From positions 43,065-107,064 of the forward strand of contig NZ_JAFIEU010000040.1 of assembly GCF_020832325.1 (NCBI RefSeq): a stretch of 64,000 bases of DNA, given 5' to 3'. Made by a program: the position numbers and the translations under genes. The DNA comes from Lunatimonas sp. Its GTDB lineage: Bacteria > Bacteroidota > Bacteroidia > Cytophagales > Cyclobacteriaceae. Below, in pieces: positions 1-64,000 of the stretch (position 1 is its first letter; each line of letters opens with the position of its first letter). The notes beneath the pieces are model-generated. The model was given only the letters and a program-made list of their open reading frames with translations. It searched no databases and was not told where the DNA came from.

Positions 1-1216
1 CGGTATAGGTGTCTCCACCTTTTACCGAAAAAATCGAAAACTGATTATTAAAAATATCCGACACAGCCCGTTCTTTGCCGGTCGTTCGGGATACGCTTAT
101 TCTATCCTTAAATGCCTCATCGGTAAAGCCACCGGCATAGCCCAGTACATCCTGAAAGGTCTCTCCTTCTTTTACTTCAAAGATTAGCGGACGCTTTACT
201 TCCCCCAATACATGTACTCTTCCTAAAAACGGCTGAACCAAAATAATATCCTGATCTTGTAGTCGCAGGTTGATATCTGTCTTTCCATTAATCAAAAAGT
301 CATACACATCGATTTCCGCTAGCTGACGGTCGTTTCGTATGACCTTAATACTGCGCATGGACCCATTGACATTCGGACCGCCCGCAGCATATAGGGCATT
401 GAACACCGTACTCAAAGAACTCAGCGTAAAAGTACCTGGAAGCCTAAGCTCTCCCACCAGATGTACCTGAATGGTACGTAAATTTCCAAGGCTGATCTGC
501 AGGTAGGTATTGGGATTTGCGCCCGCCAATCCGGTATAAAAGCGGGAAAGCCGGCTCTTGATGAGTGCTGTTGCCTCCTCTATGGTCTTTCCCGACACCC
601 CTATAGGCCCCACATTGTCCAGTATCAGGGATCCTTCCGGCGTAACCATCCCCTCAAAATACTTTTCAGATTGGCCATACAGGTCTATATAAATCACATC
701 TCCAGGGCCAATGACATAGTTTTGGGGGGTAGCCAAGTTGAAATTTGGCTCAAACGAAAGGCGTCTGTTTTTGCTATAAAACAGGTCTAAGCCAAAATAA
801 GGCTCTACCTCTTCGAGTCCATCCGTTGGTTCCTGTTGGAAATTGATAACTCCCTGCGTGATGGCATTCAAATTGGTCTGCTGTCGGGGCTGCCGTTTTG
901 ATCCCAAATTACGTGGACCTCCAGCCGAAATGGAAATATCCATATTTTCCAGCCTATTACGCAACTTATTGATTTCAGATTGAGGCACTCCGCGGGCTTG
1001 GGCCATCATGATTAACTCGGACTCTGTAAGACCAGCCTCCTCCGCCCGCCTCACCAAAACCTGCAACTGTTCATCCGAAAGATCGTCGACCTTCAACGAA
1101 GAAATGTCCTGCAAAGACTGTGATGCAGCGGGTGCTATGTAGCTACCAAAAGCTACCAAAAAAAGTATCAACCAAACAAATGTAATCTTTCTCTTTAAAA
1201 ATAATTGAATACCCAT
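1..1216 (-). CDS. Polysaccharide export outer-membrane protein (Wza/SLBB family), 3' part missing
   Basis: Open frame read by hand on the minus strand from the ATG at 1216 to the window edge, about 405 residues; absent from the ORF track because it has no stop inside the window. It opens with a signal peptide (MGIQLFLKRKITFVWLILF), then a helical stretch rich in E/Q with a SxxEINxLRNRLEN segment, then the Poly_export domain (NYVIGPGDVIYIDLYGQ) and SLBB-type beta-grasp repeats (VHLVGELRLPGTFTL, VHVLGEVKRPLIFEV). The family forms the outer-membrane/periplasmic channel that exports capsule or exopolysaccharide, usually together with a Wzc-like tyrosine kinase. No such partner is visible here; it would lie left of the window. 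The glycosyltransferase and the asparagine synthetase nearby fit an exopolysaccharide neighbourhood. The C-terminus is unseen, so the class cannot be fixed. Confidence 0.9.
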   Translation of the reverse strand, partial: MGIQLFLKRKITFVWLILFLVAFGSYIAPAASQSLQDISSLKVDDLSDEQLQVLVRRAEEAGLTESELIMMAQARGVPQSEINKLRNRLENMDISISAGGPRNLGSKRQPRQQTNLNAITQGVINFQQEPTDGLEEVEPYFGLDLFYSKNRRLSFEPNFNLATPQNYVIGPGDVIYIDLYGQSEKYFEGMVTPEGSLILDNVGPIGVSGKTIEEATALIKSRLSRFYTGLAGANPNTYLQISLGNLRTIQVHLVGELRLPGTFTLSSLSTVFNALYAAGGPNVNGSMRSIKVIRNDRQLAEIDVYDFLINGKTDINLRLQDQDIILVQPFLGRVHVLGEVKRPLIFEVKEGETFQDVLGYAGGFTDEAFKDRISVSRTTGKERAVSDIFNNQFSIFSVKGGDTYT

Positions 1217-1392
1217 AAATTCCCAAACGCTTATTTAAACCCGCAAGGCCACAGCTTCGCCTCCTCAAACACAGTCACTTTTGGGTTTGCACGGAGGAAT
1301 ACTTGGTGGTGTGACCTAAAACGCTGTAAAGATAATTATTACATTCTTTTATGGGTCAATTAACGGCTATTAAATATAACCTGCCTAAAAGC

Positions 1393-1423
1393 AAAAAAAG
1401 AGGCCTTCCGGAGAAGACCTCTT
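1393..1423 (-). terminator. Intrinsic terminator of the FAS1 lipoprotein gene
   Basis: AAGAGG-C-CTTC, loop CGGA, GAAG-A-CCTCTT forms a 10-bp stem with one internal mismatch. Read on the minus strand it is followed by seven T residues. It lies about 28 bases after the stop codon of the gene at 1451-2827. Confidence 0.85.
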
Positions 1424-1450
1424 GCACACTAACTAACCTGATAAATATCG

Positions 1451-2827
1451 TTAGGGTAGTAGCACTTGATCGATCACGTGGATCACACCATTTGTTGCGT
1501 GTACATTAAGGAGCGATGGAATCAATCCTGACTCATTGATCTGCAATTCAGACAGATTAACAGTCAACGTATTTTCTCCGCTCAATGTAGGCAACTCAGC
1601 GCCTTCCCGTAGGTCTTGAGAGAACGCTCTAGCAGGTACTACGTGATAGGTCAACACCGCTGTAAGCAAATCTAGTTCGATGTCTTCGAAGCCATCTACA
1701 TCCAATGCTTCATACAGGGCTGCGAAAGCTGCATCGGTAGGTGCAAACACAGTCAAATTATCGTCAAATCCACCGTTAACGGCATCAACTAACCCCGCTC
1801 TTGAAAGCGCACCCACCAACTGCGTAAACTGAGGTTCTTCGGCAGTGGTAAATCCTACTGCAATCTCGGCGATAGATTGTGTTGGGGGAGTAATTACATA
1901 ATCAATCACGTGAATGATGCCATTATCCGCCATGATATCTGTAGCCTCAACTTGCGCAGATCCATTCAGCCAGATACCTCCGTCGGGATCAACACTTACA
2001 AAGAAGGGCACTCCCCCTAGTGAACTCACGCTTCCTGCTGCAACCGCAGAGGATGGAACTGATCCAGTAACCACGTGGTAAGAAAGAATATCTACCAAAC
2101 TCTCAGACGCGAGTAGCGCCTCAGCAGTCAGGCCGTTGTCTTCCATAAATCGAGCAAATGCAGCATCGGTTGGCGCAAATACTGTAAATTCACCTTCTGC
2201 AGAAGCCAAAGCATCGGCAAGACCAGCTTCAAGAACTGCTGCTAGTAGCGTAGAGAAATTTTCGTTACCTATTACGATATCTGCGATTGTATTCGTCTCT
2301 TCTTCCTCTTCTTCAGTTGGAGGTAACAATACCGAATTGATGGCATGAATCACACCGTTGGAGGCAGTGATATCTGCCGTAGTAACGCCTACGCCATCAT
2401 TGATAGTAATCGCACCACCACTTACAGTGAAGTTCAGGCTTTCTCCTTCCAACAAGGTTGGAACCGCACCAGAAGTAACTTGGTTGGACATCACCCTTCC
2501 AGAAACCACGTGATATAATAAAATATCTCTCAGTTGATCTACAGGAACCGCTGATACATCGGTAATTCCCGCATCAGTAAACGCTTGATTGGTTGGCGCA
2601 AATACGGTGAATGGTCCAGGTCCAGTCAAGGCATCTACCAATCCTGCGCGCTGTACTGCCGCTACCAACGTAGAAAATTGAGATGCACCCTGCGCTACCT
2701 GCACAATGTTTTCCTCTGCTGGAGGCATAGGACCGTTGTCGTCATCAGAACATGATGTAAAAGCCAGCATTCCGAAGGCTGCCAGCCACACGAAAAATAA
2801 ATGATAGTTTCTTTTCAAATTTTCCAT
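1451..2827 (-). CDS. Lipoprotein with three fasciclin (FAS1) domains
   Basis: 458 residues. A signal peptide ends in a lipobox (LAFTSC, Cys about residue 26) followed by an acidic DDDNG stretch, so the protein is a lipoprotein, probably surface-exposed. Three FAS1 domains follow, roughly residues 42-170, 178-315 and 320-458. Each shows the two family signatures: FTVFAPTNQAF / FTVFAPTDAAF / LTVFAPTDAAF near its start and a terminal GVIHAINSVLLP / GIIHVIDYVITPP / GVIHVIDQVLLP. A low-complexity EEEEEE linker separates the first two domains. FAS1 domains mediate adhesion or matrix contact; in gliding Bacteroidota such lipoproteins are common, but the ligand is unknown. The gene stands alone, with its own terminator. 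Confidence 0.93.
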   Translation of the reverse strand: MENLKRNYHLFFVWLAAFGMLAFTSCSDDDNGPMPPAEENIVQVAQGASQFSTLVAAVQRAGLVDALTGPGPFTVFAPTNQAFTDAGITDVSAVPVDQLRDILLYHVVSGRVMSNQVTSGAVPTLLEGESLNFTVSGGAITINDGVGVTTADITASNGVIHAINSVLLPPTEEEEEETNTIADIVIGNENFSTLLAAVLEAGLADALASAEGEFTVFAPTDAAFARFMEDNGLTAEALLASESLVDILSYHVVTGSVPSSAVAAGSVSSLGGVPFFVSVDPDGGIWLNGSAQVEATDIMADNGIIHVIDYVITPPTQSIAEIAVGFTTAEEPQFTQLVGALSRAGLVDAVNGGFDDNLTVFAPTDAAFAALYEALDVDGFEDIELDLLTAVLTYHVVPARAFSQDLREGAELPTLSGENTLTVNLSELQINESGLIPSLLNVHATNGVIHVIDQVLLP

Positions 2828-3132
2828 AATATTTATCGGTTTAGTGAAATTAATAAAGTCCCATAAAGAACGCCTAGCGGATAGATTAGTTTAATAAAAA
2901 TGAATATTTGTTAAACAAAAATAAACAAACAACTCTTTTTTGTGTCTAAAATTAAATGTATAGACAATGAATCACTGATTTCTATCTCCATACCGAAATC
3001 GCTTAGAAGCTGATGCCCTGTTTCTTACTGGGTAATTTTAAATTTTTACTTGGTATGGTACTTGATGCGGGTTTTAGAACGGGTGAATCAGCTCTAATAG
3101 TTGATTAATCCTTTATTGCATATATTTGAACC
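2828..3132. other. Divergent intergenic region between the FAS1 gene and gldB
   Basis: AT-rich spacer carrying the promoters of both flanking genes. The gldB promoter is listed separately. For the minus-strand gene a TAnnTTTG match (TATTTTTG on the minus strand, plus coordinates 2916-2923) is present, but I found no properly spaced TTG, so I do not call it as a promoter. Confidence 0.5.
3101..3128 (+). promoter_or_regulatory. Bacteroidota-type promoter of gldB
   Basis: TTG at 3101-3103, 17-base spacer, and an exact TAnnTTTG match (TATATTTG, 3121-3128). The box ends only 4 bases before the ATG at 3133, so transcription would begin at or inside the start codon (a leaderless or nearly leaderless message) unless another promoter is used. 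Confidence 0.55.
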
Positions 3133-4128
3133 ATGATCGCAAATCGCCTGCTTAGTTGCCTCATGGCCCTTCTTCTCCTAGGGTGTAGTCGCTCCACCGA
3201 TACCTGCACCCTACCGAAAGAAATCGAAGAAATCGCCATGGACATTCAAATTACCCGGCTGGAAAAAGTCTTCTTTGAACAGGTGACTTCCGATGGAATC
3301 TTGACAGGCCTGGAGCGTTACCCTGCTTTTGCGGAAAAATACCTCCTAGAAGGTGAGTTTGAGGATCGAAGCGCATTTGTGGAGGAGATTGTGACACTGC
3401 ACAATGATCCCGGCATGCAGGAACTTTACCGCGAGGTGTTGATTCATTATCCCGGGTTGGAAGATTTGGAGAACATGTTTGAGGACGCATTTAAAAGTAT
3501 CAAGTATTTCTTTCCCGAGTTCGAACCGCCCATTATCTATACCTATGTAAGCGGCTTTACAAACGATATTTACCTGACCAAAGACATGCTCGTTATCAGC
3601 TTGGACTACTTTTTGCCCAACGACCATCGATTTCAACCGGTAGAATTGCCCCAGTACATCAGTCGAAGGTATACCAAAGAGCATTTAGTGCCAACGGTGA
3701 TAACTGCCATCTCGTCTTGGTTTAACAAAACAGATCTGAAAGACAACACGCTGTTGGCTGAGATGATCTTCTATGGGAAATCGTATCACTTCACCAAGCA
3801 AGTGATGCCGTGTACTCCCGATGAGTTTATCATTGGATACACATCCGAGGACATCATCGCCTGCTACAGCAATGAGGAGATGATCTATGCCCACTTCATC
3901 GAAAATGAGCTTTTCTACGAAACCAACCCTTTTGAAATCAGAAAATATACGGGAGAGGCACCCTTCACCGATGAAATTAGCTTAGATGCTCCCGGTCGAA
4001 TTGGGCGCTGGATGGGATGGAACATCGTGGACGATTACCGGGAAAACAACGCAATCGGTCTGCCCGAACTAATGAAACAAGACAACGCCAGGGAAATATT
4101 TAGGCTATCCGGTTATAGGCCCCGCTAG
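3133..4128 (+). CDS. gldB: Gliding motility lipoprotein GldB
   Basis: 331 residues, the usual length for GldB. Signal peptide with lipobox LLLLGC (Cys about residue 18). The body follows the family closely as I know it from Flavobacterium: an opening IQITRLEKVFFE, the central KSIKYFFPEFEPPIIYTYVS and LVISLDYFLPNDHRF, then QMIFYGK-like LAEMIFYGKSYH, IGYTSEDI, and the conserved ending SLDAPGRIGRWMGWNIVDDY followed by LSGYRPR. GldB is an essential gliding-motility lipoprotein of Bacteroidota whose exact role is not settled. No other gld gene is in the window; in this phylum gldB is often away from the gldKLMN operon. Its 3' end overlaps the convergent glycosyltransferase gene by 29 bases, with no room for a terminator between them. 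Confidence 0.92.
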   Translation: MIANRLLSCLMALLLLGCSRSTDTCTLPKEIEEIAMDIQITRLEKVFFEQVTSDGILTGLERYPAFAEKYLLEGEFEDRSAFVEEIVTLHNDPGMQELYREVLIHYPGLEDLENMFEDAFKSIKYFFPEFEPPIIYTYVSGFTNDIYLTKDMLVISLDYFLPNDHRFQPVELPQYISRRYTKEHLVPTVITAISSWFNKTDLKDNTLLAEMIFYGKSYHFTKQVMPCTPDEFIIGYTSEDIIACYSNEEMIYAHFIENELFYETNPFEIRKYTGEAPFTDEISLDAPGRIGRWMGWNIVDDYRENNAIGLPELMKQDNAREIFRLSGYRPR

Positions 4129-5323
4129 CCATCTTACCAGGACTGTTCGCTTGTAGCAACAGGCTACACAAAACCGAGACCGCTTTTTCTTTGGAAAACT
4201 GTCGCTCCGCAAGCTCCCTTGCCTGCTGACTTGCACTTTTCCATTCGGTAGGATGCTGATACAGTGCCTCTATCTGTTGCACCGTTCTCCACAGCGGATT
4301 ACCTTGTAATACACCTATTTCGTGTTGTTGTACCAAATCGGCAATCCAACCCTTAAAATTGACAACTATCGGCACACCCATCGCCAAGGCATCAAAAAAT
4401 TTATTGGGACTAGAGGACTCCAACACCGGTAAGGGCAGAAAGGACAGATAGGCAAAATCACTCCTCGCCAATTGTTCCCGAACGGCTCGCTTGTTACCGA
4501 AAGGTCGAAATTCCACATTGGTTAGGCCCTTAGCCCTGACCACTTCGTAAAGGTGTGGAAGCGATGCACCCTTACCCATCAGCACAAAACGCCAATGCTT
4601 CCCTGCTTTCAGCACTTCTTCCGCCAAATCCAAGAATGCGCTTAAGCCATTTACCCGCCCTATGGCACCCACGTAGGAAATCGTAAGGGGTTTTCTGGGC
4701 AAGGAACCGTCTGAATGGTCGGTCAGGCTCCTTTCAGAGGTTTGAAAAAATGAGGTATCCACAAAATTGGGTATATAGGAAACTGCCTTCCCTGGACAAG
4801 CCCTGACTAAAGCTTCCCTGATCCCCGGCGAAAGGGCAACCAAGTGAATGGCCTCCTGGTAAATACGCCGTTCCATTCGATACAACAAGGATTTTAAAAT
4901 GGGATGGTTAACTATCCCCATTTGAATGGGTGCCTCTGGCCATAAATCCCTAACCTCAAAGAAAAAAGGCACCGCCAACCGCCGTTTTGCCCAAATGCCA
5001 ATCAGGCCGGTGGTCAGCGGCGTGGAGGTAATATACAATAGATCGGGTCGTGCCAACTTTTGAAGAAGCCTCTTGGACTGTCTGACAAATGTCAAAAAGG
5101 CAATTACGCGTTTTATGAAAGAATATTCATTCTTATAGGAGACCGGAAGATAATGTACCCGTATGCCGTCAACCCACTGAATATCGTAGTGTGCCTGATT
5201 ATGTGCAGTAATCACGTCCACTTGTGCACCTGCATCTACTAACCCCTTTGCCAGATGATATGACCTTACGGCACCCCCTTGCCGGGGAGTTAAAAAATAC
5301 TGATGTACATAAACAATATTCAT
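4100..5323 (-). CDS. Glycosyltransferase family 4 (WcaI/WbuB-like)
   Basis: The ORF track starts at 5368, but the good start is the ATG at 5323 (MNIVYVHQYFLTPRQGG), giving 407 residues. That ATG overlaps the TGA of the upstream asparagine synthetase gene as ATGA, the usual sign of translational coupling. The GT-B fold is recognisable: an N-terminal domain with GGAVRSYHLAKGL, a linker at VALSPGIREAL and IPNFVDTSFF, and a C-terminal nucleotide-sugar domain with ISYVGAIGR, LMGKGASLPHL and SSSPNKFFDALAMGVPIV, which holds the acidic/EX7E-like donor-binding part. It transfers a sugar from a nucleotide donor, presumably during exopolysaccharide or lipopolysaccharide assembly; the specificity is not readable. 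The last 29 bases overlap the end of gldB on the other strand. Confidence 0.9.
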   Translation of the reverse strand: MNIVYVHQYFLTPRQGGAVRSYHLAKGLVDAGAQVDVITAHNQAHYDIQWVDGIRVHYLPVSYKNEYSFIKRVIAFLTFVRQSKRLLQKLARPDLLYITSTPLTTGLIGIWAKRRLAVPFFFEVRDLWPEAPIQMGIVNHPILKSLLYRMERRIYQEAIHLVALSPGIREALVRACPGKAVSYIPNFVDTSFFQTSERSLTDHSDGSLPRKPLTISYVGAIGRVNGLSAFLDLAEEVLKAGKHWRFVLMGKGASLPHLYEVVRAKGLTNVEFRPFGNKRAVREQLARSDFAYLSFLPLPVLESSSPNKFFDALAMGVPIVVNFKGWIADLVQQHEIGVLQGNPLWRTVQQIEALYQHPTEWKSASQQARELAERQFSKEKAVSVLCSLLLQANSPGKMASGAYNRIA

Positions 5324-7119
5324 AGACGATGGCAGTAAATCCAAGAGGCGAGCAAATACAGGTTCCAAACCTGTAAATAACTCCTTTTCATTTCGGAGTC
5401 AGGGTTTCGGATCAATTTACGCATTTCAGGTGGAAGATCTGCACCAAAATTGGCTTCAAACCTCGAAAGGGTATCTAAGACACTGTTTTTAAAAGCCCTA
5501 TGGTGGCGGTACCATCCAAGTATGGGAAGACCAAAACCAAGCTTCCGTCTATTTGCCACCGCTGACTGCCCCTTTGAGATCAACAGATCCTTTATCCATT
5601 TCTTCCCAATCAAAGCCCGTTGCTCCGATTCAGATAGCTGACCAAACAACGCGAGGATAGGGTAATCCAAATAGGGTGATCGTCCTTCTATCCCAAATGC
5701 CATACAGGAATTGTCCAGTACTTTCAAGACATCCTCCACCAAGTAACCCTTTCTATCGTAATCCAGTGCTGCTTTCAGTCCAAAGGACTCATCTTTTAGG
5801 GATATCTTCAAGGATGCGGACAGCTCTGGTGGTAGGGGCTGTAAGGCAGCCAAATCACGATATGTGGACGCAGGATCTTGGGAAATGGCAGCGAAAAACT
5901 TCCTATATGGTGCTGGGAGCTGCGGCAATCTGTGTAAACCTTTCAGCAAGTTTGCAATGCGGGGATGGTCTAGGTAGCTCAAAAAAGCCCTGTGGCGATT
6001 GTATCCCCCCATCAGCTCATCGGCACCCGCACCGCTTACCAAGACCTTGACGTGTTCTTTTGCATCTTTGGCGATCATCCAGGTGAGGAATCCCGCGCTA
6101 TCCCCGACAGGTTGATCCAAGCCCTTGCAATAGGCCTCCCAATGGGCCAAAAAAACCTCCGGGGATACCATTACCTCTTGGTGATCACCCCGAAAACCCT
6201 TTGCAACCCTATGCGCAAAGGCATGGTCTTCAAATTCCCGCTCGTACCGCTTCTCAAACACCGCGGTATAGCTTCTCAACGGTATTCCAGTCTCCTGATA
6301 CCAAAGCTGATATAGAAGAGTACTGTCGGCGCCGCCGCTTAGGATAATACCTACGGGCACTTCCGCACGAAAATGGGTCATTACAGCGTCCGTAAGCAGC
6401 TCCTCAAAGCGTTCCGAACTCGGCAGTATACCGTTGCCATGGTCACTTAAAAACAGTGAAAAGGAATCCCTTTCCTCCCCATCAAATCCCAAAACCATTA
6501 CCTTCCCTGCTGGAAATTGACGAACTTGTTCAAAAAAGGTTTCGGTTGGTACGGGGTAACGCAAGTAAAAATAAGGAGCAAATTGAGACCTGTTTAGCCG
6601 CTTTGGTACCAAGCCACTGGCGAGGATGCCGCGGATCTCGGAAGAAAATAGCCATCCACCGTTGGATTGTGAAAAATACAAGGGCTTTTGACCGGTAAGG
6701 TCTCGCGCGATGACTATATTTTCCTTCACTCTGTCTACAAAAATCAGCGAAAACATCCCCTGCAAATCCCGAAGTCCATACTCTCCAAACGCTGTCAGCC
6801 AGTGCAGAAGAACCTCCGAATCGCTCCCCCCTTTCATCGTTATTCCGCGTTGCAACAAGCGGTTTCGAAGGTCACCAAAATTATACAATGCTCCATTCCA
6901 CACCAACACCTGCTGTTTATCTGGAGTGAAAAGGGGTTGGTTGGCGGCGTCCTCTAGACCCATGATCATTAGACGGTTTGCTGCCAGGAATGAGCCTGTA
7001 GCAATCTCTGTCCAGGACGAGGCATCCGGACCCCTGTATGAGGTTGCTTCCGTCATTGCGCCAATCGCCTGCGCTGCGATGGCTTCGGGGAAATTTAATA
7101 GCAGATTGATCCCGCACAT
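5320..7119 (-). CDS. asnB: Asparagine synthetase (glutamine-hydrolysing), AsnB-like
   Basis: 599 residues. It starts MCGINLLLNF, so after removal of Met the N-terminal Cys is the glutaminase nucleophile (class II amidotransferase), with SYRGPDASS, WNGALYNF and GGSDSEVLLH as glutamine-site motifs. The C-terminal synthetase domain has the pyrophosphate loop IILSGGADSTLLY (Ala replaces the more common Leu/Val, the Asp is kept) and SGAGADELMGGYNRH. Reaction: Asp + Gln + ATP to Asn + Glu. Copies inside polysaccharide clusters of Bacteroidota often amidate sugar acids or precursors instead, and the tight coupling with a glycosyltransferase allows either reading here. It begins 3 bases after the nth stop, so nth, asnB and the glycosyltransferase form one operon. 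Confidence 0.93.
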   Translation of the reverse strand: MCGINLLLNFPEAIAAQAIGAMTEATSYRGPDASSWTEIATGSFLAANRLMIMGLEDAANQPLFTPDKQQVLVWNGALYNFGDLRNRLLQRGITMKGGSDSEVLLHWLTAFGEYGLRDLQGMFSLIFVDRVKENIVIARDLTGQKPLYFSQSNGGWLFSSEIRGILASGLVPKRLNRSQFAPYFYLRYPVPTETFFEQVRQFPAGKVMVLGFDGEERDSFSLFLSDHGNGILPSSERFEELLTDAVMTHFRAEVPVGIILSGGADSTLLYQLWYQETGIPLRSYTAVFEKRYEREFEDHAFAHRVAKGFRGDHQEVMVSPEVFLAHWEAYCKGLDQPVGDSAGFLTWMIAKDAKEHVKVLVSGAGADELMGGYNRHRAFLSYLDHPRIANLLKGLHRLPQLPAPYRKFFAAISQDPASTYRDLAALQPLPPELSASLKISLKDESFGLKAALDYDRKGYLVEDVLKVLDNSCMAFGIEGRSPYLDYPILALFGQLSESEQRALIGKKWIKDLLISKGQSAVANRRKLGFGLPILGWYRHHRAFKNSVLDTLSRFEANFGADLPPEMRKLIRNPDSEMKRSYLQVWNLYLLASWIYCHRL

Positions 7120-7122
7120 GGC

Positions 7123-7809
7123 CTATCCATTTTGGTTTGGAGGTAGCCCTGTCGTTTTCTCAGCCTGAAGTTTGTTTTTCTCGAAATACCGACACAGGTA
7201 GGTGATCGTGCAGGTAGCGCATTTCGGCGACCTAGCTAGACAGGTGTACCTTCCGTGCAGGATCAACCAATGATGCGCCTTGTGGATTACTTCCTTGGGC
7301 AAATGCCTCGTCAACTGCTTTTCTACCTCCAAGGGGGTTTTGGCAGACTGGGTCACCAAGCCTAATCTCTTTGAGACCCTAAATACATGCGTATCCACGG
7401 CCATATTTGGCTGATTCCAAACCACACTGGTAATCACATTGGCCGTTTTCCGGCCAACCCCAGGGAGCTTGACCAACTCGTCAACAGTCGAAGGTATCTC
7501 CCCACCAAAATCCTCCACCAACATCTTAGCCATCCCAATGAGGTGTTTCGTCTTATTGTTGGGGTAGGAGACCGAACGGATATAGGGGAACAGTTCATCA
7601 AAAGTAGTCAGTGCCAAATGCTCCGGAGAGGGAAAATCGCGAAATATTGCCGGCGTAACCAGGTTGATTCGCTTATCGGTACATTGCGCACTTAGTATCA
7701 CCGCTACCAACAATTGGTAAGGATTTTCGTACGTAAGTTCCGTTTCAGGTACGGGCATTTCCGAGGCAAAATGATCGACAAACGCTTTGAATCGCTCTTT
7801 CTTCAACAT
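7123..7809 (-). CDS. nth: Endonuclease III (DNA glycosylase/AP lyase)
   Basis: 228 residues, normal for Nth. The helix-hairpin-helix LPGVGRKTANV contains the catalytic Lys, VDTHVFRVSKRLGL holds the catalytic Asp, and the C-terminus has the [4Fe-4S] loop C-x6-C-x2-C-x5-C (CLARSPKCATCTITYLC). AQCTD in SAQCTDKRIN is the usual substrate-pocket motif. The enzyme removes oxidised pyrimidines from DNA and nicks the abasic site. It is the first gene of the nth-asnB-glycosyltransferase run. A terminator from the sigma-factor operon lies just upstream, so its promoter must be in the short 7810-7863 stretch. Confidence 0.96.
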   Translation of the reverse strand: MLKKERFKAFVDHFASEMPVPETELTYENPYQLLVAVILSAQCTDKRINLVTPAIFRDFPSPEHLALTTFDELFPYIRSVSYPNNKTKHLIGMAKMLVEDFGGEIPSTVDELVKLPGVGRKTANVITSVVWNQPNMAVDTHVFRVSKRLGLVTQSAKTPLEVEKQLTRHLPKEVIHKAHHWLILHGRYTCLARSPKCATCTITYLCRYFEKNKLQAEKTTGLPPNQNG

Positions 7810-7863
7810 ATCAGTCTAATTTCATAGTGGCTTGATTCATACACAAGCCTTGTAGCAGGCAAA

Positions 7864-7903
7864 TAAAAAAACCTGCTAACTTTTCCAAATCAAAGTTAAC
7901 AGG
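7864..7903 (-). terminator. Intrinsic terminator of the sigma-factor operon
   Basis: CCTG(C/T)TAACTTT stem with loop around TCCAAATC; on the minus strand the hairpin is followed by a run of seven T. It lies 26 bases after the stop of the small gene 7929-8165. Confidence 0.9.
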
Positions 7904-7928
7904 TCGAATGCTTTAGCTGCTACTATTT

Positions 7929-8165
7929 TTATACTTTTTCCAATCCTTTGGATGACCGGGCCATGCCTTTGATTTGACCAACTATCCGCTCGGAGGGCTC
8001 CCTAAAAAGGTGGTCGAGATGTTCCAAGGACCCCAACAGATCTAGATACTCCTGCATCAAAACCGGATCTAGCTGAAGTGCCTGGACAAACTCCACGCTT
8101 TCACTTGCTGACATTTCCTGATAAATATACCTTATCAGATCATTTTGGGTAAAAGATTTTGTCAT
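7929..8165 (-). CDS. Small acidic protein overlapping the ECF sigma factor gene, unknown function
   Basis: 78 residues, soluble, predicted helical, no membrane segment and no cysteine/histidine zinc finger. The ATG at 8165 lies 26 bases inside the 3' end of the sigma-factor gene, so the two are translationally coupled, and the pair ends at a strong terminator. Sequence features: an N-terminal IRYIYQEMSASESVEFVQAL stretch that resembles the first helix of cytoplasmic anti-sigma N-terminal domains (which often read LxxYlxgelse-E...e..l), followed by LDPVLMQEYLDLLGSLEHLDHLF. By position and size it could be a mini anti-sigma factor or sigma partner that has no transmembrane part. I do not recognise a named family. 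Confidence 0.75.
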   Translation of the reverse strand: MTKSFTQNDLIRYIYQEMSASESVEFVQALQLDPVLMQEYLDLLGSLEHLDHLFREPSERIVGQIKGMARSSKGLEKV

Positions 8166-8742
8166 AGGCTATATTAATATGTTTAAGTTTCTTCCTTAGA
8201 TTGATCAAAGCATATCGCATGCGCCCCAACGCTGTGTTGATACTCACTCCCGTTTGTTCGGCAATCTCCTGAAAGCTTAGGTCCATGTAATGCCGCATGA
8301 TCAACACCTGCCGCTGATTTTCCGGAAGCTCTTCTACCAACTTCCTTATCATCTCGTAGGTTTCATCTTTTACCTTTAGATCTTCTACATTCTCCTCGGC
8401 AAAATTTAGCGTGTTGAACACGTTGGACCCATCTTCCATGACAACGGAGGGATAACGCTTCGCTCTCCTAAAGTGGTCGATGGCCAAATTGTGCCCTATG
8501 CGCATCAGCCAAGGCTGGAACTTACCCTCTTCGTTATATTTATCTGAGTTGAGTGTCTGTACTACCTTCACAAAAACATCCTGTAAAAGGTCTTCCGCCA
8601 CACCCTGATCCTTCACTATCATCAAGATAGTCGAATAAACTCTGGACTTGTACCTATCCACCAATCGTTCAAAGGCTGCTTCACTACCGTTTCTATATTG
8701 GGCAATAAGTTCGCTGTCTTTAGGTCCTACCCTTTTACTCAT
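8140..8742 (-). CDS. RNA polymerase ECF sigma factor
   Basis: 200 residues from the ATG at 8742 (MSKRVGPKDSELIAQY); the track start at 8850 falls inside the promoter and is rejected. Sigma region 2 (residues ~20-90) shows AFERLVDRYKSRVYST, DLLQDVFVKV and FQPWLMRIGHNLAIDHFRR. Region 4 (~125-185) shows ELPENQRQVLIMRHYMDLSFQEIAEQTGVSINTALGRMRYALINL, the helix-turn-helix that reads the -35 element. It directs RNA polymerase to an alternative promoter set. There is no FecR-type anti-sigma/TonB receptor next to it, unlike the iron/sugar ECFs common in the phylum; the only partner is the overlapping 78-residue protein. Its own promoter is of the housekeeping type. Confidence 0.95.
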   Translation of the reverse strand: MSKRVGPKDSELIAQYRNGSEAAFERLVDRYKSRVYSTILMIVKDQGVAEDLLQDVFVKVVQTLNSDKYNEEGKFQPWLMRIGHNLAIDHFRRAKRYPSVVMEDGSNVFNTLNFAEENVEDLKVKDETYEMIRKLVEELPENQRQVLIMRHYMDLSFQEIAEQTGVSINTALGRMRYALINLRKKLKHINIAYDKIFYPK

Positions 8743-9083
8743 AAATCTGACTTTTTTATAACGTAGAGTTTTTTCCCATATTGCTTTGTTTAAGGTGAAA
8801 GTTATCCGTACTATCCGACCAAATGTATCGAATAGGATTAAACATAGCAATTTATTTTCATTTTTTTTGTATAAACTCAGCTTTTATCGAAACGAGACGC
8901 TCCAAGGCAGCCAAACGTATGCATGGGAATCAGTAGGCATCACCTGCCTCGCAAAAGGCACTTCGCTGACCAAACAATAAACTGATAATCAGGACCTCAA
9001 AAATAGTATTCCCCAAACAAACGAAGACTGGCAATGAAGCACGCAAGTTCAACTGTATGTGGGAAACAATAATCATACCAGAC
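8743..9083. other. Intergenic region upstream of the sigma gene
   Basis: Apart from the promoter at 8820-8850 I see only a short dyad CTGAT-A-ATCAG (8982-8992) followed on the minus strand by TTTATTG, a weak candidate terminator for the large gene ending at 9084. The plus ORF 8786-8980 has no coding character. Confidence 0.4.
8820..8850 (-). promoter_or_regulatory. Housekeeping promoter of the ECF sigma gene
   Basis: On the minus strand TTG (plus 8848-8850), a 20-base spacer and TACATTTG (plus 8820-8827), an exact TAnnTTTG match with near-ideal spacing. It predicts a leader of about 70 bases before the ATG at 8742. Confidence 0.75.
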
Positions 9084-12000
9084 CTAAGAATCTCCGGACC
9101 ACATGCTTTTGAAGCCTTTGTGAAAAAAACTGTAAATCGTGCCGGAAAGACCTATGGCTGCACTCACGTAAGCGACGCTACGATCGAGTATATTGGGGTC
9201 ATAAAACCCAATCACAGACACCGAAATGAACACAAAACTAATCGCAGCAGCCTGTACCAGTCTGGAAGTTCCCTTCGCTTTTTCCTCCCTCCTAAATGCT
9301 TCAATTTCCTTTTCGGCAGTGTTGGCTAGTACAAAATTGGTGAAGGAAACCGAAAAAAGACGCAACCGATCCTGGGTAGGATTCAAGCTTAAAACACCTT
9401 TTTGCAACAGGGATGCCATTACATCCCGCATGGTATAGTTGATAAATCCTTCCGATGCGAAGTAATAGCATAGCTTCTTTTCTCTCATATTCAGCTTAGA
9501 CCACACGTTGATAAAGAAGGCTTTGTTGTACCGCTGAATAGAGAGGATACACTTTTCGTAGCGGTCCTGCGAAATCCTGCTTTCCAGCGACTCTTCCAAC
9601 AGTTCATCGGTAATGAGGCAGGCCAGCGCAGTATTGTTCTCCCCATAAATTAACTCTTCACTAAGCCCTGCTACCAAGGGGTCATTGAAAAGCGGCGACT
9701 TTACCTTCCGACGAAAACCCTGCCTATGCTCTTCGGACATGGAAGCCCAATCCCCTATATCGTGAGGCAGCAGCAATACCTCTTGGTGGAAATTAAGTGG
9801 GACGATGTAAAACAGAAACGGTTTCATGATCTCCGTTATACGCAACACTTCCATTTCGCTGGCACCCTCTTGGATAATGTCCTGAATGGATCGACCGGAA
9901 GAAATAAAGAGCAATAAACTACGGCCAAAAAACCTGTCTCTAAACCGCTCCAAAACTTCCAGTACCTCCGACGCACTGTCCAAACCATGGAGGTTTTGCA
10001 ACAAAACAGCTTGACAATCCTCCATTTCCTCTGGCCAGGAACTTTCATCCGAGGTAGCGGAAAGAATCAGTAAACGGTCTCTATTTATCAGGAAATGGTA
10101 ACGGATCCATTTGCTTATTTTCTTATTGTCCAAGCCAATTACAAAAGTAAACTTTCGCTTGATACAGGCGGAGGGTAGCCGCTTATTCTGTACCGGAAAT
10201 AAATAGTCTACAAGAAATATCCGTTTACTGACCCGCATGATTAAGTTAAAAAACAGTCCAAATAACAGGATCGTGGTTAACAAAAGCACCGGGGTCTGCC
10301 CAATTTTCTGAAAAACAACCTCGGCGATGGAAGCCGATTGCACGGAGCGATCAACCCCGTAATACACCTGCTTGGGTCGCATAAAAGAAGCCTCCACCGC
10401 ACGAATGTCCGGGGCAATAAACCTGCTTAACTCCTCATCCGAGCGGTAGGTAAGCCGGCTGAAATTCACCCGCCTCAACTGTTCGTGGACGGAGATTAAA
10501 TCTTGGTAAAAGCCGGAAACCTGCTGTATGCCCGATGGTTTGGCTCCCCCGCCCACGGGGTTTTTCCAGATGTACACTTCCTGCACAAACACCTGACGAT
10601 GAATCGCATAACCCGGCAAAAAACCCAGAACAATGATCCAGAGCAAAAAATTAAGAGAAAATATACGTTTTTCCACTTGAAGCTGCGTGATAAAGTTCCA
10701 CATCTTGGTAAGTTGGAAATGTATCTTCTTCCAACCCTTGATCTCTCCACTAAAGTCCGGCTTAAGCTTTGGCATCCTCCCCATCCCCGAAGCCACAAAA
10801 CAAAGTATCACCGCAAAAACCAATAAAAACAGCATGAGCATTCCCCAATAAAAATAATTCTGATCCAATGCGTAAGCATTTAGAAACACCAATCCTATGG
10901 CTAGCAGGAGGAAAACAAACAAAGCGGGAGCCAGAAAATTAAACTCCCGGGTGCCAAGCCCTCTTTTTGTATCGGGAAACAGCAGCACAAAATTACATAT
11001 ACTGGCACTCATAGCTAATAGCGCTGACCAAAGAAAAATGGAAAACAAGGTCAGAGGAATGACCAAATACACAAACAGAAAAACGATAATGTGAAAAGCC
11101 AACAGGTAATTGGCATATAAATATTGATTTCTCTTTGATGGAGCGGGTCGGTACCAGTCGAACGAAAACTCCCGCATGCGCAGATAGATCGGCTGCAATC
11201 GAGCTAAAAACACAAAGGAAATCAGCAAGCCAAGTAGCAACAAATACGGAAACAAAAATGCCAATGTCTCAAACGTTGTCAAAATGAACAGCGAATCTTG
11301 CAGACTCTTGTCCACCAAGTACATTACCCATACCGACGACGAAAACCCATCAAATGACAGCCGCTTAAAAATGGCCTGGTATTCGTGCCCGTTGACATAG
11401 AGAGGCATCTCCCAGCTTCGCTTCTGATGCCTTTCCGCATTGTTTCCCAACAGTGTCTGAATGCGGGACCAAACACCCTCGTCAATAGCATCCTGAAGAC
11501 GGTTTACCGGCATTTCCATTCCGGTACTTTTCATGATTACCTTTCCATCCTCCTTAAACACAAAAAAGCGGTTCCTATTCATTTCGCTACTCACTAACGA
11601 ACCTACATCGAACGTAATCGCACTACCGATTTCATCTTGGAACAAACTGACTACGCCCTCCAATGCACCGGTAGCATTGGAAAAATGAGCCGATAAGAAG
11701 GCTTTCGAGGGATTGCGTTTGGACTCTATCACATAATCTCTCTGTTTGATGCTGATAAAGGATTGGTCGCCCAGCCCCATCATCCCAGTCCCTGGTACGC
11801 CCAGCTTTCGAATGAAGCCATCGGTTCCAAATTGTATGTATTCGTTAATTGGAAGCTGGTTTTGGGTATCTTTCGTCACATCATCCTGATTCTCCGCAAC
11901 AGAAAAGCGTTGGAGGAGGGAATAATAGTGCTGAAACTGCGCTGAAATATCTCCCTCCAATTCGTTAAGCAGCTCCACATCCAGCTCGGAGGTACGTTGA

Positions 12001-13061
12001 TTCTGAATAAATGCCAAGGTATAACCTGCCACCAATGCCAAAAATATCAGAGACAATCCAATACCCATTACCTTCCCCTTGCTGAGCACATCTCCGGCAC
12101 TCAAGCTAAAAATCCCGATAATCGGAATACCAAACAAGACCAGTACCAGTACCAATACCAACACACTCAGTACGCCAAAATCGATGCGGTAAGCTGCCCG
12201 TTGGAATTGGGATCGCTCTTTCAGCCCCAATAAAAAATAGTGACCCCCAGCTAGCAAACAAGGAGACATAAAGGCTTCAAATTCCTCACTACCGAGATTC
12301 ATCTGAAATATAAGCTCTCCCGCCTTCATCACCTCTGCATTATTTTCAGGACCGATCGATGAATGGCTTTCAACCGTCGCGGGGTCGAGCAATGCAGTAC
12401 CTCTGTATTCACTTGGATAAACTACTACCCCACTGGCATCCAACAAAAATAGTCTATCAAAAAACCTTAAGGGCAAATTATCCTCCATCAACCGGAAAAA
12501 GGGCACTTCGTGCTCCACCAAAAACTTCAGGCTTCTCTCTCCCCCATCTTTCGGGTTGGAATCAAATGAAACCCCTAATCGTTCTTCAATCAACGATTCC
12601 GTCACAAAAAATCGGCTGCCCGGGTTACCTCCGGAAACCTTCCCCTCTAAATCAAAAAAATAGTTCTCCACCAACATGCTTGAAGAACTATCCCGCAAAA
12701 TTACTCGGCTTTGCAAGCCCTCGAATTGCTTTTCCGCAGCCTCTTTTCTTGATAACGTTTGAATTTGATGTAATTGAAATTTGGGATTGCTATCAAAAAT
12801 AGCGGCAATTTGTGCAGCTTGATCAGCCAATGACCCACCGGTCAATGCCAGGTAGTTTCGGCTGAGGTATTCATCGAGCTGTAAGTGGTAGTTATGAAAG
12901 GTAGCCTGTAGATTATTCTTACCAAGTACAACTGCCTTGATGGATTGGGATTCCAACTCCTTCTTGTGACTCATGGACTGCTGATACAGGTATATGGCTA
13001 CCAAGGCCGTTAGCCCAAACACATACAACCATACACGTAGATCCCGGAATTTCATTGGCAC
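9084..13061 (-). CDS. Giant multi-pass membrane protein with cache-like sensor regions and a degenerate NTPase-like cytoplasmic part
   Basis: 1325 residues. Order: membrane helix ~10-28; first extracytoplasmic region ~29-290 with a cache/PAS-like strand pattern (FLLDASGVVVYPSEY); two helices ~293-355; second extracytoplasmic region ~356-605 (VFKEDGKVIM, SVWVMYLVDKSL); about seven more helices ~608-940; then a cytoplasmic part ~945-1275; finally two helices at the C-terminus (AAAISFVFISVSVIGFYD, SAAIGLSGTIYSF). The cytoplasmic part runs like a STAND/AAA module (FTFVIGLDNKK where a P-loop is expected, VLLQNLHGLD where Walker B is expected, SLLLFISSG as sensor strand) followed by a winged-helix-like segment (LNMREKKLCYYFASEGFIN, LLQKGVLSLN, LFSVSFTNFVL). 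Both Walker motifs are lost. I infer a signal-sensing membrane protein with a pseudo-NTPase; the function is unknown. It stands alone. Confidence 0.85.
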   Translation of the reverse strand: MPMKFRDLRVWLYVFGLTALVAIYLYQQSMSHKKELESQSIKAVVLGKNNLQATFHNYHLQLDEYLSRNYLALTGGSLADQAAQIAAIFDSNPKFQLHQIQTLSRKEAAEKQFEGLQSRVILRDSSSSMLVENYFFDLEGKVSGGNPGSRFFVTESLIEERLGVSFDSNPKDGGERSLKFLVEHEVPFFRLMEDNLPLRFFDRLFLLDASGVVVYPSEYRGTALLDPATVESHSSIGPENNAEVMKAGELIFQMNLGSEEFEAFMSPCLLAGGHYFLLGLKERSQFQRAAYRIDFGVLSVLVLVLVLVLFGIPIIGIFSLSAGDVLSKGKVMGIGLSLIFLALVAGYTLAFIQNQRTSELDVELLNELEGDISAQFQHYYSLLQRFSVAENQDDVTKDTQNQLPINEYIQFGTDGFIRKLGVPGTGMMGLGDQSFISIKQRDYVIESKRNPSKAFLSAHFSNATGALEGVVSLFQDEIGSAITFDVGSLVSSEMNRNRFFVFKEDGKVIMKSTGMEMPVNRLQDAIDEGVWSRIQTLLGNNAERHQKRSWEMPLYVNGHEYQAIFKRLSFDGFSSSVWVMYLVDKSLQDSLFILTTFETLAFLFPYLLLLGLLISFVFLARLQPIYLRMREFSFDWYRPAPSKRNQYLYANYLLAFHIIVFLFVYLVIPLTLFSIFLWSALLAMSASICNFVLLFPDTKRGLGTREFNFLAPALFVFLLLAIGLVFLNAYALDQNYFYWGMLMLFLLVFAVILCFVASGMGRMPKLKPDFSGEIKGWKKIHFQLTKMWNFITQLQVEKRIFSLNFLLWIIVLGFLPGYAIHRQVFVQEVYIWKNPVGGGAKPSGIQQVSGFYQDLISVHEQLRRVNFSRLTYRSDEELSRFIAPDIRAVEASFMRPKQVYYGVDRSVQSASIAEVVFQKIGQTPVLLLTTILLFGLFFNLIMRVSKRIFLVDYLFPVQNKRLPSACIKRKFTFVIGLDNKKISKWIRYHFLINRDRLLILSATSDESSWPEEMEDCQAVLLQNLHGLDSASEVLEVLERFRDRFFGRSLLLFISSGRSIQDIIQEGASEMEVLRITEIMKPFLFYIVPLNFHQEVLLLPHDIGDWASMSEEHRQGFRRKVKSPLFNDPLVAGLSEELIYGENNTALACLITDELLEESLESRISQDRYEKCILSIQRYNKAFFINVWSKLNMREKKLCYYFASEGFINYTMRDVMASLLQKGVLSLNPTQDRLRLFSVSFTNFVLANTAEKEIEAFRREEKAKGTSRLVQAAAISFVFISVSVIGFYDPNILDRSVAYVSAAIGLSGTIYSFFHKGFKSMWSGDS

Positions 13062-13163
13062 AACAGCTGATACGAAACCGAGATCAATTTAGAAAAACTT
13101 TATTTTACAAAAAAATATAACACCGTATTTAACTTCTAAATAAACTGAAAAAAACAAATGTTT

Positions 13164-13484
13164 TCAAAGGTAAATCAGTAAGCCTCCATCATCGAGGATT
13201 GCTTTAAAGCAAATCAATTCCCTACAATCACCGGAGGACACCCGCCCCGATGCCAACTCAAACCGGTATTGATGAAGTGGGCATACTACCTCATCAAATG
13301 CCGTGATCCAACCCTCGCTAAGACTCGCCATACGATGTGGACAGAGCCCCTCAAAAGCGAAAAATCGCTCGCCGATTCTCGCCACGCAAACCTTTTGATC
13401 ACCCAACGATACTTGCTTGATGGTGCGCTCCGGGAAGAGGGAAATCACCCCTTCGCGACTATTTCCCAACCTATATTCCTTCAT
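13164..13484 (-). CDS. Rieske [2Fe-2S] protein (ferredoxin or nitrite-reductase small-subunit type)
   Basis: 106 residues, one Rieske domain filling the protein. Ligands are C48 and H50 (CPH) and C68 and H71 (CPLH), i.e. CxH-x17-CxxH as in soluble Rieske ferredoxins and NirD-like subunits. There is no signal peptide, so it is cytoplasmic. It would pass electrons to an oxygenase or reductase, but no such partner sits beside it; the neighbours are the membrane giant and a phosphoesterase. The start at 13484 gives the usual short N-terminal strand before the cluster-binding part. Confidence 0.92.
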   Translation of the reverse strand: MKEYRLGNSREGVISLFPERTIKQVSLGDQKVCVARIGERFFAFEGLCPHRMASLSEGWITAFDEVVCPLHQYRFELASGRVSSGDCRELICFKAILDDGGLLIYL

Positions 13485-13558
13485 CTGTTTTTAAATATTC
13501 ATTGCGGTCACTGCATGTCCCTCACCAAAGACCGGGACGGCCTAGATCGGGAACAAAC

Positions 13559-13590
13559 AAAAAAAGGTGTGGCCGGTACTCCAGCCACAC
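13559..13590 (-). terminator. Intrinsic terminator of the phosphoesterase gene
   Basis: GTGTGGC / GCCACAC 7-bp stem with a 10-base loop; on the minus strand it is followed by seven T. It lies 26 bases past the stop of the gene at 13617. Confidence 0.88.
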
Positions 13591-13616
13591 GGAACATCCG
13601 ATTCACCTCGTTTCGT

Positions 13617-15191
13617 TCAAAAGGCAACCGGTTCAGCTATTCGGTAGGTGCTGCGGTGCGTATGAACCTTTCCTGACCGGTCCGTAGCCCTTACCTCAAT
13701 CTGATGGGATCCATTTCCGAGATTTGTTGGCATACTGCCCCTCCATAGGTGTGTGCTATTAACCGGGTTTGAGGGCCTTCTCCCAGCCATTAACTGATCT
13801 GCCGTGTCCCACTCCATCACTTCTTTGACAAATACCGGATCTGCGGCATCCACCCAAACCAAGGGTCTCCAATCGCCCCCGTTGATTCGATACTCCACCT
13901 GATCATCCTGGTGTCCCATGTAGAAATTCACAAAAATCCCTGCCTGAGTCCCCCGGTTATTAGCAACCACCTGCGGATGAAACACGTGCATTTGATAATC
14001 CGCCGGCTTACCCAATACCTGATATTCCAACTGATAGCTGTTGTCTACTATTTTCAAACGGGTATAGCCCTTGGGGGTTCCGTCCCGCATCGTAGAAATC
14101 GGGAGGTTGTTTTCATCCAATTTGCCAGAATACCAGTCTCCATTGGTGGTACCTGCGTTAAATTCGTGAAAAGGCTTCTCACCGTGCCACCCGTCCTCTG
14201 CGGTGTAGTAATTCTGGCGCTGCAGGTGGGTATGGGCAGACATGGCCAACACATTCGGATAGGACTTCAGTAAATCAAAAAGCCGACGTCTATCGCTGTC
14301 TCGAAAGGAGATTTCGTCAACATGAAAAAGAGGAATATGAAAGGCCAGTACGACGAGCTTATCCTGGGGCACAAACCTTAGGTTGTTTTGCACGAAATCA
14401 AGTTGATCTTTCCGGAAACCGCCCCAATATCCCTGTCCGTCCCTGGGGTCGGGATACAGGATATCATCGAGCACTATAAAATGAACGCCTCCATAATTGA
14501 ACGCATAATTGGCTGGTCCAAAGCTTGCCTCAAACGACTCATCGCTCCATTCATCCCGGTCTACATCTAAATTCATGTCGTGGTTTCCCATTAGGTTATA
14601 CCAAGGCAAACCCATCGCTTTCATGACATGAATATAGGGCTGATGCAGGTCCAAGTCATCCCCCACCAGATCCCCGAGTGTCAACCCGAAGACTGCCTGT
14701 TTTTCATTTTTAGCCTCCTCAACCACGGACTTTTGAAAAAAAGCTAGCTCTTGGGTGGTATATGGCTGGGAATCCCCAAAAATCAACGCGGTAAAGTTTG
14801 TTGGCTCTTCTGCTGCATACAGCGGAAAATCCACGGATTTGGGCAGTGGCCCAGTGGGTACAACTCCCTGATACTTGGTAGCAGGTGAGCCGGAAGGCTT
14901 GTGGATATAGTAAAACTGGGGTTGGTTCGCATCATTGACGGGCACCGAGTAACCGCTGGGCTTTATCACAAAAAGAATGTTGTCCTCTCCAACCTCGAGC
15001 GAATACCTGCCTTGTCCGTCGGTCAGGACCACATCCGTTCCGTTGCTGACAGAAACGTTCGCAATTCCCTTTTCTCTCCGGTCCCGCTTGCCGTTTTGAT
15101 TGAGATCCTCGTACACATACCCCGTGGCGACCTGTTGCGAAAAAGCAGGCCACACCAACATAATCAGAAAAATAGAAAATATTTTTTGCAT
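13617..15191 (-). CDS. Secreted calcineurin-type phosphoesterase with an N-terminal Ig-like (SdrD B-type) domain
   Basis: The better start is the ATG at 15191 (MQKIFSIFLIML), giving 524 residues with a signal peptide cut near AFSQQ. Residues ~22-95 match the SdrD B/Cna-like fold (GYVYEDLNQNGKRDRREKGI, NVSV, GRYSLEV). The metallophosphoesterase domain follows (~130-370): FGDSQPY, LTLGDLVGDDLD, MGNHDMN, VVLAFHIPLFH, MSAHTHLQRQ, which supply the Asp/His/Asn ligands of a two-metal site. A C-terminal beta domain (~380-524) contains VEYRINGGDWRPL. This three-part form (also seen in Planctomycetota and Bacteroidota) hydrolyses phosphoesters outside the cytoplasm; the substrate is unknown. It is the most distal gene of the carbohydrate-type run on this strand. 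Confidence 0.9.
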   Translation of the reverse strand: MQKIFSIFLIMLVWPAFSQQVATGYVYEDLNQNGKRDRREKGIANVSVSNGTDVVLTDGQGRYSLEVGEDNILFVIKPSGYSVPVNDANQPQFYYIHKPSGSPATKYQGVVPTGPLPKSVDFPLYAAEEPTNFTALIFGDSQPYTTQELAFFQKSVVEEAKNEKQAVFGLTLGDLVGDDLDLHQPYIHVMKAMGLPWYNLMGNHDMNLDVDRDEWSDESFEASFGPANYAFNYGGVHFIVLDDILYPDPRDGQGYWGGFRKDQLDFVQNNLRFVPQDKLVVLAFHIPLFHVDEISFRDSDRRRLFDLLKSYPNVLAMSAHTHLQRQNYYTAEDGWHGEKPFHEFNAGTTNGDWYSGKLDENNLPISTMRDGTPKGYTRLKIVDNSYQLEYQVLGKPADYQMHVFHPQVVANNRGTQAGIFVNFYMGHQDDQVEYRINGGDWRPLVWVDAADPVFVKEVMEWDTADQLMAGRRPSNPVNSTHLWRGSMPTNLGNGSHQIEVRATDRSGKVHTHRSTYRIAEPVAF

Positions 15192-15410
15192 ATGACTTAG
15201 TAATTTGTTGTTTCTATCGAACCTGTGTGGCATATCTGGTAAACCAACCCGAAGTGCTATGCTGAAGAATCCTGCCGGATGATTATTTTACTCACCGTAG
15301 GTGCGTACCGACCAAACAGAAGGCAGGATAATTACTTCAGACGATACAAAAACAAATCTACGCAGGTACCTATTCGCGTGTGCAAAGTTTGTGTGAACAT
15401 TAGGTTAAGC

Positions 15411-16550
15411 TTAACGCCCTTCGTTGTAAAAAACCGCGAGGCCGTCCTTACCAGCTACTACGATATCCAAAAATCCGGATTGGTTCACATCTGCAATGGC
15501 AAAGTAAATCCCGGAGCCCTTACCCTCCCCGAATGGTCCATAGGAAATGACATTCTTTGTAAACGACTCCCCGTTCCACTTAAAATAGTACATACCCAAA
15601 TGATCGTGACCACCGGGGTCGTTTCCATTGTGGGCTCGATAGCGCTTTCCGGTCACCAACTCCATCTGACCATCATTGTCGATATCTGCCCATTCTAAGC
15701 AATGATACTGGGAATGAAAGGGATCGATGGGGTGCTTCAAAAAGGAACGACTTTGACCATCTTGACGCTGCTCGTACCAATCCAGTCCATAATCGTGGGC
15801 TTGGCCCACTATCAAGTCATTTAGACCATCTCCATTGACGTCCTGCACCAGCACAGGAATACTCGCTGAACCTAGGTTGAAATGCTCATGCAGCTTCCAA
15901 GGACCGGAACGGGGATCTTCGGGTGCCTCCAGCCAGCCGTTGGCCAGGATAAAATCTCCCCTCCCATCGCCGTTGATATCTCCAAATCCTAATCCATGGC
16001 CATGGTTTGCAGCTACTTCCACACGCTCAAAGGTACCCGTCCCCTTGCCCATTGCATCTCGGACAAGTTTATAATAAGCAAGCGGCTTGTTGGGTGTATT
16101 CGGAACAATCTCCAACTGACCGTCACCGTCTACGTCCCAGGCACGGGTTGTTTCTATGTTGCCAGTTTTGTAGATCTCGTGGGTCTTCCAGGCACCGTTG
16201 TTACCCGGATTTTCCATCCAAACCAAAGTAGCACCAAACCAGCCCCCGGTGATATAATCCATGTGGCCATCGCCATTGACATCCATGGGAATGGTGGAGA
16301 AATCGTCAAAGTATTCACCCACCCGATCAAAAACCGCGATAAAATGCTTCTTTTTAAAGTCCGGCCCTTGGTACCAGTAGCTGCCGGAAACGATGTCCAG
16401 ATGTCCGTCTCCATTCACATCAAACACTCCCGCGGATTCAGCGCTCTCTGCTGCAATCAGCTGCTTCTTGAATGTAACATGCTTTGGCGGGTTATCTTGA
16501 GTTGCAAACCAAAGAGCGAAAAAGGGGATGATGAGCGATAGCGTGTGCAT
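15411..16550 (-). CDS. Secreted FG-GAP/VCBS repeat protein (beta-propeller)
   Basis: 379 residues. A signal peptide (MHTLSLIIPFFALWFA) is followed by seven FG-GAP-like repeats, each with a calcium-loop motif: DVNGDGHLDIVSG, DVNGDGHMDYITGG, DVDGDGQLEIVP, DINGDGRGDFIL, DVNGDGLNDLIVG, DIDNDGQMELVTG and DVNQSGFLDIVVAG. Seven repeats fit a seven-bladed propeller. Such secreted propellers commonly accompany glycoside-processing enzymes in Bacteroidota and Planctomycetota; they bind ligands or act as lyases in some families, but no catalytic residues can be named here. Position inside the ThuA/epimerase run suggests a role in carbohydrate handling in the periplasm or at the surface. Confidence 0.9.
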   Translation of the reverse strand: MHTLSLIIPFFALWFATQDNPPKHVTFKKQLIAAESAESAGVFDVNGDGHLDIVSGSYWYQGPDFKKKHFIAVFDRVGEYFDDFSTIPMDVNGDGHMDYITGGWFGATLVWMENPGNNGAWKTHEIYKTGNIETTRAWDVDGDGQLEIVPNTPNKPLAYYKLVRDAMGKGTGTFERVEVAANHGHGLGFGDINGDGRGDFILANGWLEAPEDPRSGPWKLHEHFNLGSASIPVLVQDVNGDGLNDLIVGQAHDYGLDWYEQRQDGQSRSFLKHPIDPFHSQYHCLEWADIDNDGQMELVTGKRYRAHNGNDPGGHDHLGMYYFKWNGESFTKNVISYGPFGEGKGSGIYFAIADVNQSGFLDIVVAGKDGLAVFYNEGR

Positions 16551-16592
16551 GTTTGGTGATTTTGGGTTTGAAATACGTCCACTACGGACTAG

Positions 16593-17396
16593 TTAATTTT
16601 GTAACAACCATTGGCCAACTCGCTGATTAAAGTCCTCCAAATTTTCCCAATGAAAGGCGTGTCCACTGTTGGGATAAATATGGAGATCCGCCCCGGGAAT
16701 AGCCTTTGCTACCTCCTCAGTCATCCACTTGGGTGTAAACTCGTCGGCCTCGCCACCTACGACAAAGGTGGGTATCTGTACATGCCCAAGCTGCTTCAAC
16801 ACATCGTGTTCTATACAGGCCGCAGCCTGTCCTTCCAGCCCGAGTAGGGGCTGAGGATTGGAGTCGTTTGCAGCACCCTCTCTATCCTCCAACATGGCTT
16901 GGAAAGTGCCCGGATCATCCCAAGAGGCTTTGGAAAAAATTAACTGCTGAATAAAACGGCTAAACTCCTGCGGCCTAAAGCGAGCCTTACAATCTACCAT
17001 CAGTTCGAAAATTGCCTTGGCCTTGTTGTCGCAGCGGGCCCAAGGACACATCAAGACCATTGACCTTACCTTGTGAGGATGTCGAATCGCCAATTGCTGC
17101 GCAATGGTACTGCCCATAGAAACTCCGGCAACACGGGCTTGGGAAATGCCCAAGGCTTCCAATAACGCGGCACAGTCATCTGCCATCAATGCAGTAGAAT
17201 AAGGTCCCACGGGCTTTGACGACCGGCCAACTCCCCGGTTATCCATTAGAATACAGGTAAAATCCTTTTCCCATGCTGCAGTATGCTTCTCCCACACCGA
17301 TCCTGGAGCGGTGATCCCCATGATGAGCAGTAGAGGCTCACCACTACCCCGGGTCTCATAGTAAATATCTATTCCGTTTGCGTTTACAGTCGGCAT
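16593..17396 (-). CDS. Alpha/beta hydrolase
   Basis: Start placed at the ATG at 17396 (MPTVNANGIDIYYE), 267 residues, 5 bases after the stop of the upstream gene; the track start at 17438 would overlap that gene and adds no family sequence. Catalytic triad by motif: nucleophile Ser in GVSMGSTIAQ, Asp in GGEADEFTP, His in NSGHAFHWEN; the oxyanion part is LLLIMGITAPGSVWE, and DNRGVGRSSKP is the usual loop. It has no signal peptide, so it is cytoplasmic. The family includes esterases, lactonases (3-oxoadipate enol-lactonase type) and haloperoxidases. Next to sugar isomerases a lactonase role is plausible but is inference. Confidence 0.9.
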   Translation of the reverse strand: MPTVNANGIDIYYETRGSGEPLLLIMGITAPGSVWEKHTAAWEKDFTCILMDNRGVGRSSKPVGPYSTALMADDCAALLEALGISQARVAGVSMGSTIAQQLAIRHPHKVRSMVLMCPWARCDNKAKAIFELMVDCKARFRPQEFSRFIQQLIFSKASWDDPGTFQAMLEDREGAANDSNPQPLLGLEGQAAACIEHDVLKQLGHVQIPTFVVGGEADEFTPKWMTEEVAKAIPGADLHIYPNSGHAFHWENLEDFNQRVGQWLLQN

Positions 17397-17401
17397 CTTA
17401 C

Positions 17402-18226
17402 TTAGGTTAGTTGTTTGACCAAGGTTTCGTGTATCCACTTTCCATCGTGGAGAGTTACAAAGTCCGGATCCTCCAAGGCCTCCTGCCCCTCATCCTCGCA
17501 GATGATCCAACCTGGAAATGCAATATCTTTCAGCCATTGGGTGATTCCCACCAGGTCCACCTTTCCATTCCCCATCAACGTAAACTCTGGATTGCCGTCC
17601 CAATCTTTGTAATGTACATGATTGATCAGGGACTGGTATTCCTTCATTTTGGCCAATGGATCCATTCCGCCGTTGATGATATGGCCTACATCCGGGCACC
17701 AACCGGTGACGGATGCATCCAATCCTTCCAAGATGACCTGATAATCTTCCTCGGTACGGGTAATGGACGTGTGGGGTGAATTAGGGTGAAAACTACTAAC
17801 CACACCGCGGTCTGCTGCCCGCTTCGAAACTTCGTTCACAATGGATGTCAAACTTTTACGTCTGCTTACCAAATCGTGCCGTCCGGTAGGTATTTGTACC
17901 GTGCACAACACCGAACCTGGAAACTGCTCCAACATACTGATGGCATCATCCGCTATGCGCCGCTCTTCGTCGGTTTCCTTTGCACCGTTCCAATCCAAAG
18001 CCAGCGCCACGGCAGCCAGGTCTATGTTTCGCTGATTTAACTTGTCTGCCAGCAGCTTCGGGTCAGAGAGCGGCCCCATCCAGGTAAAAATAGGCTGTAT
18101 GCCGGTAAACCCTGCGTCGGCAATAATGTCAATCATATGTGCCAGCTGACCCTTATGGGTTTCCCCATTGCCAGCCATAAACCAAGTATATACTTCTGCT
18201 CCAAAACGGAATGGTAATTTCATCAT
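17402..18226 (-). CDS. Sugar phosphate isomerase/epimerase-like TIM barrel protein
   Basis: 274 residues, AP-endonuclease-2/xylose-isomerase-like TIM barrel. Metal-site segments are VVSSFHPNSPHT, GWCPDVGHI (Asp and His), NHVHYKDWDG (His) and WIICEDEGQ (Glu), the arrangement of IolE/Hyi-like enzymes. No signal peptide. It begins MMKLPFRFGAEVYTWFM; either of the two Met codons may be used. It lies 45 bases downstream of a second, only distantly similar TIM-barrel gene and 5 bases before the hydrolase gene, so they are co-transcribed. It probably interconverts keto-sugars or inosose-type intermediates; exact substrate unknown. Confidence 0.9.
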   Translation of the reverse strand: MMKLPFRFGAEVYTWFMAGNGETHKGQLAHMIDIIADAGFTGIQPIFTWMGPLSDPKLLADKLNQRNIDLAAVALALDWNGAKETDEERRIADDAISMLEQFPGSVLCTVQIPTGRHDLVSRRKSLTSIVNEVSKRAADRGVVSSFHPNSPHTSITRTEEDYQVILEGLDASVTGWCPDVGHIINGGMDPLAKMKEYQSLINHVHYKDWDGNPEFTLMGNGKVDLVGITQWLKDIAFPGWIICEDEGQEALEDPDFVTLHDGKWIHETLVKQLT

Positions 18227-18271
18227 TGTGTCAAGCGTTAGTTTGAGATTATATTTTCTAGGATTATCGGA

Positions 18272-19126
18272 TTAGAGGCCGTGCTTGGCACCCATCTCTT
18301 TGATGAACTTCAAGCCGTTTTCTGCCATCTCCCAAGGCTGGGAAAACTCCCTCCACACGCCAATGGAATTTGCGAAATCCGGGTCATTGCGGGTAAAACC
18401 CTCGATGGTCAGCCACCCGTCAAAGCCCACTTCGGCCAAGGCAGAAAATGCATCGTCCCATGGCACATGGCCGGATCCAGGGGTACCGCGGTCATTCTCA
18501 CTAATGTGCACGTGGCCCAACATAGGCGCTATCTTGCGAATGGCATCGCCAAGTTTCTTTTCTTCTATGTTGGCATGGTGAGTGTCAAACATGGCCTTTA
18601 CATGGGGATGGTCTACTTTCTTCAATAGGTGAATCAGTTGGTCCATGGTATTGCACAGGTAGCATTCGAATCGGTTGAGGGCTTCAGGTGTCAAAAGAAT
18701 GCCCGCCTGTTGCGCATAGTCACCGGCCTTATGGAGCACCTCCGCACTACGCTCATACTCCGATTCCTCCGGAGCGCGCTTGGCAAATACGGTAAATGCC
18801 GAATGAAAAGGACCACATATCAGTTTTGCTCCAAGGTCGTAGGAACGGTCTATGGTCCACTTGATCTTATCCAATGCCTTTGCCCTGACTCCTGCATCCG
18901 GGTCTATAGGGTTTTCATCAGGGCCTAATACAAATACGGTGGTGGTTTCCATCCCCAAGCTTCTTACGTGATCTCCTATGCGCTTGTAGGCCTGCTCATC
19001 TGGCGCTCCCACCAAAAATTCCACCCCATCGTATCCGGTTGTTTTCAATCGGTCAATAATCGGTTTGAGGTCGTCGGAAACGGCGGCAGACCAAGCCAGT
19101 ACATTGAATCCAATTTTGTTCTTCAT
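18272..19126 (-). CDS. Sugar isomerase/epimerase (ketose 3-epimerase or hydroxypyruvate isomerase-like)
   Basis: 284 residues, TIM barrel of the xylose-isomerase-like superfamily. The four expected metal ligands lie in LLTPEALNRFECY (Glu), AMFDTHHANIEE (Asp, His), LGHVHISENDRGTPGSGHVPW (His) and WLTIEGFTR (Glu). The NRFE...EN.RG.PG.GH.PW signature is the one typical of D-tagatose/D-psicose 3-epimerases. Cytoplasmic. It sits 12 bases downstream of the ThuA-like gene on the same transcript. Inference: it epimerises a keto-sugar produced during breakdown of the imported glycoside. Confidence 0.92.
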   Translation of the reverse strand: MKNKIGFNVLAWSAAVSDDLKPIIDRLKTTGYDGVEFLVGAPDEQAYKRIGDHVRSLGMETTTVFVLGPDENPIDPDAGVRAKALDKIKWTIDRSYDLGAKLICGPFHSAFTVFAKRAPEESEYERSAEVLHKAGDYAQQAGILLTPEALNRFECYLCNTMDQLIHLLKKVDHPHVKAMFDTHHANIEEKKLGDAIRKIAPMLGHVHISENDRGTPGSGHVPWDDAFSALAEVGFDGWLTIEGFTRNDPDFANSIGVWREFSQPWEMAENGLKFIKEMGAKHGL

Positions 19127-19138
19127 ATTGCTATCCTT

Positions 19139-20176
19139 TTATTTGAAGTCGGCTACTTTCATGCCCCTTCTCCAGTTATCAAATCCAAACATGGTTGGGT
19201 TATAGGCGCCCACGTAGTCTACCTTTGTGGTCTCTGTAATTTGGTGCGACATGTTGAGACACCAGTAGGCCGCGTTGACGACTAATTTTCGCAGGTCAGC
19301 ACTTTCCAGGTCCACAGAGGCCCCCATGGTGGACGTAAAAACTTTTCCTGTGTTCCCTGCGTCGCTGGTATAGGTTTGAATCCAAGCTACCGGCATGAGG
19401 GCTTTCTCCCAATTCACCGGCGTATCTGCTGTCATTCCGTGGGTCACTGCGCCGTGCATCAGCACCTGTGCATCCTCACCCAAGCCATTGACGGTATACA
19501 CATCGGAAGCTACCCAGATATCCTTTACACCCCGAAGGATGGGATGTTTGGAAGAATGAGATACGCCATCTATCATCGCCCGGGTTCCCTCCACGGCATG
19601 GTGGCCATGGTGCGCCACCCAGGTTTCACCCAGAATCTTCTTTCCAAACCCTTTTTCCCAGCCTGGCTCATTGGCCATCCAATGGTACTTTCGGTATTTG
19701 CTTTGGTTATCCTTTCCGTAGTTGAAGGCATGTGTGGACGTCCGTAGGCCAATGATAGGTTTTCCAGACTGTACATAGTCGTCGATAAACTTCATCTGAT
19801 CATCCGGCAGCTCCCTAAAGCGCATAAGCATGATGACCAAATCCGCATCGGCCAAAAAGTGAAGCCCTGGAATATTGCTTTTATAATTGGGGATTATTTC
19901 CTTTTTTTCCGGATCAATGGCAAATAGCACTTTGGTATCGAACCCATGATGGGTGCTAAGGATCTTTGCCAGCATGGGCATCCCTTCTTCGGATCGGTAC
20001 TCGTCGTCACCGCTGATCAAAACGACCGTTTTGCCCTTTCCAGGGCCTTGTCCTCCCGAGTATTCCAGCCACATTTCTCCATGTTGTCCGTAACTTACGC
20101 TTCCTATGAGCAGCATCACACATGCAAGCATGATCCAACGGCGGGAAGTTGAGACTCCCCTGTGTAGGTTTTTCAT
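19139..20176 (-). CDS. Secreted ThuA-like (trehalose utilisation) protein
   Basis: The better start is the ATG at 20176 (MKNLHRGVSTSRRWIML), 345 residues; the track start at 20254 lies upstream of the signal peptide. The signal peptide ends near GSVSYGQ, so the protein is exported. The ThuA domain (class I glutamine-amidotransferase-like fold) covers about residues 55-300: VVLISGDDEYRSEEG, ADLVIMLMRFRELPDDQ, GLRTSTHAFNY, VAHHGHHAVEG, VWIQTYT-like VAWIQTYTSD, and STMGASVDLESADLRKLVVNAAYW. ThuA proteins act in oxidation/isomerisation of disaccharides through 3-keto-sugars in Rhizobium; in Bacteroidota and Planctomycetota similar secreted proteins accompany epimerases and Gfo/Idh oxidoreductases. 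No Gfo/Idh protein is present in this run. First gene of the ThuA-epimerase-epimerase-hydrolase transcript. Confidence 0.9.
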   Translation of the reverse strand: MKNLHRGVSTSRRWIMLACVMLLIGSVSYGQHGEMWLEYSGGQGPGKGKTVVLISGDDEYRSEEGMPMLAKILSTHHGFDTKVLFAIDPEKKEIIPNYKSNIPGLHFLADADLVIMLMRFRELPDDQMKFIDDYVQSGKPIIGLRTSTHAFNYGKDNQSKYRKYHWMANEPGWEKGFGKKILGETWVAHHGHHAVEGTRAMIDGVSHSSKHPILRGVKDIWVASDVYTVNGLGEDAQVLMHGAVTHGMTADTPVNWEKALMPVAWIQTYTSDAGNTGKVFTSTMGASVDLESADLRKLVVNAAYWCLNMSHQITETTKVDYVGAYNPTMFGFDNWRRGMKVADFK

Positions 20177-20343
20177 TCGTTCTATATTTAGGTTAGTAAG
20201 ATGATTAGTTGAGGCAAAGCATGAAAACCTTTTGGTTTCCTTTACCCAAATCATCGGTTAATATATTGGAATTTGGGTAGATTCCATAATTCTTTTTTTT
20301 GAGGCAACGAAACCTAATCTGTTTGCCCAGCAGTAAAGAAAAG

Positions 20344-20382
20344 AAATCCACGGGGGCAAACCAAGTCTGCCTCCGTGGATTT
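20344..20382 (-). terminator. Strong terminator after the SusC/SusD pair
   Basis: A 15-bp stem AAATCCACGGGGGCA / TGCCTCCGTGGATTT (one wobble) with loop AACCAAGTC, then CTTTTCTTT on the minus strand. It separates the SusC/SusD transcript from the ThuA run, so the two are probably transcribed separately. Confidence 0.85.
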
Positions 20383-20401
20383 CATCTATTCACCACCTCG
20401 A

Positions 20402-21907
20402 TCAATATCCGGGGTTTTGTCTCAGATTGGTGTTGTTCCGTACTTCCGCAGTTGGAATTGGAAACAAAAGTTCTCTGGAGGTCACGGTCGGTCCGTAAGA
20501 AAACTGGTGTCCTACATAATCCTCGAAATCGCCGGTAAAAACGTTCATGGCTTTTCTCAGACGTACCATGTCAAACCAGGTTTTGTTTTCGTAACAGAGT
20601 TCATGCCACCTTTCCTTCCAAATCGCCTGGCGCAGCTGATCTTGGGACAATCCCTCAAGGTCAGGTAATTCAGCCCTTCTCCGGATTAAATTCACAGCAT
20701 CGTACGCTGCTTGAGAGGGCCCGTTAGCCTCGTTAAGTGCTTCGGCATAGGTGAGCAGCACTTCGGCGTAGCGGTACACCGGCCAATTCATGCCGCTGCT
20801 GGTGGTGACTAGCTGTGCCTCTTCGTCAAAATGCTTCCAAATGTAGTAATCGCCCAATTGCAATACTTGGCTCCTGTCTGCCCTAAGGGTATATTCCGTA
20901 AAGAAAAATTGCTTTTCTTCGGTTCGCTTATCTCCTGTCTCGAAAGACCTTACAAAATCCGCATTCGCAAAGATTCCACCGGTTTCCGCATTGTACTGAC
21001 TGATCCCTCTATTGTAGGGCAAAATCGCTTGTTGTACCGTGTTGGGTTGGATAAAGGCCGCATACTGAATCATAAAGATAAACTCCCCTTGATTTTTCAG
21101 TGAAACCGTATTCAGATCGGTATATCGAGGAAATAAAGAGAATTGTCCGGAGTCTATCACCTCTTTTGCCTTCGCCGCCGAGAGCTGATAATACTGAGAC
21201 CCTTTTTGCAAGGGATAGCCAGCCATTGTCAAATAAACACTGGAAAGCATACTCTTTACTGCTCCCATGGATACCCTACCAGTTCCTTCTCTAAATGGCA
21301 AGCCAGATGTCTCAGCAGAGGTAAGATCCTCCACTATCAAATCATAAACTGACTCCACCGGTGAGGGTGAAGGGTACATTTCGGGCGAGGCAAGATCAAT
21401 AACACCCGTGATCAATGGAATTTCGCCAAAAATTCGAACGAGATGGTAATAATAGTAAGCACGTAAAAAGCGAGCCTCTCCAAGCAGCCGGTTTTTTGCT
21501 GCTTGGTCCATCTGAATATCTGGAATTTTTTCGATTGCCAAATTCGCATTTTGAATGCCCCTATAATATGTGGTCCAATAGGTTTGTCCGTAGCCATTAT
21601 CGGAGTTATTGATCAGCGAACGCACAAAAAGGCTGTTCTGAGCTTGCCCAAGTTCCGTATCTGCCAAACCTGTTGCAAACTCCAGCATCATCCAAGGCCC
21701 ACCTCCAAAACCACTTGCCATAATCGGTGGTAAGCCCGCATAGATGGTATTGACCACGCTCGTGGCATGCTCAGGCCGAGTGAAATAATTTTCAAGTGTG
21801 AAGTTCGATTTGTCTGTTTCTTCCAGAAAATCGGCGCAGGACCATCCAGAGACCAACACGAGGCCCATGATCATTGTTCTAGCGATATGTTTTATGTACT
21901 TTTTCAT
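20402..21907 (-). CDS. SusD/RagB-family outer-membrane lipoprotein
   Basis: 501 residues. The lipobox is at SGWSC (Cys about residue 24), followed by ADFLEE, the standard SusD start. Conserved family parts are TSVVNTIYAGL, LGEARFLRAYYYYHLVRIFG with EIPLI, RVSMGAVKSMLSSVYLTMAGYP, and the ending WPVYRYAEVLLTYAEALNEANG ... IRRRAELPDLEGLS ... IWKERWHELCYENKTWFDMVRLRKA ... FPIPTAEVRNNTNLRQNPGY. SusD proteins form the lid over the SusC transporter and bind the oligosaccharide or peptide ligand at the cell surface. It follows its SusC partner after 23 bases. Confidence 0.97.
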   Translation of the reverse strand: MKKYIKHIARTMIMGLVLVSGWSCADFLEETDKSNFTLENYFTRPEHATSVVNTIYAGLPPIMASGFGGGPWMMLEFATGLADTELGQAQNSLFVRSLINNSDNGYGQTYWTTYYRGIQNANLAIEKIPDIQMDQAAKNRLLGEARFLRAYYYYHLVRIFGEIPLITGVIDLASPEMYPSPSPVESVYDLIVEDLTSAETSGLPFREGTGRVSMGAVKSMLSSVYLTMAGYPLQKGSQYYQLSAAKAKEVIDSGQFSLFPRYTDLNTVSLKNQGEFIFMIQYAAFIQPNTVQQAILPYNRGISQYNAETGGIFANADFVRSFETGDKRTEEKQFFFTEYTLRADRSQVLQLGDYYIWKHFDEEAQLVTTSSGMNWPVYRYAEVLLTYAEALNEANGPSQAAYDAVNLIRRRAELPDLEGLSQDQLRQAIWKERWHELCYENKTWFDMVRLRKAMNVFTGDFEDYVGHQFSYGPTVTSRELLFPIPTAEVRNNTNLRQNPGY

Positions 21908-21930
21908 TTTTTCACGTTTTTCAGTTATCC

Positions 21931-24900
21931 TTAAAGCCCTATATTCAACCCTAACATAAATACCCGCGGTTTGGGATACGCATAGAGGTCAACTCCCTGG
22001 TCAAACGCTGCACCGGAGGTACTGACTTCCGGATCATATCCTTGGAACGGAGTGGACAAAAAGAAATTCTGTACCGAAACGAACGCCCGAAGCCTGCTCA
22101 AATGAAGCCTTTGCACCAGCTGGGGCTGAAATACATAGGCAAACATCAAATTTCTACCCCTCAAGAAGGATCCATCCTGAAGCCTGTCTGTATCGTTGAA
22201 GGTATTGTACCCTGCAGACATCGGTCTGATCTCAGCTATATTGGTATCCTGGTTTTGGGGCGTCCAAGCATTGAGTACTGTTCTAAAGCTGTTGGCAATA
22301 CCAGTACGGTCCTCCGCAGAGTGTTTGCTTCTCCAGAGCACTCCATTTCCGTACATGAATTGTAAATCAACGAGTAACTCAAAATTCTTGTAGTTAAAGG
22401 TATTCATCAAGGTACCGAAGCCCTTTGGAATGCCCTGTCCCATAATCACCCGGTCACGGTCATTGATTACACCGTCTCCGTTTACATCTTCATACCTGAT
22501 ATCACCGGGACGTTTACCAAAGCTCGCCGCCAAATCCGCCTCGTCCAGATTCCATGTACCCAAGTGTACAAATCCAAAGAAGGAGCTTACAGGATATCCT
22601 TCCCTGATAATCGTGCTGGCTCCTATGATATCGGCACCTCCGGTCAATTCCAATACGGTGTTTCTGTTCAGTGATATATTGAAATGGGTGTCCCACTTAA
22701 ACCCTTTGGTGTCCACGTTGACCGAGTTCAGGGCTATTTCAATACCCTTGTTCTCCATGCTACCAATGTTCCGGGTAACGTTAGAATATCCACTGCTGGA
22801 AGGAACCGGCGCACTTAGGAGCATGTCTCGGGTTAACTTGCGATATAAATCCAATTCTAAGGTTAAGCGATTGTTGAATAACCCCAATTCCAGCCCCATA
22901 TCGGTCTGAAAGGTTCTTTCCCAACGTAGGTCTGGGTTGGCCAGTCGGTTTACGCCCAACCCGATTGCCCGCTGGTCTCCGAAAATAACCGTATAGTTCC
23001 CCATACCTGCCAAGGACTGAAAGGCCGGTATCTCCGAGTTACCGGTAATACCGTAGCTGGCACGCACCTTCAAATTGGAAACGGTATTGCTGTTTTTAAG
23101 AAAATCTTCCTCCGACACCCTCCAAGCAGCCGCTGCGGAGGGGAACACCGCATATTGATTTGCCGCTCCAAACTTAGAAGACCCATCGATCCTTCCAGTG
23201 AAGGTTACCAAGTACTTTTCCTTCAGATTGTAATTGAATCGTCCAAAATAGGAATTCAATGCGTAAGCAGTATAATTGGAAGTTGTTTGAAACACGTTTG
23301 CTCCCGCTCCTAGATTATAAAACTTAAAGTAATCATCTTGAAAATCCTGCGACCTAGCCATGGATTGGAACCTGTCCACTTGCTGCCAGGAGAGTCCTAA
23401 CAATGCATTGAATGACTGATTTTCATCGATCTCTTTGTTGTAGGTAAGGTAATTTTCGAACTGCCAGGAATTATGTCGATCGTTGGTAACAGACGCATCC
23501 CCCCGTTGATTTCGGGCGATAAAGTTTAGCATCCTACCACCGTAATAGTCCGTGCGTTGATTGATGATGTTTGTCGCTAAGATAGATCTGAACTCAAGCC
23601 CTTTTGCCAAGTAAAAATTGGCATACACATTTCCCAAAATAGTCTGTGTGCTGAGTTCATACACACGATCTTCCACCACATGCAGCGGGTTGTTGCCACC
23701 TTCCATGCCTGGGTAGTGTTCGTTGCCACCCCAGCTTCCGTCCGGATACCGTACCGGTATAATCGGCAAGGCCTCCAACACCTGACGCATGGCGATGATA
23801 CCTCCTGCACCCAGCGGGTCAATCTGGCTTTCCCGCTGATCGTTATAAGCAAGCGAACCCCCCACCTTCAGCCAATCTTTGATTTGGCTATCAAACACGA
23901 AACGGGCAGCGTAACGCTTCAACCAAGAACCACGCATCAAACCCTCTTCGTTGCGGTGGTTCAAAAACACACCGTAACTGTCCTTTTCATTTCCACCAGT
24001 AAAGGCCAACTGATGGTTTTGGGTAATTGCCTGACGGAATGACTCGTCTTGCCAGTCGGTATCGTATAGTGGATTTCCGTTGGAATCAAAAAGCCTGGGA
24101 TCTGTCCGCTTTAACCTCGGATCTCTATAAATCCCGTTTGCCCAACCATTCGGATCATACTTTTGGGCGTTTTGATATGCTAGTTCCTCCACCCGCAAGA
24201 ACTCTTCGGAATTTAACAAAGGTATTTTTCGTGGCAGCACTCCTACGCTGAAATCTGTATCGTAGGATATAATACCCCCCTTGGAACTTCCGCGCTTAGT
24301 AGTTACCAAGATAACTCCGTTTGCTCCACGAGCACCATATATTGCGGTGGCGGAAGCATCTTTCAATACCTCCACTGAAGCAATGTCGTTGGGATTGATA
24401 TAATCGATGGGAGTACTACCATTGGCCAATCCAGTGGCATGTATGATCACCCCGTCAATTACATAGAGCGGATCGTTGGCGATACTTACGGAGGTATTTC
24501 CTCTGATACGGATATTGGCCCTGCCGCCTGGACGTCCGGAGTTAACGGAAACGTTTACTCCTTGAATCCTTCCAGAAAGTGCTTGATTCAGAGAGGCCGC
24601 CGGTCTTTCCTGTAGTGCCTGGGCGCTCACCGATCCTACCGATCCGGTCAAATCCGATTTTCGCTGGGTTCCATAACCCACCACGATCACCTCTCCCAAA
24701 TCGGAATAGGAGGAACTCAAAAAAATCTCCATATTGGTAATACTGGAAGAAACGACCGTCTCCTTGGTCTCATAGCCAATAAAGCTGGCTACAATCACCT
24801 CCCCGTCAGACACTTGTAGGTTAAACTGCCCATCGATGTCGGTCACCGTACCCCGCTGGGTACCTTTTACCAATACAGACACCCCCGGAATCAACTCCGA

Positions 24901-25032
24901 GTCTGCCTGAGACTTCACCACGCCCGTAAGGGTTCGGGTTTGCTGGGCGAAAGCCGCAGACCCGATTAACAGACTCATCACACACAAAAGCAGCCATCTG
25001 CCGTTGTGTAAATTGTACACTGTTCGATTCAT
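21931..25032 (-). CDS. SusC/RagA-family TonB-linked outer-membrane transporter
   Basis: 1033 residues. Signal peptide to AFAQQ; carboxypeptidase-regulatory-like domain ~32-115 (LTGVVKSQADSELIPGVSV, VTDIDGQFNLQV); the SusC signature GEVIVVGYGTQRKSDLTGSV as TonB box and start of the plug; plug ~120-240 (ALSGRIQGVNV, IRGNTSV, PLYVIDGVI, VLKDASATAIYGARGANGVILVTTK); 22-stranded barrel to the end. It carries the substrate captured by SusD through the outer membrane using TonB energy. There is no adjacent hybrid two-component system or ECF/FecR pair, and no polysaccharide-lyase gene, so the substrate is open; the GH43-like gene divergent from it is a hint for an arabinose- or xylose-containing glycan. 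Confidence 0.97.
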   Translation of the reverse strand: MNRTVYNLHNGRWLLLCVMSLLIGSAAFAQQTRTLTGVVKSQADSELIPGVSVLVKGTQRGTVTDIDGQFNLQVSDGEVIVASFIGYETKETVVSSSITNMEIFLSSSYSDLGEVIVVGYGTQRKSDLTGSVGSVSAQALQERPAASLNQALSGRIQGVNVSVNSGRPGGRANIRIRGNTSVSIANDPLYVIDGVIIHATGLANGSTPIDYINPNDIASVEVLKDASATAIYGARGANGVILVTTKRGSSKGGIISYDTDFSVGVLPRKIPLLNSEEFLRVEELAYQNAQKYDPNGWANGIYRDPRLKRTDPRLFDSNGNPLYDTDWQDESFRQAITQNHQLAFTGGNEKDSYGVFLNHRNEEGLMRGSWLKRYAARFVFDSQIKDWLKVGGSLAYNDQRESQIDPLGAGGIIAMRQVLEALPIIPVRYPDGSWGGNEHYPGMEGGNNPLHVVEDRVYELSTQTILGNVYANFYLAKGLEFRSILATNIINQRTDYYGGRMLNFIARNQRGDASVTNDRHNSWQFENYLTYNKEIDENQSFNALLGLSWQQVDRFQSMARSQDFQDDYFKFYNLGAGANVFQTTSNYTAYALNSYFGRFNYNLKEKYLVTFTGRIDGSSKFGAANQYAVFPSAAAAWRVSEEDFLKNSNTVSNLKVRASYGITGNSEIPAFQSLAGMGNYTVIFGDQRAIGLGVNRLANPDLRWERTFQTDMGLELGLFNNRLTLELDLYRKLTRDMLLSAPVPSSSGYSNVTRNIGSMENKGIEIALNSVNVDTKGFKWDTHFNISLNRNTVLELTGGADIIGASTIIREGYPVSSFFGFVHLGTWNLDEADLAASFGKRPGDIRYEDVNGDGVINDRDRVIMGQGIPKGFGTLMNTFNYKNFELLVDLQFMYGNGVLWRSKHSAEDRTGIANSFRTVLNAWTPQNQDTNIAEIRPMSAGYNTFNDTDRLQDGSFLRGRNLMFAYVFQPQLVQRLHLSRLRAFVSVQNFFLSTPFQGYDPEVSTSGAAFDQGVDLYAYPKPRVFMLGLNIGL

Positions 25033-25403
25033 AAATAATTAGGTTAAGTTGAAATTATTGTTTTTTATAGTTTATTTTAATTTTTCCAAGACCGGATAAA
25101 CCAAAATAAATCATATATAAACTTAGCATTTCAAGAATAAACCCCCATCCTGTACTGTCCTGCTTTTTATGATATCTTATAAAGTATTTCCAAGGAAAAA
25201 TAGCTTAAATTAACCGAAAACCATCCTAAAAACGCTAAATACTGCCGACCAGCCCCAAAAAACACCGAATATCACGAATAAAGTGTTTACAGGATGAACA
25301 AAGAGTGAAAATAAGCAAATCAACCCCCCAATTTCAATGGCAAACAGAAACAAAATCGCTGAGTTTTGTAATTTGCAGCCTAAACCTAGTAAACCAAACG
25401 ACG
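25033..25403. other. Divergent promoter region between SusC and the GH43-like gene
   Basis: 371 bases, AT-rich next to susC. I found no clean TAnnTTTG with a spaced TTG on either strand, so the promoters cannot be placed. No ORF here is convincing (25210-25416 minus is a shadow). Confidence 0.4.
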
Positions 25404-26387
25404 ATGAATCCACCAATCGGTTTAACTTTCGCCCTGCTCATTTTTACATTTCTTTCGTGCGGTAGCCCCCAATCATCCAAAGGCACCCGATCGGCCACGG
25501 GAATCTCAGAAGAAATCTTCCTGTTCTCCTATTTTGTAGGCAACGGTGAAGACGGCCTGCATTTCGCCTATTCGGAAGATGGCTATACCTGGGAAGCGCT
25601 ATCTGAAGGAGCCTCATTTCTAACGCCTACTGCCGGTGAAGATAAACTCATGCGAGACCCATGCATCATCCGTGGTGGTGACGGAAAGTTTCACATGGTG
25701 TGGACGGTAAGCTGGAACGAAAAAGGTCTCGGCTACGCTACTTCCGAAGACCTCATTCACTGGTCTGAGCAACGGTTTATTCCGGTAATGGCCCACGAAG
25801 AAGGGGCAAGGAATACCTGGGCACCCGAAGTATTCTACGACGAGGAATCCGACCTCTATTTGATCTTTTGGTCTACCACGATCACGGGACTTTATCCAGA
25901 AACCCAATCCATGGAAGAAAATGCCTACAACCACCGAAAATACTATGTGACCTCCAAAGACTTCGAAGCCTTTTCGGAAACCAAGCTCTTTTACGAGCCG
26001 GGCTTTAACGTCATAGACGGGACGCTGATCAAAGAAGGTGGGCAATACATCCTGTTTATCAAAGATGAAACCCGTGAACCTGCCCAGAAGAATATTCGAA
26101 TAGCTAGAAGCAATCGACTAACGGAGGGATATGGGCCAGCGAGTGCACCGATTACTGGAGACTATTGGGCAGAAGGTCCTACACCCGCCAAAGTGGGAGA
26201 CCGATGGATCGTCTACTTCGATAAATACATCGACCATCAGATGGGTGCCGTGGCTTCCTACGACCTAGAAAACTGGGAGGACATTTCCGACAAAGTGAGT
26301 TTTCCGGAAGGCACGAGGCACGGCACTGTCTTTAAAGTAACCAAGCAGGAATTTGAGCACTTGGTAAAAAACGGGCCGGCAAACTAA
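25404..26387 (+). CDS. GH43-like five-bladed beta-propeller lipoprotein (putative arabinosidase/xylosidase)
   Basis: The start is at the ATG 25404 (MNPPIGLTFALLIF), giving 327 residues; the 33 residues added by the track start do not belong to the signal peptide. Lipobox TFLSCG, Cys about residue 18. The GH43-type five-bladed propeller shows HFAYSEDGYTWEAL, MRDPCIIRGGDGKFHMVWT (the Asp of RDP is the usual catalytic base), WAPEVFYDEESDLYLIFW, VIDGTLIKEGGQYILFIKDE (pKa-modulating Asp/acid region), WAEGPTPAKVGDRWIVYFD (Glu likely the acid) and RHGTVFKV. Such proteins cleave alpha-L-arabinose or beta-xylose linkages; surface anchoring fits work together with the divergent SusC/SusD pair. Confidence 0.88.
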   Translation: MNPPIGLTFALLIFTFLSCGSPQSSKGTRSATGISEEIFLFSYFVGNGEDGLHFAYSEDGYTWEALSEGASFLTPTAGEDKLMRDPCIIRGGDGKFHMVWTVSWNEKGLGYATSEDLIHWSEQRFIPVMAHEEGARNTWAPEVFYDEESDLYLIFWSTTITGLYPETQSMEENAYNHRKYYVTSKDFEAFSETKLFYEPGFNVIDGTLIKEGGQYILFIKDETREPAQKNIRIARSNRLTEGYGPASAPITGDYWAEGPTPAKVGDRWIVYFDKYIDHQMGAVASYDLENWEDISDKVSFPEGTRHGTVFKVTKQEFEHLVKNGPAN

Positions 26388-26390
26388 CCT

Positions 26391-27566
26391 CTAGCCCCTT
26401 CGTACGATCCGGATAGCTCCGTTTCGCTTCTCTTGTTTGATTCGGTAGCCCAATAGATGAAAAATCTCGCGGTGAAAAAAGCGGGCAATTCTCGGATTCA
26501 CCCAGTAGATGGCACTTTCGACCGGATCCTTTTCCACGCCGGGCAGCCAAGCGATAAGTTCGGAAATACCCGCCCTCCGAAGCCATTTGGAGAGGACCAA
26601 CCAAAACCTGGAAACCCTGCGGATAATAAAAAAACCATCGCTGCCTTCCACTTGGTATAGGGGCATGAACATGAGACCGGTATATGGCGCGTAGATAACA
26701 CCCTGCTTATCGGAGGCTAACCGCTGCCCTTTTGTTACCGGCTGAAAATTAATATAGCCCAGGTCCATGGCAAAGCCCTCCATCGGGCGCACATCGTGCC
26801 GGTAGCGTATTTCGTAAAATCCCGAAGGAATCGCCAAAGATTCCGACAGCTGTTTTTCCAGGCCTGATTTTTCACCGTCGGAGAGTGTTTTTATTCCCCA
26901 ATGACACAGGGCCAACTCCAAGAAAGCCCGGTGCCGAAGTATGGAAGCTGTAGCCCCGTGCCTGCCAGCTTCAAACCCCAATGCGGGGAATCCCAAATTG
27001 TTAATATGGCTCATCAATGGCCCCTCCAAAAACTCCTCTATCCCCAAAATGAGGGGCACCGGGAACCTTTCGGCCAATTGACGGTTGGCAAGCGAGTCGT
27101 TGAAGGGAAGAAAGGCCCCGCTTTCCGCAGAAGTGGTGTGTAGGTCTAAAAAACAAAGTCGTCCGGCTCCATATTTCCGGATTATCTCTGAAATCTCGGT
27201 ATCTAACTCCTTTAATTCCGCCAATTCATGCGTGGGTGGCCAGTTGGACTCCGTTTCGGTACGGGCCCTGTGCAGGTGTTCCGCTGTCCATATCCGGTTA
27301 AAATCCTTGTCGATAAAACGCCTTCCCAAGCTCAGGGCTTTCTTATTACCTATCAACACAAACAAGTTGCCTAGCAGGGTAGGCGAGGAAAGCCGTCCTT
27401 CTACTACCATCTCCTCGACTGCTTGAATAGACGCTTTCTCGTTGCCATGCATCCCCACAAACACCACCATCGTTGGATCGGTAGGCCCTTTTTCCACACG
27501 GTAGAGGGTGCGATTATGAAGGGACGTTTGGTCACTATGAAAGGCGGCTTGCTTTTCAGGCTTCAT
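26391..27566 (-). CDS. Succinylglutamate desuccinylase/aspartoacylase-family zinc hydrolase
   Basis: 391 residues, M14-like zinc-dependent fold. Zinc motif GMHGNEKASIQA (H-x2-E), third ligand in CFLDLHTTSAESG, and the substrate part LGFEAGRHG. The N-terminal half (to ~250) is the catalytic domain; the C-terminal ~140 residues (VRPMEGFAMDLGYINFQPV, GVIYAPYTGLMFMPLYQ) form a beta domain as in AstE/ASPA proteins. The family cleaves N-acyl-amino acids or similar amide bonds. It overlaps the end of the GCS2-CBS gene by 11 bases, so both are made from one message, and the hydrolase may act on, or recycle, the amide made by the ligase. It is convergent with the GH43-like gene, only 3 bases apart. 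Confidence 0.9.
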   Translation of the reverse strand: MKPEKQAAFHSDQTSLHNRTLYRVEKGPTDPTMVVFVGMHGNEKASIQAVEEMVVEGRLSSPTLLGNLFVLIGNKKALSLGRRFIDKDFNRIWTAEHLHRARTETESNWPPTHELAELKELDTEISEIIRKYGAGRLCFLDLHTTSAESGAFLPFNDSLANRQLAERFPVPLILGIEEFLEGPLMSHINNLGFPALGFEAGRHGATASILRHRAFLELALCHWGIKTLSDGEKSGLEKQLSESLAIPSGFYEIRYRHDVRPMEGFAMDLGYINFQPVTKGQRLASDKQGVIYAPYTGLMFMPLYQVEGSDGFFIIRRVSRFWLVLSKWLRRAGISELIAWLPGVEKDPVESAIYWVNPRIARFFHREIFHLLGYRIKQEKRNGAIRIVRRG

Positions 27567-29448
27567 GATCTTTCATCTTTTCCCACAGCTGCTGCGTGTC
27601 CCTATCCGTAATCAAACCAATCAGTCGGTTCCCTTCTACCACCGGCAAACAACTGATTTGCTTGTCCACCATCAATAAGATAGCGAACCTTATATCCGCG
27701 TCCTTGCCAACGGTGACCAAGTCGGTGCGCATGACGTCTGCCGCAGACAGCAACCGATCCGGTTGATTCGTGTCTTTAGCCTGACCGATCATTTTATGGG
27801 TGATCAATCCCTTTAAATTCCCTTTTCTATCCTCCACCGGCACATGTCGTATGCGCTTCCAGTCCATAATCTTCTCTACCAAATCCAGTAAATCCTCCTC
27901 CTGTACTGTGATGAGGTCGGTGGTCATAAAGTTACCTATCCAATCGTAAGGCATGCGGCAATCCTCTATCTCCAACTTGGTTGGCAGTCGCCAAGAATGT
28001 ACCGGAAGTCCTGACATCCTACGGGTGTGCATGGCGGCAGTCACCCCTACCATGGCCTCCTCCCGTGACAGGGTCTTTTTGAGGTTCCTAAAGCTTTTTA
28101 CGGTCCATACACTGCCATTTAATCCCTTTTTCACCCTACCCTCCAGCACGTTCAGGTACCTATCTGCTTCCTCCAGCTCAATGCCACAATCCAGCAAACC
28201 CTTTCTAGCCGATGGCAGCAAATGATCCAGCAGGAGATTACGGGAAGGAATCGCTTTTCCTTCCCATACCATGCTACTGTGCAGGCCGGAAGTAGCGGCT
28301 CGGTAAAAATTACCCTTTGCATCTTCGAAAGATTTATGTTGCCAAGCTCCTTTATAGTGCTCCGGCATGGCTTTCATCAACCCCACCCAAAAGGCAAAGT
28401 TTGCCATTTCATCAATCACACTGGGACCGGAAGGGAGGTACCTGTTTTCGATACGTAAATGGGGAATGCCTGACCCCACACCGTAACAGGGTCTGTTCCA
28501 CCGCCAGATGGTGCCGTTGTGCAAATTTAGTGCAGCTAGCTTAGGGATGCCCCCTTTCTTCAGCACGCTCATGGAATCCTCCTCCACCGTATCGGTGAGA
28601 ATCAGCGTAAACCGGGCAATCGCTTCCTTGTAGATTTCGGTGATTTCACTCACCCAACCCTTGCCAAAGGAAACGCGCTGTTCCTTTTCCCGGAGGTGAT
28701 ATCCCTTGCTCCGGATATCGATACTTTGCTGAAAAAGCGAAATCCGGGTCTCGCTCCAAAGTTCCCGCCCAAATAACAATGGGGAGTTGGTACAAGCAGA
28801 CAGCACCGGCCCGGATATCATCTGAGCCCAATTGTATTGATCCACAAACTCATCGGGGTCGACCTGCAGGTGGCACTGAAAACTGGTGTTGCATGCCTCA
28901 AAAAGAATATTAGTATGAGCCAAAATCAACTCATCTACTCCGAGGATATTTAGCTCAAAATCTTCCCCCCGCAATTGGCGAATCACTTCATCGAGCGCAT
29001 AGAACCGTGGATTCGGGGTCATGAAGTCCAACTCACCCGAACGAATATCAATGGAGGGCAGTATTCCACTTAACACCACTTTATCTCCAACCGCCTTCGC
29101 TGCCTGATCTGTCTTTGCCAAAAGCGCCTGCAATTGCTTCTCCATCTTGGAAAAGCACTGCTTTTTCAACACCTGAGGATCTAGGTTAATCTCCAGGTTA
29201 TACAGGGCGAGCTCTGTGGTCAGGTGGGGGTCATTGACCCGGTTCAACACCGCAGGCCCTTTTCGGGATGGCTTATAGTAGGCGTCAACCAGCGAGAGCT
29301 CCTGCTCCGCTCCTATACGCTGAATGTTCTTCTCAATAAGATTTCTCCTTAGCATCTCATCCAAGGCTTCCACGTCTAGCAGCAAATGCTTGAGAAATTT
29401 CTTTCGTTCTATCTTACTTTTCTTCGAACGGACTTGCTGTTGTCCCAT
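27556..29448 (-). CDS. Glutamate-cysteine ligase family 2 (GCS2)-type amidoligase fused to two CBS domains
   Basis: 630 residues. Residues ~35-470 are a GCS2-type carboxylate-amine ligase of the glutamine-synthetase fold: RIGAEQELSLVD (Mg/ATP-binding Glu pair), ILPSIDIRSGELDFM, CNTSFQCHLQVDPDEF, LSACTNSPLLFGRELWSETR, LHNGTIWRWNRPCYG, LRIENRYLPSGPSVIDEMANFAFWVGLM. Residues ~490-625 carry two CBS modules: FMTTDLITVQEEDLLDLVEKI with HVPVEDRKGNLKGLIT, and VMRTDLVTVGKDADIRFAILLM with CLPVVEGNRLIGLITDRD. CBS pairs bind adenine nucleotides, so the ligase is probably under energy-charge control. Plain GCS2 makes gamma-glutamylcysteine, but the fusion and the overlapping aspartoacylase gene suggest a different amide product. 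It lies 43 bases downstream of sdaA. Confidence 0.92.
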   Translation of the reverse strand: MGQQQVRSKKSKIERKKFLKHLLLDVEALDEMLRRNLIEKNIQRIGAEQELSLVDAYYKPSRKGPAVLNRVNDPHLTTELALYNLEINLDPQVLKKQCFSKMEKQLQALLAKTDQAAKAVGDKVVLSGILPSIDIRSGELDFMTPNPRFYALDEVIRQLRGEDFELNILGVDELILAHTNILFEACNTSFQCHLQVDPDEFVDQYNWAQMISGPVLSACTNSPLLFGRELWSETRISLFQQSIDIRSKGYHLREKEQRVSFGKGWVSEITEIYKEAIARFTLILTDTVEEDSMSVLKKGGIPKLAALNLHNGTIWRWNRPCYGVGSGIPHLRIENRYLPSGPSVIDEMANFAFWVGLMKAMPEHYKGAWQHKSFEDAKGNFYRAATSGLHSSMVWEGKAIPSRNLLLDHLLPSARKGLLDCGIELEEADRYLNVLEGRVKKGLNGSVWTVKSFRNLKKTLSREEAMVGVTAAMHTRRMSGLPVHSWRLPTKLEIEDCRMPYDWIGNFMTTDLITVQEEDLLDLVEKIMDWKRIRHVPVEDRKGNLKGLITHKMIGQAKDTNQPDRLLSAADVMRTDLVTVGKDADIRFAILLMVDKQISCLPVVEGNRLIGLITDRDTQQLWEKMKDHEA

Positions 29449-29491
29449 AGGCTAGATCGTTACAGGTATGCTTGCGGAGATGGGCCCTTGG

Positions 29492-30904
29492 CTAGCAGTC
29501 GACCCAATTGACGGAAAGAGCCAATCCTCCTTCGGATGTTTCTTTATATTTCCCATTCATGTCCCTGGCGGTTTCCCACATGGTGCGAACCACCTTGTCA
29601 AGGGATACCTTCGTATGTTCCAGGGAAGTTTCCGTCGCCAACTCTGCCGCGTTTATGGCTTTTATGGCCCCCATGGTGTTACGTTCAATACAGGGTACCT
29701 GAACCAGACCGGAAATGGGATCACAGGTCAGGCCCAGATGATGCTCCATAGCGATTTCCGCTGCGGTCAAAACCTGCCCGGGACTACCGCCTAGCAGCTC
29801 GCAAAGACCAGCTGCAGCCATCGCGCTGGAAACGCCGATCTCCGCCTGACACCCTCCCATTGCGGCAGAAAGAGTGGCGTTTTTCTTGAAAATACTGCCA
29901 ATCTCAGCTGCCACCAGCAGAAAGCGAAATACCTCATCCCTACCCGATTGCGCATTTTCAAAGGCCAGGTAATATAGCAACACGGCAGGGATTACGCCTG
30001 CACTGCCGTTGGTGGGAGCGGTAACCACCCTACCGAGTGCTGCATTGACTTCGTTCACGGCTAGCGCAAAGCAGCTAACCCATTTCATCACCCGTCGGAA
30101 TCCTCCCTCAGAGCGCCGGACAGCCGCCAGCCACTCCTGCGGACCAGAATATAGTTCCTTTCCGATGAGTCCCTTATGGAGCTCAAAAGCCCGGCGTTTC
30201 ACATGCAACCCTCCTGGCAATACCCCTTCTGTATGACATCCCAGGTATATGCTTTCCAACATGGTCTCCCAAATCTTCCATAACCCCGATTCGATAACCG
30301 GCTTATCACGTAGCGATAGCTCATTTGCCCAAACGATATCGGAAATGCGCTTATTCTCTCGGGTACAATAGGCCAGCAGTTGATTCGCCTTTTCTATCGG
30401 AAAGGGAAACTGTGCGCGTACAGCGGGAGATTTGTCTTTCTCGCCTTCTTTCTGCACGAATCCACCTCCCACCGAATAATACGTTTCTCCTATCACCCCA
30501 TCGGCCGTAAACGCTTCGAAGCGAAGACCATTGGCGTGGTAGGGCAGAAACGTTCCATGAAAAAAAATGTCCTTGTCCACCTCGAATGGTATTACATGAC
30601 CCCCGGCTAGCCGAAGAATCCCCTGTTCCCGAATTTGGTCCATTAACGCGCCCAGCTGATCCACCGGAAACTGAACCGGATCCAACCCGCACAATCCCAT
30701 CGTTACCGCCAAATCCGTGGCATGGCCTCTGCCAGTAAGGGACAGGGAACCATAGAGGTGCACGTGGACTTTAGTCACCGATGCCAGCCTGTCGGCGCCC
30801 AACTCTTCCAAAAACAGGGAGCCGGCAATCCAAGGACCCAAGGTGTGGGAACTGGAAGGACCGACACCGATTTTTAATATATCAAAAACTGAAATATTTT
30901 CCAT
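29492..30904 (-). CDS. sdaA: L-serine ammonia-lyase (single-chain, iron-sulfur type)
   Basis: 470 residues from the ATG at 30904 (MENISVFDILKIGVGPSSSHT); the track start at 30925 is a GTG without family support. The beta domain (~1-150) has GPSSSHTLGPW and GRGHATDLAV; the alpha domain (~190-470) has the [4Fe-4S]-binding cysteines in AAMGGCQAEIGVSSAM, LTCDPISGLVQVPCIERN and the TAPTNGSAGVIPAVL substrate loop. It deaminates L-serine to pyruvate and ammonia. It may share a transcript with the GCS2-CBS gene 43 bases downstream, but a link in function is not obvious. Confidence 0.96.
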   Translation of the reverse strand: MENISVFDILKIGVGPSSSHTLGPWIAGSLFLEELGADRLASVTKVHVHLYGSLSLTGRGHATDLAVTMGLCGLDPVQFPVDQLGALMDQIREQGILRLAGGHVIPFEVDKDIFFHGTFLPYHANGLRFEAFTADGVIGETYYSVGGGFVQKEGEKDKSPAVRAQFPFPIEKANQLLAYCTRENKRISDIVWANELSLRDKPVIESGLWKIWETMLESIYLGCHTEGVLPGGLHVKRRAFELHKGLIGKELYSGPQEWLAAVRRSEGGFRRVMKWVSCFALAVNEVNAALGRVVTAPTNGSAGVIPAVLLYYLAFENAQSGRDEVFRFLLVAAEIGSIFKKNATLSAAMGGCQAEIGVSSAMAAAGLCELLGGSPGQVLTAAEIAMEHHLGLTCDPISGLVQVPCIERNTMGAIKAINAAELATETSLEHTKVSLDKVVRTMWETARDMNGKYKETSEGGLALSVNWVDC

Positions 30905-31069
30905 ACTGACACCAAACCGTTTCACTCCTTAACTGGCTAAATATACACCCGAAAAACTGAACCATCAGCATCACATAACCTAGCTGCTTGTTCTTTGCCA
31001 CAGGAGCAGGAGAAAGGAAAGCGGCCACATCCCAAAAAGATGGGCTTCATTTGCAAGCATCCGCGAAAA

Positions 31070-31735
31070 CTACTTCTCAAAGGTAATGCCATCCGGTCGT
31101 GCACCCAGTTGCTCTAAACTGCTGCTCACATCCTTTACCATTCCCTCCGGGCCACACACGTAAAACTCCTGGGAAAAATCGGACAGTTGCTCGTTTAAAA
31201 ATGCCATATTCACCATCCCATGGTGGTGCCCATCGACTTTTTCATCGCTCAAAATGGACAGGAAATTCTCCCCAAGCAAATCGTAAAAATAGGATTCCAA
31301 CACCACATCTTTCCCTCTTTTATTGGCAAATATCAGTTTGTGTCCCGCAAGTTGTCCCTTGGATTCAAGCAGCCGAAGAATACTGATAAAGGGTGTAATA
31401 CCCGCACCGCCTGCAATAAATACACCTGGCCCTCTATAGGTGATGGCACCCCAAGCATCTCCGATCAACAGACGATCTCCTTCCAACAACCCATCCACCT
31501 GATAGGTTACCCCTTGATGGTCTCTGTAGGATTTGATCACAAACTCCAAATGCTCCTCTTCGGGAAGAGAGGTGAAGGTAAACGGACGTTTTTCATCCCG
31601 CCATCCTTCCTTGTCAATGGCCACTTCGGTAGCTTGCCCCGGAACGAAGGTATATCCACGTGGCTTTTCCACTTTTATTTCCTTTACATCGTGTGTAAGC
31701 GATCGGACACTGATAATCTTTACGTTATTACTCAT
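31070..31735 (-). CDS. FAD-binding NAD(P)H oxidoreductase (flavodoxin/ferredoxin reductase-like)
   Basis: 221 residues, only the FAD and NAD(P) domains of the ferredoxin-NADP reductase family, with no [2Fe-2S] domain. FAD-binding motif KRPFTFTSLP (RxxT/S), then GDAWGAITY, the NAD(P) motif FIAGGAGITPFISIL, LIFANKRGKD, and FYVCGPEGMV near the C-terminus. A soluble cytoplasmic electron-transfer enzyme that could serve a ferredoxin, flavodoxin or a Rieske protein. No partner oxygenase lies beside it. Monocistronic as far as the spacing shows. Confidence 0.92.
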   Translation of the reverse strand: MSNNVKIISVRSLTHDVKEIKVEKPRGYTFVPGQATEVAIDKEGWRDEKRPFTFTSLPEEEHLEFVIKSYRDHQGVTYQVDGLLEGDRLLIGDAWGAITYRGPGVFIAGGAGITPFISILRLLESKGQLAGHKLIFANKRGKDVVLESYFYDLLGENFLSILSDEKVDGHHHGMVNMAFLNEQLSDFSQEFYVCGPEGMVKDVSSSLEQLGARPDGITFEK

Positions 31736-31843
31736 GTATTCGGTATGTTTGGTTTATAGGTGTTACTGTGCAAATACCGTTCTATTCTTTTAATCGTCGG
31801 ATTTAAATGATACCTTACCCCAAAACAAACGCCAAATAGGTCT

Positions 31844-32938
31844 ATGAACAGATGCTTTTTGGGCAATTTGCTCCTCGCATTCGGAATTTTAATCCTGTTC
31901 GGCTGTGGAAAGAACAATCAGCTTTCGAAAACGGAAGGCATCCCTACGCTGGTAATTCCCCACTCGGAGGCATCCGCTAAACCGGCTTGGTTGACAGATT
32001 ATTCCGACGAGACACGGGCTATTCCCTTAGAAAGTACACCCAAAAGCCTCATATCCTACATAGGCGATGTAGCTTTTGGCGAAACTTACATCTATGTGCT
32101 CAACTTGGGTGCTGATCCCTCCATTATGCAATTCGATTGGGATGGACGGTATATTCGCAGAATTGGAATAAACGGTCAGGGACCAGGTGAATTCCAAGTG
32201 CCTACCTCCATTGCCTACGATGGCCGACGAAAACGGTTGATCGTATGTGCTCCATTTGATCACAAAACACTGATTTTTGAAGAAGACGGAACCCTCGTCG
32301 AGGAGTACATAGATAAGACGCGCATGCTCTCGGCAACCTTCGTTACCTCCGACCACTATTTTTTCTGGGAAAGCCAATACGGGGAGCCACACGAAAATGG
32401 CTTTTTAGTCAATAATCGGTTACACGTGTTAGGTAGTGAATTTGACACCTTAGCCAGCCCCGCACACAACATTCATTTGATCCGCAACCTTGGGCTGGTG
32501 TACCGACAACAAAATTTCGTGTTTCAGGTAAATGACACCAGCTACTTCTTTCTGCCCACCCTCCTGCCAGAAACGTATCGACGAGACACCTTATATACAG
32601 TTTCCAATAATTTTGAGCTAGTACCCGAAGTGAACTTTCGGTTTCGGGAAAGCGTATCGGAAGCCACTTTCCCACCGGAATTCAGCATGGGAGATGTGCA
32701 GGTTACCCCCACACTCTATCAGGTACAGTATCGCTACAAGGGAGAGCGCTACCTATATATCCATGAAAAAAGCAATCGGAAATCCTCGGTAGTAAAGGGA
32801 GGGTTCCAAGACCCAAAATTCCCAGAAACAGGAATGCCCTTTTCAAAATCAAACGGGACCTCCTACTTTGTCATCGAACAGCGAGATGCTGTAGGACAGG
32901 AAGATAATCCCATGCTGCTTTGGGTACGGTGGAAATAA
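31844..32938 (+). CDS. 6-bladed beta-propeller lipoprotein
   Basis: 364 residues; lipobox LILFGCGK (Cys about residue 22). The body has the NHL-like pattern of the Bacteroidota 6-bladed-propeller family: IPLESTPKSLISYIGDVAFGETYIYVLN, IMQFDWDGRYIRRIGINGQGPGEFQVPTSIAYD, LIVCAPFDHKTLIFEEDGTLVEEY, then later blades (YRYKGERYLYIHEKSNRKSSVV). Function unknown; such proteins are often exported sensors or binding proteins. It is divergent from the reductase gene and followed by a GC-rich dyad element. Confidence 0.88.
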   Translation: MNRCFLGNLLLAFGILILFGCGKNNQLSKTEGIPTLVIPHSEASAKPAWLTDYSDETRAIPLESTPKSLISYIGDVAFGETYIYVLNLGADPSIMQFDWDGRYIRRIGINGQGPGEFQVPTSIAYDGRRKRLIVCAPFDHKTLIFEEDGTLVEEYIDKTRMLSATFVTSDHYFFWESQYGEPHENGFLVNNRLHVLGSEFDTLASPAHNIHLIRNLGLVYRQQNFVFQVNDTSYFFLPTLLPETYRRDTLYTVSNNFELVPEVNFRFRESVSEATFPPEFSMGDVQVTPTLYQVQYRYKGERYLYIHEKSNRKSSVVKGGFQDPKFPETGMPFSKSNGTSYFVIEQRDAVGQEDNPMLLWVRWK

Positions 32939-33547
32939 GCGCTTAATTCCAATTGTCCCTATGGCCTGTGGCGGCATGAAATCTAGCACGACGCAGGCGA
33001 CACACGGTGGGATGCCCCGATGGCTATAGGGGCAAACATGCGACCTAAAGGCCGGTAGGCAGGGATTCCATCTGAACATTAAAAATCAATTATAGACAGA
33101 TGAAAGTCTGTGCACACCTAAAAAATACACTCTTAACCAAGCTATAAATAATAACTAATCTTTTTCTAATCGCAGCGTAGCCTATTTTCACAATACATCC
33201 GTAATGTTACAAGTTTGAATGCAATACAAGGAAGAATAGTGTTGCTTGTGACTGATTATCCGTCATTTAGATAATTCAAACATCCAACCCAAAATTTTCT
33301 GAATTCTCAGAAACGACCAAGAGCCTCCTTCACAGGCAGGGATTTCCATTTATGTAATATTAAACGTAAATCAACCGGTAATTCCGAACTTGGCAAGTGC
33401 CCTAAAAGGTATTACCCTCCCTTTGCATAGGCTATAGAAAAACAAGTAATTCATACTACACCTATCTCCCTATTAAGCGATTACCAAAACCCAAAGCCAA
33501 GGCATCAACAACCTCTTTAACACTACTTTACCAATTCCACCAATACG
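32939..33547. other. Long intergenic region before the histidine kinase gene
   Basis: 609 bases without a convincing ORF. The first 100 bases are GC-rich and hold the inverted-repeat element listed separately; the rest is AT-rich. I found no exact TAnnTTTG promoter on the plus strand, so the kinase promoter is not placed. Confidence 0.5.
32957..33031. repeat. GC-rich nested inverted repeat (possible structured RNA or REP-like element)
   Basis: Outer arms CCCTATGGCC (32957-32966) and GGCTATAGGG (33022-33031) pair over 10 positions with one wobble. Inner arms GGCAT (32973-32977) and ATGCC (33012-33016) nest within them. A second fold GCCCC-GAT-GGCT-ATA-GGGGC (33014-33034) competes with the outer stem. 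It begins 18 bases after the stop of the beta-propeller gene and is not followed by a T run, so it is not a plain terminator. Confidence 0.5.
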
Positions 33548-36500
33548 ATGAAAGGCTATGAAGGCAATCCGCCTATAAAAGACGAGATTTCTCGGGATGT
33601 ATACCTGAATCTCTTCCAAAAACTAAAATCACCTTCCTTTATTTGGAAAAAAAAGGACGAAGACTACACCTTAGTAGATTACACCGAAGAAGCTCTAAAT
33701 TACTTTCAGGAGTCTGGAAAGCCTTTTCATGGTAAGAAAAGTAGTGAACTGCTGGCGCAATGTATAGAAATGCACCAGGATTTGGAAACCTGTACCAAAA
33801 ACCAACTAGATATAGAGCGGGAATATTCTTTTACAAACACAGGCTTCGAAAAGGAAAAAAGAGTTAAGGTGTATTACAAATGCCTCAATTCGGATTTCAC
33901 ATTCGTCCAACTAGAGGAAGTGAAAATCGCCGAAGAGAACTATTCAAAAAACGTCAAAGAACTATTAAAGTTCATAGAAGGCAGTCCGGCTGCATTAGCC
34001 ATGCTAGACACTGAAATGTGTTATCTAGCTAGGAGCGATAAATGGATTGCCGACTATAATTTGATCGGCAAAGAGCTAATTGGCAAAAGTCACTATGAAA
34101 TTTTCCCCGAAATTGGCGCTGAGTGGAAAAAAATTCATCAAGAATGTTTAAAAGGCAAGGCCGATAAAAGAGACGAAGATTACTTTATCCGTCAGGATGG
34201 AAGTATAGACTGGGTTCGATGGGAAATACGTCCATGGTTTCAGGATAACGGAGAGGTGGGGGGAATCATCCTGTTTACGGAACTAATAACGGAGAAAAAA
34301 CGAATCGAAAAAGAACTAAAGGATCAAGTAATTCGAAGTGAGACGAATGAGGCAAAATTAATTGAAGCCCAAATGGTCTCAAAACTCGGTAGTTGGGAGA
34401 CAAATCTTTTAGACTTAACGGTAAATTGGTCGCCAGAGACCTACAAGATTTTCGAACTGGATCCTAGGGCATTCCAGCCAACGCATGAATCCTTCCTAGA
34501 CTTCGTCCACCCCGATGATAGGGATATGGTACACCATAAATTTATCGCTTCATTTAACACCAAAAACTATAATTCTGTCGAACATAGGATTATTACGGCA
34601 AAAGGAAATATAAAAATTGTAGAGGAAAGGTGGAAGATTCTCTACGATGAATCAGGCAAACCTTTACGGACATTTGGAACCTGTCAAGATATCACCGAAC
34701 GAAGGTTGATACAGCAGGAGTTGCTGGAGACAAAAAAAATATCCGAGGAAAATGAATACCGCCTAACGCTGGCAGTAGAAGCCGCTGAACTGGGAGTCTG
34801 GGACTGGAACCTTCAAACAAATGAATTGATTTGGGACAATCGCATGTACGCCCTGCATGGTTTCACGGAAAATGAAACAAAAAATACCTTTGAACATTGG
34901 GCACATACGCTTCACCCTGAAGACAAATCGGCGGTCATCACAGAGCTTGAGCAGGCAAAAAGAGAAGAAAGAAAATTCGATTCTTCGTTCAGAATTGTCA
35001 AACCTAACGGACAAATAGCATATATAAAAGCAGCCGGAATTTTCCTTAAGAACGAACTCGGTCTTCCTTATCGAATGATCGGAATGAACAGAGATATCAC
35101 TGAACTAGTCAATAGTATTAAAAATACCGAAGAAAGTGAGGAAAAGTTTAGATTGGCTTTTATGACGGCATCAGATGCCTTCTCCATAGGAACAATTACA
35201 GACGGAAAGTTGCTTGAGGTCAATGATAAGTATTTTGACATATTCGGATACACGAGAGAAGAATGTATACATAAAACCTCCCAGGAACTCAACCTGTATA
35301 AAAACCAAGAGGATAGAGCACGTATACTACATGAGCTCAAGACAAAAGGGTATGTAAAAGATCTGGAGTTAGAAGGGAGGAAAAAGAACGGGCAGACCGT
35401 ATTTGTCTCTATGTCTGTTAATTATTTCACAGCGAATGGAGAAGATTACCTCATTGGGTGCATAAGAGATATTACAGATCGGAGAAAAGCAGAGCAGAAA
35501 CAGATAGCTAACTTAAAAATAATTGCAGATTACCGCAATGCACTAGATGCGTCTACTATAGTGGCAATCACCGATGCCAAAGGAAAAATAATTCACACAA
35601 ATGAGAATTTTTGCAAAATCTCCAAATATACCAGTGAAGAGCTGATTGGTCAAGACCATCGGCTTATCAACTCGGGCTACCATTCCAAAGATTTTATCAA
35701 AACATTATGGAAAACAATCTCCTCCGGAAAAACTTGGAAAGGCGAGTTTAAAAACAGAGCCAAAGACGGCTCCTTTTACTGGGTTGACACCACTATAGTT
35801 CCCTTTCTAAACGAAAAAGGTAAACCTGTCAAATACATTGCCATACGGTCTGATATTACCGACAGAAAAATAGCAGAAGATGAGCGGCAAAAAATCATGA
35901 ATGATCTAATACAAAGGAATAGGGATTTAGAACAATTCTCCTATATCGTTTCCCACAACCTTCGTGCACCGGTTGCAAATATTATTGGAATCAGCAATTT
36001 ATTACTTGACTCAACATTGGATCAAGATCAAAAAGACCAATTGAATATTGGGTTAAAAAAGTCAATTCAAGGTCTGGACATGACCTTGAAAGATCTAAGT
36101 TATATCTTGCAAAAGAAGCATGAAATACACGAGAACAAGGTCACGGTAAATCTCACTAACCTTGTTGAAAATATTCAGGAAAGTATTCAAAACCTTATCA
36201 ACAAAGAAGGTGCTGTTTTTATAGTCAATTTTAATGAGATCGATGAAATTAAAACCATAAAAAGCTACCTACATAGCATATTCTACAATTTGATCTCAAA
36301 TAGCATAAAATACAAACAGAAGGCTGTTAACCCCATAATAGAGATAAAAAGCCAATTGTCGGAAAAAAATATCATTATCACTTTTAAGGACAATGGGATT
36401 GGAATTGACCTAACCAAGAAAAAAGATCAAATATTCGGATTATATAAACGATTTCATTTTCATACAGAAGGAAAAGGAATGGGACTGTTTATGGTAAAGA

Positions 36501-36592
36501 CACAGGTAGAAACATTAGGTGGACGAATTGAAATTGATAGTGAAATAAATAAAGGAACCACATTTACAATCAGCTTTGAAAGACCAAATTAA
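33548..36592 (+). CDS. Cytoplasmic six-PAS sensor histidine kinase
   Basis: 1014 residues without membrane segments. About six PAS folds: ~25-125 (FIWKKKDEDYTLVDYTEEA), ~140-255 (FIEGSPAALAMLDTEM), ~275-395 (KLGSWETNLLDLTVNWS, PAS_3 type), ~405-525 (AELGVWDWNLQTNELIW, PAS_3), ~535-650 (ASDAFSIGTITDGKLLEVN) and ~660-780 (DASTIVAITDAKGKIIHTN). Several end in the PAC signature DITERR/DITDRR. The dimerisation domain carries His803 in SYIVSHNLRAPVANI; the ATPase domain shows YNLISNSIKYK (N box), FKDNGIGIDL (G1) and GKGMGLFMVKTQVE (G2). It phosphorylates a partner, most likely the small response regulator 13 bases downstream. The gene is visibly more AT-rich than its neighbours. Confidence 0.95.
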   Translation: MKGYEGNPPIKDEISRDVYLNLFQKLKSPSFIWKKKDEDYTLVDYTEEALNYFQESGKPFHGKKSSELLAQCIEMHQDLETCTKNQLDIEREYSFTNTGFEKEKRVKVYYKCLNSDFTFVQLEEVKIAEENYSKNVKELLKFIEGSPAALAMLDTEMCYLARSDKWIADYNLIGKELIGKSHYEIFPEIGAEWKKIHQECLKGKADKRDEDYFIRQDGSIDWVRWEIRPWFQDNGEVGGIILFTELITEKKRIEKELKDQVIRSETNEAKLIEAQMVSKLGSWETNLLDLTVNWSPETYKIFELDPRAFQPTHESFLDFVHPDDRDMVHHKFIASFNTKNYNSVEHRIITAKGNIKIVEERWKILYDESGKPLRTFGTCQDITERRLIQQELLETKKISEENEYRLTLAVEAAELGVWDWNLQTNELIWDNRMYALHGFTENETKNTFEHWAHTLHPEDKSAVITELEQAKREERKFDSSFRIVKPNGQIAYIKAAGIFLKNELGLPYRMIGMNRDITELVNSIKNTEESEEKFRLAFMTASDAFSIGTITDGKLLEVNDKYFDIFGYTREECIHKTSQELNLYKNQEDRARILHELKTKGYVKDLELEGRKKNGQTVFVSMSVNYFTANGEDYLIGCIRDITDRRKAEQKQIANLKIIADYRNALDASTIVAITDAKGKIIHTNENFCKISKYTSEELIGQDHRLINSGYHSKDFIKTLWKTISSGKTWKGEFKNRAKDGSFYWVDTTIVPFLNEKGKPVKYIAIRSDITDRKIAEDERQKIMNDLIQRNRDLEQFSYIVSHNLRAPVANIIGISNLLLDSTLDQDQKDQLNIGLKKSIQGLDMTLKDLSYILQKKHEIHENKVTVNLTNLVENIQESIQNLINKEGAVFIVNFNEIDEIKTIKSYLHSIFYNLISNSIKYKQKAVNPIIEIKSQLSEKNIIITFKDNGIGIDLTKKKDQIFGLYKRFHFHTEGKGMGLFMVKTQVETLGGRIEIDSEINKGTTFTISFERPN

Positions 36593-36605
36593 TTAGATAG
36601 TTTAT

Positions 36606-36995
36606 ATGAAATCAGAACCTCAATTTATGCTATTGGATGATGATCCAATCAATAACATGTTCAATAAAATGATTATCAAGAAGATATATCCGGACGCGTC
36701 TCTAATTGCCTTTGAAGAGCCACTAAAGGCGTTAGAATATCTAGAACATTCATTCGATCGTTCGTCTGTTGAGAAAACAACTCTCCTTCTAGATATTAAT
36801 ATGCCCGTAATGTCTGGATGGGAATTCATGGAAGAATTTGAGAACCTTGAGACCGCTATTAAAGAAAGAATAGTTATCTATATACTTTCTTCCTCCATAG
36901 ATCCTAGGGATATCGAAAAAGCAAAAGACAACACGCATGTGATAAATTTTATTGAAAAACCATTATCCGCTGATTTTCTCAAATCTCTGGTATAA
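36606..36995 (+). CDS. Single-domain response regulator (CheY/Rcp1-like)
   Basis: 129 residues, one receiver domain only. Acidic pocket LLDDDP (residues 10-14), phospho-acceptor Asp63 in LLLDINMPVMSGWEF, switch Ser around 95-97 (ILSSSID), and Lys118 in NFIEKPLS. No output domain, so it acts by protein contact or in a phosphorelay. It directly follows the PAS kinase gene and shares its AT-rich composition. Confidence 0.95.
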   Translation: MKSEPQFMLLDDDPINNMFNKMIIKKIYPDASLIAFEEPLKALEYLEHSFDRSSVEKTTLLLDINMPVMSGWEFMEEFENLETAIKERIVIYILSSSIDPRDIEKAKDNTHVINFIEKPLSADFLKSLV

Positions 36996-37160
36996 AATAC
37001 GTTGTATGGCCCTGACAAAATTGAAAAGAACTAAGCCTTGGATCGAAGAACTATCCATCAAGCAAAATTGTCGGAACAGATGGGGCATGCCGAGCCTCAT
37101 TGATTGAGAATTTTGTCTATATTTACAACGGGTCGGATCTTTTGTTCGTCCTTGGTTTTG

Positions 37161-37880
37161 ATGGAGGCTCTATTAGAAGGCATGGTTTCCCAATTCTCCT
37201 ACCTAGCATGGTTTGGGGTGACGATTCTTTATTTTTTACTCCTCTATTTTGGCCTGGGAAGCCTATTTCTCAGGGCGTGTAAATTCCTGGCCCGAAAAGA
37301 TCTGCTCCAAATAATTGATACCCGAGAGACCTCTAGCCGTCAGCGTCGGTTTGAGATTCGCCACTCCCTGAAATCCATCGTCATCTTTGGATTCTCTTCC
37401 CTTCCCATTATCTACCTGATTCGGATGGACTTTATCTACCTGCTGCCAAACACGTGGATAAATATCCTCTGGGGCCTAATCCTACTGACGCTTTGGAACG
37501 AGGTCCACTTCTATGTGATCCACCGGATCATGCACCTCAAGCCTATGATGCAACATATTCACTACATCCATCACCGATCCACAGTCCCCACCGTCTATTC
37601 GGTGTACAGTTTCCACTGGCTGGAGGCATTCTTACTGAGTACGGTGCCTCTGACCATTGTTCCATTTATCCCTATGCCTATTGTAGCAGTATTTCTCTAC
37701 CCTACAGTCAGTATCCTGCTGAACTTTGCAGGGCATTGCAATTACCGGTTTGGCACTGGCAGGGGCAATAGCTGGCGACTATTTGGCACGGCTCATCACG
37801 AGCACCACAGCAAGGGAAGGAAGAATTATGGTTTTGCCCTAAACCTTCTGGATAAGCTGTTTTCCAAACCAACGAAATAA
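37161..37880 (+). CDS. Sterol desaturase / fatty acid hydroxylase family membrane protein
   Basis: The track start at 37104 is a TTG; I prefer the ATG at 37161 (MEALLEGMVSQFSYLAWF), 239 residues (ATG 37182 is also possible). Several membrane helices (YLAWFGVTILYFLLLYFGLG, SIVIFGFSSLPIIYLI, TWINILWGLILLTLW, VPLTIVPFIPMPIVAVFLYP) surround the di-iron histidine clusters HFYVIHRIMH, HYIHHRS, HCNYR and AHHEHHSKGRKNYGF. The family inserts hydroxyl groups or double bonds into lipids (sterols, fatty acids, carotenoids). It is the first gene of a three-gene run: 3 bases separate it from the ketoacyl-synthase fusion. Inference: it modifies the lipid product of that enzyme. Confidence 0.9.
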   Translation: MEALLEGMVSQFSYLAWFGVTILYFLLLYFGLGSLFLRACKFLARKDLLQIIDTRETSSRQRRFEIRHSLKSIVIFGFSSLPIIYLIRMDFIYLLPNTWINILWGLILLTLWNEVHFYVIHRIMHLKPMMQHIHYIHHRSTVPTVYSVYSFHWLEAFLLSTVPLTIVPFIPMPIVAVFLYPTVSILLNFAGHCNYRFGTGRGNSWRLFGTAHHEHHSKGRKNYGFALNLLDKLFSKPTK

Positions 37881-37883
37881 CCC

Positions 37884-39734
37884 ATGCAAGAAGTATATAT
37901 CACCAGTTCAGGCTCCTTCCTCCCCAATTCACCTATTAGCAATGCGGAAATGGAAGATTTTCTGGGCCGTATCCATGGAAAAGATAGCCGAAACCGAGAG
38001 CGCATACTAAAACAAAATGGCATCCAGACACGCTATTATGCCCTGGATAAGCAGCAGCAATCTACCCATTCCAACGCCGAGCTGGCCGCACAGGCCATCC
38101 GAACGGCACTGGAGAGAAGCCGCCTGCGGGCCAGCGAGATCGACTTATTGTGTACGGGAACCACCCAAGGGGATCTGCCCATACCGGGATTTGCCAGCAT
38201 GGTGCATGCCGGTCTGGATTTGGGTACCTGCGAGGTTTCCAGCCACCAAAGTGTATGCGCCAGCGGTATCATGGCACTAAAAAATGCGTATTCCCAGATT
38301 AAATGCGGAGAAAAACAGAACGCCCTATCCGTGGGGAGCGAATTTGCAAGCAGGATGTTCAAAGCCTCCCGCTTTGAGGCCCAAGGGACGGATGCCCTTC
38401 CCTTTTCCGTGGAATTCCTCCGCTGGATGCTTTCCGATGGTGCAGGGGCATTCGTATTGCAAAACCAGAAAAATGAATCCGGGATATCCTTGAAGATCGA
38501 CTGGATTGAATTGAAATCCCACGCCCATGAGTTTCCGGTGTGCATGTTTACCGGGAAAACAGACAACAAAAACGAAACCGAAAAAACCTGGCTGGACTAC
38601 CCCAGCTATGAAGAGGCCTCAGCCGCCGGAGCCATCAATCTCCGGCAGGATGCTCGCCTGCTGGATAGCCTGGTAAAAACCGGTGTAGCCCACTATTTTG
38701 AATTGATCAACCAGGGGAAAATCCAACCAGCGGGCATAGACTGGTTTTGCTGCCATTACTCCTCGGAGGTCTTTAAGGGCCCCATCAAAGAGTTGATGAT
38801 CAAGGGTGGCGGAGAAATCCCTGACGCGAAATGGTTTAGCAACCTTCCTACCAAGGGAAATACCGGCGCTGCTTCCATCTACATCATGTTGGATGAGTTG
38901 CTGTATTCGGACAGGCTACAAGCCGGCGACCGCATCCTGTGCATGGTGCCCGAAAGCGGCCGTTTCATTACTTCTTTTATGCACCTCACGGTGGTCGGGG
39001 AGGATAAAGCCGAAAAGAAGCCCTATACGACCCGGGAAATTGAATCTCCGGAACTAAACCTTGCCAAAAACGAAACCTCCGAGTGGCTCATTCGGAATCT
39101 TGCGCAGGTCTGGATTGATTTTGAGACCGAATTGCTCCAGGTGCCCGTCGTCGCCAAGATCCATCAGGGAAATCTCAGTCTGGCCGACTACAAGCTGCTC
39201 CTGACCGACCTGCGCCAACAGGTAATCGATGGCTCTCAGTGGATCTCCCGGGCCGCATCCCATATCGACATTGGGTTGTTTGAGCTGCGGTCGGCCTTTA
39301 TCAAACATACCGCTGCCGAACACAAGGACTATCAACTGCTCGAACGGAATTTTGAGGCCCTCGGAGAGGATCTCGAGACCATCCGAAGCGGTGAGAAAAA
39401 CATCGGTACCGTGGCCCTCACCTCCTTCGTTTTTCAACAGGCCAGTAAACCAAACCCCATCGATTTGCTGGGGGCCATGTTTATCATCGAGGGCATTGGC
39501 AAACGACTGGCCGGCTATTGGGGAAGGATGATCCAGGAACAACTCCACCTTAGAGACGATCAGGTATCCTTCTTTACCTACCACGGCGTGGCAGATGAAA
39601 ATCACTTTCATAACCTAGAAAAGGCCTTGGAGCACCCGCTTATGAACCTAGACTTGGCCAAGCGAATCGTGAAAACGGCCAAAACTACTGCTAAACTCTA
39701 CGCCATGCAGCTCAATGAGCTAGGCAACTACTGA
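37884..39734 (+). CDS. Fusion of beta-ketoacyl-ACP synthase III-like and heme-oxygenase-like diiron (HDO-type) domains
   Basis: 616 residues. Residues 1-~375 are a KAS III/FabH-type thiolase fold with a complete triad: Cys125 (HQSVCASGIMA), His291 (WFCCHYSSEVF) and Asn326 (LPTKGNTGAASIYIMLDEL). After a short linker (~376-400) comes an all-helical domain (~400-616): WIDFETELLQVPVVAKIHQGNL, HTAAEHKDYQLLERNFEALGED, MFIIEGIGKRLAGYW and YHGVADENHFHNLEKAL. The spacing of Glu416, His427, Glu536, His568, Asp571 and His574 fits a heme-oxygenase-like diiron oxidase (UndA/BesC-like fold). KAS III condenses acyl-CoA with malonyl-ACP; HDO enzymes decarboxylate or oxidise fatty acids or amino acids. A single polypeptide could therefore make and oxidise an acyl chain. 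I recognise the parts, not the combination, and the diiron assignment of the second half is inference. Confidence 0.85.
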   Translation: MQEVYITSSGSFLPNSPISNAEMEDFLGRIHGKDSRNRERILKQNGIQTRYYALDKQQQSTHSNAELAAQAIRTALERSRLRASEIDLLCTGTTQGDLPIPGFASMVHAGLDLGTCEVSSHQSVCASGIMALKNAYSQIKCGEKQNALSVGSEFASRMFKASRFEAQGTDALPFSVEFLRWMLSDGAGAFVLQNQKNESGISLKIDWIELKSHAHEFPVCMFTGKTDNKNETEKTWLDYPSYEEASAAGAINLRQDARLLDSLVKTGVAHYFELINQGKIQPAGIDWFCCHYSSEVFKGPIKELMIKGGGEIPDAKWFSNLPTKGNTGAASIYIMLDELLYSDRLQAGDRILCMVPESGRFITSFMHLTVVGEDKAEKKPYTTREIESPELNLAKNETSEWLIRNLAQVWIDFETELLQVPVVAKIHQGNLSLADYKLLLTDLRQQVIDGSQWISRAASHIDIGLFELRSAFIKHTAAEHKDYQLLERNFEALGEDLETIRSGEKNIGTVALTSFVFQQASKPNPIDLLGAMFIIEGIGKRLAGYWGRMIQEQLHLRDDQVSFFTYHGVADENHFHNLEKALEHPLMNLDLAKRIVKTAKTTAKLYAMQLNELGNY

Positions 39735-39753
39735 TCAACCAAACGACGACACC

Positions 39754-40632
39754 ATGGATAATTTAACCCACGACGAAAGAGACCCGAACCCCTGGCTGGC
39801 CCTCTACCTCGACGATAGTATTCCGATTAACGCCACCACAAAGAGAGCCCTGATGCGGGACAATTCCTCCAAATCGGTGCGGTACCTGCTTCCCATCATA
39901 GAAGTTTGGTCCAAAGTCACCATGTTTTTTATCCATGTGTTCAAATATTTTGTGCCCCGTGGATTGAACTCCTCCCGTGTACTGCACCGGATTCTGGCAT
40001 GGGGCTTGAAGAACTTTGTGAGTCCAGATGCCAATTTGCTTATTTTTAGGCACTTCCATGTGGGCACCGAGATCCTACAGTTTATCGCGGGAAATGTGCC
40101 TGGGGTATCCTTGGCAGGAAATCCCCTCAAACCGAAAGATTTTGATAGCATCAAGGAGGATCTGTTTTTGAAGCACGATTTAAATCTCTATAATTTTGTC
40201 ATCAACCTAAACAGGCAATTAAAGGAAAGGGGGCTAACGATCCGCCCCCCGGAAAAATTAAACCTAAGCATGATCACCGAGGACCAGTTTGACCACATCG
40301 AATTTCCAAACCGATGGACCAACGTCTTGGATCTGCGTTCGGCTATAGAGTTGTTTACGCCATTTTACCAGCTTTTTCTGACGGCCAATGACTTCGTGCG
40401 TGCTTCCAATTCCCTGCAATTGGATGAAACCATCGCTATTTATACGTCCCAGATACTGGGAACACCCGCCCACTTGGGGTTGGTAAACAACAAGCACCCT
40501 ATGGTGCCGGAAACAACCTATAGCGCGGCCTATCGATTGGTATTACATGGCCTGGCTGCCGAAACACTGCATGAAATTCTCGTTAAAATGAAGCTGAGCA
40601 AACTGAGTGACGGAATCATTACGCCACATTAA
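39754..40632 (+). CDS. Unrecognised 292-residue protein of the ketoacyl-synthase operon
   Basis: 292 residues, start 19 bases after the fusion gene, so almost certainly co-transcribed. No signal peptide. One moderately hydrophobic stretch (TMFFIHVFKYFVP) and otherwise mixed helices. Notable conserved-looking parts are LLIFRHFHVGTEILQFIAGNVPG, a His-rich segment, LFLKHDLNLYNFVINLNRQL, and IEFPNRWTNVLDLRSAIELFTPFYQLFLTANDFVRASNSLQLDE. I see no nucleotide-binding or known catalytic motif and do not recognise the family. By context it is a partner or further enzyme in a lipid or polyketide-like pathway. Its end overlaps the convergent metallo-beta-lactamase gene by 4 bases. Confidence 0.85.
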   Translation: MDNLTHDERDPNPWLALYLDDSIPINATTKRALMRDNSSKSVRYLLPIIEVWSKVTMFFIHVFKYFVPRGLNSSRVLHRILAWGLKNFVSPDANLLIFRHFHVGTEILQFIAGNVPGVSLAGNPLKPKDFDSIKEDLFLKHDLNLYNFVINLNRQLKERGLTIRPPEKLNLSMITEDQFDHIEFPNRWTNVLDLRSAIELFTPFYQLFLTANDFVRASNSLQLDETIAIYTSQILGTPAHLGLVNNKHPMVPETTYSAAYRLVLHGLAAETLHEILVKMKLSKLSDGIITPH

Positions 40633-41426
40633 TCGGCGTTGGGAACCCTACCCTCACCGAAATGCCTGGTCTTAAAGAGTTCAAGGGTATAGTCAAGAAG
40701 CGCACCATCACCGAAAGCCCCGTGGCCCGGCACCACTACCTTGACTTCCGGAAATCTCTTTTTGATCCGCTCCACGGTGTGAGACCACGCGAATACATTG
40801 GCGTCTCCTAGAAATCCTTTTTGTGCGCCGAGCTCCTTAACCAGGCAGCCTCCAAACAAAATATCCTCACTAGAAAAATATACCACCACGTTGTCCGCCG
40901 TGTGCCCCTCCCCATAATGCGTAGCCAGAATGGTTTTATCCCCCACTTTGAGTAAAAGTGAATCCGCAAAACCATGCTGGGGCAGGGCAAAGTTGTTTTC
41001 CGCAGCAAACTGTATCGTTTGGTGGGAAGCATAGGAAGGAATCCCCCAACTTTCAAACACCGGCAGTCCTCCCAAGCAATCCTTGTGAAAATGGGTAGGA
41101 ACTACTCCTTTTACCTGAAAATCTGCGCTGTTTTGCAGCCATTCGATGAGTGCTTCCGAGCTTATGTCGTCTGTTGGCGTATCAAAGACGTAAGCCTCCC
41201 CTCCTCCCGTAAGTACGAGACCGTTGCAGGCAACCTTTCCAAAATCATCTGTTTGTAGATAAGAGGTATGGATGTAGGCATTTTCGGAAACCTGCGTGAC
41301 CACCAGTTCCTCCGATCGAAACAATTCTTGCGGAAAAATGGCTTGATTTGATGGTGTGTTACAAGCGACCATTGTGATAGCTACGCATGTAGCCGAAATG
41401 ACAAAAAGAGAATCTCTCATCCGCAT
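40629..41426 (-). CDS. Subclass B1 metallo-beta-lactamase, lipoprotein
   Basis: 265 residues. Signal peptide with lipobox TMVAC (Cys22), so membrane-anchored. All ligands of the two zinc sites of subclass B1 are present: His112, His114 and Asp116 (PTHFHKDCLGG), His175 (YGEGHTADN), Cys194 (ILFGGCLVKELGA) and His235 (VVPGHGAFGD); Lys197, three after the Cys, is the carboxylate-binding Lys of B1 enzymes such as BcII and NDM/IMP. FDTPTDD at 82-88 and GHTADNVVVYF are typical for the family. Established: B1 enzymes hydrolyse penicillins, cephalosporins and carbapenems. Inference: this is a chromosomal, species-specific enzyme of an environmental bacterium, as in many Bacteroidota. The lipid anchor is as in NDM. 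Its own activity is untested. Confidence 0.92.
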   Translation of the reverse strand: MRMRDSLFVISATCVAITMVACNTPSNQAIFPQELFRSEELVVTQVSENAYIHTSYLQTDDFGKVACNGLVLTGGGEAYVFDTPTDDISSEALIEWLQNSADFQVKGVVPTHFHKDCLGGLPVFESWGIPSYASHQTIQFAAENNFALPQHGFADSLLLKVGDKTILATHYGEGHTADNVVVYFSSEDILFGGCLVKELGAQKGFLGDANVFAWSHTVERIKKRFPEVKVVVPGHGAFGDGALLDYTLELFKTRHFGEGRVPNAD

Positions 41427-42088
41427 GTTATTTTTGTTGTTGAGTGGTTAAACAAGTGACTAGTTACATGGCGTAGGCTACTCAAGCATTTTTAGCGTAC
41501 TATTCCTGATAACTCCAATCAGAAATAAATATACTCAAGCAGCCGGAAATACAAAAACGAACATTCCTATGTGCTTTATACCTCCTTTTCGATTTTCCTT
41601 ACTCACTACTTTATAGGCATGGCTAACGTTCGAGATACTGATTAATGAGCGGGGTTAGGGTCGGTGTCCCTTGAATAAATTTCCTTCCCTAATAATTTCA
41701 TCTACCAGTTCAATAGTGTTTGAATTTCCCAAATCGTCTTGTACCTCTTTCTGCTTGATGTAATTAACTGCTTCGGAAAGCTTTCGGAGGGCTTTTACGA
41801 AGTTTGAAAAACGCTGTTCCCACCTGATATCTTTTTCATAACGTGCTTTTTTGTCTGTATCGCTTCCTGTAGCTGGAATACCTAAATCACATTCAGGTAT
41901 CCGCATATCAAGCTTTGTGGGTATCCTCTAGCTGTTCTACACCCTAAAAGAACTCCTGTACGAAAAAACGAAGATTTCAGAGTCTTTGAGTTCGTACCGT
42001 CATCGGCAAGGTTCCTATAATGCAGAGATTGGGTATTATCTTCGCTTTTAAGCTGGTATAATTGAGCGTGAAATTTGCCCAAAACAGG
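41427..42088. other. Intergenic region with a decayed gene
   Basis: 662 bases between the beta-lactamase and ggt genes. The only coding remnant I can support is the HEPN-type fragment listed separately (41655-41906). The ORF 41882-42082 minus has no recognisable content. Nothing else seen. Confidence 0.5.
41655..41906 (-). pseudogene. Truncated HEPN-type protein (nucleotidyltransferase substrate-binding, HI0074-like)
   Basis: 83 codons on the minus strand. KDIRWEQRFSNFVKALRKLSEAV is the typical opening of HI0074-family proteins (the HEPN partner of MNT nucleotidyltransferases in toxin-antitoxin modules), and IELVDEIIREG fits their second helix. Family members run to about 130-145 residues; here a stop follows soon after (NLFKGHRP), so about half is missing. 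The first ~20 residues (MRIPECDLGIPATG) are foreign to the family. No nucleotidyltransferase partner is present, so the module is decayed. Confidence 0.6.
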
Positions 42089-43786
42089 TCAATAACCCAC
42101 CGCCTGCCCATCTTTGCGCGACTCAGACGCGCCATAGTAAACCCCGTCCTTCAGCATGATGGCCTGGTACCCTCCATAGATTCCTTTGTCCATCCGGATC
42201 ACATGCCCCTTATCCATCAATTCGCTGATGGTTTCATAGGGAAATCCGGACTCGAGAAAGGTTTCGCCAAGTCCCGGCACCCTGCCTCCTCTTGCGGATG
42301 TGCCGGAATGAAAGATCCTGGGTGCATCACCGGCCTCCTGTAAGTTCATGCCAAAATCGATGAGGTTCATCACCACCTGCACATGACCGGGTACCTGCAT
42401 ATCCCCACCCATCAGCCCAAAGCTGATAAAGGGCTTACCTTCCTTGGTGATAAAGGCGGGAATGATGGTATGAAAAGGTCGCTTTCCCGCTGCATACTGA
42501 TTGATATGGCCTTCTTCCAGCACAAAGCCCGAGCCCCGGTTTTGCAGAATAAAGCCTAACCCATCTGGTACCACCCGGGAGCCTAATCCTGAAGACAAAC
42601 TCTGAATCAGCGAAACCATGTTGCCCTCCTTGTCTGCCACGGTCAGGTACACCGTGTGATCCCCTGCACTCAAACCGGGATGGTATTCCCCAGCTTTTCC
42701 AGGATGGATAAGTGCACGTCTCTTTGCCGCATACTCCTTAGACAGCAGCTCTTCTAGCGGGATATCGCCAAAATCCGGATCTCCGTAGAACTTTGCCATA
42801 TCTTCAAATGCCAATTTCTTGGCCTCCAAAAAGTGGTGCACATGCGCTACACTTCCATAGGACATCCCGGACATATCGAAACCTTCTAGGATATTGAGCA
42901 TCTGCAGGACAGAGATGCCCTGTCCATTCGGGGGCAGTTCCCACACATCGTATCCCCGGTAATTGACCGAAACGGGCTCTACCCAAACCGGCTGATTGTT
43001 CGCCAAGTCTTCCTCTGTTAAGTATCCACCCTGTTCTTTTACATAGTCAGCAATGGTTTTGGCTACCGCACCCCGGTAAAACCCATCTCTAGCCTCTCTC
43101 CCTATAATTTCTAGGGTTTTGGCGAGATCCGGGTTTTTAAGGATTTCACCCTTTCTCGGAAATCGGCCATCGGTAAAAAAGACCTTTTTGAATGAGGGGT
43201 TATCAGATCTCTGAACACCTTCTTCAACAGTCTGAAAGAAATCCGCCACTTCCGAGGTAACCGGGATACCTGCATGGGCATATGAAACAGTAGGAGCCAT
43301 CAGACGGGCAAAATCCAGTACACCAAATTTCTCGTGAAGAGCAACCCACCCGTCCACACAGCCGGGCGTGGTAATGGAAAGGGGACCGCCTCGATAGCTC
43401 CTTCCCTGATCTACTTCAGCCTTCAGCTGCGCATAGCTGAGCGATGCCGGAGATTTCCCGCTAGCATTGAGACCAAACAACTTCTGCTCCTTCGCAGACC
43501 ACACGATGGCGAAGAGGTCCCCACCGATACCGTTCATAGCCGGGTCGGCCAACCCCAAAAAGGCATTGGCAGCAATAGCTGCATCTACCGCGCTACCCCC
43601 ATCCTTCAGCACGTCCAAGGCTATCTGACTGGCTATCGGATGATTGGTAGCAGCCATCCCATTTTGAGCCAACACCTCCGACCTAGTGGCAAAGGACCTA
43701 CCGGAAAGACGGTCCTGCGAATGCAACCCAGAGAGTCCAATACAACATAAAGCAATAAGGATACAAGTTGTTTTGATCAATTTCAT
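42089..43786 (-). CDS. ggt: Gamma-glutamyltransferase
   Basis: 565 residues. Signal peptide (LIALCCIGLSGLHSQ), so periplasmic. The N-terminal part carries MAATNHPIASQIALDVLKDGGSAVDAAIAANAFLGL, the substrate-side signature. Autoprocessing/nucleophile Thr lies in GDHTVYLTVADKEGNMVSLIQS, followed by SGLGSRVVPDGLGFILQNRG, which makes the small subunit start. The end, FGLMGGDMQVPGHVQVVMNLIDFGMN, is standard for the bacterial Ggt/cephalosporin-acylase-like group. It cleaves gamma-glutamyl bonds of glutathione and similar peptides. It lies 75 bases downstream of an SDR gene; no functional link seen. Confidence 0.95.
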   Translation of the reverse strand: MKLIKTTCILIALCCIGLSGLHSQDRLSGRSFATRSEVLAQNGMAATNHPIASQIALDVLKDGGSAVDAAIAANAFLGLADPAMNGIGGDLFAIVWSAKEQKLFGLNASGKSPASLSYAQLKAEVDQGRSYRGGPLSITTPGCVDGWVALHEKFGVLDFARLMAPTVSYAHAGIPVTSEVADFFQTVEEGVQRSDNPSFKKVFFTDGRFPRKGEILKNPDLAKTLEIIGREARDGFYRGAVAKTIADYVKEQGGYLTEEDLANNQPVWVEPVSVNYRGYDVWELPPNGQGISVLQMLNILEGFDMSGMSYGSVAHVHHFLEAKKLAFEDMAKFYGDPDFGDIPLEELLSKEYAAKRRALIHPGKAGEYHPGLSAGDHTVYLTVADKEGNMVSLIQSLSSGLGSRVVPDGLGFILQNRGSGFVLEEGHINQYAAGKRPFHTIIPAFITKEGKPFISFGLMGGDMQVPGHVQVVMNLIDFGMNLQEAGDAPRIFHSGTSARGGRVPGLGETFLESGFPYETISELMDKGHVIRMDKGIYGGYQAIMLKDGVYYGASESRKDGQAVGY

Positions 43787-43861
43787 AAGCGTAAAGGCTT
43801 TATTTCAGACGAGTAACGATTCGGTTCAATCTAAGCAAAAACTGGTTGACGAGAGGCCCCA

Positions 43862-44743
43862 CTACATTCGGTTTCCTCCACCTACATGAAGCACCTGACC
43901 GGTGATCCAATCCGCCTGACTCGAAGCAAAAAAGATCACTGCATGGGCGATATCCTCTGGCTGACCGATCCGACGAAGCGGATACCCCGCCGCCAGTTCC
44001 TTCTCCACTTCCTCCGGCATCCACCCGGTCTGCACGGCACCCGGAGAAACCACATTTACAGTGATGCCGTAGAGGCCCAATTCTGTCGCTGCTGCGCGTG
44101 CATAACTCTCCATCGCAAATTTGCTTGCACCATAGGAGACGCTGGATGGATGGCATCGGGAACCATCCGTGGTAATATTCACGATACGGCCCACCTTCGC
44201 TCCGCGTGCAATATGCCTTTTGGCAAACTCCGTCATCATCAAGGCCACCGCGCGGCTATTGACCTGAAAATGGGCATCGTGCGTTGCAGCAGATACGGCC
44301 TTTAGCGCATATTCCTTTGCAAACACCAGATCCTGATCCACTACGGCCTGAGGCAAGAAGGTGTCCGGATCTGCCAGGGCGGCATTGTTTACCACTATAT
44401 CCACCCGGCCCCAACGCTCCTCCGCCAAATCAAACAGCATCGGTATCGTAGAGGGATCCGACAGGTCCGTCTCTACGGTGAGGCAATCCCCTCCCATACC
44501 CTGTATCTCCTTAGCTACCCAATCGCCGGTTTTTCCGATTTCCCCGCAATAAAACGCTTTCCCGGGAGCAGTAGCCTGCACCACGGTCTCTCGGGTCTCT
44601 CCAAAAAACTCCGGGCTCTGACGCAAATACGTAACCAATACCTTCGCTCCCTCTCGGGCAAATGCCAATGCGATCGCAGCCCCGATCCCGTGATTCGCTC
44701 CCGTCACGATTACCGTTTTTCCCTGAAGCCCTGTGTCTACCAT
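43862..44743 (-). CDS. SDR-family oxidoreductase (3-oxoacyl-ACP reductase-like)
   Basis: 293 residues. Classical SDR: cofactor loop VTGANHGIGAAIALAFA, structural VNNAALADPDT (NNAG-like), catalytic Ser in GRIVNITTDGS and Tyr-Lys in SVSYGASKFAMESYARAAATELG, and the product-side GITVNVVSPGAVQTGWM. The ending ITGQVLHVGGGNRM is normal. There is a longer than usual insertion near residues 40-75 (LRQSPEFFGETRETVVQATAP). Substrate unknown; cytoplasmic. Confidence 0.93.
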   Translation of the reverse strand: MVDTGLQGKTVIVTGANHGIGAAIALAFAREGAKVLVTYLRQSPEFFGETRETVVQATAPGKAFYCGEIGKTGDWVAKEIQGMGGDCLTVETDLSDPSTIPMLFDLAEERWGRVDIVVNNAALADPDTFLPQAVVDQDLVFAKEYALKAVSAATHDAHFQVNSRAVALMMTEFAKRHIARGAKVGRIVNITTDGSRCHPSSVSYGASKFAMESYARAAATELGLYGITVNVVSPGAVQTGWMPEEVEKELAAGYPLRRIGQPEDIAHAVIFFASSQADWITGQVLHVGGGNRM

Positions 44744-44968
44744 AATTCGGAAATCTTGCCCCTTACCTACTGTCCCAACTTTAAAGAGAAAGTTTCAATT
44801 TTTCGTAAGACACCGTAAGACTGGTAAGTTACTACTTTTTGAAATTTTTCGAAGGGATAAAGCGGAAATTCGAACACCCAACCAATGTCCTGAAATGATC
44901 GACTGGTTAAATGACCCCCGGAACAAATCCAAAAAAAACTGGGCGTTATATTGGCAAGGTGAAAACGA

Positions 44969-46009
44969 TCACCTCCAAGAAGCCATATCTATCACAAAGC
45001 GGTATTTCACGTCGCTTTTGAGCATTCGCTCGTAGGCGGTATTGATGTCCTGCATACGGATCAGCTCGATGTCTGATACGATGTTATGCTTGCCGCAGAA
45101 GTCAAGCATCTCCTGGGTTTCCGCGATGCCGCCGATCACAGATCCCGCTACGGACTTTCGCCCCATTACCATCGGAACTGAATTAAGCATGGGATCCAGT
45201 TTGCCCAAATAGCCTACTAGAACCAGCGTTCCGTTGATCTTCAAGGCACCCACATAGGGATTGATGTCATGGACGTAGGGTACCGTATCAATGATCAGAT
45301 CGAATTTGCCTTTTACGGATTTCATCTGTGCAGCGTCTGTGGAAATAATTACTTCATCAGCGCCTAATTGGTGGGCATCCTCTATTTTCCCCTCAGATCG
45401 GGAAAAGAGGGTGACCGATGCACCCAATCCTTTGGCGAGTTTGATAGCCATATGTCCCAATCCTCCCAATCCAATAACGGCCACACGACTCCCTTCCTGT
45501 ACCTTCCAATGTCGAAGTGGGGACCAGGTCGTGATTCCGGCGCAAAGCAACGGTGCAACGGCAGCGGGGTCAAGATTAGAAGGTACCCGTAGGACAAAAT
45601 GCTCATCGACCACGATCCTTTCTGCATACCCGCCATAGGTGGGAGTGCTCAGGTACTGGTCCTTGCTGTTGTAGGTACCGGTGAAGCCATTTAAGCAAAA
45701 TTGCTCCAAATCCTGTTGGCAGCTACCACAAGTTCTACAGCTATCTACCATGCAGCCCACGCCTACCGTATCGCCTACCCTGAATTTGCTCACAGCACTA
45801 CCTACCTGCGTCACTTTGCCGACGATTTCGTGACCGGGAACGGCCGGATAGATGGTACCTCCCCAGTCATTGCGCACGGTGTGGAGATCCGAATGGCAGA
45901 CCCCGCAGTAGAGGATATCAATTTCTACATCGGATGGTTGCGGTGTTCTCCTGTGAATGGTTAGCTGTTTTAGCGGGGCATCTGACGATGCTGCCCCAAA
46001 AGCGTTCAC
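44969..46009 (-). CDS. Zinc-dependent NAD(P) alcohol dehydrogenase (YjgB/CAD-like)
   Basis: 346 residues, MDR superfamily. Catalytic zinc: Cys in YCGVCHSDLHTV, His-Glu in PGHEIVG and a later Cys; structural zinc: CRTCGSCQQDLEQFC. Rossmann fold: VAVIGLGGLGHMAIKLAKGLG, with a Ser-Arg (FSRSEGK) after beta-2 that favours NADP(H). The family (YahK/YjgB, cinnamyl alcohol dehydrogenase-like) reduces aldehydes to primary alcohols. Upstream of the SDR gene on the same strand but with 225 bases between them, so probably separate. Confidence 0.95.
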   Translation of the reverse strand: MNAFGAASSDAPLKQLTIHRRTPQPSDVEIDILYCGVCHSDLHTVRNDWGGTIYPAVPGHEIVGKVTQVGSAVSKFRVGDTVGVGCMVDSCRTCGSCQQDLEQFCLNGFTGTYNSKDQYLSTPTYGGYAERIVVDEHFVLRVPSNLDPAAVAPLLCAGITTWSPLRHWKVQEGSRVAVIGLGGLGHMAIKLAKGLGASVTLFSRSEGKIEDAHQLGADEVIISTDAAQMKSVKGKFDLIIDTVPYVHDINPYVGALKINGTLVLVGYLGKLDPMLNSVPMVMGRKSVAGSVIGGIAETQEMLDFCGKHNIVSDIELIRMQDINTAYERMLKSDVKYRFVIDMASWR

Positions 46010-46134
46010 TGCATGGGTTTCATTGGGTAGGTTTGTTTGGTTTTCGCGATGAAGTTACCTAGTTTATTAAAAAGAGGCGGGAATTTCGCAAAAAGATTTA
46101 GTGGCACGGACCAAAATATGGTCAGCTTAGCTGT

Positions 46135-46569
46135 CTAAAGAATCCTGGATTCGGAATACAAATCGTAAGCAGCCACCATGCTTCTTTGATCTGGGGAAGC
46201 ACCGAAACGGGCAAACTGATTCATTTCAGACCTTGATTGCGTATACACGGGCAGATAGCAACCATCGAGTTCATCCCAAATGACAAGTATATATGCATAG
46301 GGAATCGGGCTGCGACGCCCCTGCTCCAACCAACGTTCAAACAGTGACTCTTCTAAAGGTTTCGGGTAATCTGGGCTATCAAACATAGATTGAATACCGG
46401 ATGGTGAAATTAGAAATATGCTAGCCGACTTAATTTTCGGGCATCTGTCGTCAACGCGCACAAACCAAGCCTTACAGACACGATCAATCGCAACACGCCT
46501 ACTGCGCTGAACTTCTATGGCAAACATACGGTAAAAAGAAGTAATTTTTTCTTTCCCTAGATTCTTCAT
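46135..46569 (-). CDS. Hypothetical protein, 144 residues
   Basis: No signal peptide, basic N-terminal half (VQRSRRVAIDRVCKAWFVRVDD), then YAYILVIWDELDGCYLPVYTQSRSEMNQF near the C-terminus. I do not recognise a family. The composition and an uninterrupted frame argue for a real gene, but a second possible start lies at the Met of MFAIEVQ. It stands alone between the alcohol dehydrogenase and katG. Confidence 0.55.
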   Translation of the reverse strand: MKNLGKEKITSFYRMFAIEVQRSRRVAIDRVCKAWFVRVDDRCPKIKSASIFLISPSGIQSMFDSPDYPKPLEESLFERWLEQGRRSPIPYAYILVIWDELDGCYLPVYTQSRSEMNQFARFGASPDQRSMVAAYDLYSESRIL

Positions 46570-46674
46570 TTTTTACTCAATTCCTGGGCCGACGTATCCT
46601 TCTGGATATTCGTGGTTTATGCAAGCCACTGCCCCGTGTTATTAATTCTGTCAATTTTCGATAGAAAAATTCAA

Positions 46675-49004
<2,330 letters not shown>

Positions 49005-49029
49005 AAGGATTACTTACTACCACAATAAG

Positions 49030-49055
49030 GGCTGCCCGCAAGGGTGGCCTTTTTT
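49030..49055 (+). terminator. Intrinsic terminator of katG
   Basis: GGCTGCCC, loop GCAA, GGGTGGCC (two wobbles), then six T. It lies 26 bases after the katG stop and covers the first codons of the track ORF starting at 49044, which supports the later start of the next gene. Confidence 0.85.
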
Positions 49056-49130
49056 ATGGAAAATACTGTCGGTTTTACCGGTAAATTCAACCGCTCTGTT
49101 TATATTTCTGCTTCATTCAACGTAACACGT

Positions 49131-50159
49131 ATGACGTCTCGTAGAACATTTCTGGTAAAATCCGCGCTGGGAGCCACTGGATTGGCACTAGCACCTACCT
49201 GGCTGCAAAGTGCACCCGCCATCATCTCCCATTACAACAAACCCAATTCCCGTATCAATGGGGTACAGATAGGTTGCATCACCTATTCCTATCGGTCCAT
49301 GCCAGACCAAAGTTCGGAAGCGACGCTCAAGTATGTCACCGAATCAGGCATCAGTGCCATAGAGCTGATGGGTGGCCCGGCGGAGTCCTTTGCCGGTTTG
49401 CCAGCATCTTCGATAGACCGCATGCGTATGGGGCAACTGGGTGGGAAGCAGCGGCGGGGCGAGACATTGACGGCGGACGAGACCAAGGAACTCCAGGAAA
49501 TGCAACAGGAAGCCGAAGCCTATGCGAAGGTGGTAGCCGAGTGGAGGGAAAAGGTAGATTTCCGCAAATTTGAGCAGTTGCGCAAACTGTACAAGGATGC
49601 TGGTGTCAGTATCTATGCGTTTAAGCCAAGTGCTTTTGGGCAGAATAATTCAGATGCGGACATTGCCTATGGAATGAAGGCAGCCAAAGCCCTAGGTGCA
49701 TCCCATGTTACCTTGGAGCATCCTTCAAATGATGCCCATACACAGCGGTTGGGTAGATTGGGCGAGCAATATAAAATGTCCGTGGGATATCACGGCCACG
49801 AGCAGCAGACGTTTACGTTTTGGGACACGGCATTGGCGCAAAGTGCGCGAAACGGGCTGAATTTTGACGTCGGCCATTACGTGGCAGCTGGGCATACCGA
49901 TATGATGGAGCTAATCGCCAAGCACCACAAGCGCATCTACAGCATGCACATCAAAGACCGTCAGACACCCGCCAACGGAAAGGGAAATCTGGCTTGGGGC
50001 GAAGGAGACACTCCCCTACCTGCAATTTTCCAGGCCATGCGGGCCAATAAGTACAGGTTTCCGGCTTCCATAGAGCTGGAATACCAGGTTCCCGAAGGGT
50101 CGGATGCTGTTAAAGAGGTACAGCGGTGTTTGGAGTTTTGTAGGAAAGTGATAGTCTGA
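49131..50159 (+). CDS. Exported TIM-barrel sugar phosphate isomerase/epimerase-like protein (Tat signal)
   Basis: The start is at the ATG 49131 (MTSRRTFLVKSALGATG), 342 residues. The SRRTFL motif is a twin-arginine signal, so the folded protein is exported. Barrel with metal-ligand parts SHVTLEHPS (Glu), VGYHGHEQQTF, GLNFDVGHYVAAGH (Asp, His), IYSMHIKDRQT (His) and ASIELEYQVPEG (Glu). A helical insertion (~115-145: GETLTADETKELQEMQQEAEAY) is charged and likely a loop cover. A TATATTTC box at 49101-49108 is a near-consensus promoter. Such secreted relatives are frequent in Bacteroidota that oxidise sugars; no neighbour reveals its substrate. Confidence 0.9.
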   Translation: MTSRRTFLVKSALGATGLALAPTWLQSAPAIISHYNKPNSRINGVQIGCITYSYRSMPDQSSEATLKYVTESGISAIELMGGPAESFAGLPASSIDRMRMGQLGGKQRRGETLTADETKELQEMQQEAEAYAKVVAEWREKVDFRKFEQLRKLYKDAGVSIYAFKPSAFGQNNSDADIAYGMKAAKALGASHVTLEHPSNDAHTQRLGRLGEQYKMSVGYHGHEQQTFTFWDTALAQSARNGLNFDVGHYVAAGHTDMMELIAKHHKRIYSMHIKDRQTPANGKGNLAWGEGDTPLPAIFQAMRANKYRFPASIELEYQVPEGSDAVKEVQRCLEFCRKVIV

Positions 50160-50203
50160 TTTTTACGCTGTATATTCCAAATACCATTGCTGTATCCTAA
50201 CGG

Positions 50204-50246
50204 AAAAAGTCTCCCTGTAGCTTTGAAGACACAGGGCGACTTTTTT
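50204..50246. terminator. Bidirectional terminator between convergent genes
   Basis: AAAAAGTC-T-CCCTGT ... ACAGGG-C-GACTTTTTT, a long stem with A and T runs on both sides, serving the genes ending at 50159 (+) and 50262 (-). Its apical part shares 18 of 20 bases with the terminator at 54464-54509. Confidence 0.88.
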
Positions 50247-50261
50247 GCGTGAGAAGATGAA

Positions 50262-51017
50262 TCAATAGTATTCATACGTAATCCTGCCCTGTAGCACAAA
50301 TCCAAAATTTGGATCGTAATATCTACTCTCCACCAGTCGGTTTTGCTCATCATAATCAAACTCCTCGATATTTCCCTCGCCACTTTCCGGGATGCTGTCA
50401 CCCCGGATGACAAAGTATTCCTTTGCGATCAGGCGGTTTTTGTCATCGTAGCGGTATAGGTGTCCAATGGAAAGGTCGCTGTTGTTGTATTGTATCCTTA
50501 TGGTGGCTATCCTGCCGTTGTCCAGATAGGTATATACCTCACGCTCCCCGTTAGGCATTTCTCTATTTACCAACCTGTTGTTATCGTCGAAATGGTTTCG
50601 GTATACCCATCTCTCGGTACCATCCGCTAGGTGAGCACGGAGTTCTATTGGCCGGTTTTGGGGGTCAAAGACCCGTTCGTAGGCAAGATTGAAAACTCGT
50701 TGGTCACCGGTAATGTTATACCTCCTCTCCCAATGAAGACTGTCCAGTTCATTGTAAACATAGTATGTTGCTATTGTTCGTCCCAAAAGTTCATTATTCA
50801 GTATTGTTTTAGCCTTAGCACCTTCCGAATCATACAGGTGCTCCGCAACACTTAAATATTCATGGGCATTTCTATGGCTGTATGTGAAAGCCAATTTGCC
50901 TGAGGGTCTGAAGAACTCTGTATTTTCGATTTCCTGAATTGGTTGTTCATCCTCAGAAACACATCCAAATTGGAAAATAACGAGAATGGTAAGAGATAGG
51001 AGAATAAATTTTTTCAT
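50262..51017 (-). CDS. Lipoprotein with YD-repeat-like beta strands
   Basis: 251 residues. Lipobox IFQFGCVS (Cys about residue 19). The mature part is a chain of tyrosine/aspartate-rich strands: YERVFDPQNRPIEL, YRNHFDDNNRLVNREMPNGE, YTYLDNGRIATIRIQYN, YRYDDKNRLIAKEYF, FDYDEQNRLVESRYYDPN, the YD/RHS repeat pattern. Such short YD lipoproteins are common in Bacteroidota and their role is unknown, probably carbohydrate or wall contact at the surface. No toxin domain is attached. It stands alone. Confidence 0.85.
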   Translation of the reverse strand: MKKFILLSLTILVIFQFGCVSEDEQPIQEIENTEFFRPSGKLAFTYSHRNAHEYLSVAEHLYDSEGAKAKTILNNELLGRTIATYYVYNELDSLHWERRYNITGDQRVFNLAYERVFDPQNRPIELRAHLADGTERWVYRNHFDDNNRLVNREMPNGEREVYTYLDNGRIATIRIQYNNSDLSIGHLYRYDDKNRLIAKEYFVIRGDSIPESGEGNIEEFDYDEQNRLVESRYYDPNFGFVLQGRITYEYY

Positions 51018-51437
51018 TTTATTCTTGGATAATTAGTTGATAGCCGGTAAATTAACAAATAAAAATTAAAATAAAAAATGGTATGAAAAAATGTGTACTG
51101 CTAATTAATTTTTCTTTGGCACGGTGGAATTGTTTAAATAGTATAAAGGTAGGATGGTATGCAGTTCGTAAGGGGTCTTAGAAAATACCTATGGGATTCG
51201 CTTTCGCTGCACCCCTAGTATGGGAAGATTGACTTTTTTCGTTTTTGACTAAAAGTATCAAAATAATTTTTGACACACTGTTTCCAGAGGGTATACCGTA
51301 CTAGATAGGAATGTGTTTAATGTGATTGAAAGAAAAAAAATAAAAGTTTCCTTTGAAAAATGTAGCATTTTTAGACTAAATCACGTCATCTATTTATCTA
51401 TTGCATAAATCATATCAATGTATAACCCAATTAATCT
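51018..51437. other. Divergent intergenic region
   Basis: 420 AT-rich bases between two lipoprotein genes. No exact TAnnTTTG with spaced TTG was found on either strand; a near-match TACCTTTA lies on the minus strand around 51140. Nothing else seen. Confidence 0.4.
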
Positions 51438-52049
51438 ATGAAAACGTACCTATTTCTTTCTATTATTGCCCTGCTGCCACTGTTTGGGAGTTGTAATGCA
51501 GACGAAACACCTGGTGGCGGATATCCAGCCTGGATTTTTCTCTATTTCGATTTTGTGGATTCGGACTGTAATAGACTTCCTAAAACATCCGTTGAGATAT
51601 GCGGGGCCAGGCTTGATGACAACGGGAAGCTAGTCCCCCCTGGGGATTTAAACGAATTCGCATGGCGTCCGGTAGTGGGTAAGGGATCGATTGTAGAGGG
51701 GGATACATTGTTTGGGCCTCTGGTGGTAGGGGGCAATTTGGGGGAAGCTATCCGCTACAGGGGCCAGCCTCTTAATGTAGACCTTTATTATCTATTTCGT
51801 TTTTTTGAACAGGATATAGATACGCTTAGGGTTCATTCCACTGGAATAGTCAACGACCAAGACCATGTAAAACAGGGGCCTATTGACATTTTTTACAATG
51901 GGGAACTCTTATCTCAGTACTTTCCAGGAATTTATGATGAAGCATCTGGTACTTATCATATAGATAATGGGAGAGTTATCTCTAGAAAGCACCATATGTC
52001 CCCTTGGATCTTGAAAATCCATAAAGACCTGGAGGAATTCAATTATTGA
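51438..52049 (+). CDS. Hypothetical lipoprotein, 203 residues
   Basis: Signal peptide with lipobox LFGSCN (Cys about residue 19). The mature part looks beta-rich (PAWIFLYFDFVDSDCNRL, PLNVDLYYLFRFFEQDIDTLRVH, PIDIFYNGELLSQYFPG). No family recognised. It is followed after 40 bases by another small exported protein gene on the same strand. Confidence 0.7.
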   Translation: MKTYLFLSIIALLPLFGSCNADETPGGGYPAWIFLYFDFVDSDCNRLPKTSVEICGARLDDNGKLVPPGDLNEFAWRPVVGKGSIVEGDTLFGPLVVGGNLGEAIRYRGQPLNVDLYYLFRFFEQDIDTLRVHSTGIVNDQDHVKQGPIDIFYNGELLSQYFPGIYDEASGTYHIDNGRVISRKHHMSPWILKIHKDLEEFNY

Positions 52050-52089
52050 AATCACGAAGCAAATAATTCTCAACCCAAAACAATAAACC

Positions 52090-52482
52090 ATGAAACATTT
52101 TTTTACCGGTAAATATCGAAAGTCCTGTTTCTTTTCCGAGAGGACTGGGGTTATCTTCCTTTTTCTGCTCTGCCCCGGGTCTCTATTTGGCCAGACAAAG
52201 GAGAGACCCCAAAGCATGTTCTGCGGCACGGTCAGTAATCCGGATCATTACAAAAAGGCCGCATTCTTCGGCAATAACCAGCTGCTGGTGGACAACCTGA
52301 TCAAGGAGGGGTTCGCTATCGACAAGAACTACCTGGACCGCCTGGAAGATATACAGGAAATCTCCGCCACGAGGGAAAATATGATTTCCAGCCAGATCCC
52401 TTTATTCCCTTCTATTTCGGCCTATTTTAAAAGCTACAACCAACTTTGGGCCAGTTGCAATGGCGGAAGTTTTCCAATTTAG
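52090..52482 (+). CDS. Small exported protein, possibly truncated
   Basis: 130 residues. A basic N-terminus and hydrophobic core (GVIFLFLLCPGSLFGQ) make a signal peptide cut near FGQ. The mature ~95 residues (MFCGTVSNPDHYKKAAFFG, LVDNLIKEGFAIDKNYLDRL) look like the N-terminal part of a larger exported protein, since it stops abruptly at WASCNGGSFPI without a folded end. No family recognised. Confidence 0.55.
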   Translation: MKHFFTGKYRKSCFFSERTGVIFLFLLCPGSLFGQTKERPQSMFCGTVSNPDHYKKAAFFGNNQLLVDNLIKEGFAIDKNYLDRLEDIQEISATRENMISSQIPLFPSISAYFKSYNQLWASCNGGSFPI

Positions 52483-52690
52483 AGACTAACTTATTCTTTC
52501 AAATCGTAGTCCTGACCTAAACCTATCTTGCTAACGGAATCCAACGGATACCTTTTATTCAGACTCCCTATTGCCGTTTACAAACTCATCTCCTTTCATA
52601 TTGACTATAACCCCTTTGCTTTAAGTGTCCAATAAATTTGCTTTCCTCTAAAACTATTTGATCAAAATACTTTTTGTAAAAACTATTATA

Positions 52691-52698
52691 TATATTTG
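52691..52698 (+). promoter_or_regulatory. Candidate -7 box of the ATPase gene
   Basis: Exact TAnnTTTG (TATATTTG) 20 bases before the ATG at 52719. The nearest TTG (52674-52676) is only 14 bases upstream, shorter than the usual 19-21 spacer, so the -33 element is doubtful. Confidence 0.45.
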
Positions 52699-52718
52699 CT
52701 TCTTAAAGAAACTATTTC

Positions 52719-53900
52719 ATGGAAGGTCTGATTAGAAAATCCGAGCGTAAAGCAAGATCTGTTAAAGAGAGAAAAAGGCGGTACTTATATGAAAAAATTG
52801 ATTGGGACCAAAAGCTGATAATTCTACTTGGCTATAGAGGGTCGGGCAAAACAACCCTTCTCTTACAGTATCTTTCTTCTATTCAGCGAAAGGGCATTTA
52901 CGTAAGTCTTGATGATTTTTACTTCGAAACCCACCGGTTGGTGGAATCTGTGGCATCTCTCTATGAGCTTGGATACCGTGTTTTTCTATTGGATGAGGTT
53001 CACCGATACGGGTGGTGGTCAAAAGATCTCAAGCAGCTATATGATGATTATGAAGATATTCAGGTAGTTGCGACAGGTTCTTCCATACTTGATATTTCAA
53101 AAGGAAAGGCCGACCTATCCAGAAGAGCATCGGTCTATCGGCTACATGGTTTGTCTTTTAGGGAATACCTTAACTTTCAGAAGAATATTGACCTGCCAAC
53201 CCTTCGTTTGGAAGAGGTTTTAAACAAACATCACGTAATGGGTCCTGAGCTGTTGGATACCTTTAATTTTGATACAGATTTCCCGAATTACCTGAGATAT
53301 GGCTATTTCCCTTACTTTTTGGAATCAAAAAATGATTACCATCAAAAATTACAGGAGACCATCCAATTGGTCATAGATACGGATATCGCGCCATTTGAGG
53401 AACTGCAACATTCCACCACCCGTACATTGAAAAAATTACTTTTCGTGTTGAGCGAAAGTGTCCCGTTTACACCCAACATCCAGAAATTGGCCTCAAAGCT
53501 GGAAACCCCTCGGAACACGGTGTTACGGTTGCTTGATATTCTGGATCAGGCGCAGATTCTCCTACTGTTACGATCGTCAACCAAAGGAATAAGCTACCTT
53601 CAGAAGCCAGAGAAGATTTATTTGCAAAACCCTAACTTTATTTATCTCTTTTCGCCAACCATGGCAAATATCGGCAGTGTCCGTGAAACCTTTTTCCTCA
53701 ATCAGCTGAGTGCTGTCCATTCGGTGACGGCGCCGAAGTTTGGGGACTTTATGGTCGATGATGCGTATGTATTTGAGGTAGGTGGCGCTTCCAAGACCAC
53801 CGATCAGCTCCAAGGAATCCCCCAATCCTATTTGGCACTTGATATCAAAGGGGGGAGCAATCGGAGCGTGCCTCTTTGGTTATTTGGTATGTTGTATTAG
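52719..53900 (+). CDS. AAA ATPase of the AAA_14/DUF4143 type
   Basis: 393 residues. P-loop GYRGSGKTTLLLQYL, Walker B VFLLDEVHRYGWWSKDLKQLYDD, sensor VVATGSSILDISKGKADLSRRASVYRLHGLSFREYLNF, then a winged-helix part (FTPNIQKLASKLETPRNTVLRLLDILDQAQILLLL), and the C-terminal nuclease-like half FLNQLSAVHSVTAPKFGDFMVDDAYVFEVGG (E-x-GG of a PD-(D/E)xK-like fold; DUF4143-like). Complete length. The cellular role is unknown; these ATPases are spread by horizontal transfer. It stands alone next to the palindromic repeat region. Confidence 0.9.
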   Translation: MEGLIRKSERKARSVKERKRRYLYEKIDWDQKLIILLGYRGSGKTTLLLQYLSSIQRKGIYVSLDDFYFETHRLVESVASLYELGYRVFLLDEVHRYGWWSKDLKQLYDDYEDIQVVATGSSILDISKGKADLSRRASVYRLHGLSFREYLNFQKNIDLPTLRLEEVLNKHHVMGPELLDTFNFDTDFPNYLRYGYFPYFLESKNDYHQKLQETIQLVIDTDIAPFEELQHSTTRTLKKLLFVLSESVPFTPNIQKLASKLETPRNTVLRLLDILDQAQILLLLRSSTKGISYLQKPEKIYLQNPNFIYLFSPTMANIGSVRETFFLNQLSAVHSVTAPKFGDFMVDDAYVFEVGGASKTTDQLQGIPQSYLALDIKGGSNRSVPLWLFGMLY

Positions 53901-54463
53901 GAGGAGGATGAATAATTCTTGTGATGTCCTGTAGTTTCCTTGCCCAAGCGCTACGCCTTGCTTTGGTGGCCTCTACTATTTTCCCGAAGGGAGGATGTGT
54001 TGGGGTGATGGGCCAGGCTATTATTTCCGCGCCTTTGGCGCTTGGGTGCCGTATTCACCTTCTTCCTTGGGCGTTGCCCAAGGCTAGTGATGCCGCACCT
54101 TTGGTGCTGATACTAAAGTGCGAGGGGTACTAACATAACCAACAGAGCTATGGAATCATGCGGCCACTGGCCACTTCCACTAATGCACCAACGGTGTGGC
54201 AATCAGTAGCATGGCCTGTTAGGGCTATGCAAATAGGTCATCCCAATCCCCGCAAGCACCAAGGGTGCGACAATCTGTCCCAACAATATCTCGAATATCT
54301 CGACCGTTTGTTTGATTCACAGAGGTCATAGCGGTACCGCACAGTGGGATAACTGTAGACCAGATGGCAAAACACCGTTTTTATTCGGGAATCTTTGGCC
54401 TTATGCGTTTCTTTTGAGAGAATCCCTGAAGATCCTATTACCGGGGCAACTTTACGTTATACT
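53901..54463. repeat. Cluster of short GC-rich palindromes in a gene-free stretch
   Basis: 563 bases without a real gene. At least five small perfect or near-perfect palindromes: GCGCCTTTGGCGC (54029-54041), CCTTGGGCGTTGCCCAAGG (54065-54083), GCACCTTTGGTGC (54095-54107), CACCAACGGTG (54186-54196) and GCACCAAGGGTGC (54256-54268). They share the pattern GCRCC-NNN-GGYGC, followed twice by GAC or TGGCA. Similar palindrome-rich stretches are widespread in Bacteroidota genomes and often give rise to spurious short ORFs (the track ORF 53921-54133 is one). Probably a decayed REP/MITE-like element. Confidence 0.65.
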
Positions 54464-54509
54464 AAAAAAAGGCTGCTTGTATCTTCGAAGACACAGGCAG
54501 CCTTTTTTT
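54464..54509. terminator. Bidirectional terminator after the FecA-like receptor gene
   Basis: AAAAAAAGGCTGC ... GCAGCCTTTTTTT, with inner TGT/ACA and TCTTCGAAGA pairing. It lies 17 bases from the stop of the receptor gene at 54527 and can also stop plus-strand transcripts. Confidence 0.92.
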
Positions 54510-54526
54510 GCTAGGGATATTATCCT

Positions 54527-56965
54527 CTAGAGTTTGAAACCGAAGGTCAGGTAAAAAGTCCTTCCGTCGCCGGGCATAATGCCGGGGCCGGGGTATCCAC
54601 CGGCTCTTCTGGTGAAATAACGTTCATCCGTAAGGTTGTTGATTCCTCCCCTAAAGAGGTACCGCTTTTTGATGTCTGCCGATACGGACAGGTCCTGTAC
54701 TTGGTAAGCGGGAATCAGGCCCACGGTAGCGGCCGTGTTGGGTGCTACGGTGTTGGAGGCATCGGAGAATGCATCCCCGATATCGCTCCATTGCCAGGTC
54801 ATTGAAAACCTGCTATATCGGTAGGTGGCACCGTAGCGATTGATCTTTCTGGGGGCATTTTCTACGCGATTGCCATTGAGATTGCCGGATACGATGGCTC
54901 CTTCTCTTACGGAGGTAGTCGGAAAATCTCCATACCGTGCATCGATGAAGGCAAGGGAAGCAAAGAGGTGCAGGTATCCGAACTGCGAAGTCTTAAACAG
55001 GGCCGTGATGGGATCAAATTCCACGTATCCTTCAAATCCTTTGCTCACTGAATTGCCCAGATTGGTACGGAATTGCTGAACCGCACCGGCTTGGTTTAGG
55101 GTTGCGATGGTTCCGATCCGGTCGGCGTAGTTCAAGTGAAAGTATCCAAGGTCAAATTGAAGCCAATTCTGCACGCTGCCCCGATATCCTATGTCGAAGT
55201 TAAATCCGCGCGAATCCTTCAGGTTGTCGTCGATTAGGTCTGTGGTGGCGGGAGGCGTGAGATCAGAGATCAGCACGGGTCGGTACGCCTGGGAGAAGTT
55301 GGTGTAGAATTCGGTATTTCGGGTGATTTTGTACTGTGAACCTACACCGGCCAACACAAAATTCCGGATGGTTTGCTGAGGTTCTAGCAGCATTTCGCTT
55401 CCGTTTACGCGGTTGAAAACCCCCTCCATGTTGGAGAAGATGCGCTCAAAGCGTAGTCCGGTAGTTAGCAGCCACCTATCGGAAAAACGAAATACGTTTT
55501 CTGCAAAGACTGCCTGATTGGTATTGGTGAAGTCCAGATCCCTACGGTATGCTGCACCTGGGATGAGGTTGAAATTCATCCGGGTTCCATTATCGCCTTC
55601 GCCTAGTTGCTTTCTGTCGATAAAGCCATTAAAATAGCGGACACCGGCAGCCAATGTATTGGATTTTCCAAGCAGGGTGTACTCGGTAATCATCCGCAGT
55701 TCTGATCCATAGGTAGTGTAAAAATCCCGGTCTACCTGTCGGTTGCCCAGATCATCTTCCACGTTGATGGGCTGCATAAAGCCAATTGAATTTCGCTCGG
55801 CAAAGGTACCAAAGGTTTTCCAGCTCAGTTTGGTCTGTTTGTTGACGATGTACTCAGCAGTTAGCGCGGGAATCACCCAAGGCGTGCTGAACCAGTTTCT
55901 CTCCCGGGTGCTGCTTCTCGCATCTAGGGCAAATTGGGCGTCGGTTAATCCACCCGGCTGTTGGCTTTCGGTATTCATGTAGGTCATTTCCAGCCCAATC
56001 ATGAGTCGGTTACTTGCAGCGTAATTCACCTCGGCATGGGCGTGATCGGTATTGAAATACCCGTTTTCACGCCATCCATTTCCAACCCTTTTCTGGTAGT
56101 AGGCCGTGTAGCTCCATTTTCCCTCTGTGCCACCGAGGTAATTGAAGGTACTGAAAAGTCCGTTGTTGCCTACGGTATTTAATGTCTCGAAGGTAAAGCG
56201 GGTGGATTTATCCGGCTTTTTCATCACGAAGTTCATCAGACCGCCAAATTGCGATCCATACTGTATGGAGGAGGCACCGCGGATGATTTCGATGCGATCC
56301 ACTACCTCCATGGGAGGAGTGAAGTAGGCCTCCGGATAACCCATGGGGTCCGGGGTAATGTCGTATCCGTTCATCCGAACGTTGAACTCCCAGGATCGGT
56401 TGGGACTCAAGCCCCGGGAAGCGACGCCTAGCTGTATACCGGAACCGTCATTTTCCCAGATGGAAATACCGGGCGTACGTCCGAATATCTGACGGCTATT
56501 GTTCATCGCCAGGTTGGCATCTATGCCATCCAACCGAATTACCTCGTTTTTCTTGGCCGCATTTATCTGGAAACCTTCTACTTCGGGGAGACGCTCTTGT
56601 CCGGTGATACCCCTACTTACTTTGAACTCAAAGGCATCCAAGGAAACCTGATCTTCCACCATTCTGATGTTCAGCTCTAAGTTTTCTTGTGCGGCAATTT
56701 GAAACGGAACACTGGTTTCTTTGTAGCCAAGGAAGGATATTTTTAGGGTGTATTCACCCTGCGGGATATCCCTCATGGTGTATTTGCCCGCATCGTCAGA
56801 CATGACACCCCGGACGGTCCCTTCCAAGTAAACGTTAGCACTTGGTATTGCGCGGTTGTCTGCATCCACTATTGTTCCCCGCAAGGAATTTTTCTGCGCA
56901 CTAGCCGGTTTGGCAGCGAAAACAAGCATAAACAAGGCTAAAATAAGTAATTGTGAAAACCTCAT
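54527..56965 (-). CDS. TonB-dependent receptor, FecA-like (metal-chelate uptake)
   Basis: 812 residues. Signal peptide to ASAQK; carboxypeptidase-regulatory-like domain ~25-115 (SLRGTIVDADNRAIPSANV, GVMSDDAGKYTMRDIPQGEYTL); TonB box/plug ~120-260 (FEFKVSRGITGQE, NSRQIFGRTPGISIWEND, GLSPNRSWEFNVRMNGYDITPDPMGYPEAYFTPP, VDRIEIIRGASSIQYGSQFGGLMNFVMKKP); then a 22-strand barrel to the final TFYLTFGFKL. The plug resembles FecA-type ferric-dicitrate receptors rather than SusC. It is single-standing, with two operator-like dyads around the promoter, consistent with control by a metal-dependent repressor. Confidence 0.93.
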   Translation of the reverse strand: MRFSQLLILALFMLVFAAKPASAQKNSLRGTIVDADNRAIPSANVYLEGTVRGVMSDDAGKYTMRDIPQGEYTLKISFLGYKETSVPFQIAAQENLELNIRMVEDQVSLDAFEFKVSRGITGQERLPEVEGFQINAAKKNEVIRLDGIDANLAMNNSRQIFGRTPGISIWENDGSGIQLGVASRGLSPNRSWEFNVRMNGYDITPDPMGYPEAYFTPPMEVVDRIEIIRGASSIQYGSQFGGLMNFVMKKPDKSTRFTFETLNTVGNNGLFSTFNYLGGTEGKWSYTAYYQKRVGNGWRENGYFNTDHAHAEVNYAASNRLMIGLEMTYMNTESQQPGGLTDAQFALDARSSTRERNWFSTPWVIPALTAEYIVNKQTKLSWKTFGTFAERNSIGFMQPINVEDDLGNRQVDRDFYTTYGSELRMITEYTLLGKSNTLAAGVRYFNGFIDRKQLGEGDNGTRMNFNLIPGAAYRRDLDFTNTNQAVFAENVFRFSDRWLLTTGLRFERIFSNMEGVFNRVNGSEMLLEPQQTIRNFVLAGVGSQYKITRNTEFYTNFSQAYRPVLISDLTPPATTDLIDDNLKDSRGFNFDIGYRGSVQNWLQFDLGYFHLNYADRIGTIATLNQAGAVQQFRTNLGNSVSKGFEGYVEFDPITALFKTSQFGYLHLFASLAFIDARYGDFPTTSVREGAIVSGNLNGNRVENAPRKINRYGATYRYSRFSMTWQWSDIGDAFSDASNTVAPNTAATVGLIPAYQVQDLSVSADIKKRYLFRGGINNLTDERYFTRRAGGYPGPGIMPGDGRTFYLTFGFKL

Positions 56966-56976
56966 AGCACCCTTTT

Positions 56977-56995
56977 ATTTAGATCAAATTTAAAT
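56977..56995 (-). promoter_or_regulatory. Operator-like dyad 1 overlapping the -7 box of the FecA-like gene
   Basis: ATTTAGATCAAATTTAAAT on the plus strand. It shares 16 of 19 positions with dyad 2. On the minus strand it contains an exact TAnnTTTG box (TAAATTTG, plus 56985-56992), 19 bases before the ATG at 56965, so a repressor bound here would cover the promoter. Confidence 0.6.
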
Positions 56996-57035
56996 TGCAT
57001 GCAATATTATTGCGCATTAATCGATCTTACAATTA

Positions 57036-57054
57036 ATTTAGATTAATTCTAAAT
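57036..57054 (-). promoter_or_regulatory. Operator-like dyad 2 upstream of the FecA-like gene
   Basis: ATTTAGATTAATTCTAAAT; the core TTTAGA-TTAAT-TCTAAA is a perfect 6-5-6 inverted repeat. It lies 59 bases from dyad 1. The form resembles DtxR/MntR-family operators (TTTAGGnnnnCCTAAA) more than a classic Fur box. Confidence 0.6.
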
Positions 57055-57182
57055 AAAAGTTATTTTAGGATATGATAAAAAATATTTATGCTCGCCGGAG
57101 GGATTGACTTGATAAAAAATAACCCGCCAGTTTAATACTTCCGAAAGGCCCTGTGCCGAAAAGCCTAAACATGCCTCAATGA

Positions 57183-57212
57183 AAAAGGGTCCTTCAATTG
57201 AAGGACCCTTTT
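57183..57212 (-). terminator. Intrinsic terminator after the second SusC/SusD pair
   Basis: AAAAGGGTCCTTC / GAAGGACCCTTTT, perfect 13-bp stem with loop AATT, ending in T residues on the minus strand, 22 bases after the susD-like stop at 57234. Confidence 0.9.
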
Positions 57213-57233
57213 AAGTAAGAAAAATATCTCCGA

Positions 57234-58817
57234 TTAATCTACATCCCAGAAAATACGGGTAGTGAGGTTATCGGTAGGCTGTACCCTAGCATAGTTTTCA
57301 GGGTTGTAGGTTTGTTCCGAATCCGGATAGATCCAACGGTTAGGCGGGAAGCGCTGCTGATTGGACTGGTCTTCCCAAAATGGTAGATTAAGTACATCTA
57401 CCCGACGCATTTCTGCCCAGTTTTCGAAGGGCTGTATTACGTTGAAATGTAGCCATTTCTGACGGGCGATTAAACGCATGCGCTCGGTTGCATTTGTAGC
57501 AGTTTCCCAAGAAACCTCCGGTGCAGCGATATACGCGTTCAAATCATCAGCAGTCACTGCTGCCGGGGCCGGTGAAATGGCATTGTTGGAGAGGCTCCTT
57601 AGGCCTTGGTAATACGCAAAGGACTCACGGATAGCCGTCTCATAGTGTTGTTTTGCCTGTCCGGTTTGGTTCTGCTTGGTGAAGTATTCTGCAAGCATCA
57701 AGTGTACCTGAGCAGAGTTAATCAAAACCCCGGGGAAATACTGGTTTCTACTGGTGGTAGACCGGTTGTAGATCGCCAATGTATTGGTGGCTACCAACTC
57801 AGTCTGCACACTCTGATTTGCCAATGGATCCATGGAAATGAACTCACCCTCGGCTTCAATACCGGGCTCGAAGAGGTATGTAAGCCTAGGGTCGCCATTG
57901 TTTATCATGTGTTCTAGGATATATTTACTGGCGATATTCCCATTCCAATCTTCCAATCCGCTCTGAAACGAAGTAGCACCAATCAATGTACCAAGGGTAT
58001 GAATCCGGAAATTGATATTGTTTGCGTTACTAGATACAATCGGATAGTTTCCAGGATTCGCGAGGATAGCAGCGATCTCCGTGTTTGCTCTGGCTCCGAA
58101 GGTTGACGTTCCGCTTACTGTGGTTAACATGCGTATACGCAAGGAGTTTATATAGCGCAACCATTGATTGATATCACCCCGGTTGATGAGGTCCTGATTG
58201 TCAAAACCTACTTTAATTCCGGGATTGATATTTAGTGAACGAAGTTCGTCGGCAAAACCCGCCAAATCATCCAGCATTTTGGTGTAGATGGATTCAGCTG
58301 TATCGTATTCGGGATACGAGATTCCGAAATTACCGCCATTGGTACTCAACATGCCAGCCTTTGACCAAGGGATGTCCCCGTGCAAATCGACGATTTTCTG
58401 GGTATGATCATACAAGTAGGTAGCGGCAGTGATCATGTAAAGCCGGTAGTCGGTTTGTTGCTGAGCACTTAGTCCGTTGTAGACTTTCTGCAATTCCCTG
58501 TATTGGGCCAAGAATTGGTAATAATTGCTCCACCGGTTATTAATCGCCGCAGAACCCGGCACGTACTGGTTTTCGCCATTTACCCAACCAATGGAATGGG
58601 TAAAGCGGTTCGCCGTAATTCGAAGGCTGATGAAGTAATTGTCATAACTCGGGAGAACATAGTTTCTGTTAGCAATAATAAAACCCGTGAATTGCTTTTC
58701 AATGGAGGTTTCTGCAACCGTTGCGGGGTTGACGTAACTGTCTTCGAAATCTGATATTTGGCAACTGACTGTAAACCCAATCAGCAATAATGCCCATGCG
58801 ATATGTTTGATATTCAT
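57234..58817 (-). CDS. SusD-like outer-membrane lipoprotein (second pair)
   Basis: 527 residues. Lipobox FTVSC (Cys about residue 19), QISDFEDSYVNPATVAETSIEK; this is the more divergent SusD-like_2 type with MITAATYLYDHTQKIVDLHGDIPWSKAG in place of the RFLRAYYY motif, LDDLAGFADELRSLN, INRGDINQWLRYINSLRIRMLTTV, and YAESFY-like LMLAEYFTKQNQTGQAKQHYETAIRESFAYY. The ending WLHFNVIQPFENWAEMRRVDVLNLPFW is normal. It follows the SusC partner by 29 bases and binds the ligand at the cell surface. SusD-like_2 systems often take up peptides or glycopeptides as well as glycans. Confidence 0.93.
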   Translation of the reverse strand: MNIKHIAWALLLIGFTVSCQISDFEDSYVNPATVAETSIEKQFTGFIIANRNYVLPSYDNYFISLRITANRFTHSIGWVNGENQYVPGSAAINNRWSNYYQFLAQYRELQKVYNGLSAQQQTDYRLYMITAATYLYDHTQKIVDLHGDIPWSKAGMLSTNGGNFGISYPEYDTAESIYTKMLDDLAGFADELRSLNINPGIKVGFDNQDLINRGDINQWLRYINSLRIRMLTTVSGTSTFGARANTEIAAILANPGNYPIVSSNANNINFRIHTLGTLIGATSFQSGLEDWNGNIASKYILEHMINNGDPRLTYLFEPGIEAEGEFISMDPLANQSVQTELVATNTLAIYNRSTTSRNQYFPGVLINSAQVHLMLAEYFTKQNQTGQAKQHYETAIRESFAYYQGLRSLSNNAISPAPAAVTADDLNAYIAAPEVSWETATNATERMRLIARQKWLHFNVIQPFENWAEMRRVDVLNLPFWEDQSNQQRFPPNRWIYPDSEQTYNPENYARVQPTDNLTTRIFWDVD

Positions 58818-58846
58818 GATATTCGTATTTTCTGGTGTATACTAGC

Positions 58847-61800
58847 TTAGAATTTTGCCCTAAGCATCAACCCAACGGATCGGGTGGCCGGGTTGGTACC
58901 TGCACTGGTAAGGGTTTGGGTCCATCGGGATCCAGCTGTTAACACCTCTGGGTCTAGATCCTTGATGTTTCGGTAGAAGAAGAACAGGTTTCTTCCGAAG
59001 GCCGATACGTTTATTGACCTTGCACCCAATTTGGAGACGTAACGTGATGGAATGTCGTAGCCCAAGTTGATTTCACGCATTTTCAGGTAAGTATTTTCCT
59101 GAATATAGAGCTCGTATCTAGCCTGGCTATACTGCGGTCCTCCCCAGTTGTACGTACGCTGATAGTATAATGCTTGTGAAATTACATTGGTGTTGGGGTT
59201 ACCATCAGCGGTGACACCATCCATCAGCATACCGTCGTTAAAAACCGTTTCGCCATTAGGACCTGCTGCTGCACTCGTCTGAACACCTTGTCCGTTTGCA
59301 TTTACATAATACGACAAACCACCGCGCTCTGTATTCATGAAGTTCAAGCTTTCCTCTGTAAGACCTCTGGAAATCATCCAGTTGATACCGGTTGGCATTA
59401 CGTGACCACCAATTTGGAAGTCTGCCATCACATCCAGTGAAATATTCTTGTACCTGAAGTTGTTGAACACACCACCGATGGCTTTTGGCATGGCGTTACC
59501 GACCTGAATCCAGTTGTTCGGATCAATTTTGTACAAACCATTTGGCTGTACGATTTTGTTGCCGTTGGCATCGGTTTCTACTGGACGAGCATAGAAATCT
59601 CCCATGGGGCGCCCTACTACCGAACGAAGCTGGGCTGCATTACCGTCAAAGTCGGCATGTAGCAATTCAGTTGCGTTGTTTGCCAGCTGTTCGATGATGT
59701 TCATGGTCCGGGCAAGGTTCAGACCAGCCTCCCATTGGAAGGTAGAAGTTTGATAGATCTGTCCTGTCAAGGAAAGTTCCACACCCTTGTTGCGCATAGT
59801 ACCGATGTTTGCAAGGACACTTCCTGCACCTACCGTAGGGGGCAAAGTCAAACCAAGAATTTGGTCCCGAATCTGCGCATTGAAGTAGTTTATTTCGAAC
59901 CCTAAGCGTCCGGTAAATAGTTTGGCTTCTAGCCCAAATTCAAACTCGTATTTTTGCTCCGGACGGATACCGTCGTTTCCAAAACTCCAAGGGATATTTG
60001 TGAAAAGTACGGAACCACCGCCTGGACGCTGTTCACCCAAGGTGCCCTGATTGTAAGCAATATTCGCTTGATAGATATCCGGGTAGTTACCTACAATACC
60101 CCAAGAACCCCTTAGCTTGGCAAAGTTGATAACTTGAGGAAGGTCAAACGCATCCGAGATCATGAAACTGCTGTTTACCGAAGGGTATACAAAAGCGTTG
60201 TTGTTGGGGTTCATGGTGGAAGTGCGGTCTCTACGTACCGTTCCTTCTACATACCAAATACCTTTGTAGTCTAGGTTTACGGTTCCAAGTGTTGCATCAA
60301 TAACCCGTGATCTTCGGAATGACCCGTTGTTCGGAATGTTTACCGATGCAATCATGTCGAACAGGTTTTCGGTGCTCAAACCACCATTTGTACTTCTACT
60401 GATGGAATTCAACGATTCTTTGTTGGCGGTATAGCCAGCCATGGCAGAAAAGGTAATGTCTTCCGCCAAGTTTTTGCGGTAGGATAGTAACAAGTCTCCA
60501 TAGAGAATGTTAAACGTTTCATTCTGCATGCCGAATCCTCCCGAAGGCCCGAATGCCAATGGTCGTTCGGTAGCTGATTTGGTTTCGGAGTTTCTATAGG
60601 TAAAGTCTGTAGAAATCCTTGCACGGAGGGAGAGTTCGTCTGTGAAGTCGATCGTATTGGTCAAGCTACTGATTACGCGGTTGCTGATTTCTGACGCTTG
60701 TTGACGGTTTACTCTCCATACATAATCGGCGATATCGCCTTGGAAACCATTCAGACGGATGTTTTCATCCGGCGTCAGGCTTTGTCCGTTGCCGGTCACA
60801 AATCGATAGCCCTGGCTGGTCTGATACCTGTTTAGGTACCAAGCTCCGTTGTCAAAGCGGGTCATCATACCGGTAAAGTTGTTGATCATCCGATCTATTG
60901 AAACAGGACGGTTCGCGGTATTTTGGTTGATGAAGTTGACCATCAGGTCTGTCCGAACCTTTTTGGATACCCGGAATGTAGAGTTTAGGTTCAGGATGTT
61001 CTTGTTGTTTTTGGAATTCAAGCTAAGAGCTTCGTTGTCTTGACGGGTCAAGGACAGTCGGAAGTCTGCTACATCGGTAGAGTTGGCGATGGCCACGTTA
61101 ACCTGAGAGTTGATCGGATTGTTGAATAGCTGCGCGTAGTTATCGATTTGCGCTTCGTAGGGTCTGATAACACCATCCCAAGTACGTACTGGCCGACCAT
61201 CAAACGGAGTTCCAAAGTTCAAGTTAGTGGCAGGCACGCCGGTAGAGCCATCGTCGTAGGTGACGAATCCCTCTTCATTCTGGCCCAAGTTAAATACGTG
61301 TCTTGGAGCTCCAGGACCCCGTACGTTTTGATACCTGGGTAGGTAGGCGATTCGATCCATAGAATAGTTGGCGTTGAAATCGACGGAAAAGCCTTTTTGT
61401 CCGGCAGAACCTTTCTTGGTCGTAATCAGCACCACGCCGTTCACCGCCTCAGATCCATAAAGTGCCGCAGCAGAGGCACCCTTCAAGATGGAAATATTGT
61501 CTACGTCTTCTGGATTGATGTCTAACAGACCGTTGCCTCTTAGGCGCTGATCACCCCAGTAGTTATTGTTACTAACCTCTTCGTTTCGAATGGGTACACC
61601 GTCCAAAACAATCAGGGGTTGATTTCTACCTGTAATAGAGTTCACACCCCGAATGGTAATGTTTACCGCTGAGGTTGCTCCACCCGCAGCCGCTTGGATG
61701 CGCACACCGGGAGCTTTACCATAAAGAGCCGTAGCAATGTTCGGAGTACCTGCTTTTATCAATTCATCAGATCTGATCGTTGTAGTGGCATATCCCAATG

Positions 61801-62236
61801 CACGCTGCTCACGGGCCACGCCAAAGGAAGTTACTACAAACTCATCCAGTGCGCCGATATCTTCTGTCATCGTTACGTTGATGGTAGATCGATTTCCGAC
61901 GGCAACGTTTTGTGTTTTGAAGCCGATAAACGAAAACACTAGGGTGGCATTATCCGGTACGGTGATCGAATATCCCCCATCAATGTCCGTAACTGTTCCG
62001 GTACTTCTTCCCTGAACGGTGATGGTCACACCAGGCAATGGCTGACCCTGCTCATCTGAAACGGTACCTTGCACGGTAACGTCTGCTTCCAAGGCTTCAG
62101 TCAGCGCAGTCTCCACGGGCGCAACTGCACCGTAGGTAGGCTGACTCCAAGCCGTCATGATCAACCCGGGTACCAAAAGGAACCGACCGATTCCCTTCGC
62201 CAGGTTGGTTAGGCGTAGATTTTTTTCATTATTCAT
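58847..62236 (-). CDS. SusC/RagA-family TonB-linked outer-membrane transporter (second pair)
   Basis: 1129 residues. The signal sequence is long (MNNEKNLRLTNLAKGIGRFL then LIMTAWSQPTYGAV). Carboxypeptidase-regulatory-like domain ~50-135 (TVSDEQGQPLPGVTITV, VTDIDGGYSITVPDNA); plug from EFVVTSFGVAREQRALGYATTTI (TonB box), ALYGKAPGVRIQAAAGGA, IRGVNSITGRNQPLIVLDGVPI, ILKGASAAALYGSEAVNGVVLITTKKG; barrel to the end (SVGLMLRAKF). It moves the SusD-captured substrate through the outer membrane. A TATCTTTG box (plus 62489-62496) is a possible promoter element about 250 bases upstream, without a matching TTG. Confidence 0.97.
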   Translation of the reverse strand: MNNEKNLRLTNLAKGIGRFLLVPGLIMTAWSQPTYGAVAPVETALTEALEADVTVQGTVSDEQGQPLPGVTITVQGRSTGTVTDIDGGYSITVPDNATLVFSFIGFKTQNVAVGNRSTINVTMTEDIGALDEFVVTSFGVAREQRALGYATTTIRSDELIKAGTPNIATALYGKAPGVRIQAAAGGATSAVNITIRGVNSITGRNQPLIVLDGVPIRNEEVSNNNYWGDQRLRGNGLLDINPEDVDNISILKGASAAALYGSEAVNGVVLITTKKGSAGQKGFSVDFNANYSMDRIAYLPRYQNVRGPGAPRHVFNLGQNEEGFVTYDDGSTGVPATNLNFGTPFDGRPVRTWDGVIRPYEAQIDNYAQLFNNPINSQVNVAIANSTDVADFRLSLTRQDNEALSLNSKNNKNILNLNSTFRVSKKVRTDLMVNFINQNTANRPVSIDRMINNFTGMMTRFDNGAWYLNRYQTSQGYRFVTGNGQSLTPDENIRLNGFQGDIADYVWRVNRQQASEISNRVISSLTNTIDFTDELSLRARISTDFTYRNSETKSATERPLAFGPSGGFGMQNETFNILYGDLLLSYRKNLAEDITFSAMAGYTANKESLNSISRSTNGGLSTENLFDMIASVNIPNNGSFRRSRVIDATLGTVNLDYKGIWYVEGTVRRDRTSTMNPNNNAFVYPSVNSSFMISDAFDLPQVINFAKLRGSWGIVGNYPDIYQANIAYNQGTLGEQRPGGGSVLFTNIPWSFGNDGIRPEQKYEFEFGLEAKLFTGRLGFEINYFNAQIRDQILGLTLPPTVGAGSVLANIGTMRNKGVELSLTGQIYQTSTFQWEAGLNLARTMNIIEQLANNATELLHADFDGNAAQLRSVVGRPMGDFYARPVETDANGNKIVQPNGLYKIDPNNWIQVGNAMPKAIGGVFNNFRYKNISLDVMADFQIGGHVMPTGINWMISRGLTEESLNFMNTERGGLSYYVNANGQGVQTSAAAGPNGETVFNDGMLMDGVTADGNPNTNVISQALYYQRTYNWGGPQYSQARYELYIQENTYLKMREINLGYDIPSRYVSKLGARSINVSAFGRNLFFFYRNIKDLDPEVLTAGSRWTQTLTSAGTNPATRSVGLMLRAKF

Positions 62237-62929
62237 AAGTTAGTTGTGCTAAATGTTCGGGTACGAACGGTAATTAAGATAGAATTAGTGTGATTTGTTT
62301 TGATAAATGACAGCAATACGCTATCGTAATTTTAGGTAAGAAGATTCTTCATAGGCTCTACAGGTTACGGCGTTCAACAACTTAGCTAACAAAAGGTAAT
62401 TTGAACTGTAACTTTACGAAAAAATTTATAAATTATTAACAAAGCAAGACCTTATTTAAAACAAGTGATCTGGTTTAAGCGTTTAAAACAAAGATAATAT
62501 TGATACCTACCTACATTTCGAAATTAAAGTAATTTCCATAATGGTATTTTTTAATTTTTTGACTAATAAACAGCTAAAAAAATAATGGTAAAGATCAATA
62601 GATAGGGACTTTAATGGTGTTTGGATCAATTATTTTTATTCTTTAGTAATAAATGTTCATTCTACTCGTTGAAGGATTTTCTGCATTTTGGTCAAACTAA
62701 ATTTATATAAACGGCACCTATTAGACAAATTAAATTAGACATATAAATTTTTAACGAATTGCGTAATATTTTATATTTTTTTACTCGGAGGTCACTTTCC
62801 TTCATGCCGTTTGGTTAAGAAATTGTTAATCTTAAAATTATTTATCTTGGCTACCATACACAGGCGTTTTGTAAAATGCTTATTTTTGAAAATAAACCAT
62901 GTTAAATTTTGTCGTAAACCCGATAACCT
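62237..62929. other. AT-rich divergent region between SusC and the RraA-like gene
   Basis: 693 bases without genes. It holds TAnnTTTG matches for both directions: TATCTTTG (minus, 62489-62496) and TATTTTTG (plus, 62881-62888), both lacking a well-spaced TTG. The long leader of the SusC gene could hold regulatory RNA, but I found no convincing fold. Confidence 0.45.
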
Positions 62930-63859
62930 ATGTTAAAGCATCTATTAGCCTGTTTACTATTTATAGGCGTTTCCATTTACGCACACGCGCAGCAAGTAGG
63001 CCAAACCAAGGAACAAATCATCGGACTTACTTCCCAGTGGAAAGGGGAGCGTTTTGAGGATGGACGGCCCCATGTGCCTGATTTTATGTTGGAGCGACTG
63101 CAAAGCGCCACGCTGGAGCAAATCTGGGGATTTCTCATGCGAAAAGGCTTCCGAAATCAGGTCGAAAAGGACTGGATCATCCTCAAACCGGGCGAAACCA
63201 TGGTGGGGCGTGCGGTCACTGCCCAATTCATGCCTGCCCGACCGGATCTGGACAGCCTGGTTCGTGCTTGGGGTAAGGACGAGGGCCGCTCCCAGCGCGG
63301 CGGTATCAATATTTGGCCCATCGATATCCTGACTCCCGGTGATATTTACGTAGCAGACGGGTATGGCAAAGTGAAGGATGGCACCCTGATCGGTTCCAGC
63401 CTCGGAAATGCCATCTACGGCAAAACCGGCAAAGGCGTGGTCTTCTATGGATCGGTGCGGGATATGCAGGAACTCAAAGAAACCGATGGCTTCAACGCCT
63501 GGATCAAAGGGCACGACCCATCCTATATTCGTGATATGACGCCGACGTCCATTAACGCTCCCATACGGATTGGCGAAGTAACTGTATTCCCCGGCGACGT
63601 GGTATTTGCCAACGATTATGGAACCGTTTTTATTCCGGCCTACCTGGTGGAAGAATTGGTAATCAGCTCCGAACTGGTCGGTTTACGGGACGAATTTGAA
63701 CGCGTCCTGCTGCAGGAGGGCAAATACCCTTCCGGCGAAATACATGGACAGTGGAATGAAGCCATCAAAAACGAGTTTAGAGCCTGGGTGAAAAAATACC
63801 CCAAGCCCTTGGCGGTAAGCATGGAGCAGATCGAAGCATATCTTGAAAAGGGGAACTGA
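62930..63859 (+). CDS. Secreted RraA-like protein
   Basis: 309 residues. Signal peptide (MLKHLLACLLFIGVSIYAHAQ), so exported. RraA/HMG-aldolase fold ~90-250: VGRAVTAQFMP, GDIYVADGYGKVKDGTLIGSSLGNAIY, the conserved GVVFYGSVRDMQEL (R and D of the active site in the aldolase group), INAPIRIGEVTVFPGDVVFANDYGTVFIP. Known members either inhibit RNase E or act as 4-hydroxy-4-methyl-2-oxoglutarate aldolases; an exported form cannot regulate RNase E, so an aldolase/lyase role on a periplasmic keto-acid or sugar acid is more likely. The charged ~55-residue tail is beyond the family core. It is divergent from the SusC gene. Confidence 0.9.
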   Translation: MLKHLLACLLFIGVSIYAHAQQVGQTKEQIIGLTSQWKGERFEDGRPHVPDFMLERLQSATLEQIWGFLMRKGFRNQVEKDWIILKPGETMVGRAVTAQFMPARPDLDSLVRAWGKDEGRSQRGGINIWPIDILTPGDIYVADGYGKVKDGTLIGSSLGNAIYGKTGKGVVFYGSVRDMQELKETDGFNAWIKGHDPSYIRDMTPTSINAPIRIGEVTVFPGDVVFANDYGTVFIPAYLVEELVISSELVGLRDEFERVLLQEGKYPSGEIHGQWNEAIKNEFRAWVKKYPKPLAVSMEQIEAYLEKGN

Positions 63860-63861
63860 CC

Positions 63862-64000
63862 AATCGAGTAGGAAGATAGGGATTAGTTCCCTATCTGTCC
63901 TCTCACACCACCCTGCGTACCGTTCGGTACAGGGCGGTTCTTTAAGTTTTGACTCTAACCTTTTGGTAGTAATCTGATAAGAACACATATCCTGCTTGCC
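63862..64000 (-). mobile_element. 3' end of a group II intron (domains V and VI), runs off the window
   Basis: On the minus strand the sequence reads GAACCGCCCTGTACCGAACG followed by GTACGCAGGGTGGT, a 34-nt domain-V-type hairpin with a short loop and a two-base bulge (plus 63907-63940). It is followed by GTGTGAGAGG and a domain-VI hairpin (AGATAGGGA / TCCCTATCT, 63874-63896), then CCTACTCGATT, the usual 3' ending of bacterial chloroplast-like group II introns. The intron would end near 63862, directly behind the RraA-like stop codon, and the reverse-transcriptase gene would lie right of the window. Only the 3' part is visible, so it could also be a fragment. Confidence 0.72.

Follow-up and report, generated by a model that had tools for sequence, protein, structure and literature searches.

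A ketosynthase of the StlD/DarB kind joined to a heme-oxygenase-like domain in Lunatimonas and other Bacteroidota

The fusion gene and its operon

The window (i.e., the whole 64,000-nucleotide stretch of Lunatimonas DNA that was analysed, to which all coordinates refer unless a locus is named) carries a + strand gene (37884..39734) for a 616-aa protein, in which a ketosynthase (KS) domain (residues 1–372; 37884..38999, +) is followed by a domain resembling the heme-oxygenase-like diiron (HDO) superfamily (residues about 395–616; 39066..39731, +). The original prediction had read this protein as a ketosynthase III plus an HDO-like domain, and that two-domain reading holds, since StlD (PDB 5gk0) aligns with residues 3–371 (E 1.3e-77 in a sequence search) and PF14518 (Haem_oxygenas_2 in Pfam) matches the C-terminal part with 33.8 bits vs. 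a gathering score of 28.9. The fusion copy in genome G255 scores 31.6 bits with the same family. In the AlphaFold2 model (mean pLDDT 82), residues 397–615 form a bundle of seven main helices (397–417, 433–460, 463–492, 507–520, 525–553, 558–582, and 589–615), and the best PDB sequence match of this half was the heme-oxygenase-like 3dde (E 0.0026). When the full-length model was submitted to Foldseek, KS matches filled the list and left no room for HDO matches. The prediction had known no described system with such a fusion, and our literature search, which reached few subscription journals, found no paper on one either; the protein is apparently an undescribed arrangement of two known enzyme kinds.

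The fusion gene is the middle member of a three-gene run on the + strand, with intergenic gaps of 3 and 19 bases. Directly upstream lies a membrane protein of the fatty-acid-hydroxylase superfamily (37161..37880, +; PF04116, E 2.5e-22) with three histidine clusters (HRIMH, HYIHH, and HHEHH); its reading frame was listed from a TTG at 37104, and the ATG at 37161 is backed by homologues. Directly downstream lies a gene for a 292-aa DUF6999 protein (39754..40632, +; PF22523, E 1e-121) with many invariant His, Asp, and Glu residues. The structural model of this protein (pLDDT 74) had no Foldseek match in the PDB at E≤0.001, and the PDB gave no sequence match either. The idea that DUF6999 is a hidden HDO or ferritin-like protein was unsupported, given this lack of PDB matches and a probability of 0.3% in an hhalign comparison with the HDO profile. 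A literature search with the same limited reach into subscription journals yielded no paper on DUF6999. A DUF6999 gene scoring over the cut-off was also seen in Caulobacter vibrioides, included as a control genome.

Two neighbouring loci were recorded as well. A subclass B1 metallo-beta-lactamase gene (40629–41426, –; NCBIfam NF033088, 249.5 bits vs. a cut-off of 200) is convergent with the DUF6999 gene and overlaps it by 4 bases; since it occupies the same place in two congeners (L001 and L002, 75–80% identity), it probably belongs to the chromosome as an intrinsic gene. Genes for a multi-PAS histidine kinase and a response regulator (33548–36995, +) shortly precede the operon and are absent from that place in the two congeners. 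An Rfam search found nothing, and promoter and terminator scans returned nothing above chance.

Conservation and distribution of the unit

More than 50 Bacteroidota loci hold the fusion at full or nearly full length. Species genomes were scanned and gave 34 loci, in Bacteroidota only (Cyclobacteriaceae, Flavobacteriaceae, Saprospiraceae, Leadbetterellaceae, and others), and 33 of these independent loci matched residues 1–616 or 4–616, the remaining one ending at a contig end; the longest frame was shortened in two of the 34. Eighteen more genomes of the host family carry the fusion. Within the host genus it is present in all three genomes at 95–100% identity, both congeners being Lunatimonas, and comparison with these two gave dN/dS values of 0.07 for the KS half and 0.03–0.04 for the HDO half. 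Both halves are thus under strong purifying selection. Supported by this selection, by the open frame and by its fused state across Bacteroidota, the presence of the KS and HDO-like domains in a single chain is real, neither chance nor misassembly, and the fusion is old.

The original prediction had treated the fusion as the whole unit, a view that gave way to an operon with DUF6999 and usually the hydroxylase. The DUF6999 gene adjoins the fusion in 33 of the 34 loci and is present in 56 of the 57 of an enlarged set, and hydroxylase homologues (mostly 239–242 aa) lie directly upstream of the fusion in 30/34 and 49/57 loci, respectively. A fatty-acid desaturase homologue (PF00487) accompanies 11 of the 57 loci and directly follows the fusion in 8 of the first 34. 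The genes flanking this core differ outside close relatives. Since genomes G255 and G281 hold the fusion and DUF6999 with the hydroxylase absent, the smallest common core comprises KS, HDO, and DUF6999.

The distribution of the unit is patchy: of 396 genomes sampled from the phylum, 4 have the HDO domain, fused in all four, and DUF6999 is present in 23 of 247 host-family genomes. The KS-HDO gene was found in 19 of 20 DUF6999-positive genomes checked and in none of 20 DUF6999-negative relatives (Fisher p 3e-10, a value that overstates independence because the genomes are related); one of the 20 negative relatives has a stand-alone KS. Interrupted copies were seen in two host-family genomes, i.e., of both the fusion and DUF6999 in G406 (G406:C62; counted among the 19 carriers) and of DUF6999 in G523 (G523:C1).

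The two halves and their relatives

StlD chains were also the top Foldseek matches of the fusion model (TM 0.89, E 3.8e-32, 39% identity), and with StlD the best match by far in both sequence and structure searches, a generic FabH identity of the KS was ruled out. Residues C125, H291, and N326 (codons at 38256, 38754, and 38859, +, placed by alignment and numbering) are invariant in all 54 fusion sequences, so that the predicted Cys-His-Asn triad was right, while the FabH-type label has to yield to the StlD/DarB cyclohexanedione synthases as nearest kin. E153 (codon at 38340, +), conserved in 53 of the 54, aligns with StlD E154, which is reported to be the cyclisation residue. A Glu is kept at this position in StlD, DarB, and the clade of fused and split KSs (see below), vs. 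an Asp in a FabH-like protein of the host.

Together with StlD (of Photorhabdus; PDB 5gk0/5gk1/5gk2) and DarB, the fusion KS thus shares fold, length, triad, and the Glu154 equivalent. Unlike them, it carries a C-terminal HDO-like domain, forms its own clade, and stays under the family cut-offs: NF005293 (NCBIfam) scores it at 427.7 bits and its counterpart in G281 at 447 bits vs. a curated cut-off of 450, and DarB models likewise place it under their curated cut-offs. In a KS tree, whose root placement and long G219 branch are uncertain, the fused KS, the split KS, a Streptomyces KS, and the KS of genome G219 form one clade (97/100), and this clade joins StlD (96/98) and not flexirubin DarB, which lies apart. 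A flexirubin DarB identity was ruled out by this separate clade and by genome G182, which has a DarA/DarB pair besides the fusion.

A split version of the unit was found on a Pseudoalteromonas plasmid, where genes for a 185-aa membrane protein, a KS (366 aa, 52% identical to the fused KS), an HDO (226 aa, 37% identical to the fused domain, gap-free), and DUF6999 (280 aa) follow one another in this order, nearly touching or overlapping. The split HDO had no Pfam match, and its family membership comes via the 37% identity to the fused domain. Since KS, HDO, and DUF6999 are separate neighbours here, the fusion joins two partners, and the adjacent KS and HDO genes point to a functional pair. The 185-aa membrane protein directly before the split KS (L043:9436-9993) has conserved-looking His, Asp, and Glu residues; it was considered as a hydroxylase homologue and rejected, with no Pfam match and no detectable similarity.

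Other relatives were seen beside either partner. With the split HDO as query, HDOs were retrieved from a conserved operon on gammaproteobacterial plasmids, encoding a thermostable hemolysin (T_hemolysin), an AMP-binding protein, an HDO, and an SDR, in some cases with a TPR protein (L049:4462-6621; also L047, L048, and L050–L052). Like the split HDO these adjoin an enzyme gene, in their case AMP-binding (substrate-activating) and not KS; they keep the canonical E-x2-H, and no DUF6999 is annotated among their neighbours. Another fusion was seen in Pseudoalteromonas donghaensis, where the HDO match falls at the end of the AMP-binding protein. On the KS side, two Streptomyces linear plasmids (L044 and L045) carry what looks like a resorcinol-type cluster, in which an StlD-like KS precedes a DarA homologue, an FAD monooxygenase, SCP2, FabF, a P450, an ACP, and FabG. 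In the variant unit of G219 (L087:1404-5132), the KS is a separate gene accompanied by a flavin-binding monooxygenase, and a frame there resembles DUF6999 very weakly (21.5 bits, under the cut-off, with a TAG inside the matched region).

For the HDO-like half, a gap-free alignment with the canonical plasmid-borne HDOs maps the ligand positions onto E479, D482, E536, H567, D571, and H574 (predicted metal positions, with codons at 39318, 39327, 39489, 39582, 39594, and 39603, all +). All six are invariant in 54/54 sequences, as is H475 (codon at 39306, +). With UndA, BesC, SznF, CADD, and AetD, the domain shares the PF14518 match, an acid on core helix alpha-1, a Glu on alpha-2, and H-x3-D-x2-H on alpha-3, and its modelled bundle of seven main helices would fit their fold. 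It departs from canonical HDOs in having E-x2-D for E-x2-H, besides the attached ketosynthase: in all 54 sequences the alpha-1 His is replaced by Asp482, the other five ligand positions being invariant. The textbook 3-His/3-carboxylate motif (E/D-x(n)-H, E, H-x3-D/E-x2-H) is therefore not kept, and since the Asp is found in every member, canonical diiron chemistry is not to be assumed. No His lies 3, 7, or 10 residues past E479, the spacings of UndA/AetD, CADD, and SznF/FlcD, respectively. H475, one turn ahead of E479, could supply the missing His. In canonical HDOs an acid and a His stand on core alpha-1, a Glu on alpha-2, and H-x3-D/E-x2-H on alpha-3, as in the AetD ligands D76, H79, E140, H172, E176, and H179 (PMC11611611), and when about 5,000 HDOs were surveyed, about 85% of the groups had E-H-X-H-D/E-H and about 9% lacked a clear motif (PMC11363339).

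The predicted membership of the HDO superfamily is supported by PF14518 and qualified by the altered motif. Among the six ligands originally proposed, E536, D571, and H574 stand, E416 and H427 were rejected on conservation (22/54 and 49/54), and H568 was a numbering slip, residue 568 being a Gly and the His standing at 567; the invariant alpha-1 positions E479 and D482 had been overlooked. Because the KS falls just under the StlD/DarB cut-off and the HDO-like domain fails the 3-His/3-carboxylate motif, the fusion is filed neither as a DarB nor as a canonical HDO, although it probably works like both.

A possible one-chain route to dialkylresorcinols

Since the KS is of the StlD/DarB type, it points to cyclic 2,5-dialkylcyclohexane-1,3-dione or resorcinol chemistry and not to an alkene. 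DarB makes 4-carboxy-2,5-dialkylcyclohexane-1,3-diones (PMC5515871), and DarA has been assigned as the DAR-aromatase that would convert DarB products to resorcinols (PMC3949708). It is the immediate neighbour of DarB in two flexirubin clusters (L090/L091) and of the KS in the Streptomyces cluster (L044). Unlike DarB clusters, the fusion unit has DUF6999 as a partner, and no DarA was detected with it: the window cassette has no DarA-type aromatase beside its KS, and a DarA profile search of six genomes did not detect one in the host (G000), G255, G281, or G219. In G182, which holds the fusion plus a DarB, DarA was found at that DarB; since this genome has both systems, the product of the fusion probably differs from the flexirubin resorcinol. 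The KS-adjacent slot that DarA occupies in flexirubin and Streptomyces clusters is taken by the HDO in the KS-HDO unit, and in G219 an FMO-type flavin monooxygenase follows the KS. DarA itself is flavodoxin-like (a motif read by eye, with no Pfam match) and not an HDO.

The analysis establishes the domains with their catalytic residues, the operon, the split homologue, the co-occurrence, and the outcome of the DarA search; substrates, chemistry, metal content, and product are what we infer. In general terms, the fusion probably builds a cyclic lipid and oxidises it within a single chain. Our tentative proposal, to which we give somewhat less than an even chance, is that the KS makes a carboxylated 2,5-dialkylcyclohexane-1,3-dione, which the HDO would aromatise by oxidative decarboxylation, replacing DarA. 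By kinship with StlD and DarB, the KS would condense a beta-ketoacyl thioester with a 2-enoyl thioester and close the ring to a 4-carboxy-2,5-dialkylcyclohexane-1,3-dione. The HDO-like domain, presumably holding two metals in a site rich in carboxylates, would then bind the ring carboxylate, remove hydrogen from the neighbouring carbon, and release CO2 in a UndA-type oxidative decarboxylation. Among the reactions of known HDOs are C–C cleavage that forms an olefin, and desaturation (PMC13108848). The carboxylated ring would be a chemically sensible substrate for the UndA-like decarboxylation, because loss of the hydrogen beside the carboxylate together with CO2 would leave a ring one tautomerisation short of aromatic. 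That tautomerisation would yield a 2,5-dialkylresorcinol, with the HDO standing in for a separate aromatase DarA, and the operon partners (the fatty-acid hydroxylase, the optional desaturase, and DUF6999) would then tailor or place the product. Counting against this proposal are the alpha-1 Asp of every HDO-like domain, the KS scores under the curated cut-offs, and the co-existence of DarA/DarB with the fusion in G182.

Alternatively, the KS may make an open-chain or cyclic keto-lipid that the HDO hydroxylates or desaturates without aromatising it (giving, e.g., a hydroxylated cyclohexanedione or diketone), after which the membrane hydroxylase would act on the alkyl chain. We consider this somewhat unlikely, although several oxidative enzymes do occur together (PF04116, HDO, and the optional PF00487 desaturase), and the FMO-type monooxygenase beside the related KS of G219 hints at oxygen insertion no less than at aromatisation. 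Moreover, the alpha-1 His-to-Asp change gives a 2-His/4-carboxylate set like that of ferritin-like diiron oxygenases, 4C/2H ligand sets being listed for the ferritin-like fold (PMC13108848). Against it, the HDO sits in the slot of DarA, which went undetected in the four genomes named above.

We regard it as distinctly unlikely that the HDO acts before the KS, oxidising an acyl substrate (e.g., to a 2-enoyl or shortened chain) that the KS then condenses: 2-enoyl and beta-ketoacyl thioesters are ordinary intermediates of fatty-acid synthesis, so a dedicated oxidase would not be needed. The substrates of known HDOs are indeed mostly fatty or amino acids (PMC13108848), and distant HDO relatives adjoin AMP-binding genes or, in one case, lie inside an AMP-binding protein, but these relatives are only about 21–30% identical to the split HDO. 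That the HDO-like domain has a binding or dimerisation role without redox catalysis is quite improbable; the replaced canonical ligand and the metal-free PqqC of the same fold (PMC11363339) speak for it, whereas none of the five canonical positions, nor D482 or H475, varies among 54 sequences. Of the two halves, the HDO domain is also the slower to evolve, which again argues against a non-catalytic role. Least probable is the alkene route, in which the condensation product would be decarboxylated to an olefin in a UndA-like manner, given that the KS is closest to ring-forming synthases, the 3-His/3-carboxylate motif is not kept, and UndA takes a free fatty acid with no ring-closing KS required. 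UndA is nevertheless an HDO fatty-acid decarboxylase (PMC13108848), and of the original idea of a dedicated route to an unusual lipid or alkene, the lipid-type pathway survives and the alkene is disfavoured by the StlD/DarB-type KS.

Returning to aromatisation by the HDO, a fuller and more doubtful version would have one chain act as both cyclohexanedione synthase and aromatase, with a 2-His/4-carboxylate dimetal HDO carrying out the oxidative decarboxylation of DarA and DUF6999 serving as an unrecognised third enzyme or carrier. The unit would also give the DUF6999 family a first function. The HDO superfamily is growing fast, about a dozen of its members having been characterised (PMC13108848), and HDOs whose ligand sets are atypical have been named as a likely place to find new chemistry (PMC11363339). 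The KS-HDO unit offers a conserved case of this kind, in which the attached ketosynthase predicts the HDO substrate, a natural split version exists, and the ligand set is changed at one position.
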